Positions 1 to 64,000 of a stretch of DNA of 64,000 nt are shown here, one piece after another. Location of the stretch: positions 310,001-374,000 of the forward strand of contig JAKJXP020000029.1 in assembly GCA_022225965.2 (NCBI GenBank). The letters are read 5' to 3'. The notes under the pieces were generated by a model that saw only the letters and a program-made list of their open reading frames with translations, did not search any database and was not told the DNA's origin. Made by a program: the position numbers and the translations under genes. Position 1 is the stretch's first letter. Each line of letters begins with the position of its first letter. The DNA comes from Diatrype stigma (Eukaryota; Ascomycota; Sordariomycetes; Xylariales; Diatrypaceae).

Positions 1-1229
1 TTTGCGGGGTTGACCAGCGAAGATGACGCGGGCAGGCTGGACAAGAACTGGTTGTTGGGCGTCTGCCCGACGGCGGGGATCACAAGGTCCGCTGTGAGCT
101 CCGTGCCGTTCTGCAGCTTGATGGTCGTGGGTCCCCCTTTTTCCTGGTCCTGGTCCTGGAAGCCACCTGGGGGCAGCACGACGCGGGAACCGGTGACAAG
201 CCTTTTGGGAAGGTATGGCCATTAGTTTCTTGAGAATCAAATTATCATCATCATCATCACCGTCGCTCGTCATCATCACCATCGACCGCATTGGACTTGA
301 GAACTCACTTGACGCCCAGATCTGCGAACCTCTCCTTGATGATCCCATCGAGCGCCTCGTGGTACAGCGGCATCAGCTGAGCGCGCGAGTGCACGACCGT
401 GACCTCCTTATCCGGGTACAGCTCCTTGAGGTCGGCGGCCATCTGCACGCCGACGGCGCCGCCGCCGACGATGGCGATGGAGCGGGCGTCGCGCACACGT
501 GTCTGGTACTGCTGGAAGTACCCCACCGATGCCGGCTTGTCGTCGTGCACCATGGTGCCGGGCGGCTGCAGGCGCGTCCCCGTCGCCACGACCAGGTAGT
601 CGAACGGGATCTCGCGGGAGCCGGAGCCCCCCTGATTCGACCACTCCCGGTCTAGCACGACGTGGTCCTTGTGCAGCTGCGACACTCGGGCTTGAATGAC
701 GGCGTGCTGGCTGGCGTGCGGACTGGATGCGAAGGTCGTCGTGTACGGGATGAACGCCTTGTGCTCGTACTTGGGTAGTACCGCAAAGCGTGGCTACGTA
801 CTGAACGTCAGTGTCTGTCTAACTCTGGAATCCGTTGATCCATAGTACACTGATGGTTCAACTTGGGATACAAATCCCCTTCAGGTCGAATTGACATTCA
901 AGAGATGGTTTATTCAATGCAGAAAGTCCGCCTGAGGTAGCCGAGGAGTGAACATACAAAAGCGAAGAGATGGTGGAAGTGGCTATGTGGTTCAATGAGT
1001 AGGACCTGTGGACTCCGTATTAATAACCAAACGGGTCATTTCAGCGGCCTTTGCCCTTCCGAGCTTACACGGTAAGATGCGGGAAGAACATTAGCAAGTC
1101 CTTGAGTAGCAGCCTGTGTAAGACACAGTTAGATAACAGTACACAAAGTACCGGGATATGGGAGGATGAAGTTACCATGCCGACATACGAGCCGCCGACG
1201 ACGACTACATTTTTCAGGCCTGAAGACAT
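1..1229 (-). CDS. AIF/AMID-like FAD-dependent NAD(P)H oxidoreductase (3' end cut by window)
   Basis: Five exons on the minus strand: 1176-1229, 1069-1113, 958-1005, 309-793 and 1-201 (continues outside). All junctions are GT-AG and keep frame. Exon 1 gives an N-terminal Rossmann motif (KNVVVVGGSYVG) that binds FAD. The 16-codon exon 958-1005 gives VLLIEPHSHFHHLFAF, followed by PRFAVLPKYEHKAFIPY, a typical block of fungal AIF-like proteins. Exon 309-793 carries DYLVVATGT and a second dinucleotide motif (IAIVGGGAVGVQMAADL) for NAD(P)H. The last visible exon has DLVIPAVGQTPNNQFL. The start is the ATG at 1229; an upstream in-frame TTG at 1259 is not a likely fungal start. Family knowledge: flavoproteins related to apoptosis-inducing factor, mitochondrial or cytosolic. 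The substrate cannot be told. The C-terminus lies beyond base 1. Confidence 0.85.
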
Positions 1230-2196
1230 AACGACGAACGTGTTCGACGATGTAAACAATTGAAATTCTGATTAACTTCTACACCGATATTATGACTTAT
1301 ATTGGCAGAGAGCCTCGATACAGCCTGCTCTCACTGAACAAATCCAAGTGAATTGAAGAATAAGAGGATAAATTTATGACACCTGGAAGTGGAAATCAGG
1401 ACGAACAGCAAGGCGCAGTTATCAGATCTCGGACTGTTTTTATCAGATCTTGATCCCTGCAAATGCACCTGGTTATTAGGGGGTTGAATACGCGGCTCCG
1501 GGGGGCTCGGCAGATCCGACATCGGTTTTCCGAGTTTGGTCCACCGTTATCTCCGAATCTACTTGCGGGTCCAGCTCGGGGACCGACCGGCCCCTGAGCC
1601 CCCGTGCGTCATAGTCAACTTCAAACCGTACCACCTGAGTATTAGTCAGGGACAGTTGTATACTGCTGGAGTTTCATCCGTAGTATGTCTGGTGCGTGAA
1701 TCTGAAAAGCTTGGTTTGGACCTGGAGTCTGATGGTCCCCTTGGGTTTCACGGCAGCCTCCGCGATTTGGTTGGTACCTACGAAGTATTCAGGGAACCAA
1801 TAGGTGTTTCATAGTGAAGTATCCAATCAACAATAACTCTTCTGCATCGATGCGATAACCAAATAGCAACCCACTACAAGCTTGACTATATCAGATTCAA
1901 AAATGGTATGTAGGTGGATTTACTATTTATCATATATTCGATTCAATCCTCCCGTGCCTGCTCGCCATGTGTCGTCCTAACTAAGTAGCCAGTCCCCCGA
2001 CCCGAGCACCAATTAACCAACCGACCAGTTTCTGGTGAGGCAGGTGGGGAGCTTCGATTTATACTCACCCACTGACCCCCTTCTAATAAGCATAATCTCC
2101 GCTTGCTCGCCCATCCACGCATTCCACGCATACATATATACGCATATCCATTCTATCTCTTCAACTTTCCTTCTCTGCACCCACTGATCTATCTAC
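1230..2196. other. intergenic, no gene seen
   Basis: Holds the promoter side of the AIF-like gene and the 3' side of VPS41. Short open frames on both strands (for example around 1460-1650 minus) have no recognisable domain, and several of their starts are non-ATG. Nothing supportable. Confidence 0.6.
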
Positions 2197-5100
2197 CTAC
2201 AAACCCCCCCAACCCCCATCTTCATCCCAGTCATCTCCATCCCCAACACCATCCGCACCTGCATCCCCATTGCTAACTTGCCCCCCCGCGACATCGTCCC
2301 GCCTCCTCTTGCACACCGGACACCCTTTCTGGATGTGATCGCGCAGCAGCCGGGCATGCGTGACCTTGCTGCCCACAAACCGACCGCCGCGGGATCGGTC
2401 TAGGTCGTCGTTGTCTACCGAATCATCGATGGGTCTGCCTAGAAGCGCCGGGTCCAGGGGTTGCTGATCGCCTGGGTGTAGGAGCTCGAATAGGTGCGAT
2501 ACGTGGAATACGTGGCCGCACGCGAACCCGACCAGTGCCTCGAGCTCCCACTCGACAAAGGCTGCGCGGCATTGGGCGCAGTGACCGGGCCGCAGGTCCT
2601 GAGCCCCTGACTGCTCGTGCTTGTCTTGCGCGGTAGTAGCGCCGGTGGCGTCCATGTCGCCATTCGCGGGTGCCGTGGAGGCGGCCGTATCCGTTGTCGT
2701 GGTAGGGGTATGTGTGCCGTCGGACTGCGACGTGAGGACGGCTGCGGCTGGGGGTGCTGTCGTATTTTGTTTCTCTTGGTTGTTGCTGACGTCGATGGCG
2801 ACTTCGAACTTGATGCCCTGACGCTGGCCTGTGCGGAGCAGGTTCTGGGCGGCGGCGACTTCGGACCGGAGGACGCGGGCAACGCCGCTCGAGATGCTGA
2901 ATTGGATCTCGTGTTCCTTCATCATGTGCTGGAGGCCCTCGCGGAGGCCTGGGATCTCGAGCCCTTCGGGAATGCGGCGAATGAGCGTGAGTGGATCGAT
3001 GGCCGTCCCGACTTCCTCGAGCAGGCCGCGGATGAACCGCGGTTTGTCCATGCTGTAGTTCAGTAGGTCCTCCCATAGGTCCGGGTCGTCCTGTTCCTTG
3101 GCGAAGGCGATCGCTTGCGATACGTCGCTGAGCCGGTCGATAATCAGGTAGAGCGCCTGCTTTGTTCGCCCTGTTTTTGAGTAGAGGTAGACCAGTTCGG
3201 GGATGTAGTTAGCTTGCTGGCACTCTAGCACTGCCTGTTCGAAATTGTAGGATGTAGAGACGCGCAGAAAATCCATCAACAGATCCCTATCGAAACTCGC
3301 AAATATTCGGACCGCCAAGTCGGCAAATTCGTCGACCAAGGAAACTGTCTCGTCGACGGGTCGGTCCCGGTATTCTCGCCAAAGACCCCGCAAGTAGAAA
3401 TATAAATAAGTGTTGAGGCCCTTCTTTTCCAATTGATGAACCACAGTGGACGGAGGGATAAGTCCTCGCTGAGCTTCATCGACTAGCAAGGCGATCGCTT
3501 CAGCGGTGGCTTCCTCGAGCTCTGGAAGACCCATCCGACTCAGGGGAGTGTCCGGAACCCTAAGCGAAATGAAGCTGGGAACATCGTCGGTGACTGCGTC
3601 GGCTAAGTGATTTTCCTTTATCAGCCGCATTGCTGAGTCTGCGTCCTGGAGCTTGATGTAGTTTCGTAAGGCTTCCCTATATCGCCCATTCAATTCGTAT
3701 AATCTGGCGAGACTCTCCATAACGATCCGCCAGTCGCGCCCCTTTTCACCATCTTCCACGCTGTCTTCTCTAACGTCCCGGAACTTGAGCTGATTCTCTA
3801 GGACGGTAATCACTTCACGAGCCTCAAAAAGCTCGGGTTCCCAATGATCAAGCAGCTCCTTGAACTTGAGCTTGTCCTTCTGGATATAATGACTCAGCAC
3901 TATCTCATACACGGTACCCGGTATTGGCGGACGCAAGGGCTCCGATGGCATGTAATTGGCAATCTCATCGAACTTTTTGGCTCCCGCAAATACATATATC
4001 CATTTCTCCCAGCGGTCGGGGGTATTTACTACCCTGCCAATAACCTCGGCAGCCCGGTCCCAATTTTGTTCATCGACAAGGCCCTGTATCCACAGGTCAC
4101 TGATACGTCGCTTCTCTTTCTCGGTCGATGAGTTCAGGAAACGAAGTTGGGCATCCATCGCCGACGAGATATCGTCAAAGAAATCATCGCCGAATGATTG
4201 TCTCTTGTCGGGAGTCGAAATCTGCTCCGCCGAGTCCGGCTGTGGGCCCAGTATTTCTGGGTGCTCATCTAGGAGCTCCCATGCTTCTTGATGTTTCTGA
4301 TGTTCTAGAAGCCATTGCAGATGATCCGCCAAATCTCTCCTCGTGGCCAAGATACAGTCGTAGGGGCTGTGGATGAAGATCTTGGCTCCGGGCTTGATAA
4401 GGCTAGGATGGACCGTCTGTACCGCCGTTTGAGGTCGAAATCGAGCGCTTGTAGGTGTGCTTCCGACCTTGGTTGCCGACGCGGCATCATTGCTATTCCC
4501 ACTTTTAATACTTGCGCCAGAGTTGAACAGGGACCTTGGATTTATAGTAGCGTTCCATATTTCCGATCCAAATCCTGCCAACGCCTCTAGCGCACCCCGT
4601 GAGGCAACTACAGAAGCCGCTTTATTTGCAGGCAACACGCCTAGATGGTAGTCGTTCGAAGATAATCGTTCGAAGCGGCCAACTGTCAGTCCATCTTTGT
4701 CCACTTCCGCCTGGGAGGTGAGGTCAATAAGCCTCAGTTCAGGCGGCTGGGCATTTTGCCGCCTTCTAATTCCGCCCGATGGTCCGCTGCCGGAAGATGT
4801 CGTGGAGGTTTTCGTTTTGTGTCCTTTGACATGCTTGATCTTGGGTTCGTCGTTGTCGTCTTCCTCATCCGGTTTACAATAAGCAAGAACTAAAAGCAAA
4901 TTTTGGGTATATAAAGAAATTCCGGATATGATGCAATCCATTCGAAGTCTACACAGGTCAGCAATGAGCAAGATAGCATTGAACCCTCGTAACGTAGAAA
5001 ATCGGGCGTAGTAAATAGATTGAAGAACCCGTGGGAAGATGAGTATCGTGGCTGGTAGCCTTTCATAGTTGTTTTGGATCGCATCGATGCCGAGTGACTA

Positions 5101-6661
5101 TGGTGGATAGGGGGGGAGAAAAACCTGGGTTGAGGTGGCTTGGCTTGGCTTAGGGGTCTTCTACTCACAATTTGACGATCTCAGCCCTCCCAATCGATCT
5201 TTCTCCTGCATTCTTACCAACTCCCATACCGCCAGGGTGCACGTGGATAATCCATATTGTACCACCCCAGCCAACTAGCAACCGCTCGATCTTTTTCTCG
5301 CCCTGTTGCGCCTGCTGCTTTAACCGTATAGCAGCAGGTGACTGCGGCTCGGCGGTCGTGGGTTCGCTTGTGGTGTCTTCCTCGTCACTCTCGACTGATT
5401 GTTCGTCGATCCATTCCGCGCGGCCTTTCCACACACCGGCCATCTCCTCCCATTCGTCTGTCTGGGGTCTGTCGATATGACCGATTCTCTTCCAAGCATC
5501 CTCGGCATCAGCGCTCTCCAGATGCAACTTCGACCGCATAATCTTGATGCCATGCTCGTTCAGCCATACGACGTATTTACCGGACAGAGACCATTTGATA
5601 GTGCTAATCGTCCCCTCGCCAGAATGTAAGATGGTATCCTTCCCTGAGTTGCCGCCTATTCCGATACTTCCGAGCCAGCCAGAAGCCGCAGCGGCTGCAG
5701 TGCCGACGGTGGTGGAAGTGCTCTTGCCTTGCGGTGCGCCAACTGTTAGTACCAGACTCCCAGCGGTTCCTCCCGAGAGGTAGGTCCTGTCGTTTTTATA
5801 ATCGGGTGATAAGGCGACGGCCTGCACTGGCCTTGCAAAGTTCCTTAACTGTACGTCCTTCATATCAATAAGTGACTGTATGCAAACGTTCCCATCCATA
5901 GATGAGGTAGCGATGTGTATATTATTCGACGGTACGTTGGGTACCTGGGGTGCTTCGCGAGGCCTGCGTTTTCCTGCAGGCAAGGAGGCAAAGGAGGAGG
6001 TGGAATGTTGCGAGGAAGGACGGTTCATAGTCTGGGCCATGGCTCTCGTCACAGCGTCGGGCTTCAGGCTCGTGTGAAGAGGCGGCGGCGGATATGGCGA
6101 TATAGATATGCTTGTTACCGAGGCGGAATGCGCATGATAGACGCGTAAGGACTGGAAGGTGGGAAGCTGTATGACGTTGATATTGCCATTATGAGTTCCA
6201 ACTATCATCTTGTCACCCACGACAAGAAAAGCACTTGTAGCATCGCCATTCCTATAGACGGGGTTCAGGTGCTGTGTCAAGCGAGCATATTTCAGCTTCG
6301 GTTCGTCATCCTCCTCTTCCTCCTCCTCTTCCTCTTCCTCATCTTCCTCGTCATCGCCATCATCGTCGTCGTCGTCATCGTCGTCATCGTCACCGTCATC
6401 ACCTTGCTCTTCCTCCTCCTCATCGGCCCCCTCACCCTCTAGGCCGTTGTTGCCTTTCTCGTTGCCATGGCCATGTGTTTTACTTCCATCCATCCCCCCA
6501 ACCTCTCGTGACGGGTCGGGTATTTCTGGCGCCTCCTCTGGCGGCTCCCCTGGTGGGTGCCCGTGCTCTGGGGCAGCTGTACTGGTCACGTTGACTCGGG
6601 CATCTTCGTTCTCGTTTTCGTGGTTACTGTCATCGCCCAGCTTGGGCTGAGCTGTCGTCAT
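2197..6661 (-). CDS. VPS41: Vacuolar protein sorting protein 41, HOPS subunit
   Basis: Two exons, 5169-6661 and 2197-4948, joined by a 220-nt GT-AG intron; the join reads EIVKLLRMDCIISGISLYTQ and keeps frame, giving 1414 residues. The N-terminus is long and acidic (a D/E run near residues 80-120), then comes the WD40/beta-propeller region beginning at PKLKYARL, a clathrin-heavy-chain-like alpha-solenoid in the middle (GLVDEQNWDRAAEVIGRV; IYVFAGAKKFDEI), and a C-terminal RING-type zinc finger (HCAQC...CGHVFH...GCPVCKRR). This order is that of Vps41. Known role: with the other HOPS subunits it tethers late endosomes and AP-3 vesicles to the vacuole. It is longer than yeast Vps41 because of the acidic leader and low-complexity inserts (poly-Ala, Ser/Thr) in the propeller and before the RING. 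Divergent from APC1 across a 1.1-kb gap. Confidence 0.95.
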
Positions 6662-7750
6662 GATGTTGTGACCATTTGGAGAGTAGACATGATTCTAGAT
6701 ATGGTAGACCGGAACAGTTTCGGGTTGTAAGCTGGGGGGGGGCGGTGGATGGGGTGACTGGGCAGATGGGATGAACGAGGGACACACGTCAGTTGGGTCG
6801 GCTGGCGTCGCGTGGAGCTTGGGGGAGCTTTAGTGCAGAGCTCCGATTGAAGGTGAGAGCTCCAGCGCAGCAGCGGCGGTAACCAGATGCTGCAAGAGGA
6901 AGCAGCCAACAGGGGTGCGTGATTAGTGTCGACCAGTCCGTCAGTAAGAAGGAGCAGAGAGGGCTGGAAGGGATGCACCCAAATACGTCACAGTCGCTGA
7001 TAGGACAGCCGAGGACAGCCTAGGGCAGCCTAGGATGAGATGGGTGCTGGTGTTGTATGTACATTGTAGTACAGTCCATTGCACAGTCCAAAAAGCGGAG
7101 TATCAACCACCAGTTTCACACTGTATTTGGTCAGCCACCCAGCCAGCAGCCACCTGGGCAGCCAGCAGCCAGCCAGCCACTATGATGCAGCGGGGCGGCA
7201 AGCGGCAGGGCGTCAGTTAGCGACCGGTACTAGGTACCTAGTTGATAGTTAAGCGCTCCGGCGCTATGTGAATTGGGAAGCGCGACCTGAGGTCCTGATT
7301 GAACCCCAACAGCCGTATACAACCTACTGAGATTTTGAAGAGAAGGAAGGGAGGCTCCATTCTCATAACCCCCTTTCTCTCTTGGGTAGGAAGGACCTAC
7401 TTCAGTTTCCATTAGGTCACTTGGCCATGAGGCCAGTCTCTACGAAATACCGCCCAGGAAACTCTCACGTCGACCTCAACACCATGCATGCCTTCAGGAA
7501 CCTTGACCTTTCCTACCATCGTCATCATCCCCGGCATTGAACTATTGAAAATAAAACCCGGCCGCTTTCATGACCCCAGCAGATGAACCCCACAGCCACA
7601 TATTTGATTAGGCGTTGATATCCCAACTGCCCACTCAGAGCCCGAACCCAGGAACGAATATACAAATAGATACGGGCAAGATACGCTATAGTTATTCGTT
7701 TACGACTACGTATCCCGTCAATTCATGGATGGTCTCCATCCGTTTTCAAT
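6662..7750. promoter_or_regulatory. shared divergent promoter region VPS41 / APC1
   Basis: A 1.09-kb gap between two divergent ATGs. It contains a direct repeat of GGACAGCC/GGGCAGCC near 7008-7030, CAGCCAGC-type repeats at 7135-7180, and TAGGTACCTAG near 7230. No further gene is evident; the short frames here are low complexity. That it drives both genes is inferred from position only. Confidence 0.5.
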
Positions 7751-10700
7751 ATGGCTTCGGTGACATCTCTGGGGCTCCATCAACCTACTGCCCTGGAATA
7801 TGCTATCCAAGAGCAGATTCTCCCGGAGAACCCGTCCAGCTCCTTATATACCTGGGAGATCGTGGTAAATCATGAGCCTGGCAACGAAGGAGAAGACGAG
7901 TTATTGGTGACCAAGGACACGGTTATATGGTCACGTGGCTGCATTTTCCGCAAGTCTTTCGGCTTCAAGTTGGAGAAAGAGCCCATCACCCAGGCTCTAC
8001 TGACCTATTTCCCCAACTCCGAACAGGATGCAAAGTCTCCATTCGATGGGATCGCACCTGAGCCCGCAGAAACGCCACGGCCTCTTGCTAAGGCTTTGGT
8101 CGTCTTTCTCAAGACACAAGCCCACATCTACTTCCTCGAAGGCACCAGTCATGTTGTGCATATACCTTTTGAGGTTGAGTCGGCCTGTGCCGCTCCCCAG
8201 GGTGTAATCATACAACGGAAGCAGAGTTCTGACATCAGCCTTGCTGCCAGCCTGAAGTTCCCCAAAGTTCCTCCAAATTCTTTCATCTCGAACCAGATTT
8301 CACCTGCGTCCATACGAGCGTCCCAGCAGATGCCCTTCACCACCGAAACATTGGGGAAACCCAAGGCTTTGCCGTTAAGACTTAGTACCAACATAGACAA
8401 TGTATGGGATGTGCCAACCGCCAAGAATGATTCGCACTGGCCACGGCTAGTGTCGATGACAGACCCCCTCTTGGAAATCGGCTTGGTAGTGACAAAACCT
8501 GATGCATCTACTAGGCGCAAGGGCTTTAAGGGGTCGAGTCGGCCACCCCACGTCCTCGATCGCGCTGAAGAGATTCTGCATATTGAGGAAATTCCGCAGC
8601 CAACGCTATCCTCGAAGCCGGAAAACAGCAAGTTGACACTCGCCATCACCCTCAATCGTGAGACGAGCATGTATACGGTGTGGAGGTTCTCGTTCATCCG
8701 CCATGAAGACCCCTTCTTAGCGGGCCGGAAGAAAACACGGCGGAAGTCCGATCGTCGTCGAAGCTCCATGCAGCCTGGTCTGCCCAGTGGTGCCACGAGT
8801 CCTATCCAGACCAACTTCAAAGAGAGCTTCGGGGCGACGCTACCCGGCAAGCGGTCAAGGAAGAGTGAGAAGGTTAATAAGACAGATCGAGCCTTGGAAA
8901 ACCTTGAAAGCTCTCTAGGCATTGACAGAGATTCTGGCTTGAATCGTCGGAGTTCTCGCCGCGTGAGCTCCATGCTGGCTAGAGCGGACCTTTCTGCGTC
9001 GCAAGACCGGACGAACTTCGTGGACCAATCTCAAACCTCGGAACATCCCACTACTCGCAGACATACATCACACAATAGTCAGCGGAACCGAAATAGTGGC
9101 GTCAGCTTCAGCGGGAACCACGGACATCATGGAGGTTCGCTTGTAACTTTCTTGGAGGCCCCAGTAGACAACTTGCTCGAGGAGTTGCGAGCTGGCGGCG
9201 ACTTCGAGGGATTCCATAACATGGGATTGGATGACCATGATTTCGATGGTCTCGCGCAAGAGGTTATGTTTACCAAGGTTCACAGCGTCTCTGTCGACAA
9301 CAGTAATGTTCGTTACTCTCTTTCCAAACAACCTGCTCGAAAGCAGTGTAAAGTGTTCTGTCTTGCTGGGCCTCCGTCCCCGGCCGATGGGCAGGTGCGG
9401 TGGCAAGTTCTTATCGGAGTCCAAGACCTCATGGAGAAGCGTTTGCAGCTTCTCATCTTGCACGTACAGTCCAGTATAGCCGACGGGAAGACGAGTGTGA
9501 ATGCTGGTAAACTTACCAAAGCCCAAAATGTTATCGACTCGTGCAAGGTTGTCGACGGGGGCGTCTCTAAGCTCCTTGTTCTGTCAGAATCACACGAAGG
9601 CCAGCGCGCACTGAGCGTACAGGCTCCCTGGAGCGACTGGAAAACAGTGACTCTCCCCTCCAAATTGTCACTCGCTAACCTTCGGAGCCTCGACTACCGT
9701 GGAAGTCTCGTTAATAGGGAAATTGGTATTAGGAGAGCCGTGACTCCTGTCGTTGGAGAAATTGCCGGCATTCGGCATCCTAAGCTCCGTGGCGTTGTCG
9801 ACATTCTAGACGAAGATACAAACCAGCTTCATCAGATCCGCATTCAACTTGAGCCAACCTCGGCTCAGGTAGCCAAGGTTCTCTCCATTCTTCGCGCTGC
9901 CCTCCCGTCCGCCTTTGGGGAAAACCTCCTAGTGATCTGGTGGAATATCTTAGAATGGCTCCGAAGCAACGATGTGGACTGTGCTGATACGGAGTGGTCT
10001 GCAGTTGTTATACTTATCATGCTTGTCTATCTTGTCCTGGGAGTAGTGCATACTTCTCCGCTTGAGCCATCTTCGAACCACAGACGTACGAGAAGTTTTC
10101 TACGGTCGAGTAGTGGAACACAGGTGGACCTTAGTGACTGGGAGGCTATGAATTTCTACGAAGCCCCTAATTCATCAACACATCCGGCCTGGGCTGAAGG
10201 CACCGCCTGGCAGTGGATGCTAGAGGAGGATGAGACCTCCTTGACAATGTTCCATCCAAGCTCTAATCGAGAAGGCTCGGAGTTCCTAGTCTCGCATGTC
10301 AAGCACGCATTATCATGTCTGCATTCAGCCCATGGAGAACAGATCGCAGTACATCTCCCGACCGCACCGAATCAGGATGTATCAACCAGGACACAACATG
10401 CACAGGATGTATTTACCGCATTACACTTGCTCTTGGAAGAGCTAAAGCTAGATACCAGTTCTTCTCAGGCGTCATCCCCGGGTCCGGCCAATCTTCGCGC
10501 TGTTCTACTTCAGATTGCCCAATGGATGAAATGGGGGAGCTGGCTCGCGCTGTATGAATTAGAAATGCCCATCGATTGGCCCGAGCATCGCCCACGAGCT
10601 CCAGCTGTAACAACTTGCTTTCCGTGCCCCGAACCAGTCCATTGGAGCGTTTTAGACTGGATTGCAACCAATCTCACACAAGAGAAGAGGACCGCAGATT

Positions 10701-13689
10701 TAATAGCGACCATCCCCGAACACATGTCGTCTGCGAGTCTCCAGCGGATCATGATTTTCAAACAGCTTTTTGAGATTCTTAGCACCGGCACGAAATCTCC
10801 CGTCGAGTTCGTGGAAGCCATGCATGAAAGCGGTATCACTCCTTTCATCCTAGAGACCTTGCCAGAAGCTATTGTTGTCCCACTGCGAGATGCCATTGTC
10901 CAGTGTCAAGGAAATCCACCACCAACATGGTCACGAAAGCTTCTAAACTTGGTCAATAGAAGCGATGTTGGGGCTGTCTTTTCGGCCTCGAATCGACATG
11001 CCTCCCACACTACCAACATACCTGTAAGTCCGACCTATATCCTATCATCCCTCTTCGTGCTAATGATCACTAGGCTTCCCAACATATGGCTTCCTGGGAC
11101 TTTGCTTCTCTATGCCAGAATGTCATGGATTTCCAGGATAATCCAGCCGACGATGTCGCTGAGAGCGACAAGCAAGCGGTCATTCGAGCCATATTCAAGG
11201 AAGATCGCCGCTTGGAAGAAATCAAGTCGATGCTGAATACAACAAAACCACGGGTTGTGCGGTTAGACCCGATGCCCGAGTGGACTGAACAGTTCTATCT
11301 TGAACAGCAAAAAGAGCTAGTGACCAGGCTCGCTACGAATACGCTCTCTATTCCCGTTGGACGATCCTTGATGAACTATGGCCTACGGTTCCCGCTGTTA
11401 ACACAAAAGTTCCATATCAATGGGTTCGTTCTCAATTGTACACTCAAGCCGACTAATACGACCGTTGGGGTGGATAAGACCCATTTCACAGAAGATAAGA
11501 TCGCTTGGGCTTTCTTCCATTCGGGCGTTGCCGGTGGGTTGTCCATTTCTCGCCAAGCCAAGGGCATAGACACATCATGGATCCTGTATAATAAACCGGG
11601 CAATGATCTCAACAATCGTCATGCAGGGTTCCTCTTAGCCCTTGGCCTCAACGGCCACCTGAAGGGTGTAGCCAAGTGGGTTGCCTTTAAATATTTGACA
11701 CCGAAGCATACCATGACTTCTATCGGATTGCTCCTCGGGCTAGCTGCGTCCTACATAGGGACCATGGACTCTCTTATCACTCGCTTGCTCTCGGTGCATG
11801 TTACGCGCATGCTTCCTCGAGGGGCAGCCGAGCTGAATTTGTCTCCGTTGACCCAGACAACTGGTATCATGGGGATCGGCTTATTATACTGCAACAGCCA
11901 GCATCGACGAATGAGCGAGATCATGATGTCTGAAGTCGAGCACATAGAGTCTGAAGATGATGAAGAACCGCTTCGTAGCGAATGCTATAGGCTCGCGGCC
12001 GGATTTGCTCTGGGATTTATTAATCTCGGAAAGGGAGCAGACCTCAAGGGTCTCCATGATATGCGTATCACAGAAAAGTTGCTCACGATCGCTTCAGCCG
12101 CGAAGAAGGTCGAGCACGTACACATTCTCGATCGGTCCAGCGCCGCGGCCATTATGGCGATAGCGCTGATCTATATGAAATCAGAAGACCACATAGTAGC
12201 TCGGAAGGTCGACGTTCCCGATGCCGCACTCCAGTTTGACTACATTAGGCCCGATCTTCTACTCCTACGAACAGTGGCCAAACATCTCATCCTCTGGTCT
12301 GAGATCAAACCGACGCATGATTGGGTCCGTCACAACCTACCACCACGCTACCGTTCTAGGGTACAGCCACCGACACTACCTTTCGATCACGGGTCTCGTG
12401 GGCATCTCCACTCTACAGACCTGCCGTTCCTCACCATCCTAGCTGGTCTCTGCTTCGCAATAGCACTTCGCTATGCTGGCTCTGGTGACACTCGAGTCCG
12501 TGATGTCCTACTTTCATATCTGCATAGGCTCCATGGATTCTGCCGAAACCCAACCCCGAAGTTCAACTTCGATGACCGATGTGTGCAGATGGTCGCACGT
12601 ATGTGCCTTGACGTCGTCTCACTGTCATGCGCCACCGTCATGGCCGGCACATGCGATCTGAAGGTTCTTCGCATCCTGCGCTCTTTACATGCCCGGAGCG
12701 ATCCAGAGACTACATACGGATCGCATATGGCAACGCACATAGCAATCGGTGTCTTGTCGCTCGGATGCGGCACCCAGACCTTCAACACGTCGAATATCGC
12801 CATTGGCGCGCTGCTCGTGGCCTTCTACCCTGTTTTTCCCGAATCCGTGCAAGACAATAAGAGTCACCTGCAGGCGTTCCGACACTTCTGGGTCCTTGCT
12901 GCAGACCCACGATGCCTTGTGACGAAGGACATGGCCAACAACGCGCCCGTCAGCGTGCCTGTTTCTATCCGCCTCAAGCCAGCACCCCTCTCTCCTCCTT
13001 TCTTCGGCTCGACGGCGGCGGTGAAAGAGCGCCAGCTCGTGCGGACGACCCCCTGTCTTCTTCCCCCCCTGGAGGACATCCTCAGCATCCGCACCACATC
13101 GCCGGAGTTCTGGAACTTAGACCTGAACTTCGCCGCGAACCCGCAACGTGCCGACGCCTTCCTCAAGCGCTGCCAATCCCTGTACCTCCGCCGTCGCCCC
13201 GTCAGCGACTCCCCCTTCGCGGCCACAATGCTGGCTCTCGGCCGTTCTTCTTCCCCGAGCCTACAGCACAAGTACGAAGACGGAGACATCGATCCCCAGC
13301 AGTCGCTCGAGTGGATCTTCGACACCGTTCCCGCGCTCGCCAAGCTCACCCACGCCGAGCGCGCCATCGTACTAGATCGCGGCGTCGGGGGCCCCGATGT
13401 GAGCGATGCGGCTGCCAGTGTCGTCGACGCGCGGCTGGTCCTTGAACAGGGCGTGCAGAGTGGCAGAAGGGATGACCTGGTTGCGCTGAAGGGGCTGTTT
13501 GAGTGGGTAGAGTGGAGAGCGAGGAGGTCGCAGAAAGATCAGAGCCAGGGTAATGGCGAAGGTGAAGGCGGGGGAAAGGACGCGGCGACAGGCGAATCGA
13601 CCAAGATCGACTGGAATGGGGAGGGATGGCTGCGGGAGAGTGTTGTTGAGGGCCTGAAGGGGAGTCTTTGGCTTGCTAGTAGAGAGTGA
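7751..13689 (+). CDS. APC1: Anaphase-promoting complex subunit 1 (BimE/APC1)
   Basis: Exons 7751-11023 and 11074-13689, separated by a 50-nt intron (GTAAGT...CTAAT...CTAG); phase 0; 1962 residues. The N-terminus (LYTWEIVVNH...VTKDTVIWSRGCIF, LAKALVVFLKTQAHIYFLEG) and the middle serine/arginine-rich segment match fungal Apc1. The second exon has the proteasome/cyclosome (PC) repeats, for example FLLALGLNGHLKG, GLLLGLAASYIG, AGFALGFINLGKG. Known role: the largest scaffold of the APC/C ubiquitin ligase, joining the catalytic module to the TPR arm and acting in mitotic exit. The Lys/Arg/Ser-rich region around residues 320-470 is the likely phospho-regulated loop (inference). Length fits Aspergillus BimE, roughly 2000 residues. 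The first ATG is followed by GCTTCGGTG with no earlier in-frame ATG nearby. Confidence 0.95.
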
Positions 13690-14642
13690 CTGCAACGATG
13701 AGAGTATCCATATTCAATGATAGATAGGTTCAAGCCCTGTTGCGATATGGCATGTTCTCGCCCCTAGGCGGTGTCTAGTGTGCATTGTATTGTGAACCGG
13801 TTGGACCTGGGCGTAATAGTCACAGTGTGACGAAGACGTTATCGGGCTCATGGTGTAGTGCACTGAACGAATGTTATCATCATCATGAGCGTTTTCAAAA
13901 AGCTTGCCATCATTTGACGAATTTGCAAAGTTAAGGGGTTGGCTTCGTGCCCAATCCAAGCTACCTAAATTGTATTTTTGAGCGGCAATAGCCTCATTAC
14001 CTGTACTTGCAGTTGCGATCTAATGCTTCGTATATAAGTATTGCTCTGTCGGCAAAGTGAATATGGTTTTGGGCGCTAATGTTGGACCAAGACAGCACCG
14101 CAAAGCATTTGCCTTCCCAATATTCGAAATGATATATTTGACTATCTGGTGAGTTTAGCATTATGGACTGGTCTAAACCTTTTCGTTTTACCTGACACCC
14201 TCTATCTAGTTGCCCTCGAAAAGTCAAAAATATACAAAGGTCTCTCTTGGTCCATTTAGACCTCCACGCTCGATTTGGTGACTTCTTTCCCTATTTCCCT
14301 GGGTCTCGACTCCGACTGCCTTGTTCCTATTGTTATCAAGAAATAGAGTTCAACAATAGTAACAATGGCCCTTGTTGCAGCAATAGCCACTTACAACTTC
14401 TCACAAAGCTCTTGATCTATGAATGTTTCTTTGGAAGCCACGGAGTTCCACAAGAGCATTGTTCTTGGAATTAGATATAGTTCACGTATCATCTTCACTC
14501 AATAACCAACGATGTCTGGGCCCATTGTACCTAACTATCAATTGCTTCCTGTTCCTCAATATCCGCCCCTGCCGTTTATCTTTCCCTATCTTGTACTTTG
14601 AAACCTACTCTCTAACTGGCATCTTCGCTAACCGACAACACG
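13690..14642. other. intergenic, no gene seen
   Basis: 3' side of APC1 and 5' side of the next gene. Slightly AT-rich. Pyrimidine-rich stretches and CAACACG just before the ATG at 14643 look like leader sequence. No RNA gene or protein domain recognised. Confidence 0.6.
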
Positions 14643-16085
14643 ATGAAGATCCATTCCTCGGCAGTTCACCGGCTGGCGCAGGCCGAGGCCACGATCAAGA
14701 GGCAAGCCGACCATATTCACGAGATCGAGACTGCTATGGTCAAGTTGAAGGCAAAGCTGGCCATCTACGGAGCCAAGCTGGATGATACTACCACCACTGG
14801 TCGGAGTCTAACCAGCAGCATCAGGCGGCGTTCCTCCCATGATGCTTCGGTCGCGGCAGACAGTACCGCCGCCACTGCCCCAGAACTCCCGTCATACCTA
14901 CAGCCGACGGCCTCGTTTCGAGCCAAAACTCGGCTGGCGGATGTTCCAGAATCAACTAAGGAAGACTACTGTTGTCACGCTCGGTTGACAGTGGATGGCC
15001 ACCAGTACATTTACGTCGATGGCGCTTTGGTAAGCGATGGAACGTCGGAATTGGGTGGTGACAAATGGTCATTACCTCCAAGCTTCGCAAGAGACACCAA
15101 TGCGTCCATTTCTCGAAACAGAGAAAAGAAGTTTGTTGTGCGCAAGAGCAGTTCCTGGGAATCGGGAATAGACGAATCGTACCCGAGTGATACAGAATAC
15201 ACCGATTTGAATGTCTCCGGCAAAGTTAAGGGTTGGGATTACGCCCCTGCGGCTTGGATAGGGAGGGAATCTAACAGCTCGTCCCCCTCCCTATGCAGTA
15301 CAGCTACAACTACAACGACCACGACCACCACGACCACAACCGAGCCAGATCTAGATGTAGAAGGAATACCAAACCCAGTGGACCTCCTAGGATCTCAAAC
15401 CCGCCTCTCTGAAAAAATCCGGAGAGACGTGTTCTGCGAAGACGACCCACCAGTCCACCCCGCCACGTTCGTTTACCTCCCAAGCAAATATGCCTTCCGC
15501 CAGCTCCGGCGCGCCCTCACGCTCGCACAAGAGAGCTTCCACAGCGCACTGCGGCAGGACTGGCCCGAAGTGCAGCGCGACTTCTTCCCGGGGGGGCCGC
15601 ACGAGGTACGCTTCGGCCGCACCGACATGGAGCACTGCGCGGACAACCTCGCCTTCCGGATGTCCAAGGCGCCCGAGCGACTACGGGGCCGGAGCAGCAG
15701 CGGAATCCTCCACGTCGTCACGGACATGGCCTACCTGCGCAACGACGTCTGCCACTACAGCAGTGGCCATCTAACGCGGGCGCCCGACCTCGACCACGTG
15801 CTCCAGTACGCGCAGCGCCTCGCCGTCGAGCTGCTGGACGAAGGGCGCGCGCGCAAGATCCGCGCCCTCCGCGACGCGGTGTGGGGGCGCGCCGTCGCCG
15901 AGCTGCGCGACATCGAGGAGAAGGAAGCCCTCGTCGTGCTGCCTGGGTGTCGTTTGGGCTGGAAGGTCCACCAGCAGCAGTTGTTCCGCCACATAGTGTC
16001 GTCGGAGTATCTTTGCCTACCAGATTTTCTGTTAAGGGCGGCCGAGGAGTGGCGGAAGGAGGGGTCGAAGATTCGGTTGGGCTAA
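14643..16085 (+). CDS. uncharacterised 480-residue fungal protein, N-terminal coiled coil
   Basis: A single open frame. Residues 5-48 form a short predicted coiled coil with heptad-like A/I/L spacing (VHRLAQAEATIKRQADHIHE). Residues 50-240 are Ser/Thr-rich with a threonine run near 217-229 and look disordered. From about residue 255 a folded, helix-rich, charged domain follows (RQLRRALTLAQESFHSALRQ; MEHCADNLAFRMSKAPERLRG; TDMAYLRNDVCHYSSG; LQYAQRLAVELLDEGRARKI). GC at third positions rises sharply in this second half compared with the first, which supports real coding and a distinct domain. I do not recognise the family. There is no signal peptide or membrane segment. The layout (coiled-coil head, disordered linker, C-terminal helical domain) suggests an adaptor, but that is a guess. 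Confidence 0.75.
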   Translation: MKIHSSAVHRLAQAEATIKRQADHIHEIETAMVKLKAKLAIYGAKLDDTTTTGRSLTSSIRRRSSHDASVAADSTAATAPELPSYLQPTASFRAKTRLADVPESTKEDYCCHARLTVDGHQYIYVDGALVSDGTSELGGDKWSLPPSFARDTNASISRNREKKFVVRKSSSWESGIDESYPSDTEYTDLNVSGKVKGWDYAPAAWIGRESNSSSPSLCSTATTTTTTTTTTTTEPDLDVEGIPNPVDLLGSQTRLSEKIRRDVFCEDDPPVHPATFVYLPSKYAFRQLRRALTLAQESFHSALRQDWPEVQRDFFPGGPHEVRFGRTDMEHCADNLAFRMSKAPERLRGRSSSGILHVVTDMAYLRNDVCHYSSGHLTRAPDLDHVLQYAQRLAVELLDEGRARKIRALRDAVWGRAVAELRDIEEKEALVVLPGCRLGWKVHQQQLFRHIVSSEYLCLPDFLLRAAEEWRKEGSKIRLG

Positions 16086-17002
16086 ATCGGCAATGCAACT
16101 CATGATATGGATGAACGGTCGGTTGGATGGTTGATATATTGGCGGCAGCGTGCGTGGCTCGTAAGTATATACCTCAGTAGGTTTCCGGGTTTTTTTTTTT
16201 TTTTTTTTTTTTTTTTGGTTTTTTTTTGTTTTGTTTATACATTTCTCAGAGGTCGCTGCAGAAACACTTCTTGCTTCTACAGGCTTTATATATGCAGTAT
16301 GAAGGTATGAGAGTCTTGACACAATACCATCCTTTCCTATAACTCAAGAACACCCTATTCAACGTTACTTCACCATTGACCTTGCTATATCTGAAACCTC
16401 GGGTTTACTTGCTTGCTACCTGCTTAGGTGGGACACTTGAATCCACCAGACTTTATAGATCATTGACGAAAGAAAATTGACTACGCGTGTAGAGTTAGCG
16501 GCAAGTTTGGGTATATAGGATGGTAACATCCTCAAGGTCCTAGGCAATTGGGAATCCGCTGCAATCCATGAGGGGTAGAAAAAAAGGGGTCAGGGGCTGA
16601 AAAGTGGGACTGCTTTTTAGGGGGCATTCTCACTTTGCAGATCTGAAATCTGGAAATCCCGGGGTAACGCTTACAACGCTGATGCCCTGAACTGGTTATA
16701 CAACACTAGAAAACTTCCATGATAAGGTTGAACACATGGTTCTACCAGGCCTTCTTCCATTATCTACTGCTTCAGTTTCAACACTCTCTATGTCGCAAAC
16801 CGCTAAGCTCTTCAAACATTTTCCGACAACTTCAGCCCCGGCTTGGCTCTGAAGCACCGTGATTTCACTGCGTAGGAAACATCCTAGGATTCGCCAACTG
16901 ATATCAAGCTTGAGATTATCAAGGGACCTAAACGACCGAGATTTCGGCGTAAGAAAGCACCCATGTGCCATGCATTACTATGGAGGTCTACCGCGGTAGT
17001 CT
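16086..17002. other. intergenic with a 27-T homopolymer
   Basis: Between two convergent genes. Contains an uninterrupted T run at about 16190-16216 followed by more T-rich sequence. A 91-codon ATG frame on the minus strand (16696-16971) has no recognisable feature. Confidence 0.6.
16190..16216. repeat. poly-T homopolymer tract (about 27 nt)
   Basis: An unbroken T run on the plus strand, followed by GG and further T-rich sequence, about 100 nt after the stop of the upstream gene. Length may be affected by sequencing slippage. It could also be a retroposed poly-A tail remnant, but no element is visible beside it. Confidence 0.85.
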
Positions 17003-18622
17003 TCACAACCGGTACACGGAATCCTCTCTCAAAAACACAATGACTCCCTCACTTCCCCGAACTTTAACGATGTTGTCTGTCGAGAGCTGTTCAATCTCAA
17101 CATATCCGGTCGAGTCCCCATTCTTGAAGGATTGGCCTGCCCAAGTAACTTTATTGGAGTCCGTCTCGTCGATTGATGGCGCCGTCAGTCGCTTCATGTT
17201 AACGCGAGGCGATGAAAGCTTGGTCTCCTCAATGTACGAGGAAATGTCTACGTTGATAGAAAAGTCGGTCGTCGAATTCAAATAGTACGGTTCCAGATTC
17301 AAAAGAACAAGTTTCGTGGGTTCGTCACCCTGGTACATCACGTACCCCGAGAAGCGATCCGGATCCAAACCTGCGGGCGCTTCCAGAGGCAAGATGCGCG
17401 TCTTGGGCTGAGAAAACACCTCGGTCAGGAACAGCAGGCCGGCGTAGGACGGGTTCGCTCGAGCCTCTCCGTGCTTATCGCTGTCTCGGGGGTAGACGAA
17501 GCTGTAGGTCGAGAACCCGGGTGTGTTGGTCTGCTTGTCGCTCTGCAGCACGAGCGTCGCGCCCTGGTGCTGGAATACCGCCGTCGCGTTCAGCACCGCG
17601 TAGGCCAGCTGGGTGTCGATCATCCACAACGCCTGCGTAAACGTATCCGAGACTCCGGGCTTGCCCGAGCACGCGATGGAGTTGAACTCGCCCATGACCC
17701 ACGGCTTCCCGTCTCCGGCAGCCGCCCGGGCCGAGGGCGCGACTTCTTCTTCGGCGAAGCTGATAATCTGCGTGTGGTTCAACAAGTTCTCTACGGTGGC
17801 CTTAGCTGCGTCCGATGGATTGCAGGTGTTGTAGACGTAGGAATGGATGGAGAACTGGCCGACTTGCTGCTCGGAGTCTATCCCTTTCTCAATGAGGTCC
17901 ACCGGCCGCACCTTCAGAGGAGTGTTGTCCGTTGTAGCGGATGACGCCCACCATCGCAAGGTTTCCTGCGACCCTCTAGATACAACAGAAACCTCCGCAA
18001 CTGCTTGGTCAATGCTTGCGGTCCAGTTCTTCCACTGGTCGACGTATGCCTGCGTCGAATTTTTCCACCGGTCATTCGGATAGTTGTTAGGCTCGTTCCC
18101 AAGCTCGAGGAATTGGATCCTCCCGGCTTGATACTTCACGGATGCGGTGGCGAGGTCTGCAGCGATCTGAAGGCTGTTGTTTCCGAAATTAAGCGTGGAG
18201 ATGAAGGAGACTTCTTCGGGGAGCGTAGCCCAGCTCTCGAAGTACGCAGGTCCGACCGTGGAGCGATACACTTCGCCGTTGGGGCCCATGGTCCGCTCTA
18301 GGTCGCCTCCAGCAGGATCAAAGATCAGGCTGTCCATGGTAATACCACCGGGTCGGAGAATGGGGCGGCCCCCTCGCTCGGTGATGTGGGAAAGCAGTTT
18401 GAAGAAGAGCTCATTTGGCTCGCTAGCGGTGCCGACAAACTCGACGAAGAATGCAGTCTCGATGGAAAAGGATGAGAAGGACGGGGAGTGCTCGATTGAG
18501 GCACCAGCAAGGGACGTCGGTACATCGAGTTTCACACTCGTTCCTCTAGCTTCGTGATCATGATGAGGGAGGGCGATGGAAGCCACTGCACTCGACAGCA
18601 GTAGGACGAGAAGGCCCGCCAT
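17003..18622 (-). CDS. secreted glycoside hydrolase family 79 enzyme (beta-glucuronidase-like)
   Basis: One exon of 539 residues. The start is the ATG at 18622, because it gives a clean signal peptide (MAGLLVLLLSSAVASIALP); the longer frame to 18676 starts with GTG. A (beta/alpha)8 barrel of clan GH-A follows: LRPGGITMDSLIF, then LELGNEPNNYP with the acid/base Glu at about residue 177, and PWVMGEFNSIACSG with the nucleophile Glu at about 312. The C-terminal part (YAGLLFLTEVF...VMYQGDEPTKLVLLNLEPYY...VIVFLRED) is the beta-sandwich typical of GH79. Family knowledge: fungal GH79 enzymes remove glucuronic or 4-O-methyl-glucuronic acid from arabinogalactan and related glycans. A TATA-like stretch (TATATTATAG on the coding strand) lies roughly 120 nt upstream of the ATG. 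Several N-glycosylation sites (NNS, NST, NWT, NHT) fit secretion. Confidence 0.9.
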   Translation of the reverse strand: MAGLLVLLLSSAVASIALPHHDHEARGTSVKLDVPTSLAGASIEHSPSFSSFSIETAFFVEFVGTASEPNELFFKLLSHITERGGRPILRPGGITMDSLIFDPAGGDLERTMGPNGEVYRSTVGPAYFESWATLPEEVSFISTLNFGNNSLQIAADLATASVKYQAGRIQFLELGNEPNNYPNDRWKNSTQAYVDQWKNWTASIDQAVAEVSVVSRGSQETLRWWASSATTDNTPLKVRPVDLIEKGIDSEQQVGQFSIHSYVYNTCNPSDAAKATVENLLNHTQIISFAEEEVAPSARAAAGDGKPWVMGEFNSIACSGKPGVSDTFTQALWMIDTQLAYAVLNATAVFQHQGATLVLQSDKQTNTPGFSTYSFVYPRDSDKHGEARANPSYAGLLFLTEVFSQPKTRILPLEAPAGLDPDRFSGYVMYQGDEPTKLVLLNLEPYYLNSTTDFSINVDISSYIEETKLSSPRVNMKRLTAPSIDETDSNKVTWAGQSFKNGDSTGYVEIEQLSTDNIVKVRGSEGVIVFLREDSVYRL

Positions 18623-19464
18623 GTTGATGTTGGCAGTTAACTTACCGATAATAGCAGTAGAATTCCGTATTGGCACATTCGTTGATTCAACCCCCCCTCA
18701 AGCGACTCAAGGGTGTACTCTTAGAGCAGAAGCACGCATCACCTATAATATAGTCTAATCGAGTAAACAACTTATACAAACAGCTACTGTTATAAGACCA
18801 TACCGTCTATATTGACGCGCCGCCATAATACACCCGTATTATCATTACCCCACATCCTCTACCACATCGATCACTCTTAATTTGAACAAGCTCTGTGAAT
18901 CTAGATATGGGGGCAGGGGGCATATGAACTCCACTGTTCTCCAACTCTCGCCTACGTATGTTCCGATGTAAAACCAGGTATCTCCAAGACTTATCAAGGC
19001 AAGAGTAATAAGGATTAACCCGCCCGCGATGCAGGGCGGGGATGTAACTCGTGATGCCTTCTCAGCATTCAAGAAAGTCGATGATTCGTGCGGCTCAGCT
19101 AGCCGAGGGGGTGCATATGCAAAGATACCGGAAGCCTCCGTGGTACGGTGGTTAGAGCCGCAACGCGGATGGCTGATGCGGAGAATTTCTCGATCGGCAA
19201 TTGCGGATTGCGAAATGCCGTCAGTTCCAATTCGATTGGCCCGCCTATAGGCTATGGTGCCAGTCGGGGTGGTAGGGTGATATCATGGGCATATGGCTAC
19301 AGAGTGGGATGCATCCACTAACTATGGTCTAGCTATAACACAGTTAATAAGCATACATTCCATGAAAGTGCTGGAATTTGAATATATGCTATTTGTGGTC
19401 ATTGTTACTTCTGGTGTAACTTGGGATGAATATATAATAGCTTGCCAGCAGTATTGAGTACTAA
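18623..19464. other. intergenic, promoter side of the GH79 gene
   Basis: Upstream region of GH79 with a TATA-like element near 18745. Around 19015-19040 there is a small CCGCCC...GGGCGG inverted repeat. A stretch near 19138-19250 has weak tRNA-like wording (TGGTACGGTGGTTA, AATTCGATT) but does not fold into a cloverleaf. No gene called. Confidence 0.5.
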
Positions 19465-20604
19465 TCATCTACGGTCGTCGGGTAGATAATAATCCTCTAC
19501 AACACGTGTTTTCTTCTGCCTCTTATTTTCCTTCCGCCTCTTTTCCTTCTCTTTCTTTTCCTTCTCTCTCTTTTCCTTCTCTTTCTTTTCCTTCTCTTTC
19601 TTTTCCTTCTCTCTCTCTCCTTTTTCAACCCGTAGCTCATCCGTATTGTCTCGACCAATCTTTATAGGGTTGTCCATATCAGACTCATCCATGAGATCCA
19701 CGTACGGCTGCTCATGCCTCCAAGCTAACCCGGGTAGTATAGTCCACTCCGCGGTCCAGATGTTTCTCCTGATCCAAGCCTTCTTGACAATTTCATAGGC
19801 CTTGGAGTTGATATCGGTATTGAAGTCTTCCTCCTCTTCAAAACAAGCCTCATGTGGTCCTTGAAAAAGTGCCTGTTGGGTTTCAAGGATCCTTCGGCGT
19901 GCCTGGTCAACCTGATAAAGGAACATAGGCAGCGGCCGTGATGCTTCACGGTTGCGTTCCTGCTTTAGTCGCCTTTCCTCGTTTTTATGCTTGGCCTCTT
20001 CTTTCGTAGTCCCCCGTGTTGCCTTCGACATGGTCTTTTGAGGTTTTCTTTTAATCATCGCATCTACCTCAGAATCGCTCAACTCGGCACTGGAAAGTGG
20101 AATTTCATGTTTCCATTCTGCGCCCTCTCAACCGCCCACAGCGAGCCCCACGTTCCATCTTTTCCTCCAGATACCCTGCTCAATCCACTGTTGTTTTACG
20201 TTCTTTTCTGCTTCTTTTTCAAGTCGAGGGTATCCGACTCTTCTTATGCCTTGTTCACCTGTCCAAGCTGTTTGGGGATCTGACATCCATAGGTGGACTT
20301 TCTCATCCTCTACCAGGTCCAGAAACTGATATACTGGCATTGAACTACAATAATGTCTCCGCAGTTGGAATAGTCTATCTTTGTGTTCGCGCCTCTTGTT
20401 GCGTGTATCTCGTTGCTGTTCGTCGGGAGGAAGATCAGGTGTTTGGCTCCGAGTTGTGGTTCCGGAAAGAGGTCTTGGAGATGGAAGAGGTGAAGGCGTA
20501 CGATCAAACCGTTTCCTGGCCCTCTTAAGCTTCTGAGAGTCATTTGCTAGGCGAGACAACGAATTATCTAACTTTGCCAACCCATCTCTTACTGACTGTG
20601 CCAT
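19465..20604 (-). pseudogene. two-domain Lys-rich fungal protein interrupted by one in-frame TGA
   Basis: From the ATG at 20604 to the stop at 19465 the frame is continuous (380 codons) except for a TGA at 20128-20130 (codon 159). The two halves are related. The first holds SMPVYQFLDLVEDEK, then VKQQWIEQGIWRKRWN, and just after the stop EWKHEIP. The second holds PLPMFLYQVDQARRR, then VKKAWIRRNIWTAEWT and AWRHEQP. So the stop falls inside the first domain copy, shortly before its conserved W-[KR]-H-E-x-P end. Downstream of the TGA the first ATG is well inside (MIKRK). No GT-AG intron that keeps frame can remove the stop: the 62-nt candidate shifts frame and lacks a normal donor. The C-terminus is a KEKREKEK repeat. 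I do not know the family. Alternatives are a sequencing error, readthrough, or two separate genes. Confidence 0.55.
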
Positions 20605-21137
20605 GGTGCACTCTGTGATGACGTTATCTTTTATAGAGAGTTCTAGAGTTGAGGTTTATCAAAACTCAAGCTGAATAGAATTTTCAAGTGTCGACACAAT
20701 TTTAAAAGTCGATACATTATCACAAAATTCTTTGTGCCTTTTCTTTATCATTAATCAATATGACCACCTCTTTGTTCGAATACATACGACCTCTATCTAG
20801 AGCCAATGGCGTTAGACTTCTTCATGTAAACCTCTTTTCGGGTAGTTGTGACGCAATGATCAAGGCTGGACAAAGAGGGGCATGATTTATTGTACCGTAG
20901 AGTTGGATAACGGGAAGAGAAGTTTTCAAAAGGTCCATTATACCAGCAGAGCTGCATGCAAAGAATCCCAAATATTTACCATCGATGCGTAGGTACATTA
21001 CGAGGCATTCCCTGGTATAGCATGACCTATTGAAATCTTGGACATATACTATGCTCGTCTCGCTTTGCCCTGTTCTCCTGTGGTAACGACCATATCCTTA
21101 CCATTTGCACCATTTGAGATTCAACTTGATCCCCTAC
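20605..21137. other. intergenic, no gene seen
   Basis: AT-rich gap, upstream of the broken gene and downstream of GH43. Nothing recognisable on either strand. Confidence 0.6.
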
Positions 21138-22208
21138 TTAAGTCATAACAACCGGCCGTATACTCCCATCGTCCGCGAACTCGAAGCGATCGACGGCAAC
21201 GACCCTGTGATCGGCGACGGTATCGCCGATGATGCGGCGGTGGTAAACGACCCAGTAATCCCCCGCATCGTCGCGGATGATGGAGTGGTGACCGGGTCCA
21301 TCGGCCACGACGCCGTCCTTCTGTAGGATGACGCCGCGCCGCTCGAACGGCCCCGTAATCGCATCCGCCACCGCGTACGCCACCCGGTAGTCGGGCGTGC
21401 CGTAGCCGCCCTCGGACCACATGAGGTAGTACCGGCCGGCGTGCTTCAGCATGTAGGGGCCTTCTCCGTATCCCTCGTTCGGCGTGATATTCCTGGGCGT
21501 CGCGTCGGATTTGCCCGCGCTACTATCGCTATCCTTCCACGCGCCTAACGTCACCATATCATCCTCCAACGGCGCGATGTTCGCGGCGCTACCGCCCCAA
21601 ATAAGGTACGTCGACCCGTCGTCATCCTGAAATACCATTTGATCCATCGGATTCGCCCCGTTGACCCTAGCGCCGACAATCGGCCCATCGACCAGATCCG
21701 CGAACGGACCCCCTGGTGTATCCGCGACGGCGACACCGATCCCGCTCTGTGCCTCGGCTGCCTCTACCGGGTTGTTCGCCGTGTAGTACAAGTAGAACTT
21801 TCCTGCGCGCTCGACGACGCACGGCGCCCAGAACGAGTGCTTGGCCCACTGCGAGCCCGCGCTCGATGTGAACACGCCTGGGTGTGGCTCCCAGTTGCCC
21901 TGGGCCAGATCGGTACTGCTGAAAGCGTCGAAGGAGCCCTGGCTCGGGAATTCGGCTGAGACTGTAGCGTATATCCAGTATGTTGATCCGACCTTGATGC
22001 CGTCGGGGTCGGCGTACCAGCCGTCGGAAATGGGGTTCTTTTGGGCGGCAGCAGCAATAGAAATAGACGCAGCGGTTTGGCCTTGGACATGAACTCCTGG
22101 GTGACTGGAACCGCGACTGGGGCAGGGGAGGCTGGATGATGTGACCATGAGACAGGAAAATATAATGTAAGGCGTCAAGGCCTGCGTGAGGCGAGTAGCT
22201 GCTCTCAT
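21138..22208 (-). CDS. secreted glycoside hydrolase family 43 enzyme
   Basis: One exon of 356 residues. The ATG at 22208 is chosen because it opens a signal peptide (MRAATRLTQALTPYIIFSCL); the in-frame extension upstream looks like non-coding sequence. The five-bladed propeller begins at DGWYADPDG, whose first Asp (about residue 67) is the general base. NPMDQMVF (Asp about 189) gives the pKa modulator, and GYGEGPYM (Glu about 249) the general acid. SFWAPCVVERAGKFYLYYTA and RYYLMWSEGGYG are typical GH43 blade motifs. Family knowledge: arabinanases, arabinofuranosidases and xylosidases acting on plant hemicellulose or pectin; the exact substrate cannot be told. It has the same orientation as the GH79 gene 2.5 kb away, so joint use on plant polymers is plausible but not shown. 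Confidence 0.9.
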   Translation of the reverse strand: MRAATRLTQALTPYIIFSCLMVTSSSLPCPSRGSSHPGVHVQGQTAASISIAAAAQKNPISDGWYADPDGIKVGSTYWIYATVSAEFPSQGSFDAFSSTDLAQGNWEPHPGVFTSSAGSQWAKHSFWAPCVVERAGKFYLYYTANNPVEAAEAQSGIGVAVADTPGGPFADLVDGPIVGARVNGANPMDQMVFQDDDGSTYLIWGGSAANIAPLEDDMVTLGAWKDSDSSAGKSDATPRNITPNEGYGEGPYMLKHAGRYYLMWSEGGYGTPDYRVAYAVADAITGPFERRGVILQKDGVVADGPGHHSIIRDDAGDYWVVYHRRIIGDTVADHRVVAVDRFEFADDGSIRPVVMT

Positions 22209-23780
22209 GGCTGCTGCGGGTATTTTCGTATATCCACAACTGTAGTTTGAGACCCGGGAAGTTTCCTTACCCACACCAGCATCCAACTGATGGTCGATGA
22301 GGTGAAGAAAAGACCTGCACACACCCTTTTCCGTGGGGGAACCGCGGGTTATAAATACGCACGTTCCTACACCCGCCTTCCTCCCGATCTCCCTATACAC
22401 TGAATTTATGACGGACGCAGGTGGCAGTGCTGGTTTAGCTAGGCGTGAAGTAGCGAACCCTAATAACACAGCCAAGTAGTTATGCAAGCGGCTACTTAGC
22501 AATGGGAGCACAGCAGCGAAAGGAACGAACGAACCCGACCTCGTAAGAGATTATCGTAGTTACGGATTGCCGTATGATTCGATTATCAGCAGCGCCTCTT
22601 AATCTCATAGTTATCGTATAGACAAACAGCCACACGATCGGGTCAACCCGACCGAATAGACGGGGCATTTATATACCTTGAGGACCACACTGCTTATAGA
22701 CGCCTAGGTTTCCGCGCATTTTACTGCCACCTACCTTAACTGATGTAGTCATAGACTTCCATGTGGAAGCACGGGGGAAGGAGAAAGATGGATGGACTGC
22801 GGGGAAAAGAAGTTATCATTCGTTGCCTTGCAAGAGCCCAGCTTACACCAACCACTCCCTCCATCCATCCCTCCATAGTAGCAGAGAAAGATATAGTAGA
22901 CAAAGTAACTTGGTTGGCCCTCGGCAAGCCAGCCGTTCCCGAATAGGCAACTCACGAATATGCACGAATATGCGTAGTAGTTAGTCTCGTCCCGGAGTCA
23001 CATGCACTCCCCTGAGCGACCCCACACGTCGTAAAGTCGCTGGTCGATGAATGACGGATCTGCGGGGATGCCAAGTGTCTTGGAGTAATAATGGGAGGTT
23101 GTGTGTGTGCTATTCGGCATTGATGCAGTCTAACAGTGTACGATCAGGAGGCCGACCTTGCTCCTTGGATTTTCCGGGGTTGATGACGCCGGACACTGGA
23201 CTGCAAGGGGGCTGGGCCCGTAGATTAACTATAGGCAGGTAAGAAGGTAGCGTAAAAGACGGTAGCCTGCGACAAGATCCAAGAAACACAACTCTCCTTT
23301 TTTGTCCTTTCACATTCTCGTAAAGCATGCCAATGGAGGGGTTAGCTGGAGTTACCTCAAATTTATATCAGGTTCCGCGCCAACCATCACCCCTGAACCG
23401 GCAACCGTCAGCCGCAACCCTGGCCAGTCCAGCGCACGACTGACTGCAACCGAGTAAATACCACGTAGCAACTTAATCCCCCGCTGTCAGAAAATGAAGC
23501 ATGTGAAGTCACGAGATCGAGATGAAGGGTGAAACGAGCCTTTTGCAAAAAGCAATGCTACCATACATACATACAGATCTAGTCTACTAACTGCCCTTTG
23601 GCCCTGACCAGACCAGACCAGACCAGACCCCAAAACGCCGCTCTCATGCATGCCACCGATGAAAGAACCACCAAGATTTTTTGATTCGTTGCTCACCGTC
23701 GACTCGCAGGTCATAATGAATCACCATCGTCCCAAATGTCGGTTCGGGTGGATGGACGTACAATCCGTTCTCGCTAAATT
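22209..23780. other. 1.57-kb intergenic region, no gene seen
   Basis: Upstream of GH43 and downstream of the eIF3e gene. It contains a five-base CCAGA repeat at about 23606-23629 and CATACATACA near 23570. Small ORFs have no domain features. Confidence 0.6.
23606..23629. repeat. CCAGA short tandem repeat
   Basis: A five-base unit (CCAGA) repeated more than four times without interruption in the region downstream of eIF3e. Confidence 0.85.
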
Positions 23781-25222
23781 CTATCTAGCCACAGCGGCGC
23801 TGAGAACTTGTGTCCTGAAGAAGCCGCCCTTGGTCCGCTCGATGACCTGTTGGTATACGGAGCTGGGCGGGTGGTTCATGACGACGGTGCCCTCCTTGTA
23901 GTCGATCTTGGCGTCGACCCTGGTGTCGCGAATCAGGTTGACGATCCACTTCTCGCCCTCGTCCTGGTTCAGGCCTAACCGCCCGCTCAGCTCCTTGATG
24001 TCGATTCGGGCGTGGATCTTGCAGTAGCTCTCCGAGATCAAATGCCGGGCCGAGTCCACAAAGAGATCGGCAGCGGAGAAGAGGAAGAAATCGGACCGGA
24101 GAATCTCCTCCGCCAGAGAGAGCTGTCGCTGCGCCTCCTCGAAGTCGAAATCGATGTAGAGAGCGCGGATGAAGTCGGTGACGGGGTCCGAGTACTCATA
24201 CGCCTCCTGCTTGACAATGCGAATGATGTCCTTCAACTGCTTCTGGTACTGGCCCGAGTTCCGCGCACGACCGCGACCGGTGATAACGCAGGCGGTGAGG
24301 TAACGCAGAATCCAGGGACAGTTGGTCTGAATAGTGTTGATGTACGCGGGGCTGAAGAACAGGTCCAGCAGAGTATCCCGAGTGGAATCGTCGTTGAAAA
24401 GAGGGAACAGGGCCCAGTGAAGAAGCCAGGTTCGGTTCGTGAGCTGAGCTAAGGGGTTGTTGAACAGCTTCGTGTCGATCATCTCCTTGACCTTCTGGAG
24501 CTCCTCGACACTCTCGGCCCAGTTGGTGCTGAGGATCTCGGATGCGAATTTACCCCAGGTGGCGGCGGCGACCTTTTCGTTATCGGTCGACAGCACACGG
24601 AACTGGTAGAGAAGATCGGCGGCACCAGCGTAGTCACCACAGCTATACTTGAAGTTGCCAAAGTCGTAGAGGGCGTTGACCATGTCGATAGTGACCTATA
24701 ATGTCATTAGTTCCACATACTCGCTATCGGCGTTGCAGTAGCGTAGAGATGCGCACGCGAAAGCACATTGCATTGAGGCACAAAGCAAAAGACAGCAAGA
24801 CGGCAAGAGCAGGAGCAGGAGCGTGTTGAATGACGTACATCGTGCTCCTTGTTCAAGAATTCCAAGTTAGCAACCTTGTCGCTTCTCAGGTTGCCGACGA
24901 CGTCCTCGTTTCCGAGCAGATCGGTGAGTTTGCTGGTGTTTTTCTCGAACTGCTCCATCCGGGCGATGACCTTTTGTCTCTTCTCGTTGAACTCGGCGGG
25001 GACCTCCTCTAAACCCTCAAGCTCGGCTTTCAGGTTGCCGATGAAATCGGTCATGTTGGTGGTCTTGAGAAGCTCATACTTGGCCTGGGTAACGGCGCGG
25101 ACCTCGTCGTCAGAGGCATCTTCCGGAAGCTGGCCAGTTTGGAAGTCGAGGAGGGGGAAGATGAGGTGACGGTCGAGCTGTTTTACCAACTGCGGCAGCA
25201 GATCGTAGTTTGTGGCTGCCAT
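23781..25222 (-). CDS. INT6: Eukaryotic translation initiation factor 3 subunit E
   Basis: Two exons, 24839-25222 and 23781-24695, with a 143-nt phase-0 intron (GTACGT...ATAG); 432 residues. The start ATG at 25222 gives [20 protein letters not shown], then [12 protein letters not shown], the conserved N-terminus of eIF3e/Int6. Helical repeats follow ([20 protein letters not shown]), and the C-terminal PCI domain covers about residues 230-410 (SRSD-like [32 protein letters not shown]). Known role: one of the PCI subunits of the eIF3 octamer, which brings mRNA to the 40S subunit. Yeast lacks it but filamentous fungi keep it. The gene is divergent from IMG2. Confidence 0.95.
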
Positions 25223-26180
25223 GCTGGCGGTGTTGGTGGTATTCGCGGTGCTGTTTATGAGATATCCTGTTTAGTTTCGGACGGTCGGTCGAACGGTCTA
25301 ACGGTCGATCGGTGGTCTGGATGTTGTATGGTGGCAGCCGGTGAGAGTGACGATGTTGGGGATGTTGCACGTCCAATCCAGTCCAGTCCAAACTCTGCGC
25401 TTGCGATGGATGTTGGTGTTGATAATTTTGGGGCCGACGAAAATTCAGGCAATCAGTGATGGAGGGGCAGGCCTGGACAGCCCTTCGCAAGTGCCCACGG
25501 CCCACCCCAGCCCCAGCGCCTTCTCCGCTAAAGGGAATATCGGAAGTCGCTGTACGAATAATCGGGCAAAAGTGGGCTGTGTGCCCGGCATTTAACCGAC
25601 ATGCTACGTACCAGGGACTAGCTACCAGGGACCTCCGGCAGTCTACCTACATCCATATATGTACATACATGTAGGTACTTCTTCTTACCTACCTAGTACC
25701 TAGGTACATGTACCCCGAGTGGAATGGGGGTATAGGGAATGAACCGATATTTATATTTATTTATTGCTACAATATCTTTTTCGTTTCTTTCCAATCCTAC
25801 TTTTGATGGACAAACATTGAACACAGTATATGCCTGTAGTTGCCATCATGGCTAATTCGGAATTGGAATCTCCGCATGCAACGAGTAAGGAAGTGGTTCG
25901 GGTTTCGATAGCTGATAACATTGAAGATCGTGAAGCGTTCTAGGTGTACAATGTATGTACCCCGCCGCCATGCGCTAATCGTATCTGTAGGTCACTTAAG
26001 TAAGTACTCAGGTACCTGAAGCCCCACATGGAACTTAGTCCAGAAAAGTTCCCATGAACCTTGTGAACCTTGAAGCTTCAACTGGCATTTGCAGGTGGTG
26101 AATGAATGTGATCGATCGAGGAACCGTCGAGGAGGACGCGACAACACGATTTGGACATCCGCCCGTAACATCCAGCAGCC
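25223..26180. promoter_or_regulatory. divergent promoter region eIF3e / IMG2
   Basis: A 0.96-kb gap between divergent translation genes. It has GGTCGGTCGAACGGTCTAAC-type CGGTC repeats at 25277-25312 and a TAGGTA / ACCTAGGTA cluster at 25670-25715. Sharing of the promoter is inferred from position. Confidence 0.45.
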
Positions 26181-26864
26181 ATGTTTCCGAGACTATTTCG
26201 CCCACTGAGGGCCCCTTCGGCCTCGCTCATACAAACCCCCATACGATTCCTCCTACCCCTAAGAACCCGGACTTTTGCGACATCAAACATCGAGACACAT
26301 GCTGCCGCGAGCTCTCCCGAATCCTCGCCTCTCGCTTCCTCACCCGAGTCGGCCACTGTCACAGCCACCACACCCCCTACCTTCGAGGCACCGGCACCGG
26401 CACCAGCAGCGGCAGAGGCAGCTACACCATCAGCAGCGATACCATCAGAGGAGCCAGCAGCACCAACAAAGATAATAACACCAAGAAAGCCCTCAGCATT
26501 GACAGAGGAACCGGATTTACCGCCACGGAAATTGCCATATTTTGTCGGCCGGAACCCCTTCAACAACTTCGGCGTCTACCAGAGGAGGAAGCGCGGTGGG
26601 AACTTGAAGGTCACCCTGGTGAAGAAAGGAGAGGGGAATCTGCAGGCGCTTAAGCACGACATCAAGAAAGCCTTGGACCTACGCGACGACGAAGTGGCCG
26701 TCAACAGTATAACGAGACACATTGTCGTGAAGGTAAGCTACGCCCGCCCGCTCAGCCCATCTATGAGACCTTAGGTTGGAACCCCATACTAACCGCGCTC
26801 TGGGACGGCAAAGGGTTTCAAAAAAGAAGAGGTCGTTCATTTTCTCCGAACAATAGGATTCTAA
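26181..26864 (+). CDS. IMG2: Mitochondrial large-subunit ribosomal protein mL49 (Img2)
   Basis: Exons 26181-26732 and 26814-26864 with an 81-nt phase-0 intron (GTAAGC...ACTAAC...AAAG); 200 residues. The last exon encodes only GFKKEEVVHFLRTIGF, which is the expected conserved end, so the gene does not stop at the read-through stop at 26774. The N-terminus is Arg/Ser/Leu-rich and looks like a mitochondrial presequence (MFPRLFRPLRAPSASLI). An Ala/Pro/Glu-rich linker follows, then the conserved domain LPYFVGRNPFNNFGVYQRRK...NLKVTLVKKGEG...ITRHIVVK. Known role: structural protein of the mitochondrial 54S ribosomal subunit. The Ala/Pro linker is low complexity and probably cleaved or disordered. 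Confidence 0.93.
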
Positions 26865-27358
26865 AGGGTGGCCCTACTTATGAGGGTAATCATGAACTAT
26901 GAACGCCAGTACTCCCAACTAGAGCCAATGCCAGTCGGTAGGGGAAAAGGGGGTCGACAAAAGGTCCCAGTGTCTTGACAAAGAAAGTTGCGAGTACCCG
27001 GAACGGCTAAGGGGTAGATTGCGCCCAGCAGCAACCACCAACGCATCTTACATCATTGCCCCCATTTTGCACGAAGCAAAGGGGCTGTGGGGGTATAAGG
27101 CAGACGTGGACACAAGGACGTCGTGGGGTACATGTACAAATAAATGGCAAGCTGGAATAGAACGACTTACCACTGTATATATACATAGAAAACCCAACAA
27201 CATATGAATCAACACACCCAACAGTCACCTCACCACCTCCCCATGTGTCTTACCCCCTATAGCTTTACCTGAGGCATGTATTCGTGTTATGTATGTAGGT
27301 CACCGCACCCCAAACTAACAACTACCCAATTACCAAGGTCTAAACTGTACCCATAACA
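26865..27358. other. intergenic, no gene seen
   Basis: A convergent gap between IMG2 and the PLP enzyme gene. It should contain both 3' ends. Nothing else recognised. Confidence 0.6.
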
Positions 27359-28811
27359 TCACGCCGGAATCACATACTCCCTCGTCCCCTCCGTGCAATA
27401 CAACACGACAACCGAATCCCCACCTACCCCCAAGCTGCTCCTAGCCTCCTCATCAGCACAGACCCTCCGAAGCGCGGCCAACGTCGCGGCGCCGCATGGC
27501 CCCGCCAAGATGCCACCATACTCGTCTTTCAGGCCCGAGACCGCGCGGTGCACCTCGCCGTCGTCGACGACGACGCTGGCGTCGACTCCCTCTCGCAGCA
27601 CCGGCCACGCCGTCGAAGACAGCACCCCGCAGTTCATGCCGCAGCAGATCGTGTCAGCCGTGGGCACGGACACGGACTGGCCGGCGCGCAGCGAGGCCTG
27701 GAGACAGGCTGCGGTCGTCGGCTCCACGGCGATGACGGCTGTTGGTGGTGCGCGGCGGGACGGGCTCTTGAAATGCTCCGTCACGGCTTGCGCGATCGAG
27801 CCTGCGCCGCAGGGGACGATGGCGTGGGTCGCTGCCTGGCCTGCTGTGGCTTCGAGGACTTGGCGATCGGATTCGGTGAGCATGGTGGAGTAGCCTTGCA
27901 CGAAATACTGCGGGTGGCGTGGTAAAGTAGACATGGTAAGTAAAGGTAAAAGCAGATAAACAAATCGCAGGTCGAAAACCCTGACGTCCACTCGATGTAT
28001 GAGGGGCGGTATCATCTTTGAAACCGCTTGACAACAAATATAGGTACTTACACTAGACAGGGGTACGGGAGAAAATAAAAGGGGGTGGAGAGAGGAAAAT
28101 GACTTCGTTCGGTAGGAAACTACAACTTACATCAGGAACCGTCTCATAACCCTCATAACTAACATCCAAGATCGGAATGACGTTTACATTCTCATGCGCG
28201 TCCGTCGCCCCCACCTCGGAAGCCTTGGCCGCCTCCGTCCGCATAGCGAGGACCGCATCTTCGTAGGATCCGTCAACCTCGACGACCTCCACCAGCCGGG
28301 GCTCCTCGCCACGAATCAAGTCCCGCGTCCCCGCGGCCATGTACCGCGGCACGAGCACGCGGGTGGGGATACCGAGATCCCTTGCGGCCGTGCGCGCGAC
28401 GGCGCGCCCGCAGTTGCCCTCGGTGGCCGTCACGACGGACAGGCCGGCGCTCCTGGCGCGGGCGCCGAGATCCGCTAACGAGATACCTCTGTCATATGAC
28501 CCCGACTCTGAAGGCGATGACGATAATCCCAGGTGCGAGCTAACGGCCCGGTACACGGCCCACGACGCGCCGAGGATCTTGAACGCCGGCAACCCGAACC
28601 GGTTCGACTCGTCCTTGAGCAGCACGCGGCCGACGCCGAGATCGCGGGCGAGGAATGCGGGTAGCGCCCGTAGCGGCGTCTCGGCGTAGTCGGGCAGCGA
28701 CTTGTGAAAAGGGAGCACGCGCGCCGTAGCTTCTTCGTCGCCCTTGCCCTGGCGGCCTTCGAACGCCCAGGTGTGGGCGGAGGGATTGAGGCGGATGCGG
28801 TTGGACGACAT
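27359..28811 (-). CDS. PLP-dependent diaminopropionate ammonia-lyase-like enzyme
   Basis: Exons 28131-28811 and 27359-27907 with a 223-nt phase-0 intron (GTAAGT...CGCAG); 409 residues. It is a fold-type II PLP enzyme. RFGLPAFKILGASWA carries the Schiff-base Lys (residue 78), as in bacterial DpaL. TATEGNCGRAVAR is the phosphate/substrate loop, YFVQGYSTMLTE (start of exon 2) and PCGAGSIAQAV match the family, and VLYCTEGTREY ends it. Known reaction in bacteria: 2,3-diaminopropionate to pyruvate and two ammonia. The loop that reads T-D-G-N-H in the bacterial enzyme reads T-E-G-N-C here, so the true substrate may differ. No targeting signal, so probably cytosolic. Alternatives are a D-serine or threonine dehydratase relative. 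Confidence 0.85.
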
Positions 28812-29600
28812 GGTGATTCCTCGGACCTTGACTATCGAGGGGTTACCTTTAACTGAATGACTTATCCTTTCGATTAGACTTGAAACATGTATATACCTGG
28901 CTGCTCGGGTATTTGGCCCTTTAGTCGATTACATAAAACTGTGACATAAATTTCCATACTTATGCTATTGCGCAGCTTCGTGACATTCTTTTTCCACTTA
29001 TAACCCGAAAGCTTTATATACCGAGGTGTCTCTCCAAATAGCTGCAACGCCAAAATATGAGTGGCGGGGTTCCCCGGATAATGTGGAAATTCGAAGAGAG
29101 CCAATTGGCTGCATATTTCCTTAATGGAAGGTGAGATACCTAATAACGAGGCCCGGAATATATCGCTAGGAGTGCCTTTCGATCGAATATAGCTAGAATC
29201 ACCGACATTAGCGTTGTGCCTACCTACCTCGAAGAGTTATGCGGCATGTCTCATCCGAGGGCCGGCTCCGGACCTCCTCGGGCTCGGTCTTCCGCGATTT
29301 ACCTAATGATAAGTCACCTAGTCCAGACTTGCCCTAGAAAGATATATAAGCGTGGGTAGTTATAGGTTACCCATAGTTCTCGCCAGGAACTTCGGTTCCC
29401 TTTTGTTATATTGCTTGACAAGTCTCTAGATAAGTCTTATTCGAAGGTTATGTTTGTTGACGACGTCAGGTGCGCTTGATAGGAAGAGAGTCGCAGATTA
29501 AAGTTCCCTCTCGAGTCAAATAGGCAATTTATTCCTGTGGTCTGGGACAGGCTCTACGAAACAGCTTCGAATATCATAATTGGCGCATAACACCAAAACC
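28812..29600. other. intergenic between divergent PLP enzyme and NAT genes
   Basis: A 0.8-kb AT-rich gap with divergent flanking genes. Contains a CCGAGGGCCGGCTCCGGACC GC-rich patch near 29257. No gene or RNA found. Confidence 0.55.
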
Positions 29601-30728
29601 ATGGCCGGCCGTCCCAGATACACCCCGGACGAGCTAGGCCAGTATTTCGACCGGATCGGCCTACCCCGTCAGCACCGCGCACTCTCGGTCCAAGCTCCCC
29701 CGCTCCGGGACCACAACGACCTGAGGCTCGCGCACTTGGCGCTCCTTCTCAAGCACCATCTGGTCCGGGTGCCCTTCGAGAACCTAACGCAGCACTACTC
29801 GTGGCACGGCGTCGTCGACGTGTCGCCGCGCCACGTGTTCCGGAAGATCGTGCTCGGCCACGGTCACGGCCACGGCTCCAACCGCGGCGGCTACTGCATG
29901 GAGGCCAACTCACTTTTCCACACGGTGCTGCTCTCGCTCGGCTACGACGTCTACATAGCAGGCGCCCGCATCTACGACGCCACCAGCCAGCGGTACGGAG
30001 GGTTCACGCACTGCGTCAACATCGTCACCATCGCCGGCGCGCGCTACATGGTCGACGTGGGGTTCGGCGCTAACGGGCCCACACGGCCCGTACCCCTGCG
30101 CAGTGCGGCTGCGGGGGCGGGGGCGGGGGCGGAGGCAGAGTCTGCGGTGGGGGAACATTTGGTAATACCTCAGATCGCCCCAGCCTCCGTGCGTCTCCTG
30201 CACGAGCCGATCCCGCAGCAGACGAACCAGGGCTGCCGGGTGTGGATCTACCAGCACCGGATCGACGCCCGGGCGGACTGGGTCCCCATGTACTGCTTCG
30301 TCGACTTCGAGTTCCTGCTCGAGGACATCCGCGGTATGAACCTGAGCCCCTGGCGGAGCCCGCACTCGTGGTTCACGCGCAAGATTGTCACGGTGCGGTT
30401 CACGACCGACAGGGAGGTACTACTATTGCCACCGTCCTCCGCGGAGGAGATTGGTGATGCCGGGGGTGGTGGGTGGCTGGCTAAAGGCGGCGCGACATCT
30501 ACTGGTGGGGATGAGGGGGCCGTTGTGGAAGGCGAGATCGATGGGGCTATTATTCTCTTCGAGGGCACGCTGAAGTGGCGCCGGGGAGGCGAGACGAAAC
30601 TTGAGATTCAGTTTAAGAGCGAGGGGGAGAGACTCGAGGCGCTGGAGAGGTGTTTTGGCATCGTGTTCGATGAGGAAGATCGCGATGCAATTCGCGGGAC
30701 CGTTAGCGAGATAAGTGATACGTCTTGA
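29601..30728 (+). CDS. Arylamine N-acetyltransferase
   Basis: One exon of 375 residues. The start is the ATG at 29601 (MAGRPRYTPDELGQYFDRIG); the seven-codon extension upstream begins with TTG. The Cys-His-Asp triad is complete: RGGYCMEAN (Cys about 99), GGFTHCVNIV (His about 137) and MVDVGFGANGPT (Asp about 152). VPFENLTQHYSW is also typical. Family knowledge: transfers acetyl, or in some fungi malonyl, groups from CoA to arylamines; fungal members detoxify plant benzoxazolinones and aniline compounds. It is longer than bacterial NATs because of a Gly/Ala insert (about 177-190) and a Gly-rich insert near the C-terminus. Cytosolic. The GC-rich third positions contrast with the AT-rich flanks. 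Confidence 0.93.
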   Translation: MAGRPRYTPDELGQYFDRIGLPRQHRALSVQAPPLRDHNDLRLAHLALLLKHHLVRVPFENLTQHYSWHGVVDVSPRHVFRKIVLGHGHGHGSNRGGYCMEANSLFHTVLLSLGYDVYIAGARIYDATSQRYGGFTHCVNIVTIAGARYMVDVGFGANGPTRPVPLRSAAAGAGAGAEAESAVGEHLVIPQIAPASVRLLHEPIPQQTNQGCRVWIYQHRIDARADWVPMYCFVDFEFLLEDIRGMNLSPWRSPHSWFTRKIVTVRFTTDREVLLLPPSSAEEIGDAGGGGWLAKGGATSTGGDEGAVVEGEIDGAIILFEGTLKWRRGGETKLEIQFKSEGERLEALERCFGIVFDEEDRDAIRGTVSEISDTS

Positions 30729-31314
30729 TAAAACTGTCTACATTACGACTCCGTTCTCAACAAAACGACATTCCACAACAGAATCGTCCACACTCCTGTA
30801 TTTCTCTCCTTTACTCTTTCTGTCCCCCTTTTTCCTTTCTTGATTAAACCAAGATATCGTTGTAACATCGCTTTCTATTGAACGGTTAAACCTGGCCAGA
30901 GCCCTTTCAACACAACTACCTCCGTATAGGCCAGACTAGAAAGAGTGGAAGGGGTAGGATATAGCGCGCTGGAAAGACGATGCCATAATAATTAACTATA
31001 GGTAAGTAGGTAAGTACTTAGGTATGCCCGAGTATTTCCACGGCGTCCACGACGTATCCACGCCCTCGTACGTTCGTAGCTACGGCCTATACCGGTATCA
31101 TCCACCAAAGTTAGTACGTCGTGATTCGTCCAGATTAACAAGCTAAGCTCAGATAGGCAAGGCTCAGTAAGGGGTCACCCTCCTTGCCGTCAAGCGCCTT
31201 CTTACAACCTTAGAAACGGCTTCTTAGAAACGCCATCCGTATAAAATTTGGTTTCTAAATACATACTTACTTAATTACCTAGATATCTACCTTTCCTCGA
31301 TAGTCCGTCCGGGC
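30729..31314. other. intergenic, no gene seen
   Basis: Between two same-strand genes. Contains AGGTAAGTAGGTAAGTACTTAGGTA-type sequence at about 31000-31025, part of the dispersed TAGGTA motif group. Confidence 0.6.
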
Positions 31315-32430
31315 ATGCCAGTACGGCTACCACTTTCGCAGGATTTCTTTTTATCCAATAGGATGGCCATTGGTCTTGATCGCCTGCTTCGCCCGACCGG
31401 GTTAAGCTTAATCCGGCAGCTGAAAACTTCAGGTACGGGTAAAAACTCGCAGCGATGGCTAAGCGCAAGCCGATCCTTGATGATGCCATCTCCACAAAAA
31501 CCTGCTGCTGCTCCTGCTGCTGCTGCTGGAAAATCGGAGAATGAGGACCAGCCTCGGATTGTCCTCAATGTACGCCGCGGCTTCACTCTGTTGAAAAGGG
31601 AACCATCAATCACCTCCAAGGTCCATCAGTCCAGCACACAACAGGAGGGGCCTAATGGCGAATTGATACCGTCTCAGGGCGGACCTGCAGTCCACTCCGA
31701 ACCCATCCCGGCCGATGTAGCACGTGTCAAGGACGCTATGGGCCAGTGCGGTAACGGCGTCTGGACCGGCTCCCGATTCAAAGGCTCGCAAAAGCCGGAC
31801 GACGTCTTCCCCGTCCAAATGGTGAACACGAGCCAACAGCACGTGCTCGAACGCTTCTGCATCCGGAGCCGCTTCGCCCCCAAGCATTTATCACCGAAGA
31901 CGATGCTGATATACACAGACGGCGCATGCTCAAACAACAACCACAGAAACCCCAGCGCACCGCGGGGCGGCGCCGCCTTCGTGTTCAACGAGGAACCTTG
32001 GGGGATTTTCTCCTTTGCGCTCGAGAACCGGGGGCCGGACGGGCGGGTGTACCCACACACCAACAACAGGGCCGAGCTGCGGGCCGTGATCGCAGCGCTG
32101 CAGTTCCGCCAGTGGGCGAGCGAGGGCTGGGACCGCATCGTCGTCGCCACCGACTCCAGGTACGTGTTTAAAGGAGCCACCGAGTGGCTGCGCAAGTGGG
32201 CCTCCCGCAAGTTCCTCGCTTCCGGGTCCTCCTCCAAGCCCGTTGCCAACATTGACCTCTGGCTCGCCTTGTCCGAGGCCCTCGGCAACTACGCCGAGGC
32301 CGGCTGCGAAGTGTCCTTCTGGAAGGTGCCGCGGTTGGCGAATAACCGGGCAGATGTGGCGGCTAAGGCTGCGGCAGAGCGCGGGAACGGCGGCGAGGAC
32401 TACCGGGATACGCCAGGCGTGGATTTTTAG
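31315..32430 (+). CDS. RNase H domain protein
   Basis: One exon of 371 residues with the RNase HI fold at about 195-350. The four acidic catalytic residues are visible: IYTDGACSNNN (Asp 202), NNRAELRAVIAAL (Glu 254), VVATDSRYV (Asp 280) and LANNRADVAAKAA (Asp 347). The first 60 residues are Arg/Ser/Leu-rich and could be a mitochondrial presequence (inference), followed by an Ala-rich patch and a region without known domain. There is no hybrid-binding (Caulimovirus-type) domain at the N-terminus, unlike yeast Rnh1. Known activity: cuts RNA in RNA-DNA hybrids. It is likely a fungal nuclear or mitochondrial gene and not a retroelement piece, since no reverse transcriptase lies nearby. Confidence 0.88.
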   Translation: MPVRLPLSQDFFLSNRMAIGLDRLLRPTGLSLIRQLKTSGTGKNSQRWLSASRSLMMPSPQKPAAAPAAAAGKSENEDQPRIVLNVRRGFTLLKREPSITSKVHQSSTQQEGPNGELIPSQGGPAVHSEPIPADVARVKDAMGQCGNGVWTGSRFKGSQKPDDVFPVQMVNTSQQHVLERFCIRSRFAPKHLSPKTMLIYTDGACSNNNHRNPSAPRGGAAFVFNEEPWGIFSFALENRGPDGRVYPHTNNRAELRAVIAALQFRQWASEGWDRIVVATDSRYVFKGATEWLRKWASRKFLASGSSSKPVANIDLWLALSEALGNYAEAGCEVSFWKVPRLANNRADVAAKAAAERGNGGEDYRDTPGVDF

Positions 32431-33239
32431 ATTCGATCGGGATGGACACAGCCATGTGCCAGAGGCAGGTAGTTCCTGGAGAACGGCGAAGGAAAAGGGA
32501 GGCGGTACGCTGTCAGAGGCGAGCAACTACGTTTTTCGCAGTCTGCCATGCTGCTTTACGTCATCCGAGACAGCAACATTCGGTGCTGACAACTTACGAG
32601 GTCAATCCGGCTTTGCAGCCTCCCTTACTAGTAGTCAACCTGCTAAAAATATACACTGCTCTTCTAACGCAATTGCCGTACGAAGACATAGCCTACTTCG
32701 GAACCACCCTGACTTGCCATGGGTTGAATACCTCTCTCCCTTCCCCCCTGGAAAGGGGGAGAGGAAAGAAAAAGGTGATCCAGGACGGGATAAAGGGATA
32801 AAGGGGGCGGGGACAAAAACTACACCAGTTTTATAGTGGCTTCAATGCTTCGTGCAGCTTATCGAAGTCTTCCGACTATGTCACTTGTATTCTTTTCTAC
32901 TGCATCGACTAGTTTCTATCGACCCCCTAAAGAGGGGCATACCAAATACCACTAACGACTCGAACAAAGCGTGCCGGGCTAAAGAGTGGCACCATCTATA
33001 TGTACGCAAGATTCCACGTCACTATGGCTCTTACCCCTTCCTTTCGAGTCCCGTCTAATAGTTTTATGATGTTTCAGCCAGGGCTAATTAGATGCTGGGG
33101 TACGACGTCGTTGGTCCGTCTTTCCAAAGCCTATCCGAGTAGCTAAATAACATCAAATACACACCCCCTACCTTTTTAACGACTGTGTATTTTCAGTATG
33201 CATACAAGACTGGGCCAGTCTTCTTCGTCCGGTTGGATT
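32431..33239. other. intergenic, no gene seen
   Basis: Between the RNase H gene and the O-methyltransferase relic. It contains a purine-rich run (GGAAAGGGGGAGAGGAAAGA area, 32747-32815). The absence of the N-terminal part of the methyltransferase here supports truncation of that gene. Confidence 0.55.
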
Positions 33240-33863
33240 AGAATCCACCGTGCTTGCAACTGTTCCACAGCTACATGTCAGCCTATCGAGCCGGGAGGCC
33301 GTCCTGGGCCGATCCGGACTTCCGCCCCTTCTCCGATCCTCTTAGCAACGGTTTTGACCCTGGTATCAGCGAGGTAATTAACGTGCATGTGGGTGGTGGT
33401 ATGGGTCATGGTCTTCTGGAACTCAAAGAGAAGCACCCTGGCCTTGCTGGGAAGCTCGTCCTGCAAGATCTGCCTGAAGTGATTTCTACGGTAACTGGTA
33501 TTGAAGGTGCCTTTGAGTTCATGCCACATGATTTCTTCACGCCGCAGCCGGTCAAGGACGTACCACGTCCATTCCGTACTTCATTGCTGAGGAGATGACG
33601 ACTCCGGTCGGATCCTCGAACAGCTGAAATCCACGACCAAGCGCGGGGATTTTCGGGTCCTCATCAATGAGATCACCGTCCCTAGTCAGAACCTGACGTG
33701 GCCGATCACATCGATGGATCAGCTGGTCTTCGTGTTCGGCGCTATGAGAGTGCGCACTGAGGCCCATTGGCGAAGCATATTTGAAACGCCCGGTTTCAAG
33801 GTTGTTCAGATCTACAGTTATGAGTTAAGCTCAGAGAGTCTCATCGAGCCCGAGTTGGCCTAG
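33240..33863 (+). pseudogene. S-adenosylmethionine O-methyltransferase relic
   Basis: The plus strand encodes the C-terminal half of a fungal secondary-metabolism O-methyltransferase. The first part reads FHSYMSAYRAGRPSWADPDF, then INVHVGGGMGHGLLELK (SAM motif I, where the usual V-D-V-G-G-G has His for Asp) and DLPEVISTVTGIEG...FMPHDFFTPQPVKD. A frameshift near 33560 moves to YHVHSVLH, where a TGA (about 33588) replaces the expected DWPDD region. The frame then runs on with DDSGRILEQLK, RVLINEI, PITSMDQLVF and EAHWRSIFETPGFKVV to the stop at 33861. The first 150 or more residues of the family are missing upstream. At least one frameshift, one stop and a 5' truncation mean it is not functional. 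Known role of intact members: methylation of small-molecule hydroxyls. Confidence 0.8.
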
Positions 33864-34639
33864 GAAGCTGTCCATATTATGGCTAGTCACACGATGGGAT
33901 ACCCAAGTGGTACAGTTGGTGACCTGCGTAGCATGAATTCTTTGCTGAATTTCGGGGTTAGGTTTAGTAGTGGTCAACTGCTGTCAATAGGGATTGGGTC
34001 CACCTTCTCCAAGCACATTCATCCCTTACCCTATGTGAGAGGCATAACGTTGCTGTTGTCCTATTCATATCCATGGTAAGCGAGGCGTACTGATCTAACA
34101 CCTTCTATACGTCATTCATGCTCACCCGAATGCATTGTAAGGATGATAAGTGAAGGTGACATTCTTTGCTCATCGGTATCAAGGGTGTGCTAGATTGGAG
34201 TCCATGTAACCCTCGCTTAGTCACGGTACGACCCTCTTACAACGAAACAGATCTTGAGTATGAGGAAGGCCAGAACTTGCTGTTACGTTATATCAACTAC
34301 TGGAATGTCGAAGGGTAAATAAGCCACTTGTAGGCCTCTTCAAGCGAGGGGAAGCCTATGGCATGACCATATAAGCGAAATTTCGTTATAAACAGAACCA
34401 ACTGTAGATACAAGAATGAGTCTTTCGCGAATGAGCTAATTTTTACACAGATTATGCGAGTCACTAGAACTGAATGTCAGCCAACTACACTACTTCCATG
34501 TCTATAAAACGAGACAGATTTCCCGTTGAAACTCACCTTCAATCTCGACCACACCATCACCTCACAACTACGACTTCCCCGTCCAAAACCTACAGCGCAT
34601 ACAAGACACATATACAAGAGGATAAAACTATAATTCACG
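33864..34639. other. intergenic, no gene seen
   Basis: Low-complexity-free gap after the methyltransferase relic. No cluster partner genes (P450, PKS, NRPS) are visible. Confidence 0.55.
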
Positions 34640-35078
34640 ATGCCTAATCCCTCATTGAAAGGCTGTGCCAATAGCAAGGGAACAAGCGGCGGGGGCCAGA
34701 GCGGTGGCCAGAGTACAGGCCAGCAAGGAAGTCAACATGGAACCCAGCATGGAACCCAGGGTAGCGGAAGCAGATCCCAAGGCAGCAACACCAACACGTA
34801 AGCAGCTTCTATACATATGACTACTATATCCAGCCCATAACTCCGGTACTTAATGTAACTGAACTGCTATTATATCTCTCATACCTCACCATATTCACCA
34901 ACGTGGATGGAATCGCAGGTTATGAGATGATCCGGTTTCCTCAAGAAATAAGAACGTTACTGACTATAGATGATGCAATAGTGGTGGCCAAGGCAATGGC
35001 GGCAGCGGAGGAAGTTCTAGTCGCAGTGGTCACTCGTCTAATCCTGACTCCGTACGCGACTATGAAGAGAGGAGCTAA
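34640..35078 (+). CDS. small Gly/Ser/Gln-rich low-complexity protein (84 residues, spliced)
   Basis: Exon 1 at 34640-34797 starts MPNPSLKGCANSKGTSGGGQ and is built of GQSGGQSTGQQGSQHGTQHG-like repeats. A GTAAGC donor at 34798 and an acceptor CAATAG ending at 34981 join to exon 2 (34982-35078), which continues the same composition (TGGQGNGGSGGSSSRSGHSS) and ends NPDSVRDYEERS. Both sides of the intron share the unusual Gly/Ser/Gln bias in the phase-matched frame, which is the main evidence. No family recognised; no signal peptide. It could be a disordered RNA-binding or stress-type protein, or the intron model could be wrong and the gene longer. The intron is 184 nt. Confidence 0.45.
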
Positions 35079-35855
35079 AGCTCCACCTGCGTTGGCTACC
35101 TCGATATTCTAAAGAATGTGCATTCCGAGGGATATGGTTTTGGAAGGGCTTAAAGACACGACCAGTTCCACGTTCTTTTTGGTCAGAGGCGGGGGATTGG
35201 GGGAGATGGAAGCAGAGGCATGTCACTCATTAACTATACCTTTCTACCCCACGAAACCATATGGATTTGGATTGGAATGTGGGATGTCACTTGGCTTTCG
35301 GTCACCTATTTCCTTGTGCAATCTTTTTGGCCCATCGCCTGCCGAGTGCTCTGGGGGAGACGTGATACAGAACTGGTCTAACAAGGGCTCAAGCAGATAG
35401 GTATCTAATCTAAACGCACTCTTGGCCCTTAATTGTCCTCTATTTTAGACATTGGTTTACTATTCTCGCAGATGGGATGCCTAAGTCGTGATTCTCTCGC
35501 CCGAGCGTTAGTTACCTGCGTCCAGATATAACTAGGGTCGATGTTTGCTCTTCACAGGCGTATATACATGGCTTATTTTGACGTTTGAGCTGATCGAATA
35601 AACTATGAGGCATATAGTAGAAAATGCAAAAGTCCCACTAGTGCTGGTCCTCTCACTAGGTACGAGTTCCCTGAGCCAGAGCGCAAGGAGCAGGTTATAC
35701 GGTATGCAAAAGGGGTTTTGAAATAAAAGCTATACCGCTCCGATGGCGATGGACCTTTTCTCCAAGAACTTGTGAATATGATAAGGAAAAAAGAAAATAG
35801 ATAAATAAGATCAAGATAGAGATGAAAATTTATCAAGATGTAAAAAGAATCACGT
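35079..35855. other. intergenic, no convincing gene
   Basis: An ATG frame at 35116-35400 (94 codons) has no domain and ordinary composition. The T-rich stretch just before the tRNA (TTTTT on the minus strand, about 35842-35846) serves the tRNA. Confidence 0.5.
35841..35847 (-). terminator. RNA polymerase III T-run terminator of tRNA-Arg
   Basis: On the minus strand the tRNA 3' end is followed within about 10 nt by CACGTGATTCTTTTT, a T5 run as expected for Pol III termination. Confidence 0.7.
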
Positions 35856-35965
35856 GACCACCCTGGGGCTCGAACCCAGAATCTCCTGATTACTCGTGGA
35901 TACAACTGCTCCTTGGAACTGTTATATGCTCGTAGTCAGACGCCTTACCATTGGGCCAAGCGGCC
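35856..35965 (-). tRNA. tRNA-Arg (ACG) with an intron of about 37 nt
   Basis: 110 nt on the minus strand. The acceptor arms GGCCGCT and GGTGGTC pair over seven positions with G-U pairs. The D arm reads GCCCAATGGTAAGGC (A box). The anticodon arm is TCTGA + CTACGA, giving anticodon ACG, then an intron after position 37, then A + TCAGG. The variable loop is AGATT and the T arm is CTGGG TTCGAGC CCCAG (B box). The intron sits at the canonical place for eukaryotic nuclear tRNA introns. The gene has no CCA. A T5 run follows as terminator. Confidence 0.9.
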
Positions 35966-36426
35966 AATTGATTGTTGACATTGTCGAATCAACTGTTGAG
36001 TTTCATTGTTGCTATTTTGGCTTAAGAAAACTTTGCTGGAGGATCCAGTAGTTTTTCTAGTATGTCACCCTAACCCTAGCCCCTCGAACTACCCAACCCC
36101 TGACATCGCCATACCCACTTATACCCATCGCATACAACCCTAGCTGCACCCTACCGAAGTATCTGCATTCCTTTAATTGTTGTTTGGCTATTAAATATTC
36201 AGAACAAATACAACGGATACAATAACAACAGCTATGGAGCTTTTAGATATATGGATCTGTTCGTGATTGAGCACTCTTTTCGTTGATGAGAATGCTTTTA
36301 ATTGTTCCTGTTACAATTGTTCATTTGGGTGAAATACTATGTATAGTGGCATGTGTAGCATTACCGCAGTAGGTGCTAGATGCGCAATCTCTTCTCAGTG
36401 CGGAAGCCCCCTAGATACAAAGCTAC
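35966..36426. other. intergenic with a short telomere-like stretch
   Basis: Between the tRNA gene and the GMC gene. CACCCTAACCCTAGCCCC at about 36066-36083 resembles 1.5 to 2 CCCTAA units. Nothing else. Confidence 0.5.
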
Positions 36427-38434
36427 CTAGACTAGTTCCTTGATGAGGATATCTGCAGCCTTTTCACCGATCGCCAACGCCGTACTACCTGTGTTTGCCG
36501 CGACATTGCTCGGCACGATACTGAGGTCGACAATCTTGAGGTTTTCCACGCCGTAGACGTTGAGGCTGGAGTCCACCACCCCCATCTCTTCTTTCGGCTT
36601 CATTTTGCATGTGCCGAGCGAGTGCCAGGTGCTGCTAACGTTTTCACGAAGCCATTTCGCGAGAATCTCGTCGTCTTCGGCCGTGTACCGGATGTCGCGC
36701 ACATCCCCGCTTAACGGGCCATCCGTGTCGATACAGGCCGCCTCCGAATTGGCAGGAAAAGGGGGGTGACAACTAGATAATTCGCCCCTGTAGGACTCCA
36801 TCCGTCGCACGATTTCGCGCTGCTTCTTGTATGCCCATATATGCTTCTTCAGGTCGATATCGTGGACATCGGAAAAGAACCCCGTCTCAAAGTCAAGGGG
36901 GTCGCTTAGTTCTGGGCTTGTGATGTGGATATGCCCCCGAGAATAGGGGTAAGGGCTGAAGGTCGAGATTCCAATATACTGCCCTGGAGGAGTTGTGGAT
37001 GGGTCCGCTGGGCACCTGTAGTAGGCTGAGGTTAGATATTCTTTGTTAATCATGTCTAGTGGATTTTGCATACCCGTTGATAATTGACAGGAGCATCAGA
37101 GGCTTCGTTGGAGAGTTCTTGAAATCCCGATCCCACGCCGCCTGGAATTCGGGACCGAGCGCTGCCACATCGGCGTCGGTTGGGCGAATCTTTCCGGTCA
37201 GATCTTGACCGGTCCAACCGAGAAGTTTATCGTTATTCTTCATCAGTTCTTCTATGTTGAGCCGTCCTTGCGCCAACGCGTCAAGGGTATCTTCCACACT
37301 GAAGTCCATCTTATAGGAGTATAGAAGTAAATGGTGATCCTCGTACTGGTAGCCGACACCAGGGACACTCGCAACAACTGAAACTCCCGCTTTCTTGAGG
37401 ACCTCTGGATCTCCAACACCAGACCTCTCTAGCAGGGGCGGGGTACCCAGGGCTCCGCATGCCACCACGACTCTCCTTCTCGCCTTGACCGTCCGACTGG
37501 GCCCGTTGGCACCGGTGGGCTGAAATGCGGCATTTGGCCTGTATGTGACACCCGACGCTCTGGTTCCGTCGAAGGTAACACGTAGAACCTGCGACTCCAC
37601 AAGTACATGTAGATTCGGATGCTTGCCGTCCTGAAGCAGTGGGTGAAGGTACCCATGGGCGGTATCTTGGCGTTTGCCATCCGGGGACACGTAACGAAAG
37701 GCCCTCTGTACGGCGTTGACACTCTCTAGGTTCTGTAAGTCCTCCGTTTCAGGCCAACCCATCTTTTCAGTGACCAAGATGAACTCATTCATGGCCCTGG
37801 GGGCGTTGTAGCCACCGCGAGATACATGAATCGGGCCGTCAGACCCGTGGAGTCCGTTGATGGATGGAGCATGATACGTCTCGAACTGATGAGGCCAAAG
37901 GTTAGTCCAAATCTACCTAAAACAACTGGCCTCATGATTCCGTGGGAGCATGCTCTATACCTTTTTCAGATACGGCACTATATCATCAGCAAACCACCCA
38001 GGGGTTTTCCAGGCATCGAAATCGATTCTCTGCCCTCGAGAGTACACCATCATGTTGATAGACGATCCCCCGCCAAGGACGCCACCCGCTGGAACAATCA
38101 ACTCCCTATCGCCAAGTTGCTTTTCTCTCTTGGATTGGTAAGCCAACGCTGTCTTGCTTCCTGGCGCGGTATGAGTAAAGCAGAAGGCTGGATGGAGTAT
38201 TGTAGGATCATTATCATTATTGGTGCCCCCCTCAATAACCAGGACGGATAGGTTTGGGTCTGCGGCGGCCAGTCTCGCAGCAACGATACACCCAGTAGTT
38301 CCGCCTACAGTCGTTTGTCAGTTCCTCTGTCTTCCTGGTGCTCTATAGGATGACTCTGGCGGGTAAGTCTTACCTCCGGTGACAATAACATCCACCTCCT
38401 CGATGTCGTCGGGAAGTTGAGTGTATAGCCCCAT
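36427..38434 (-). CDS. GMC-family FAD-dependent oxidoreductase
   Basis: Four exons, 38374-38434, 37961-38304, 37074-37885 and 36427-37015, all GT-AG with matching phases; 601 residues. The N-terminal FAD motif is VDVIVTGGGTTGCIVAARL...LSVLVIEGG. ELIVPAGGVLGGGSSINMMVYSRGQ is GMC signature 1, and ACGALGTPPLLERSGVG is signature 2. The C-terminal catalytic pair is in SSTWHSLGTC (His) and ANTGSTALAIGEKAADIL (Asn). PGQYIGISTFSPYPYSRGHIHI matches the fungal alcohol/aryl-alcohol oxidase type. There is no signal peptide, so it is probably intracellular; the end (KELV) is not a standard PTS1. The substrate is unknown, most likely an alcohol or aldehyde. In the FAD motif the usual G-G-G-T-A-G reads GGGTTG. 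Confidence 0.92.
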
Positions 38435-41400
38435 TGCAAATCCGACTGAATCGAATCTCAACACGAGTAAAATCTAGGTGAGATAGTATCGAGGGTAAAG
38501 GTTTGGCAGAAATGGCGACAAATGTCCGGAGGACCTAGGAGCGACCGTAATATATTGATGGTGTATGCTCTTCCGGAAATCCCATGTCCATGGGTAGGAG
38601 TTCGAGGATCCGATCAAGTCGCAGAGGCAGTAAAGAAGGTGAAAACGTGTTATCCGCTGAGCCCCAAGAGGTCCTTCCGTAAGGATTAACATCGGGTGGT
38701 GCTCATTAGCGGCCGAAACTCGGTACGATTGCTACGCCACGTTTGAACATCATGCCCCTTATATTATTAGGTATAGTGCGTGTGGCTGGTATCATGAGAT
38801 GGCTATCATGCGTTCTACTTCGACTTATATATTCCGAGTCGAAGCATATTATGCGCCAGATTCCGAGTGACCATTCGAGTGACAGAAAATATTTTCGAGA
38901 ACTTTGAAATGTTGAGTCCCCGATAATTACTATCGGGTAATTACCCCCTCTTTATCTTTTCTTATTCCTTTCTTCTCAGCCGATCTGACAAAAACGATTG
39001 GTCGTCGCATAGGGTATTGGACAGGCAGTAAGAGACAGTCAGTGGTTGATTAGATTTCAATATAGTTAGCACTCTTAAAATCATTGATATACAATAGATC
39101 TCCCGATACAGGCTATACCATTCTCACGGAAGCCCCTAGCCCCCTATTTCGCAATAGAGGCCCCTTACCTGGAACGCTCATGATCAACATCACTATCCAG
39201 GCCACGTACTATATATATTCCTGTCAATGTATTAATACTTCGTGCCAGATGAAAGCGAGTTTTATCCAAGCCACAGCATGAACTGATCATTTTATACATG
39301 CGAGGGCATAAGCTTGAGCGAGAGCCTATGTCCCCGATTACGCTGAGGTAAGCCCCTATTCGAATAAATTTATCCAACCCTGCTTTCCATAGGCAATTGA
39401 TCCCAAGCTTTCCAATCGCGTTCTAGCCAAATGCATTTCAGTAGCATTCATTCCCTACGACTCACCATTTGCTTTATTCAGCTAGGACACAATACTATGC
39501 AAATTCGTTGTCTTCTTAGAGCGTTTACATCATTCTGAGACCACATAATTATGACAGCAGTCCAGGAGGCTTCTGGCGGTCAGAGTAATGATTCAAACCG
39601 GTATCTTGCGACTTGTTCCTGACATTTCAATTGAGCTTGGCTTGTGTTCCCAGCGCGCCACTTGGGTATCGATGACTACAACATTCTAAAAAAAGGATGG
39701 GCATATCGACATTCTTAGGTATTCGCGATATCACAGCACAGTAATATTTGCTTGCTGGGAATCATGTCAGGGCACATCCAATAGAACCTTTCTCCACCGA
39801 AGCGGGCGAACCAGTACGATCACAGTTCACGTGTGGCGGTGAGTTGTCTTGGAGACCACTCAGGATTCAGCGGCTCAACACAAGGTCCACTATGCTCAGC
39901 AAACACATTATGAACCAATAATATGCCCGCCCTGATTCTACTGCTTCTAGAATACGAGTCCAACTTGAAACTGATGAGACATCTACTCGTGTGAGCAGTG
40001 AAGTGACAAGTCGATGGCCGCAGAATATGGCCAGAACATAGCATCCCGAGACAATCGTGATAATAGATGCGATCTTACGCGTCGTGGCTACCATTCTGGG
40101 TAACATGCAGCTATTTCACACAAGGGCTACAGCAAGCAAAGGAATGCGAGGTGCTCCATCTCACGTGCCTGACATTCGCAAAACAAGCGTGGGTGGGAAG
40201 GGGAGTCAACATATATTGAATGCCTGATTGTAGGCAAATCGATATTATGCGCGGCAAGTGAGTGAACAGTCAGATGTTAGCGCCCCCCTGATGAAAATCA
40301 ACGGGACTGAATATCTCCTATGCAAGATTACTCACATGTCCTTGGTTTGATAGGCTGACGTAAGTTATTTCCGGCTATCGTATGTGGCCTTTCAGTTTAC
40401 CTACATTAGACATTATGCTGGCCCTGAAGATACTCGATCACGTACAGCACATAGTTATAAAAACAGGAGACAACATGTTTGCTATTTGCAAAGAAGTCCA
40501 CCTCATCAAGATGGTTTGAGCGGGACTTATACCAGAGATCCGTTAAGATGTGAATCGGAGCTAACGCTCTATACAACGCAGGTAATCTATATCAGACTTA
40601 GTCTTCGTCGTCATTGGCTGTGCCAAGATAGTGCGAACACAGAGGAAACCACTAGCCGGGATACTCATGGAGCAAGAGGAGGTCTGGAATAGACAGCGGA
40701 GCTTCAACGAATGGTGTGATATACCATGGCTTTCTTCACAACCGGGCATCATATACTCGACGCAGCACGGATGACTATATCATCCGGTGGTAAGTTACAA
40801 CACAATAAAGTCCACTAGGAAATACAGAGTATAATTGTCATCGAACCCATCAACACTTGTCCATTTCTAAATAGCCCAATAACACCCTGAGCACCATCCA
40901 CAGGGCCTCGGGAAAAGCTTCGTATTGGACAGTCCACCCGGCGATCCCGTCCCGTAGTAGAGGCAAGCCTGAGTAGACGTATAACTCGCAATGCAAGATA
41001 CAATCGGGACCAGACCGATACGCCGATTATGTCCTCGGTACACACCTCGGGGAGCAGGAAAGGAAATCTCGGCTTACAGCACATCAATGGGAACCACTAT
41101 TCGAGCCATCGGCGCTATAGACCCAACCTGTTTGTTCACGTACGGCACAGAAATAGGACGTCCGACGGGAACGACCCGGATATATCGTAGGAGCAACGGT
41201 ATCTCCTGAGGCCTAGTAGTTCGAACAACTCCCGTTAGTCTATCGGGACGGCGCAATGTATGATATCTGCAGTCGGCGTGGCTAGTTTTATACCTATCAA
41301 ACGTCCTCTGCCACAGGGAAAATCCCTACTAGCACAGGCCGGCCAAGACGCTCCGAGTGGCTCGAGAACAGCACGAGCCCGAGAATCAAACTGGGATGAG

Positions 41401-42090
41401 GCTCTGCTTCGAAGACGGATCACCGTTGACGATCATTCCCCTCCTGTAAACATGACTTACCGCAAACACACGACGGAGCGGCGCCTTGCCTAGGCAGGGC
41501 TAACGCCTCGTCAACACAGTATGTATCCACGGACACTCGTAGGCTCCTTCGTGCATTTGGAGATGGGGATGGGAGTTTAGTTTTGCTGGTTTTGGCCTCG
41601 TACATATGGGCAAGACGCATCTTGGGCATCTTGATTCTGCGGTAGACCGAATTGGTGAAGTGGTGAAGGCGTCTGGGGGGCGTCCGCCGTCGCATGTTCT
41701 GCGTCCGCGCCGACCACATTTCTAGAACGGGCAGAACGGACACGACCGACTTTTGCCCATACCGAGCTAGTGATGCGGCTATTCCCACTCGTTTCCCACT
41801 CTTCGCGCCCACCTTTCTCAGAAATCTAGAATCCCAGCGTGTGTCCCACCTACACGAGCCACTCTGTTATCCGAACCCTGGGGTGATCTCCTTGGCAATC
41901 GTGGGGTTGGGTCCACGCCTATCCACGCCCCCTGCAGGTTGCAGCCCGCTCAGCTCGGTTTGGAAGCTAGGTCTGCACGCCGTGACGCCAGGGCGAGCTG
42001 GGGAGGGCGAAAATAACCACGGAGAGTTGAAAGCGGTAGCATGTGGTGCTTGTGGTGCGGGTGCTAGCCCGATGCGGCTCAGTATGGGGT
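38435..42090. other. gene desert, part 1 (no recognisable gene)
   Basis: 3.7 kb without an open frame above about 130 codons and without a domain I can name. Small hairpins occur, such as CCCGATA-ATTAC-TATCGGG at about 38919-38937 and ACTTCGACT...AGTCGAAGC at 38818-38847. Hydrophobic short frames on the minus strand (39867-40106) might be remains of a membrane protein gene, but I cannot prove this. No TIRs or LTRs seen by eye. Confidence 0.5.
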
Positions 42091-42099
42091 GCTGCTATA

Positions 42100-44510
42100 C
42101 TGTATCGATGCTGGTGCTATACTGGTGCTATACTGGTGCTATACTGGTGCTTATACGTGGTTCTGAGTCCCGCTGCGCTGTGTTTGGGCAACGGATGTGC
42201 TGTCCCAAGCGCACGCACGAATCGGAAGGGGCTCAGGTGTGGATATACTCAACCCGGGTGTCGAGAAGAGACAAGCGCGGTCGTAAACGGCGTTGATTTG
42301 CTCAGCGACCTAGGTTTGGACACCTCTGACCACATGACACGAATCCTTATGCTTGCCACCGACGACAGTAGCCAATATGCTCTCGAGGCTCTCCGCACAA
42401 CACCCACCGGGTCCGGGTAGCTCTACTCGCTCTGCTCGCTCTACTCCCCAGCTCTCCTACTCCCCTTGGGCTCAGCGTGATTTGCACGGAGAAGGCGCGA
42501 GTATATACGCATTTTATACGCATTTTATACGCATCTCGTTCGGCCATGGGCTCTCGGCCAACGGGGTCGGCTTATCGCGCGCGCGTGCGGTTCATGGCAG
42601 CTCCGCCTGGCTACAGCCTACGGCCACTTCATGCAGGCTGGAAGCACGAGACGGCGGTCAAAGCCAGCCCGTCAGTCGATATCAGGATATGCTGTATGTG
42701 TATGTGTATGTGTATCATCTGTACTGTACGAATATGAAAGTGATTTACGATTTGATCTCCCTGGCTAGAGCGGCAGCGGGCGCGGTGGGCGCGGTGGGCG
42801 TTGGGACAGAACCGTGGGCTTGAATCACCTCTCGAACCTCTTGCACATCGCCTCGTGTATTTAAGAGGACGTTGGTTGGTTCACAGCATGCCAAAACCGG
42901 GTTGCTAACGAATGCCATCAGCCAACCAACACTTTACGATACTTTTTCCATACGTAGGTACAATACTTACTACACAGTCTACACCTGGTTCGCGACCACG
43001 ACTGCCCGCTCGCTCGCCCAACTTGTGTGTATTGTGGGAGCTGTGGGAGCTGTGGGAGCGGCTGTGCAACCGGGCGGGCTTCGCATATTCATACTCATAT
43101 TCATACCCATGCTCATACCCATACTCATACCCATACTCATACCCATACTCACTCACATAATCATACGCACATACTCCGTACTCACTTATACATATCCGCG
43201 TACACACTGGCTCCCGTAACTACCGTGCCACACTGCAAGCCCAACCAACCCTAAAGCCAGATTCGGCCGTGGACGTCGTCATCCTGCATGACTCTGCGGT
43301 TGGCCGTCGCCCGACTGCGCGTAGTCAGGATCTGTCGGGACCATCAGGCCCAGGCAGGACGCAAGTGTTAAGGCAGGACGCAAGCATTAAGAGGAGGCTC
43401 TGTTCGGTGCCGGGCGTGTTTGGGGCTGGGCAGCACCCAATGCGAAAGGGTTGTCGGCACAAATTCCTCAATTTCCCTTAATTATTGGACCAGCCTTCGA
43501 GATTGTGCGCGCGGCCAGAACCTGTCAGAGGCTGGAATTGTCTGATTATTGGTGATCGTTGGTGATCGGGTTCGGAGTGGCAAAGGTCTGGCAAATAGGA
43601 TTCCAAAACTGCCTGAGGTGCCCAAGCGTTACAAGCGTGACAAGCGCTGCATCGCTGCCCAACGGCCCCTAGCGACCCTCTAGCGACCCCCTAGCGACCC
43701 CCACCGCACAGCGCCCTGCAGTGAAGAATTGGGCCTTCTGCCGCTTCTGCCCCCTCTGCCCCTTCTGCGTGGTACTGGGCCTTCGCCTTTCCCGACCAGT
43801 TGGGCAGTCCAGACAGCGACTAGCAGCGCTCTAGCAGTGGCCTGCCATAGCGATTGGGTGCCTTGGGACGCCTTGGATGACTCAGGCACAGCGGTTTTCG
43901 ACACGACGTAAGTACATACATCCATACATCCACACATCCATACATCCATACACCCATATACCTACATACATAGGTACTAGGTATGTACGAAGGAGGCTAG
44001 CTGCCAGCTACTGCCTAATTGGGTACTGCCTATAGGTACCGAGATCCCTGCCATCACGCGGGAGCGACGGTATCTGGATTTTAGGGTGTGAGAATACAGG
44101 GCGTAGGAATACAGGGCGTAGGGATACAGGGCGTCAGGGCGTGCTGTGGGTGTGCTGTCACCCGTAGGCACATTTGAAGCCAGTCAAGCGCCCTGCCCTA
44201 TTGTACGGCCACCCTCCCTGCTTTTCGACTTGATGCACTCATCACTATTTCACCACTATTTCACCACGATTGTCTGTTGATCACTCCGTTCACAAAACCA
44301 TTCCCGTGTCTCACGCAGATTTCCGATTGCTTTACTGCTAGACTCATCATTCACGAAATGCGCATCGGCAGCAACACTTACACCAACTCCCACATTCATC
44401 CCACAGAGCGCATCAGGGCATTGCAAATACGCCTTTATCTTAACGACTGAATCGTACACTGAATCGTATACTGAATCGTATACTGGACCATATACTGAAC
44501 CATATACTAT
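42100..44510. repeat. cluster of unrelated short minisatellites
   Basis: Within 2.4 kb at least eight independent tandem arrays occur: an 11-bp CTGGTGCTATA unit (42111-42153, four copies), 11-bp TATACGCATTT (42505-42537, three), 9-bp GTGGGAGCT (43034-43060, three), 6/12-bp CATACCCATACT (43084-43157, about six), a 19-bp unit (43352-43389, two), 11-bp CTAGCGACCCC (43669-43701, three), 15-bp GAATACAGGGCGTAG (44092-44136, three) and 12-bp ACTGAATCGTAT (44446-44505, five). No gene spans them. They end just before the start of the coiled-coil gene. Confidence 0.85.
43912..43975. repeat. CATACATC-type microsatellite
   Basis: Degenerate CATACATC/CATACATA repeats next to a TACATAGGTACTAGGTA stretch. 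The same wording recurs near 55346-55402. Confidence 0.8.
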
Positions 44511-44575
44511 TAGGACAGGATCCCACCAGCAGAAGCAACAACGACATCGACTCACTTCACATCATCACACACGAC

Positions 44576-47497
44576 ATGGTCGGGCCATACAACCGGCATA
44601 CGACCGCCGAGAGGGGAGGTCAAACTAGCACGATGGCGGCCCGGTTCGAGGAGTCTGAGAGACGGGCACGGTCAACCTCGAGGCTACCACGGCCAACGAG
44701 ACCAGCACCTACCATTGTGTCGTCGTCGTCTACCACTTCGTCGACCACGTCATCGGCCACTTCGTCGACCATCTCGTCGACCGCATCAGAGTCTTCCTCC
44801 TCGCTAGGGCGGCCACCTGTACAGCCCAAGCCTTTGAAGAGCATTCTCAAGGTAACGGGCAACAACAATGTTGACCCAAGACGGGCAGAGGGGCCTGTCG
44901 TAGCTCAAGAGCGATCACAAGACCTCCTAGCCCGGAGGTTCTACAGACTACCCAGACCAGAACCCCTCCAATATGCCCCACCATTCTCCCAAGCACTACC
45001 CCAGCTCTCACCACTTCCTCAGCTCTCACCCCGTTACTACTCTGATGCTAGCTGGGGCAACTTTGACACGGAGACCGAGTCTGCATCCTCGGAGCTCTCC
45101 TTTAACACCCAGGCTACCAGCGTAGCATCCGATGACACGGCCGCTACGCCCGCGAAGCGATCTCAGGTCATCCACATCCGTCGTATACCAGCAGTGAGCC
45201 GAGTACGGGCTCGAACTCGGAGCAGCCGAGCATCATCTGATGCCGGCGGCTCTACTCGGGGTAGGCGGGGGCGGACTGTCAACATCCAGGTCATCCCTGC
45301 GAACCAGAACCAGGAAAAGCCAAAGTCAAGAGAACCCTCTACCTCGAGGGCACTTCCAGCAGCACCGTCCAAGGAACTTCAGCTTACGAGGAGCACCGAG
45401 CGGGACTTGCTGGAGAGGATTGAGCACCTGGAGGGCGAGGCCGACAGCCTGAGGGAGTCCCGAAGCCAACTAGGCAAGGACTTGCATGATGCCTCGGAAC
45501 GCCTGTCCGTCAAGGAGTTCGGAAACCGGGAGATCGAAAGGCTCCTGAACCAGGAGCGGACCGAGAAGATGTACCTGCTCCACAACATCGAGGAGCAGAG
45601 GCAGCGCTTCGACGAATTCCGCAGCAACTACGAGCTGCAGAGGGGTATGCTACAAGAGACGGAACAGGAGCGGAACATGCTCAAGCAAACCCGCGACAAG
45701 CTCGAGTTCCAATTGAACCGGGTGACGCGGGCGTCGAAGAACCGCTTCGAGGCCTCGAAGGCGCAGGAGGCGGAGCTTGCGCGACAGATCACCACCTTTG
45801 AGGGCGCTGTGGTCTCTCTGGAGAAGAAGATCAACTCTCAGGAGAAGGAGGTTCACGATCTCACCAAGGAGCGCGACTCGTTCCGGGAGGATGCCAACAA
45901 GTACCAGGTGCAGTTGAAAGAGCTGGTGGCCGAGCGCGATGGGCTGCGGGACGAGTCGAAGGAGCACCTCGCCAAGATGGAGGCCCTGTCGGTTGAGCAG
46001 CAGGCCCTCAAGCAGGAGAAAAGCAGTCTCGAGGTCCACCTAAGCCAACTTCAGACGCGCGTCAACAGTTTCGAGAAGGACAAGGACGACCTTGAGATTA
46101 AGTTTGAGCGGGCCAACCACGACAACAAGTCCCTCCACGACAACATCCGGGGCTTCCAAGAGGAAGTCCGGGTTCTCCACATGCAGATTCAGGACCTTGA
46201 GGCCGAAGGCAACAGCCTCAAGGGTCAGGTCGCCACCTTGGAGCCCGAGAAGCAGGCCCTGCAGAAGCAGCTAGAGGAAAACAAACTGGCCTTCGACGCA
46301 CGACTGCAAGAGGACAAGCTAGCCTTTGAGAGAGAGCTTGGAGAAGAGCGGGCAGACCGGGCATCCGAAGTCAAGAAGCTAACCACCGAGCTCGATGGCG
46401 CTAAGGTCGCCAACATCTCGCTCGCCTCGCAGGCTTTGGAGCTGTCAGCCCGATTGGAGGATACTCAGGGCGACCTCGAGGCTGCCCAGGGCCAAGTCCG
46501 CGAGTTGGAGAAGATCCGGGAATCGCTCGGAGCCGAGGTAGCGCAACTGCAGTCTCGGGCAGCACAGCTCGAGGGCGAGCTCGGCGCGAAGACGGCCGAG
46601 ATTGAGAAGCTGGAGACGCGCGCTGGGTATCTCGAGAAGCAGAAGCAGGACCTCGAGCAGCAGCGGGCCAGAGACCTCGCGCACTTCCAAGAACAGCGCA
46701 GGAGTCTCGAGAAGCGCATCGCCGACCTCCAGGCCCAAGTCGAGAAGGCCCAGGAGAGCCTCAAGGAGAACTCAGCAGCATCATCTTCATCGTCATCAGA
46801 AGTGTCATCAGGATCAGGAGTATCCGTCCTCACAGTGAACTCCTCCGTAATCGACAGGCTCATGCACGAGAAGGAGGCGCTGGAGTCGCAGCAGGCGAAC
46901 GCGACGGCAACGACGGAACGGAAGATCGTCGTGCTCGAGCAGACCAACGAGCGGCTGCGGATGGAGGTCGGTCGGATCCCGATTCTGGAGGCCGAGGCCG
47001 GAAAGGTGCCTGGGCTGGCGCAGCAGGCGCGCGAACTCTCGGCCCAACTGGCCAGCGTCCAGCACCAACTGCAGCAGGTCAGCGCCGCGCACGTCTCGGC
47101 CACGGTACAGGTGGGCGATCTGCAGGACGCCGTCAACAGGATGCACCAGCAGGATCCGTACCAGCAGCAGCAGCAGTACCAGCAGCAGCAGCAGCAGCAA
47201 CAGCAACAGCCACAGGTGTTCACGGCTGCTCCTGCTCCTGCCCCTATTACCATTACTACTAGCACTGGCAACATCCACAATACCACCCACACCAGCCCCA
47301 ACACCAACAGCAGCAGCAGCAGCGAGCGCCGGACCAAATCGCGAAGCACCTCACGCCGCCGCCCCGCCAGCGCCGAGCGCGCCCGCTCCACTGGCAGCGG
47401 GGAGAAGCTGATCTTCGTGCGGAAGCCACACGACAAGAGCGGAACGCTGTACCTCACGACGCGGGAGGCGCTGCGGTCTGGAGAGAAGATCGAATAA
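44576..47497 (+). CDS. long coiled-coil protein with basic N-terminus and poly-Gln tail
   Basis: One exon of 973 residues. Residues 1-270 are Arg/Ser/Thr/Pro-rich and disordered (SRLPRPTRPAP; RARTRSSRASSDAG). From about 275 to 735 an almost unbroken coiled coil follows (RDLLERIEHLEGEADSLRES; VSLEKKINSQEKEVHDLTKE; LEKQKQDLEQQRARDLAHF). After a Ser-rich break (SSSSSSEVSSGSG) a second coiled coil covers about 755-855. Then come a poly-Gln stretch near 865-890, a Ser/Arg-rich segment and a conserved-looking end (EKLIFVRKPHDKSGTLYLTT). No motor, zinc finger or membrane part is seen. The layout is like scaffold or cytoskeleton-linked proteins, but coiled coils match many families weakly, so I give no name. 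A second ATG 19 codons downstream (MAARFEESERR) is a possible alternative start. Confidence 0.8.
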   Translation: MVGPYNRHTTAERGGQTSTMAARFEESERRARSTSRLPRPTRPAPTIVSSSSTTSSTTSSATSSTISSTASESSSSLGRPPVQPKPLKSILKVTGNNNVDPRRAEGPVVAQERSQDLLARRFYRLPRPEPLQYAPPFSQALPQLSPLPQLSPRYYSDASWGNFDTETESASSELSFNTQATSVASDDTAATPAKRSQVIHIRRIPAVSRVRARTRSSRASSDAGGSTRGRRGRTVNIQVIPANQNQEKPKSREPSTSRALPAAPSKELQLTRSTERDLLERIEHLEGEADSLRESRSQLGKDLHDASERLSVKEFGNREIERLLNQERTEKMYLLHNIEEQRQRFDEFRSNYELQRGMLQETEQERNMLKQTRDKLEFQLNRVTRASKNRFEASKAQEAELARQITTFEGAVVSLEKKINSQEKEVHDLTKERDSFREDANKYQVQLKELVAERDGLRDESKEHLAKMEALSVEQQALKQEKSSLEVHLSQLQTRVNSFEKDKDDLEIKFERANHDNKSLHDNIRGFQEEVRVLHMQIQDLEAEGNSLKGQVATLEPEKQALQKQLEENKLAFDARLQEDKLAFERELGEERADRASEVKKLTTELDGAKVANISLASQALELSARLEDTQGDLEAAQGQVRELEKIRESLGAEVAQLQSRAAQLEGELGAKTAEIEKLETRAGYLEKQKQDLEQQRARDLAHFQEQRRSLEKRIADLQAQVEKAQESLKENSAASSSSSSEVSSGSGVSVLTVNSSVIDRLMHEKEALESQQANATATTERKIVVLEQTNERLRMEVGRIPILEAEAGKVPGLAQQARELSAQLASVQHQLQQVSAAHVSATVQVGDLQDAVNRMHQQDPYQQQQQYQQQQQQQQQQPQVFTAAPAPAPITITTSTGNIHNTTHTSPNTNSSSSSERRTKSRSTSRRRPASAERARSTGSGEKLIFVRKPHDKSGTLYLTTREALRSGEKIE
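47162..47212 (+). repeat. CAG/CAA trinucleotide repeat encoding poly-Gln
   Basis: Imperfect CAG repeats interrupted by TAC and CAA codons inside the coiled-coil gene; they encode a Gln-rich run with Tyr breaks. Prone to length change. Confidence 0.9.
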
Positions 47498-50128
47498 TCA
47501 GGGTGACGATAGACGTCGTCAGTGAAGAGGGGGAAATTGACTACTACGACTACGACTAGAACTACGACTGCTACTAGTACCACCACTAATTCACTACGGG
47601 GTACTACTACTTGATACGACATCACGCATTTCTTTTGTTTACGATACAATGTACATGAGTATATGGGCTTGTTTGGGAAGGGCAACAAAAAGTTATGGGA
47701 TTTGGGAGTTTTCTTTTCTTAGATTTTGGATTTTCTGATGTTACCACGAACATCATGTCATCACGTCTAATGTACTCTACGATGTACGCTGAAAGAGACG
47801 GTCGGTGCATAATTGGGAGAAGCTCACTGCTTCTGGAGCATCGTGTAACAAACAGGGAATGGGATGGGAATCATTTCTTTTGTGTTGTTGGCATAGCAGG
47901 AAGGGCATTACAGTGTTTATTACCTAGACTCCTGAAGTCACATTTTCCTTCTACTCTCCGTTGTCTAATTTTGCATTTCGCCCTATAATTGGCATTTTTC
48001 CTAACTACTACGACTGCTATTGCAACAACGGCTTACTTATTACTATTGCATCTATTATTACTACTACATAGAATGAGAATCTAGATCGAGTCCTGAGGGA
48101 CCTTGTTCGATCAGCATTAACTGCCTTACCTTACATATAACAGCTTGGGCTCTGAGGCCTTATTAGAGTACTATTGGACGTTGTCACAAATGAGGGAAAT
48201 TATTAATACCCGATAAATACGACCTCACCCCTCTGCTTTCTGCCCTACCCAAGTGGAACAACCCTGTTGAGGCCCAACGAACTTACTACCTTCGATGTCT
48301 CAGGCTGAATCTACTTATGACATAATGAATCTCATGCGCCTCTCGCTACCTTGGTTGCCTATTGTCCCACCAGTTCGCTGTTCACTTCCACTTTACACTT
48401 TAGAGAGATCGATATGTCCCTCAGCCCTCCAAGCCCTCGGGGCCTTGGCTTATTGGCTTCATACATCTCTGCCTTGCCGACATTGCCCATCAGCCCATGG
48501 ATTCGAAAGCTGGTGGACACCAATCTCAGTATATAACTAAAGAAGTCTGCTAATCTATCGACCATATAGCATGACGTCCCGGTAACCCCCCTCACACGTC
48601 AAAGTTAACTTTCTAGGCTGACTATGTACATGACGACTCAGATCTATAGCATACTTCCCATGTCAATACCATGACCTGGCTTCCTGGCTATGCTATACCC
48701 CGGCCTTCAAAACCCCCTCTCGTGGCGACGTGTCTGCTATTGGGCATACTCATGCTCTCACTGCCGGGTCCGTCTCGTATCCACCCAACTAACTAATGCT
48801 GCTCCCCGCTCCTAGCCTGCGGACAATGAATCAATAGCGGGCATTCGTCCCGTTCGTTCTACTCGCGGTCCAATCAGGCTTGAACAGTGGCACTAGTTGA
48901 GGGCTCCCGCCCCGTCTGCAGGCGGGACGAGGGGTTTTTTCAGACCAGTGCTGCCCTCCGTCCACTGGAGGATGCAAGCCTCGAAAGCAACACGATAGTT
49001 CCTAGGCAGCAACTACGTGTGTAGAGAGGGATGCTATAGTTACTGGCTGCAGTACTCACGAAGAAAAGGCCTCGGGGTGAGATGGCATAGCCCTAATACA
49101 GTGCGGGTTTCATGTAAAGTGCATCATCTTGGGCATAATTTGATTTGGGTGTTAGGTATATCAAACGGCAATAACTGCATGACAAGGGTGACCTTCGCCA
49201 CCTAGGGCCTTCGCTACCTGCGTGGGTGACTTTCATTGAGTGAGACATAAGAAGGCTATAGTGTACCTAACATGCCTTAGCTTACCTAGGTACATATAGG
49301 CAAGTCCAGTGGTCTCCGGGGATCACATCCAGAATCTTCTTCGTTGACTCTCAGCGAAGCAGGTCTGTTGGTCCTCATGGTCTGAGAAAGGGGGTTATGG
49401 ATACCTAGGTGTTATATGATGCCCCAGTACGTGGTTACTTGCTAGGCAGCCTTGGAAACCCAGATTCTGTACATACATCGTCAACACAGGTTTGTCTTCG
49501 AAGGTATTGAGCGAAATCCAGGGAGTGATTACTCTATGGAGGGCACCGGCATCTCAGCAATTGGTATAAGCTAGCTACCTAGGTAGCTAGCCCCTGAGGA
49601 GGACATGTTATATCGCGTTTAACGCCTGACTAATTACTTAGTCAGCCCATATCAGCGGGATTGGTCGGCCTCGTGCTCTGTAGAGCGCATGAAACAGAGA
49701 ATTGTAGCGAAGAACATTAGGCTTCTGTACCCACCCCCCTTGACAAGATCCCATCTAACATATGCCTACTGACATATTGCCTCCCTAGATCTGAGCGACA
49801 GGCGTCAAGAAAGCCTGAAGGGTTCAAGTTAGCTTGGAAACGCAGGAAGAAAATAAAGTGGAGTTGTTCGAGGTGCTGCATCAGAGTAGGTAGTATCGAT
49901 CAAAGAAAATCTCAGTCCCGTCTTGAAACATATTTTTTGGTGACATATATCATCATGAACAGCGGTGGATATGATAAAGCAAGTGCGTAGTGAAGAGGTA
50001 TACTAACCAAAACAGACCAGACCAAACCACAATAGCTAAACAGTCTGATCACCAGTGAAATTTGGCGTTGCTAGGCTGTAAGACCGTTCAAAAATTGACA
50101 CGGAAAAAGATGCATGCTCCAAAGATCA
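47498..50128. other. 2.6-kb intergenic region, no gene seen
   Basis: Contains CTACTACGACTACGACT-like triplet repeats just after the upstream stop (47535-47610) and again near 48005-48070. Two adjacent hairpins lie at 48906-48972, and TACCTAGGTA palindromes near 49280 and 49575. Convergent ends of the coiled-coil gene and SKI3. No open frame above 81 codons. Confidence 0.6.
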
Positions 50129-53100
50129 TCAGGAGGCGGTGGCACTACCAAGAGACTCCCAGCCGTTGCTAGCCCAAGGCGCAAGCATGATGGCTTTCTG
50201 CGCGTCCGCCACCTTCGTCGTGCCCGAGTAGGCGTGTGCTAGGTCAATGGTGTCGAGAACGCCTCTGGGCGGGACGGATTTGAGGGCCACATTCAGGGCC
50301 ATTTCGGCCGAGTATTCGTCTCCACCGATCTCAGCAAGTCTGGACCAGCCGTGCGGTAGGTGGGGGTAGAGCATGACATCGTTCTGCACTTGGTTTAGGA
50401 CGGCGGTTTCCGTGTCGTCCTTGGAACAGGCGGCAACGGCGCGGAGAACTTCCCCGATCCGAGAATGGTCGGCGTCGCTGAGCGTCTCCTTGGTGCGGAG
50501 TGTGTGCAGCTCTGACACGACGGCTTCAAGAGACTCCTCGTCATCGTCGAGGAGCGCTATGACACCGAGTAGGAGGACAGACTCAACATGGCCCGAGTCC
50601 TTTTCAATCACTTCGAACAGCGCCGTTCTCGCCTTGTCTCGTGCCTCTTCGGTATCAGTGGCCCAAAGGATCTGCGCCAACACACAAACCGCGTCGGGAT
50701 TGCCATCCGACTCCTCAAGCGCTGCCTCCAAGTACCCCACAGCGTCGTCGGCCTTCTTCGAGAAGTATTTAGCAAGGCCGATAGTGAGATGCGCCGAAAG
50801 ACGCGCCGGTCTCCGCTGCTCGGCGTCGAGCTCGTTCGACGATGAATCGCCACTGAGCTCTAGGGTGGTTTTACCGGCCTCTGCCGCGTCGACAAAACGC
50901 CCAGCGGCTAGATACGACCTTGCGAGATCTGTCTTGGCCAGTATGAAGCGCCCCAGTGATCGAGGAGACTCTGTAGCCTCGTAATCTGCTTCTAGTTTCT
51001 CACAAGCTTTCGCCAGGGTGGATATCGCACGCGTACTATCGTCTGTCCTCTCATGGAACAAAGTAGATAGGTGTTGGTATGCTAGTTCCTGCGGATCGAG
51101 ACCCTGCAACTGGATGAGAGCAAATAGAGGGTGAATCAGGGATATCACGCTCAGGTTGGCAGGTGCTGTTACAATGTGGTCAAATAGAGATACCGAGTAC
51201 TGCCGTCTCGTTAGCAAAGACGAGGTCTCTGCTATATCCATGGCGTGGGTGAATAGGCCGCGAGCTTCCTTGGCATCACCATACAAGAGAGCTACGAAGC
51301 CTTGGCCAAGCCAAGCGTGAGCATAATCGGGATCATTCGATTGGGCCCTGGTGAAAGCTTCGTTTGCCAGCTGAATGTCGTCCTGGAGAAGAGCTAGAGC
51401 TCCAAGGTTGGTCCAGGTGTGCGGGCTTCTCTCATTCAGATACAAGCTGCGCACAAACGCATGCTGAGCGACAGCGGGGTTGATCTCGGAAGTCACAACA
51501 CCAAGTGAGTTCCAAAAGTCGGGATTGCCTGCTTCGAGCTCGATGGCGCGTTTGAAACAGCGGACAGCAGCCTTTTGATACCGGCTCGACTGGGAGCGAA
51601 TCCGAGCGGGGAGGCATTGGTGGGCACGATTCTCCGCCCAGCCCAGGTTGTAGTAGGCAATGGCCTGGGCATGAACATCGTGAGCCGAGACGTGTATCGC
51701 ACGTTTATGTGCTAGTATAGTAGCATGCAAACTACGAGTGAGATCGACGCCGAGCTGCTCGTCATCTGCGAAAATGCCTTTTGCAAGTACGACGTTGCTG
51801 TCAACACCATCGACGTCCTGTAGCGTGGTATACGCAGCTTCTGCATCTTCTCCGAATGGAATCAATAGGCAGACGTTTTCAGTAGGGAAATCATCCAATC
51901 GACTCTGGATCGAAGAGAAAACAGAGCAAGCGTCCCCAATGGCCTTCCAGAAATTGAAATTATTGATCGTGTCCGCAGGCACTGAGAGAGCCGAGTCGAT
52001 AGTGCCATTCGCTAATTCAACGGCCTTGCCGAACAGCCCTTTTTCAATGCAATCGAACGCGTTGTCCACCAAGGTTTGCAACATAGCAATGATCACGCCC
52101 TCCTCATCCGGCCGATCTTGGATGACTTCACGGTAAAGGGAAATCGAATCGTCATAGTCGCCGATTTCACGCTTGACATTAGCAAGCATGTACTTGGTGA
52201 ACCAGGTATCGCCCAAGGTGCGCCCATCAGCAGTCTCCTCCAGCTTTTGGGCATTTTGGATTGCCTTCGTGGCTGCGATATACCGCCCTGAGCTGTGGTA
52301 GGCCTCTCCCAGCCCAACCCAGGAATGGTAGTCATCTGGAGCGATACGCAAGGCATGCTGGAAAGAGACAATAGCCTTGTTATAATCTTGCTTGTTCAAC
52401 TCAGCAACACCCAGAGCGGACAACGGCCAGCTGATCCCTTTCTTCTTAGACCCGGGTGGCGGTCTGACCTTGCCGGAGTCTACTACGCGCTGAGCAACAA
52501 GTTCGACACGGTCCCAATCGCCATCATCGGCAAAAGATCGAGCGAGTCGCTCGGCCGATTCGACTTCGCTAGTTGATAGCTCGACGGCTTGCAGGAAACA
52601 TTTTCGCGCTCTCCTTTTGTCCTTGGCATAGTCGGCATAGTAAATGCCAAGGCTCGTGTAGGCCGGCGCAAAGCTATAGTCGCTCTTCAGAGCATCGAGA
52701 AAGTAGGCGTATGCGCCACTACGGCTTTTCCTTGCGGATTTGGACGGATCAATGTTCCAGATGCATTGACCCAAGCGATACCGCGTCTGCGCTAGGAGTT
52801 CCTTCGACACCGTTTGTCCCGTGGCAGACTCCAATACGGACTCGAGTTCGGACTTGCCGCGTATATGATCACCCTTCAGAGCGTATAGCCAAGCCACTTC
52901 GGCACGAACTCGGAGGTTACTTGCGTTGTTCTTGAGAGCACGTTCGAGGAACTCAATAGCTTGGTCGAACTCCTCTTCCTCTTCGTATATCAAGCCGACA
53001 CCGATCATCGCCGCTGTTGAGGAAGGGTCTACTTCTAGAACTTTATCAAACAGAGACTTTGCTTCCCCATGGTTACGAGGCGACTGGTAGAAAACGAGGG

Positions 53101-54660
53101 CAGTGCCTAGATAGAGCATAAAAGCCTGGTGTGTGTTCGTGAACACCTTTCCGGTCTTCTGCGTCTCGGTCGTCATGATGTTCATTGCCTTGCGCATGAG
53201 TTCCACGTTGGATTCGTGCTCTTCTAAGTGCTGATAGTACTCGCCCATCAACCTGTAGGCCAGTAAAGATTTGGTAGAAGAGACGCCTTCCGTCATCATC
53301 AAGAGTCTATCCTCGTCGGTAAGCGGTATGACCAAGGTTGGTGCGCCGCCGTCCTCGTCATCCTCACTCTCGTCCTCATCTTGGTTTTCGCCGGGAGTGG
53401 ACGCTTTCCTATAGGTAGATATTAGCAGGGTAACCCACAGATATATTGGAGTGAAAAATCCGCAGGTGCCTCCGCGGAGAAGAGCAAGGGCAACAGGATC
53501 AGGAGAAAACAACACTGGGGAGGACAACAGGTAGGAGATTGGCAACACTTGGGCCCATATAATAAGGATACGTACGTTGTAGATGGATCTGTTTCCAGCT
53601 TGGGGAAGGGTGATAGATTGCTGGTCATAAAGCCGGTCAAGACTCGGCACAGATCGCTGGCTGGAAAATGCGTGCAGTACCGGTTCAGCACATGGAAATC
53701 GTAGTCTTGGATTTCTTTAACGTCCTGCCATTCGAGTGCAATATCCCAAGCTAGCTTGAACGGATGGTTGATAATCACCATATCATTCGCCAGCTTCCCC
53801 ACCACTTCCAGATGAGGAGCCTTTTCAGCTGGCAGTGTAGCAAGAAGGAGGTCATATCGGAATTGGAGGAGCTTCTCTTCGTACTGCCGCCGAATATCGT
53901 CGTCATTAGACCAAAGCGTCAGTTGCTGGTAGATGTAACCCAATTTGCTTTGGCTAAGCACTTCTCGATTGACATCCTGCGTCACTTGGTTAATCTTGGC
54001 ACCTATTCGAGTTCGTCGTTCTCCAATAAGCGTATTGATCCGCTTCTTCTCCTCGACTTCCAGAATTTGGGCTATCGTGTCAAAGGTCTTGGCAGGATGG
54101 GGAACGCGTCCCTCCAGCGTGGGATAGATTGGACTATCCGGCAGGATGGTCTCCAACGCCTGGACGTACTGTAAACGATCACCATGAGCGCGGGCGAAGT
54201 CGATAAACTTATCTATGACATCTTGGCATTTGTACATCTCATTTGTCTGCCCAAAGATATCGGCAAGCTTCAGCGCAGCCTTCTGGTACCGGTCCAGAGA
54301 CTTAGGACCGAGCGTTTCGTACAACTTTACGAGTCCTTGCCATGCTTGCGTGTCATTAGGCTTTATACGTGTAGCTGTGGTGTATGCCTCTTCGGCACGG
54401 GCAGAATCGCCCTTCTTGTCCGAAGCAAACGCAAGGAACACATGGCTGGCGGGACGTTAGCGGACTAGGTGCCACATAGTGAGTGGCATGAACACATTGG
54501 ATAGCATTATAGGGGAGGAGCGATTGTGGTGTTGCACCTACGCTTGATAATTCTCGGGATCTCTGCCAATGAGGTTCTTGGCCTGGTCGGTTGCTTCATC
54601 CCACTTCTTGTTGCGGATGGCATCGTTGATGGCCTTCAACGCGTTCTTGCTGCTCGACAT
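50129..54660 (-). CDS. SKI3: Superkiller protein 3 (Ski complex TPR subunit)
   Basis: Three exons, 54542-54660, 53576-54445 and 50129-53408; introns of 96 and 167 nt; 1422 residues. The first exon gives MSSSKNALKAINDAIRNKKW and flows in frame to HVFLAFASDKKGDSARAEEA. TPR motifs run through the whole protein, for example TATRIKPNDTQAWQGLVKLYE, GEAKSLFDKVLEVDPSSTAAMIGVGLIYEEEEEFDQAIEFLERAL, AIVSFQHALRIAPDDYHSWVGLGEAY and NPDFWNSLGVVTSEINPAVAQHAF. An acidic patch (DEDESEDDEDGG) follows the second junction. Known role: with the Ski2 helicase and Ski8 it feeds mRNA to the cytoplasmic exosome for 3'-5' decay. Length fits Ski3/TTC37. The longer open frame past 53408 is the intron read through, since it breaks the TPR pattern. 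Confidence 0.95.
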
Positions 54661-56896
54661 CTTGGCGGGGTTACCAAGTTCATAAGCAACAGCCTCATGA
54701 CTCCCCGAGATCAACCTGCCGATCCCGATACGGGTGGCTCCAGGATCACAAATAGATCCGAGCGTGGGACTTCTCGACGAGCAAGGCCTTGTATCTGGAA
54801 ATTTCTGGAAGTCTCAAGGTATGATGTCTCAATGTATGCTGATGCCCCCTCAGAAGGCTGCGGCTGGCTGGTGTTCGGCGAATCTGTAATGGCCCCAGGA
54901 TGTGACAATGAAGGGTGAAGGGTGTGAAGGTGATGTGACGTGGTGTGCTGATGTGGGCTTTCAAGGTGGGAAAGTCGAGGGTACGGAGTCTAGTTCGGTC
55001 ATATCATCATTATTGTCGTTATCATAAGCAAAGCACAAGTGACTGCTACTGCTTCTATTGTCGTTACTGCTGGTGGTGGTGCATGAAAGGCGATGTCATA
55101 CCTAAGTAGGTACGGTAAATCGTCTTGCATTTGCTTGATATCTACAGAATCTTCTTAGGCGGGAGCTGCATTTAGGTAGCTCATCTGCCGGCAAATCATC
55201 GGAAGACGTAGTTACCTGGCTACTTGTCAACCACTCAGGCTGTCAGGTACTGTAAGTATAGGCTACGTAATAGTCTCTTTAGCTACCTGGGTTGTAGTTA
55301 GGTATGTGTAGGTATGTAACTGTAACGAGCCTATGACATCGTGCTACATCCATACATCCATACATACATACATCCATACATCCATACTTCCATACATCCA
55401 CCATCTTGGATGCCTTTGGTAATCGCTCCATCATCATCATTCGTATTCGTTTAGCCACCTACCCAGAGACACTGGGCTGGACGGAATAGTTTCGGGTAAT
55501 CAATCCTACCTATCAGCCGTGAGCCTATATTGTCGTTGGTTGTGATGTGGTTCGCTGTCGCTGTCGCTGTCGTAAGATCTTACTATGCAATCCTGCAGTT
55601 GCCGGCTAGGGATTCCGATGCACGACTTGCACAAACCTATGCCCGTTATGCAAAATATAGCCCTCAGATGGCCTGAATTAGACTACCTAGGTAGGTAACG
55701 AGCTGATCGTCGCGATTGCTTCGGATATGCATCTTGTTCCTTGGGTTGCATTAGACTAGATTTCCCAATCCTGCAGGGCCTCATGCTCCCCCCCAATCAC
55801 AAGGCATTTCAGGTCACTTGGGCTGTGATGTTCGGGGCTGCCAGCGCGGCGGAAACAGGGGCCGTGGCAAGTGTATGGAACGTTCATCTTTCAATTGCTA
55901 CCTGAAGATAACGAAATAAGGACCGATCGCCGCTTGATAAGACCAGCCAAAGTTCAGACTGTCATCCATCCATCCATTCATCCTTCCATTTGCGTACCTA
56001 TGTCACTTCACCGTATGAGGTACCAAAAAGGGAGGCATCCAATGTTCTCGTTGACTTGACAAACTTGAATCTAATCTCTTTGATATTTGGCTTACAACTT
56101 GAAAACTTGTTTGCAAAGCATACAGCTGCAGTTTCATTTACTTTCATCACCTCTCGATTCCGCCGTTTTCTTACCTACCTACCTTCCCTTCCCTTGGTCT
56201 GGTCTTAGGAAAGATCGCGAACTAGAAACCACCTACCTAAGAATATATCCGCAACTGTACCTACCTAGGTACACACGTGTCCAATCTTCTGGCTACGTCG
56301 AGGGCGTCATTTTACCTGCCTCGGCTTCTGAGTTGTCCGAGTTGCTCTCTTTGTCGCCCACAAACTGCCCGTATATACCTGCATACCTAAGATACAATTA
56401 CTCTCTACGAACTCTACGACTCTACGACGCTACGACGCTACGAACTCACGAACGTATCTGTCTGCTTTGGATGTCCCACTCCAGCTTCATTCATATCGGA
56501 GTAGCCCATGAACTCTAAACCTCCATACATCTAGGTACCTAATAGTATCCAGCGGGAGTTACGTAACTTAGCGTGGACGCCATCCATCTAGCTATCGACC
56601 TTAGCCTGCCGAGAGTCTAAGAGGCGCCGCCGTGATATTGGAGAAGCCAAGATTCCCGGGTTCTCTTGCCTTCGTGCCTTCGTGCCTTCGTGCTTTCACC
56701 TCCCATTGACTTATAAGTGGACTTGTGTGGCGTTCCGACTCCTCGATCCTCCCTACATACATAGGTAGTCAACTCACGTACACTTCCAAGTTGCGACTCC
56801 TTACCGCCCACCACCTATTTAGGTGTCGACAGTCCGCTCGAATATCTGCTGGCCATAGAGCTAGTCGCTATTAGTGCACCTACATACGTATAAGTC
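54661..56896. other. 2.2-kb intergenic region between divergent genes
   Basis: Promoter side of both SKI3 and the GH5 gene. It contains a CATACATC microsatellite (55346-55402), GCTGTC repeats near 55555-55572, and many TACCTAGGTA-type motifs (about 55684, 56258, 56535). Short frames here use non-ATG starts and show no domain. Confidence 0.6.
55346..55402. repeat. CATACATC-type microsatellite
   Basis: CATCCATACATC / CATACATA units, imperfect, about 57 bp. Similar in wording to the array at 43912-43975. Confidence 0.8.
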
Positions 56897-59338
56897 ATGT
56901 CTTCCCTTCGTCTAACAATTGAAGATGGTCAATTCCGAGATAGCTATGGCAGATATGTCGTACTGAGGGGTATCAATGTTGCCGGCGATGCCAAGTTACC
57001 AAGCGAACCAGAACAACCTTCTCATGTGTCCGACGATTTCTTTGATGGCGATAATGTTCGATTCCACAGCCGGCCGTTTCGAAAAGAAGATGCGCACATC
57101 CATTTCTCCCGCTTAAAACGATTCGGTTATAACACTATCCGTTATGTCTTCACTTGGGAAGCGATCGAGGCGGCCGGCCCGGGCAAGTACGACGAGGTGT
57201 GGATAGAGCATACGATCGAGATATTGCGCGTTGCAAAAGACTATGGCTTCTATATATTCATGGACCCTCACCAGGATGTGGTAAGCCTCTGTGACCTGCC
57301 ATGATACTCTAGTGATCATCATGGGCAACGATAACCGTATGCGATGCGCCCCGGCCTCAGTTTGTTAATTTCTTGTTCTTGTAGTGGTCCCGTCACTGTG
57401 GAGGTTCCGGTGCTCCCATGTGGACAGTATACGCCTGCGGTTTGAATCCGCAAAGCTTTGCCGCCACCGAGGCTGCTATCGTCCATAATACCTACCCCGA
57501 GCCCGAGAACTTCCCCAAGATGATATGGTCTACCAACTACAATCGACTTGCCGCCGCTACCATATTCACCTTATTCTTCGCGGGGCGGGACTTCGCGCCT
57601 AAGTGTATAATAGATGGCCAGAATATCCAAGATTACCTCCAGGGACATTTCATACGGGCCTGTGGCCATCTTGCCAAGAGGATCCATGAGGCTGGTGATA
57701 TCGAGAACGACGTCGTGTTCGGGTGGGAGAGTCTGAACGAGCCCAATCGGTGTATGATCGGACATGCCGATCTCAGCGTGATCCCAAGCGAACAGAATCT
57801 CAAGAAGGGCACCTGTCCCACGCTGTGGCAGTGTATGCTATTAGGGTCTGGCCGCGCCTGCGAGGTGGATAGTTGGGACATGGGTGGCCTAGGGCCTTAC
57901 AAGGTGGGACGGACCTTGATCGATCCCCATGGCGAAATTGCCTGGCTGCCGGAAGATTATGACGACTCGAGATATGGGTGGAAACGCGACGAAGGGTGGA
58001 AAATGGGAGAATGTCCATGGGCGCAGCATGGCGTTTGGGACCCGTCCAAGGATACGCTGCTGAGGAAGGATTACTTTGCGAAAACCCCCACCACCGGGAA
58101 GGCTCTGAACTCTGAAGCTTTTACGAATACGTACTTCATGGAATTTTACAGGTCCTACCGTGACACCATACGAGCGATCCACAAGGATGCCATTATGCTC
58201 TGTCAACCACCAGTCTTGGAAATACCACCTAGCATCAAGGGGACCGAAGATGACGATCCCAAGATGGTGTATGCCCCGCACTATTACGATGGTATCACGC
58301 TAATGACGAAGCATTGGAACCGTACGTGGAACGTGGATGTTCTAGGCGTGCTTCGCGGGAAGTACTTACATCCCGCGTTCGCTATCAAGATTGGAGAGAC
58401 GGCTATTCGAAACTGCTTCAAAGATCAACTGGCGGCCATAAGAAAGGAGGGTCTTGACTATATGGGAAATCATCCATGCATATTGACGGAATTTGGAATT
58501 CCCTACGACATGGACGATCAGCATGCCTACAAGACGGGTGATTATTCGAGCCAATCTGCCGCTATGGACGCCAACCATTTTGCGGTCGAGGGTGCCCATA
58601 TAGAAGGCTACACCTTGTGGCTATATGCGGCAACGGTAAGAATCCCTGCCATTTATGATTTACGCATTGGACTCACAAGCATTATAGAACGATCACAGCC
58701 GTGGGGACCAATGGAATGGCGAGGATCTGTCCATCTTCTCGGTGGATGATCAGACCCTCCCTGTCACTGCCGTACCTCGGACGCCAGACGCTTCGTCTCC
58801 TACGAGCAATTCCCGGAAAGAGGTGGATGATGGCACGGCCGTGACGCCGGATAACCTGAGGCGGACATTGACAAACCCCTCAATTTCTTCCGAGCCATCC
58901 AGTCTAAAGCCGGAGCTTACGAACGCCCCGGGATACCGAGCGGCGGAAGCTTACGTGCGCCCGGCCCCCATCTACACCAATGGGTATATCACGGACTACG
59001 TATTCGATCTGAAAAAGTGCGAGTTCACGCTGAACCTCGACGCGACCAAGCTTCCGTCCGACGATCAGCCCACCACCGTCTTCCTTCCCGACTACCACTT
59101 CCCCGTGGAGCAGTGCACCGTCGTGGTCAGCGGTGGCAAGTGGGAAATCAGCACCGACGACGACGAGCGCGCCCTCGTTCAGAAGCTACGGTGGTGGCAT
59201 AGTGACGGGCCCCAGAGCCTCCGGATCACGGGCGTCGTCAGGGCGCACAACACCCCTGTCGGTTCCGCTGAAGATGCCGGGTACTTGGAACAGTGCCAGC
59301 AGTATGGAGTCAGTTTGCGGGATTGCAATGTGATGTGA
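56897..59338 (+). CDS. GH5 EGCrP-type glucosylceramidase / steryl beta-glucosidase
   Basis: Exons 56897-57280, 57385-58635 and 58688-59338, phase 0 at both junctions; 761 residues. The N-terminus DGQFRDSYGRYVVLRGINVAGDAKLP is the start of the GH5 barrel. WSRHCGGSGAP begins exon 2. WESLNEPNRCM holds the acid/base Glu (about 247) and ILTEFGIPYDMDD the nucleophile Glu (about 497). The C-terminal exon forms a beta-sandwich (ITDYVFDLKKCEFTLNL; TTVFLPDYHFP). There is no signal peptide, in line with the intracellular EGCrP1/EGCrP2 enzymes of fungi. Known reactions in that group: hydrolysis of glucosylceramide or ergosteryl glucoside; which one applies here cannot be read from sequence. GTAAGC and GTAAGA donors are regular. 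Confidence 0.93.
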
Positions 59339-61578
59339 GTCGTGTGATGCGATGCAAGACAATTAGACACATGCATGCACACATACGCATCTACATACTT
59401 GGGTACACAGGCGCTCTGCCTTGTAGCCAGAAGCAGCCGCCGTAACAGTATGACGACGACAGGGGACCAGAAACTCGGGACTTAGATATATAGACACTCT
59501 TGTTAGAATACCTGGTCTTCATAGCGACAGATACGGACACAAATCCGGGCACAGACGCCAACAGAAAATCGCATTGCAGGCGAAGCAATTGGGATGGGTA
59601 TCACTTGAGGGCGTTGGGACTGCAGTTTGAGGGTACAAAGCGCATATGCACATACTTTGTCTTCGAGCATCTTAACCTAAGCCTGTGTGTGGGCACTTAC
59701 CACAAACCTACCCTAAGGTACTAAGCCGACTTGTCCTGCGCACCTCATCGAGTAATACGTCGCCGCCCCCAATGCGTCTTACACTCTCCTCTCATACTGC
59801 CCTTTTCCTCTGGGGGCAGAGAGTCAAACCTGCAAGGCACAACAGCGAGCTTCCATTGAACCAATCGAAGCTTGCTTGGCGTGAGGTAGGTACAAATCGT
59901 ATTACACATAAAGGACCAGGCAAGCTAGATTGGGCGCGCAATACTCGTGATATGTCGATATATCGATGTGTAGACTGCAGCTGATGGCTCAGCACATGGA
60001 CATGTGAGTTCGTGGGTAGGTACGTAGGTGAGTACCTAAGTAGTCAGCAAACCCATTAGCATAACATAGGTATCGTGAAGTGAAATGCGTTTAGGTAGAC
60101 ATGGTCACGGCAACTTTGAAGTCCTGTTCAAGGCTGGGCGGGCTTCTATTAAGCCCGATATTTCACCATCAAGCTGCTAACTCCGTAGGCTCCTGACTTG
60201 TCATAATGATGTATCCGCGCCCGTCGATACGACTTAATAACCACACCGGCCCCTATGACCTTATCGTACCTATGGGAAGAGAGGAGTAATGTAGCTGGGT
60301 AATCCCATTGCATCATATACGACGCAAGCAAGCATGCGCGGACGCTGCTGCAGCTCACTGCAGCGGACGAGAAGCGGACAAGCGTAGTAGGCGCTTGTAG
60401 ACCTGGACGGGATCGGACCGCGCTCGGTATTGGTTGGCTGCTCCAGCCTCAGTATGTAGCTATATTGCGTTGCATCGGACGTGAGGTGGTAGCTGGATAG
60501 CACGCGATACCCTCCCTGGCTTGCCTGCATGTGTCCATATATTTATCTTTCCAATCATCCATCCACCCGTTTTCGTTGACCTACGCTGCGGTCCCGTTGG
60601 TAACTTGGTAGCTCCAAGCTTTCCTTTGCTTTTTCCGGTTCAGACTGAAATCATCCGCCTGGTTTTTTGCAAGAGGAAAACGTGCTATAATTTGAAACTT
60701 GATAGCTTTTTGCCCAATTGGCCATTTACCTTCTTGATAGAGGGTCGGAAAATTGTTGGTGTATACTAGGTAGGTAGGCGAGTATATTTATCTCTTTCCC
60801 CCTTTCTTTCGTGGTGGACCAACCCAACTTCACTTATCATGCCCTCCTGGTCGGTCTACCACCACTGACAGTTATCGGTCTCGGGTTTGTAATGTCGGGT
60901 TAGTCATTTCACAACTGTCGATGTAGGCATATATGTATCTAGTACTCGGGACAGTTCTCGTGTTATTAGGTTCGAAAGATTCATGCAAGTGTCAACTTAG
61001 ATACCTGTAGCAACCTGGCCTACTAGCCCACTTATATATACAACATGTATGTGGATATACGTGTAGTTGACACTGGACGAATGCAGAGCTTCAGATGGTA
61101 TTTACTCGTCTTCATATATACCTAGGTATACAGTTACTTTCCCTTTCGCAGTTTAATCTGTATCTCGTTAAGTCGGGCCAAACTCGCAACTTATATGTCT
61201 CATATTCTCTTTTCATGTATGGTAGTCAAGTTGTAACTACGTATTGACAGATTGACAGATTGACATTAATTAAGCGCGTAGCCGCCAACGCGGCACTATC
61301 CATGGATGTCTCCTCGCTCGTTTACACCGAGACCCTTTTTCGCCTTCTTTTATCCTTGAACTTACGAGACTTTGCTTCATAGATGGGGACCAGAAAACCG
61401 GGACCAACACCCGAACCCTAGCTCCATCCCTTGTCTTAACTGTCCCGAAGCGGCTTCGTGTGTTGAAAGCGAACTGCTAAAGGACGGCAAAGGACTTTGC
61501 TACATCATTTGCGCTAATCCCGAACAAGGTCGGTATATCTTGAAACGAACGAAAATCCACACCTGCACCTGCATATCC
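59339..61578. other. 2.2-kb intergenic region, no gene seen
   Basis: AT-rich, with TAGGTA/ACCTAGGTA motifs (near 60015, 60765, 61127). A CGGGCTT-CTATT-AAGCCCG hairpin lies at about 60140-60158, and TTGACAGA repeats at 61245-61265. No RNA gene or protein domain recognised. Confidence 0.6.
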
Positions 61579-61587
61579 AGTTAGGCA
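61579..61587. repeat. left target-site duplication AGTTAGGCA
   Basis: Nine bases directly beside the left TIR, repeated exactly in the same orientation beside the right TIR at 62119-62127. Confidence 0.9.
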
Positions 61588-61647
61588 CAATCCGCCTATA
61601 CACACCGGACAAAAACGATATACACACCGGACATTAACCGCATTTGG
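61588..61647 (+). repeat. left terminal inverted repeat (60 bp)
   Basis: Exact reverse complement of 62059-62118. Holds the 14-bp motif TATACACACCGGAC at 61597-61610 and 61619-61632. Confidence 0.95.
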
Positions 61648-61807
61648 TAAGGTTAGCGCATGAGCCACCCGTGCCACACCTTAAGCCACCTTCAAGCCTG
61701 GCACCCTCTAAGTCACTCCCTAACATCCACCACTTACCTACATACTACCTACCTACACCTACACCTACACATACGCCAGCACCGCCAGTGCGCAGCGCTA
61801 CAGTTGC

Positions 61808-61861
61808 GGGTTAGGGTTAGGTCCCGTGCAAAGATACGGGTTAGTTAGGGTTAGGGTTAGG
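61808..61861 (+). repeat. interstitial telomeric repeats (TTAGGG)
   Basis: Two short blocks, GGGTTAGGGTTAGG at 61808-61821 and GGGTTAGTTAGGGTTAGG-type sequence at 61838-61861, 16 bp apart. The unit equals the usual filamentous-fungus telomere repeat. Confidence 0.92.
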
Positions 61862-61950
61862 TCCGGGGGGTTTGGGGGGACGGTGGGAGTCCCCCCATTT
61901 GGGTATATGTATGTAATTGTGCTGTGAAGGTATTGGTGATGTGTTGTTGG

Positions 61951-62034
61951 GTGTATTAGGTGGTGTATTAGGTGGTGTATTAGGTGGTGTATTAGGTGGT
62001 GTGTTAGGTGGTGTGTTAGGCTGTGAGATAGGTG
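61951..62034 (+). repeat. 12-bp minisatellite GTGTATTAGGTG (seven units)
   Basis: Four perfect units of GTGTATTAGGTG followed by GTGTGTTAGGTG, GTGTGTTAGGCT and GTGAGATAGGTG. The unit contains TTAGG, so it may derive from the telomeric repeats next to it. Confidence 0.92.
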
Positions 62035-62058
62035 GTGGATGGGTAATGTGGAGTGCGT

Positions 62059-62118
62059 CCAAATGCGGTTAATGTCCGGTGTGTATATCGTTTTTGTCCG
62101 GTGTGTATAGGCGGATTG
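62059..62118 (-). repeat. right terminal inverted repeat (60 bp)
   Basis: Exact reverse complement of 61588-61647. Confidence 0.95.
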
Positions 62119-62127
62119 AGTTAGGCA
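62119..62127. repeat. right target-site duplication AGTTAGGCA
   Basis: Exact copy of 61579-61587, directly beside the right TIR. Confidence 0.9.
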
Positions 62128-62847
62128 AGCTGGCAACCTTGGAAACTGATAGGCCATGGGCCGACACACTAGCTCGAAGGCGCCAAGACGACCAATGATC
62201 ATGCAAGAAAGATTCCCATGTTACCTCCTTAGGCATGTACTGAACGGGCAACTCTTAGGTACCTCACGTATATGCAGCCCCTCTGCTAGCTCAGTGTATG
62301 TACATGTATGTATATTCTGAGACCCGTGGCAGCGTGGGCAGTCCAGGCAGTGTGGGCAGAACTCGTAATCGAGCCCCTCCTTTCCGTCCCCCTGCCTCGA
62401 CCGCAGTACTACGAGTCTACGACGAGCTGTCTGGGCTGTGTAGGCACGCCTACTGGAACCACCGCTAGCTACTGTACTTAGCCAACGTCCCTACATACCT
62501 AGTACTAGTACCTCCTAACTAAAGAGCTAAAAGTCAATTGGGGTTCCAACTCCCATTTTCTCTTCGTCACTGTTCGTTCCAAGCGATATTCCCAATCGGC
62601 CGATTTCCGTCTTCCTGTACTCCCGTTCTGTATATTATCTCCAAACTACTCCCTACCATTGATGCTTGTCTTAGTCGCCCCCGAATTGGCTCTTGCTTAA
62701 TCCGTACTCTCACCACTATTGTTTGTCACCCCTGGTTGTCATACATATTGATACGTCGTGATTAGCTGGTTAGGTAGTGAGCGACGGGTAGAAGTTATCC
62801 CTGCAGCCATCGAATATCGAATTGCTGGTTGGTGCTGGACAGAATCA

Positions 62848-62937
62848 ACCACAACCACAACCACATTCACATTCACATCCACATCCACATCCACATCCAC
62901 ATCCACATCCACATCCACATCCGCATCCGCATCCACC
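62848..62937. repeat. (CACATC)n hexanucleotide microsatellite
   Basis: CCACAA units shade into CACATT, then more than eight CACATCs, then GCATCC. Reads through in all frames. Confidence 0.92.
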
Positions 62938-63494
62938 ACTCACTGCCTTGACTACCAAACATGCGATGCCCCATCAGAGACCGGGAACACTGAAGTCTCT
63001 GCGCAATCGCTGAACCTGAGGTCGAGCACTTCGGTTTCGTCACATCGAACAATGATTGCTGAACGTACTAGAGTTGTCATCCATAATAATAATTAGGGCC
63101 GGAAGGTCGACCTCGCCGACAGCGTTCGCGGGATCAAGACAATTAATGATATACTAATCACGAATACTCGTCTTTTCCATGGTGCTATTGTCTTATTAAA
63201 GACTGGCTCGAATCGACGCCACGATCCTGTTGCCGAATTCCGATCCTTCTCATGATTTCTCCGTCTTGCTACCTCCTTTGTCACGAATCCTTCCATCCAC
63301 CCCCTAGCTTGCAACTCGTTCGCGGCAGACATATACAGCTACGCAGTTCCCTGCTTGAAAGGGCAGGTTCGAAACACATATAGCTAGCGACGGAGACATC
63401 GCCGACCATCACCCAGTCGTATCCCGCCGCTTAGCTTAACCGTCAGCTATAGGCCTGGCTCTACTTCCAGTGAAATTGTCTGTCTAGGAGCGTA

Positions 63495-63530
63495 GGCGAA
63501 CGACCCCGAGACGGGTCCCCGTCGTTCGCC
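63495..63530 (+). promoter_or_regulatory. stem-loop directly before a start codon
   Basis: GGCGAACGAC (63495-63504) pairs perfectly with GTCGTTCGCC (63521-63530), and the loop holds a second small stem CCCG-AGA-CGGG. The 3' arm ends at the base before the ATG at 63531. If present in the mRNA leader it should slow scanning ribosomes (inference). Confidence 0.6.
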
Positions 63531-64000
63531 ATGTATCAAAATACCCAGCGGGATCCTTCGCGGCCGCCCTTCCAAGTGCCGCCGCCGCCGCCCATGTCTC
63601 CCCCTAATCCGAACCAGTTAAACGCTACGATGGTGAACATCCCCCCGCCACCTCCCAGATACCCGAGCGCTCCCACGTCGACCGGAAACGTCTTGATACC
63701 TCCGCCGCCCGGCCCTCCTCCCGGGCCTGCCCCTGGAACGCAGACATGGCAAGGGAACTGGGGTAGGACATATGATCCGCGCATCGGATACGCCATCCCG
63801 CCTCCACCACCCAATGGCCAACCGGCCGCCTACAACCCGCAGCTCCATACTAAAACCTCGGCCGCTACTCTCCAAATACCACCGCCTCCACCACCGGCCC
63901 AATCCCAGCCGAATAACGAAGGCATGTCTGCCACGTACATCCCCGGCGGCATGTCGGCCACGTATATCCCGGGCGGAGGCGACACTTATGGAGAAGGCGT
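63531..64000 (+). CDS. proline-rich N-terminus of a large protein (possible Bck1-type MAPKKK), cut by window
   Basis: Open from the ATG at 63531 to the last base (156 codons) with no stop. The peptide starts MYQNTQRDPSRPPFQVPPPP and is made of poly-Pro blocks (IPPPPPRYP, LIPPPPGPPPG, AIPPPPPNG, QIPPPPPA), with WQGNWGRTYDPRIGY in the middle. It then has two copies of MSATYIPGG, followed by GDTYGEG. This pattern resembles, from memory, the N-terminus of fungal cell-wall-integrity MAPKKKs (Bck1/MkkA), whose kinase domain would lie far downstream, outside the window. The poly-Pro blocks are possible SH3 or profilin ligands. Identity is uncertain; that it is a real gene is well supported by the long biased open frame and codon use. 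A stem-loop abuts the start codon. Confidence 0.6.
   Translation, partial: MYQNTQRDPSRPPFQVPPPPPMSPPNPNQLNATMVNIPPPPPRYPSAPTSTGNVLIPPPPGPPPGPAPGTQTWQGNWGRTYDPRIGYAIPPPPPNGQPAAYNPQLHTKTSAATLQIPPPPPPAQSQPNNEGMSATYIPGGMSATYIPGGGDTYGEG

What the first reader, a model, noticed from the sequence alone, without database searches (positions are those of the whole stretch)
61579..62127. Intact small Mutator-like transposon with perfect 60-bp TIRs and 9-bp target duplication
The 60-bp arms are exact reverse complements, and AGTTAGGCA lies directly outside both ends. This is the complete signature of one transposition event. The element is 531 bp and has no transposase, so it must be moved in trans by an autonomous relative. 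The lack of any mismatch points to recent activity and to no RIP damage since insertion.
Basis: partly seen in the sequence, partly recalled or inferred. Interest (0 to 1): 0.85.

Follow-up and report, generated by a model that had tools for sequence, protein, structure and literature searches.

The report
Small Mutator-type transposon, RIP-killed helpers
A 531-base jumping DNA element without genes of its own, one of several dozen in a fungal genome in which every gene-carrying relative that was found has been wrecked by mutation, and whose ends come in about fourteen versions that may have changed together with the DNA-reading part of the enzyme that moves them.

Summary
It belongs to a family of dozens in a 49-Mb fungal genome. 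Of 40 relatives fetched, 36 have an exact 9-bp duplication; of 11 further complete elements found by end pattern alone, 9 do. For one sister copy a repeat copy without the insertion shows a precise empty site.

Full-length partners exist: nine Mutator-like (PF10551) copies of one clade, in four end types. One has our end type (56/60 and 53/60) and its own 9-bp duplication. All nine carry many in-frame stops; copies of one type differ almost only by transitions, as RIP makes.

Beyond the finding: each arm is two boxes 22 bp apart (TA-NNNN-Y-ACCRG), in about 14 types, the same on both arms. Between full-length lineages, RIP-proof purine/pyrimidine differences peak in both ends and in one transposase segment next to a zinc DNA-binding domain. 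This suggests that ends and reader diverged together; it rests on four lineages plus one, weaker, independent protein pair.

The parts
61579..61587 (.). left 9-bp target-site duplication AGTTAGGCA
   Evidence: read directly; identical to 62119-62127
61588..61647 (+). left terminal inverted repeat, 60 bp
   Evidence: 60/60 complementary to the right arm
61597..61608 (+). box 1 of the left arm, TATACACACCGG
   Evidence: column analysis of 72 arms; genome pattern, 119 hits against 0 in the reversed control; role as binding site inferred
61619..61630 (+). box 2 of the left arm, TATACACACCGG, 22 bp inward of box 1
   Evidence: role as binding site inferred
61648..62058 (.). interior, 411 bp, non-coding; related interiors occur in MITEs with other end types
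61808..61864 (+). telomere-like GGGTTAGGGTTAGG stretches inside the element
   Evidence: two copies of GGGTTAGGGTTAGGTCC at 61808-61824 and 61848-61864
61947..62030 (+). 12-bp tandem repeats (GGTGGTGTATTA-like)
   Evidence: family D1, spacing 12
62059..62118 (-). right terminal inverted repeat, 60 bp
62076..62087 (-). box 2 of the right arm
62098..62109 (-). box 1 of the right arm
62119..62127 (.). right 9-bp target-site duplication AGTTAGGCA

Best explanation
A non-autonomous Mutator-type MITE. Shown: inverted ends, 9-bp duplication, multicopy family with different duplications, a full-length MULE (L077, C11) with matching ends and its own 9-bp duplication, and a precise empty site for a sister copy. 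Inferred: a transposase encoded by an intact element of the L077 type bound the two boxes of each arm (predicted fold of the nearest intact relative: WRKY-GCM1/FAR1-like zinc domain, a helical segment, an RNase H-like DDE domain), cut the element out and joined it to a target cut with a 9-bp stagger, which repair turned into the duplication. RIP then disabled every full-length relative found here, while most short copies kept their base composition, so this copy is probably stranded now. The confidence given is for this; that ends and reader co-evolved is the novel case.
For: 36 of 40 fetched relatives with an exact 9-bp duplication and 9 of 11 found by the end pattern alone; 49 of 49 duplications different; end pattern 61+58 hits against 0+0 in the control; full-length elements of 4.07-4.16 kb with both ends; L077 arms 56/60 and 53/60 with CCAAAACGG on both sides, 4101 bp; among 30 MULE loci the 8 with the end pattern are the 8 of one transposase clade; PF10551 at E 2e-19 in the L051 read-through; empty site; stops in all copies and transitions only between copies of one type.
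Against: No intact helper in the assembly, so movement in trans is inferred. The interior shows no clear match to a full-length MULE (only L041 of 48 gave weak hits), so it is not a simple internal deletion of one of them. L077 ends differ from ours at 4 and 7 of 60 positions. Four of the first 40 relatives lack an exact duplication.
Confidence: 0.93

Rival explanations
1. Ends and transposase segment both look fast for separate, dull reasons: the segment is a weakly constrained linker and the ends drift in small, bottlenecked lineages; no co-evolution.
For: Only four independent full-length lineages. Change in the segment is not clearly above third-codon-position change (18/84 against 59/438, p 0.066), so positive selection is not shown. 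The segment was picked from the same data. A second coding peak (aa 489-512) exceeds it in the three comparisons with type A. In P0003/P0004 the segment (10/34) is hardly above neighbouring stretches (0.20-0.23).
Against: 21 of 60 columns against a maximum of 18 in 5000 permutations; end columns 42/116 against 125/1093 in other non-coding columns, p 9e-11; ends are fixed within a type, so they are not unconstrained; in 6 of 6 between-type comparisons the segment exceeds the zinc domain, the catalytic domain and the other coding columns apart from aa 489-512.
Confidence: 0.4
2. Any member of the MULE clade can move any end type; end types are historical labels, not specificity classes, and this MITE was moved by a lineage other than the L077 type.
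For: About ten of the roughly 14 end types have no full-length partner found. All types share TA, ACC.G and the 22-bp spacing.
Against: Within a type the ends are 0.99-1.00 identical while interiors are 0.89-0.95 (15 elements), so the whole of both boxes seems to matter; missing partners may have been lost or destroyed by RIP.
Confidence: 0.25
3. Another superfamily with 8-9-bp duplications (hAT, Merlin, P, Kyakuja-Dileera-Zisupton; duplication lengths recalled) moved it.
For: Duplication length alone does not separate these.
Against: The same ends flank PF10551 transposases, with 9-bp duplications, in several full-length elements.
Confidence: 0.02

Closest known systems
Hop group and other fungal Mutator-like elements (MULEs)
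   Same: PF10551 transposase, long inverted ends, 8-11-bp duplications; Ascomycota; fungal subgroups with FAR1 or zinc-finger motifs (PMC6446971, passages seen); Verticillium VdMULE1-3 are 3.4-3.6 kb with 73-86-bp ends (PMC3441728, passages seen).
   Different: Ends here are about 60 bp, built of two boxes 22 bp apart, and come in about 14 types in one genome; no tree with Hop was built.
Fungal MITEs, e.g. those of Mycosphaerella graminicola
   Same: Short, non-coding, one family with an 8-9-bp duplication; families grouped by shared ends but different interiors (PMC4522978, passages seen).
   Different: Here related interiors carry different ends, and the cognate full-length elements are identified.
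VANDAL elements and VANC proteins of Arabidopsis
   Same: A protein encoded by Mutator-type elements and its repeated target motif diverged in concert among related families (PMC5735166, abstract and one results section seen).
   Different: VANC is an anti-silencing protein with targets in non-coding regions; here it would be the transposase and the terminal boxes, and the link is statistical only.
ISCth4 transposase (IS256 family; placed with prokaryotic Mutator relatives from recall) and AFT2 zinc domain
   Different: 17-18% identity; neither protein has this order of domains in one chain.

Membership tests
Mutator-like elements (MULE superfamily) | 8-11-bp target-site duplication (range from PMC6446971) | tested here: met
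   9 bp; 49 exact cases, all different
Mutator-like elements (MULE superfamily) | long terminal inverted repeats | tested here: met
   60 bp, 100%; 14-500 bp reported for MULEs (PMC6446971)
Mutator-like elements (MULE superfamily) | MULE DDE transposase in the autonomous partner | tested here: met
   PF10551 in L077 and the others with these ends; absent from the MITE itself
Mutator-like elements (MULE superfamily) | transposase acts on these ends | not testable with these tools
   needs a binding or excision assay
MITE | short, non-coding, multicopy, shared ends and duplication length | tested here: met
   48 MITEs held, mostly about 450-630 bp, three outliers of 299, 743 and 999 bp
MITE | precise insertion (empty site with one copy of the target) | tested here: met
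   shown for the sister copy L030 against L031 (1 of 37 joined flanks gave such a match among held loci); not testable for this copy
Hop group | transposase falls in the Hop clade | not tested
   no tree with Hop was built

The most novel reading that the evidence does not exclude
One fungal genome preserves a natural series of about 14 transposon recognition types: ends with four sites each, whose boxes changed in concert at all four sites together with a DNA-reading helix of the transposase, several times faster than the rest of the element. This would be diversifying co-evolution of a transposase and its ends, perhaps driven by escape from MITE parasitism, and visible in mutated copies because purine/pyrimidine counting ignores RIP.
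Probability: 0.35. Interest if true: 0.72.

Novelty: new member of a known kind. Interest (0 to 1): 0.5.

Why it matters
The element itself is a well-preserved member of a known kind. The family around it makes an open question testable: which residues of a eukaryotic Mutator transposase choose its ends, and whether end specificity evolves fast enough to shed parasitic MITEs. It also gives a clean case in which RIP has disabled every full-length copy found of a clade while most short copies remain, and shows that counting only purine/pyrimidine changes recovers history from RIP-damaged transposons.

Tried and rejected
Recombinational swapping of ends between MITE bodies: first suggested by identity values (L009/L017 body 0.90 with ends 0.63-0.65; L016/L023 ends 1.00 with body 0.84). 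Trees did not support it: type A, and types H plus M, are clades on the body tree too, and the one misfit (type K) is not rejected (p-AU 0.108; 15 of the 48 elements, 228 columns). Dropped as a claim; only the difference in rate remains. The 15 elements are those of types A, H, M and K; the heavily mutated L024 was left out.

RIP indices on MITE interiors are raised in all 48 listed, this copy included, but are confounded by TA-rich tandem repeats; base composition and direct substitution counts were used instead. This copy's freedom from RIP therefore rests on GC content and on the direction of differences from its sisters.

Structure from alignment A2, which held read-through rows: mean pLDDT 32, useless. 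The second job, with 11 database proteins, gave 64. The sequence search of solved structures gave two chance hits. Rfam: no match in 61400-62300.

Empty site of this copy: flanks single-copy, no other strain held.

Full report
OBSERVATION. The window holds arms 61588-61647 and 62059-62118, 60 of 60 complementary, 411 nt apart, flanked by AGTTAGGCA at 61579-61587 and 62119-62127. With the settings used no other inverted repeat of the window comes near it. The element has no transposase frame.

HOST. The window is C29:310001-374000 of a 48.98-Mb assembly in 224 contigs. One window protein (arylamine N-acetyltransferase) has its closest named relatives in Monosporascus (62-64%), followed by Hypoxylon, Daldinia and other Xylariales; two unnamed ones are closer (84%, 70%). 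The host is thus most likely a xylarialean ascomycete; its species is not known to me.

FAMILY. BLAST in the own genome gave 102 matches (62 candidates, 40 scored, so a lower bound). I fetched 40 places: 36 of 40 have an exact 9-bp duplication at the ends. The other four: L020 is cut by the contig end, L024 and L046 have a near-duplication with one mismatch, L036 shows one arm only by the end pattern (L046 read by eye). A pattern for two boxes (TA-NNNN-Y-ACC-R-G, 22 bp apart) gave 61 forward and 58 reverse hits in the genome against 0 and 0 for the reversed control; only about 100 of the 119 places were listed. Of 14 further places fetched from that list, 11 hold both ends; 9 of these 11 have an exact 9-bp duplication at the offset predicted from the pattern, one has a mismatch (L092), one is shifted by a base (L095). 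With four full-length elements, 49 exact duplications are known and all 49 differ.

EMPTY SITE. For this copy none can be shown: its joined flanks match only its own locus. Of 37 joined flanks compared with the loci held, one gave a match across the junction: L030, against an uninterrupted repeat copy in L031, 195 columns at 97.9%, 45 of them past the insertion point, with ATCTTTCAT once.

FULL-LENGTH PARTNERS. PF10551 gives 39 matches in the genome (38 over the family's cut-off), each with stops inside. Eight of the 30 fetched loci carry a matching end upstream of the transposase. After the far sides were fetched, six of the eight show both ends: 4.07-4.16 kb, four with exact 9-bp duplications, two (L051, L054) with one A/G mismatch (L051 read by eye). 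L077 has our end type: 56/60 and 53/60, CCAAAACGG on both sides, 4101 bp. A search with the intact relative P0004 finds nine long copies of this clade, all with many stops; a DNA search finds the same nine, the one on C61 split by about 6 kb. Of 30 MULE loci, the 8 with the end pattern are exactly the 8 at 59-95% identity to L051; the other 22 are at about 34% or less and lack the pattern in the 3.3 kb held of each. The MITE interior is not a piece of these MULEs: of 48 interiors only L041 gave hits, weak ones.

RIP. L051/L054 differ by 0.145 transitions and 0.000 transversions per site over 4071 columns; L067/L069 by 0.146 and 0.001 over 4068. So they were practically identical when inserted and then changed by C-to-T mutation. 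MULE interiors have GC 0.26-0.34 against 0.52 for the window. This MITE's interior has GC 0.52. RIP can hit MITEs: L024 (GC 0.28) has 83 C/G-to-T/A differences from L009, 2 in the other direction and 4 transversions; L095 (GC 0.32) looks alike. That RIP tends to spare short repeats is known; a passage of PMC4522978 says so.

END TYPES. Over 72 arms (36 elements) A3, C6, TA10-11, ACC17-19, G21, G30, TA32-33 and ACC39-41 never vary; C1 is kept in 71. The 48 MITEs held show 17 strings of box, spacer and box in one arm, which I merge by eye into about 14 types. The arms of an element agree at 50 to 55 of 55 positions (36 elements; 11 more at 51-55). Full-length partners were found for four types (named A, B, D, F here; ours is A). 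Among 15 elements of four types, ends are 0.99-1.00 identical within a type and bodies 0.89-0.95; between types ends are 0.51-0.76 and bodies 0.81-0.91 (means). So related interiors carry different ends. Swapping by recombination was tested by trees and is not supported.

CO-DIVERGENCE. RIP makes transitions only, so I counted columns in which the four full-length types differ as purine against pyrimidine. Over 3956 gapless columns the rate is 0.095. Both ends stand out (42/116 = 0.36) against other non-coding columns (125/1093 = 0.11; p 9e-11). In the coding part one place stands out: 21 of 60 columns at aa 238-258 of the L051 read-through, against a maximum of 18 in 5000 permutations. Changes at codon positions 1 and 2 are more frequent there (18/84 against 49/876, p 4.5e-6; optimistic, because the segment was picked from the same data), but not clearly above third-position change elsewhere (p 0.066), so positive selection is not shown. 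Type-specific residues lie in a motif like IRxKKLRLYxR[ND]I[L/N/Q]N[VI]R[N/I/T/A]K (RIP also alters some residues). In 6 of 6 between-type comparisons this segment exceeds the FAR1-like domain, the catalytic domain and other coding columns; but a second segment (aa 489-512) is higher still in the three comparisons with type A. Within types, pairs differ by 0 to 2 transversions in the regions compared, so copies of one type are not independent and the evidence rests on four lineages.

INDEPENDENT PAIR. Two intact relatives from sources without organism names, P0003 and P0004 (81% identical), differ at 5/97 residues in the MULE domain, 32/86 in the FAR1-like domain and 10/34 in the equivalent segment. 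Other stretches differ at 0.07-0.23, the C-terminal end at 0.45. So the zinc domain clearly stands out here; the helical segment stands out against the catalytic part (p 0.0007) but hardly against its neighbours. Their ends are unknown.

MECHANISM. Most likely a transposase of the matching type binds the two boxes of each arm, pairs the ends, cuts, and inserts with a 9-bp stagger. Shown: the anatomy, the duplications, the empty site of a sister, a partner with the same ends. Inferred: binding, pairing and cutting in trans. No living source was found, so the copy is probably stranded unless another strain supplies the enzyme.

VERDICT. As an element it is a new member of a known kind. The family adds a testable and possibly unusual case of fast, concerted change of transposon ends and their reader.

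Noticed in passing
L101:182-1624 (C20) and L102:229-1230 (C51): Two open reading frames without stops that carry a FAR1-type DNA-binding domain (L101 above, L102 just below the Pfam cut-off) and no MULE domain by Pfam; L101 also matches the transposase up to the helical segment. Possibly host regulators related to the transposase DNA-binding part.
   Followed up: partly
window 61808-61864: Telomere-like TTAGGG repeats inside the MITE; 3 to 8 units in most sisters of the types with this interior. Function unknown.
   Followed up: no
C61:258241-268415 and C33:268338-284184 of G000: Paired end patterns about 10 and 16 kb apart. The first is a MULE split by about 6 kb of other DNA; the second was not read.
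   Followed up: partly
22 of the 30 MULE loci among L049-L078: MULE transposase copies of other clades, also with stops in the domain, without the two-box pattern in the 3.3 kb held. Their ends were not determined.
   Followed up: no
L041:1441-1738: The 999-bp MITE holds a 298-bp inner stretch with 66-nt inverted arms (60 of 66 matching), perhaps a nested element.
   Followed up: no
L030 and L031, e.g. L031:1550-1810: A further small repeat family with inverted arms lies at both places and served as the target of the L030 insertion.
   Followed up: no
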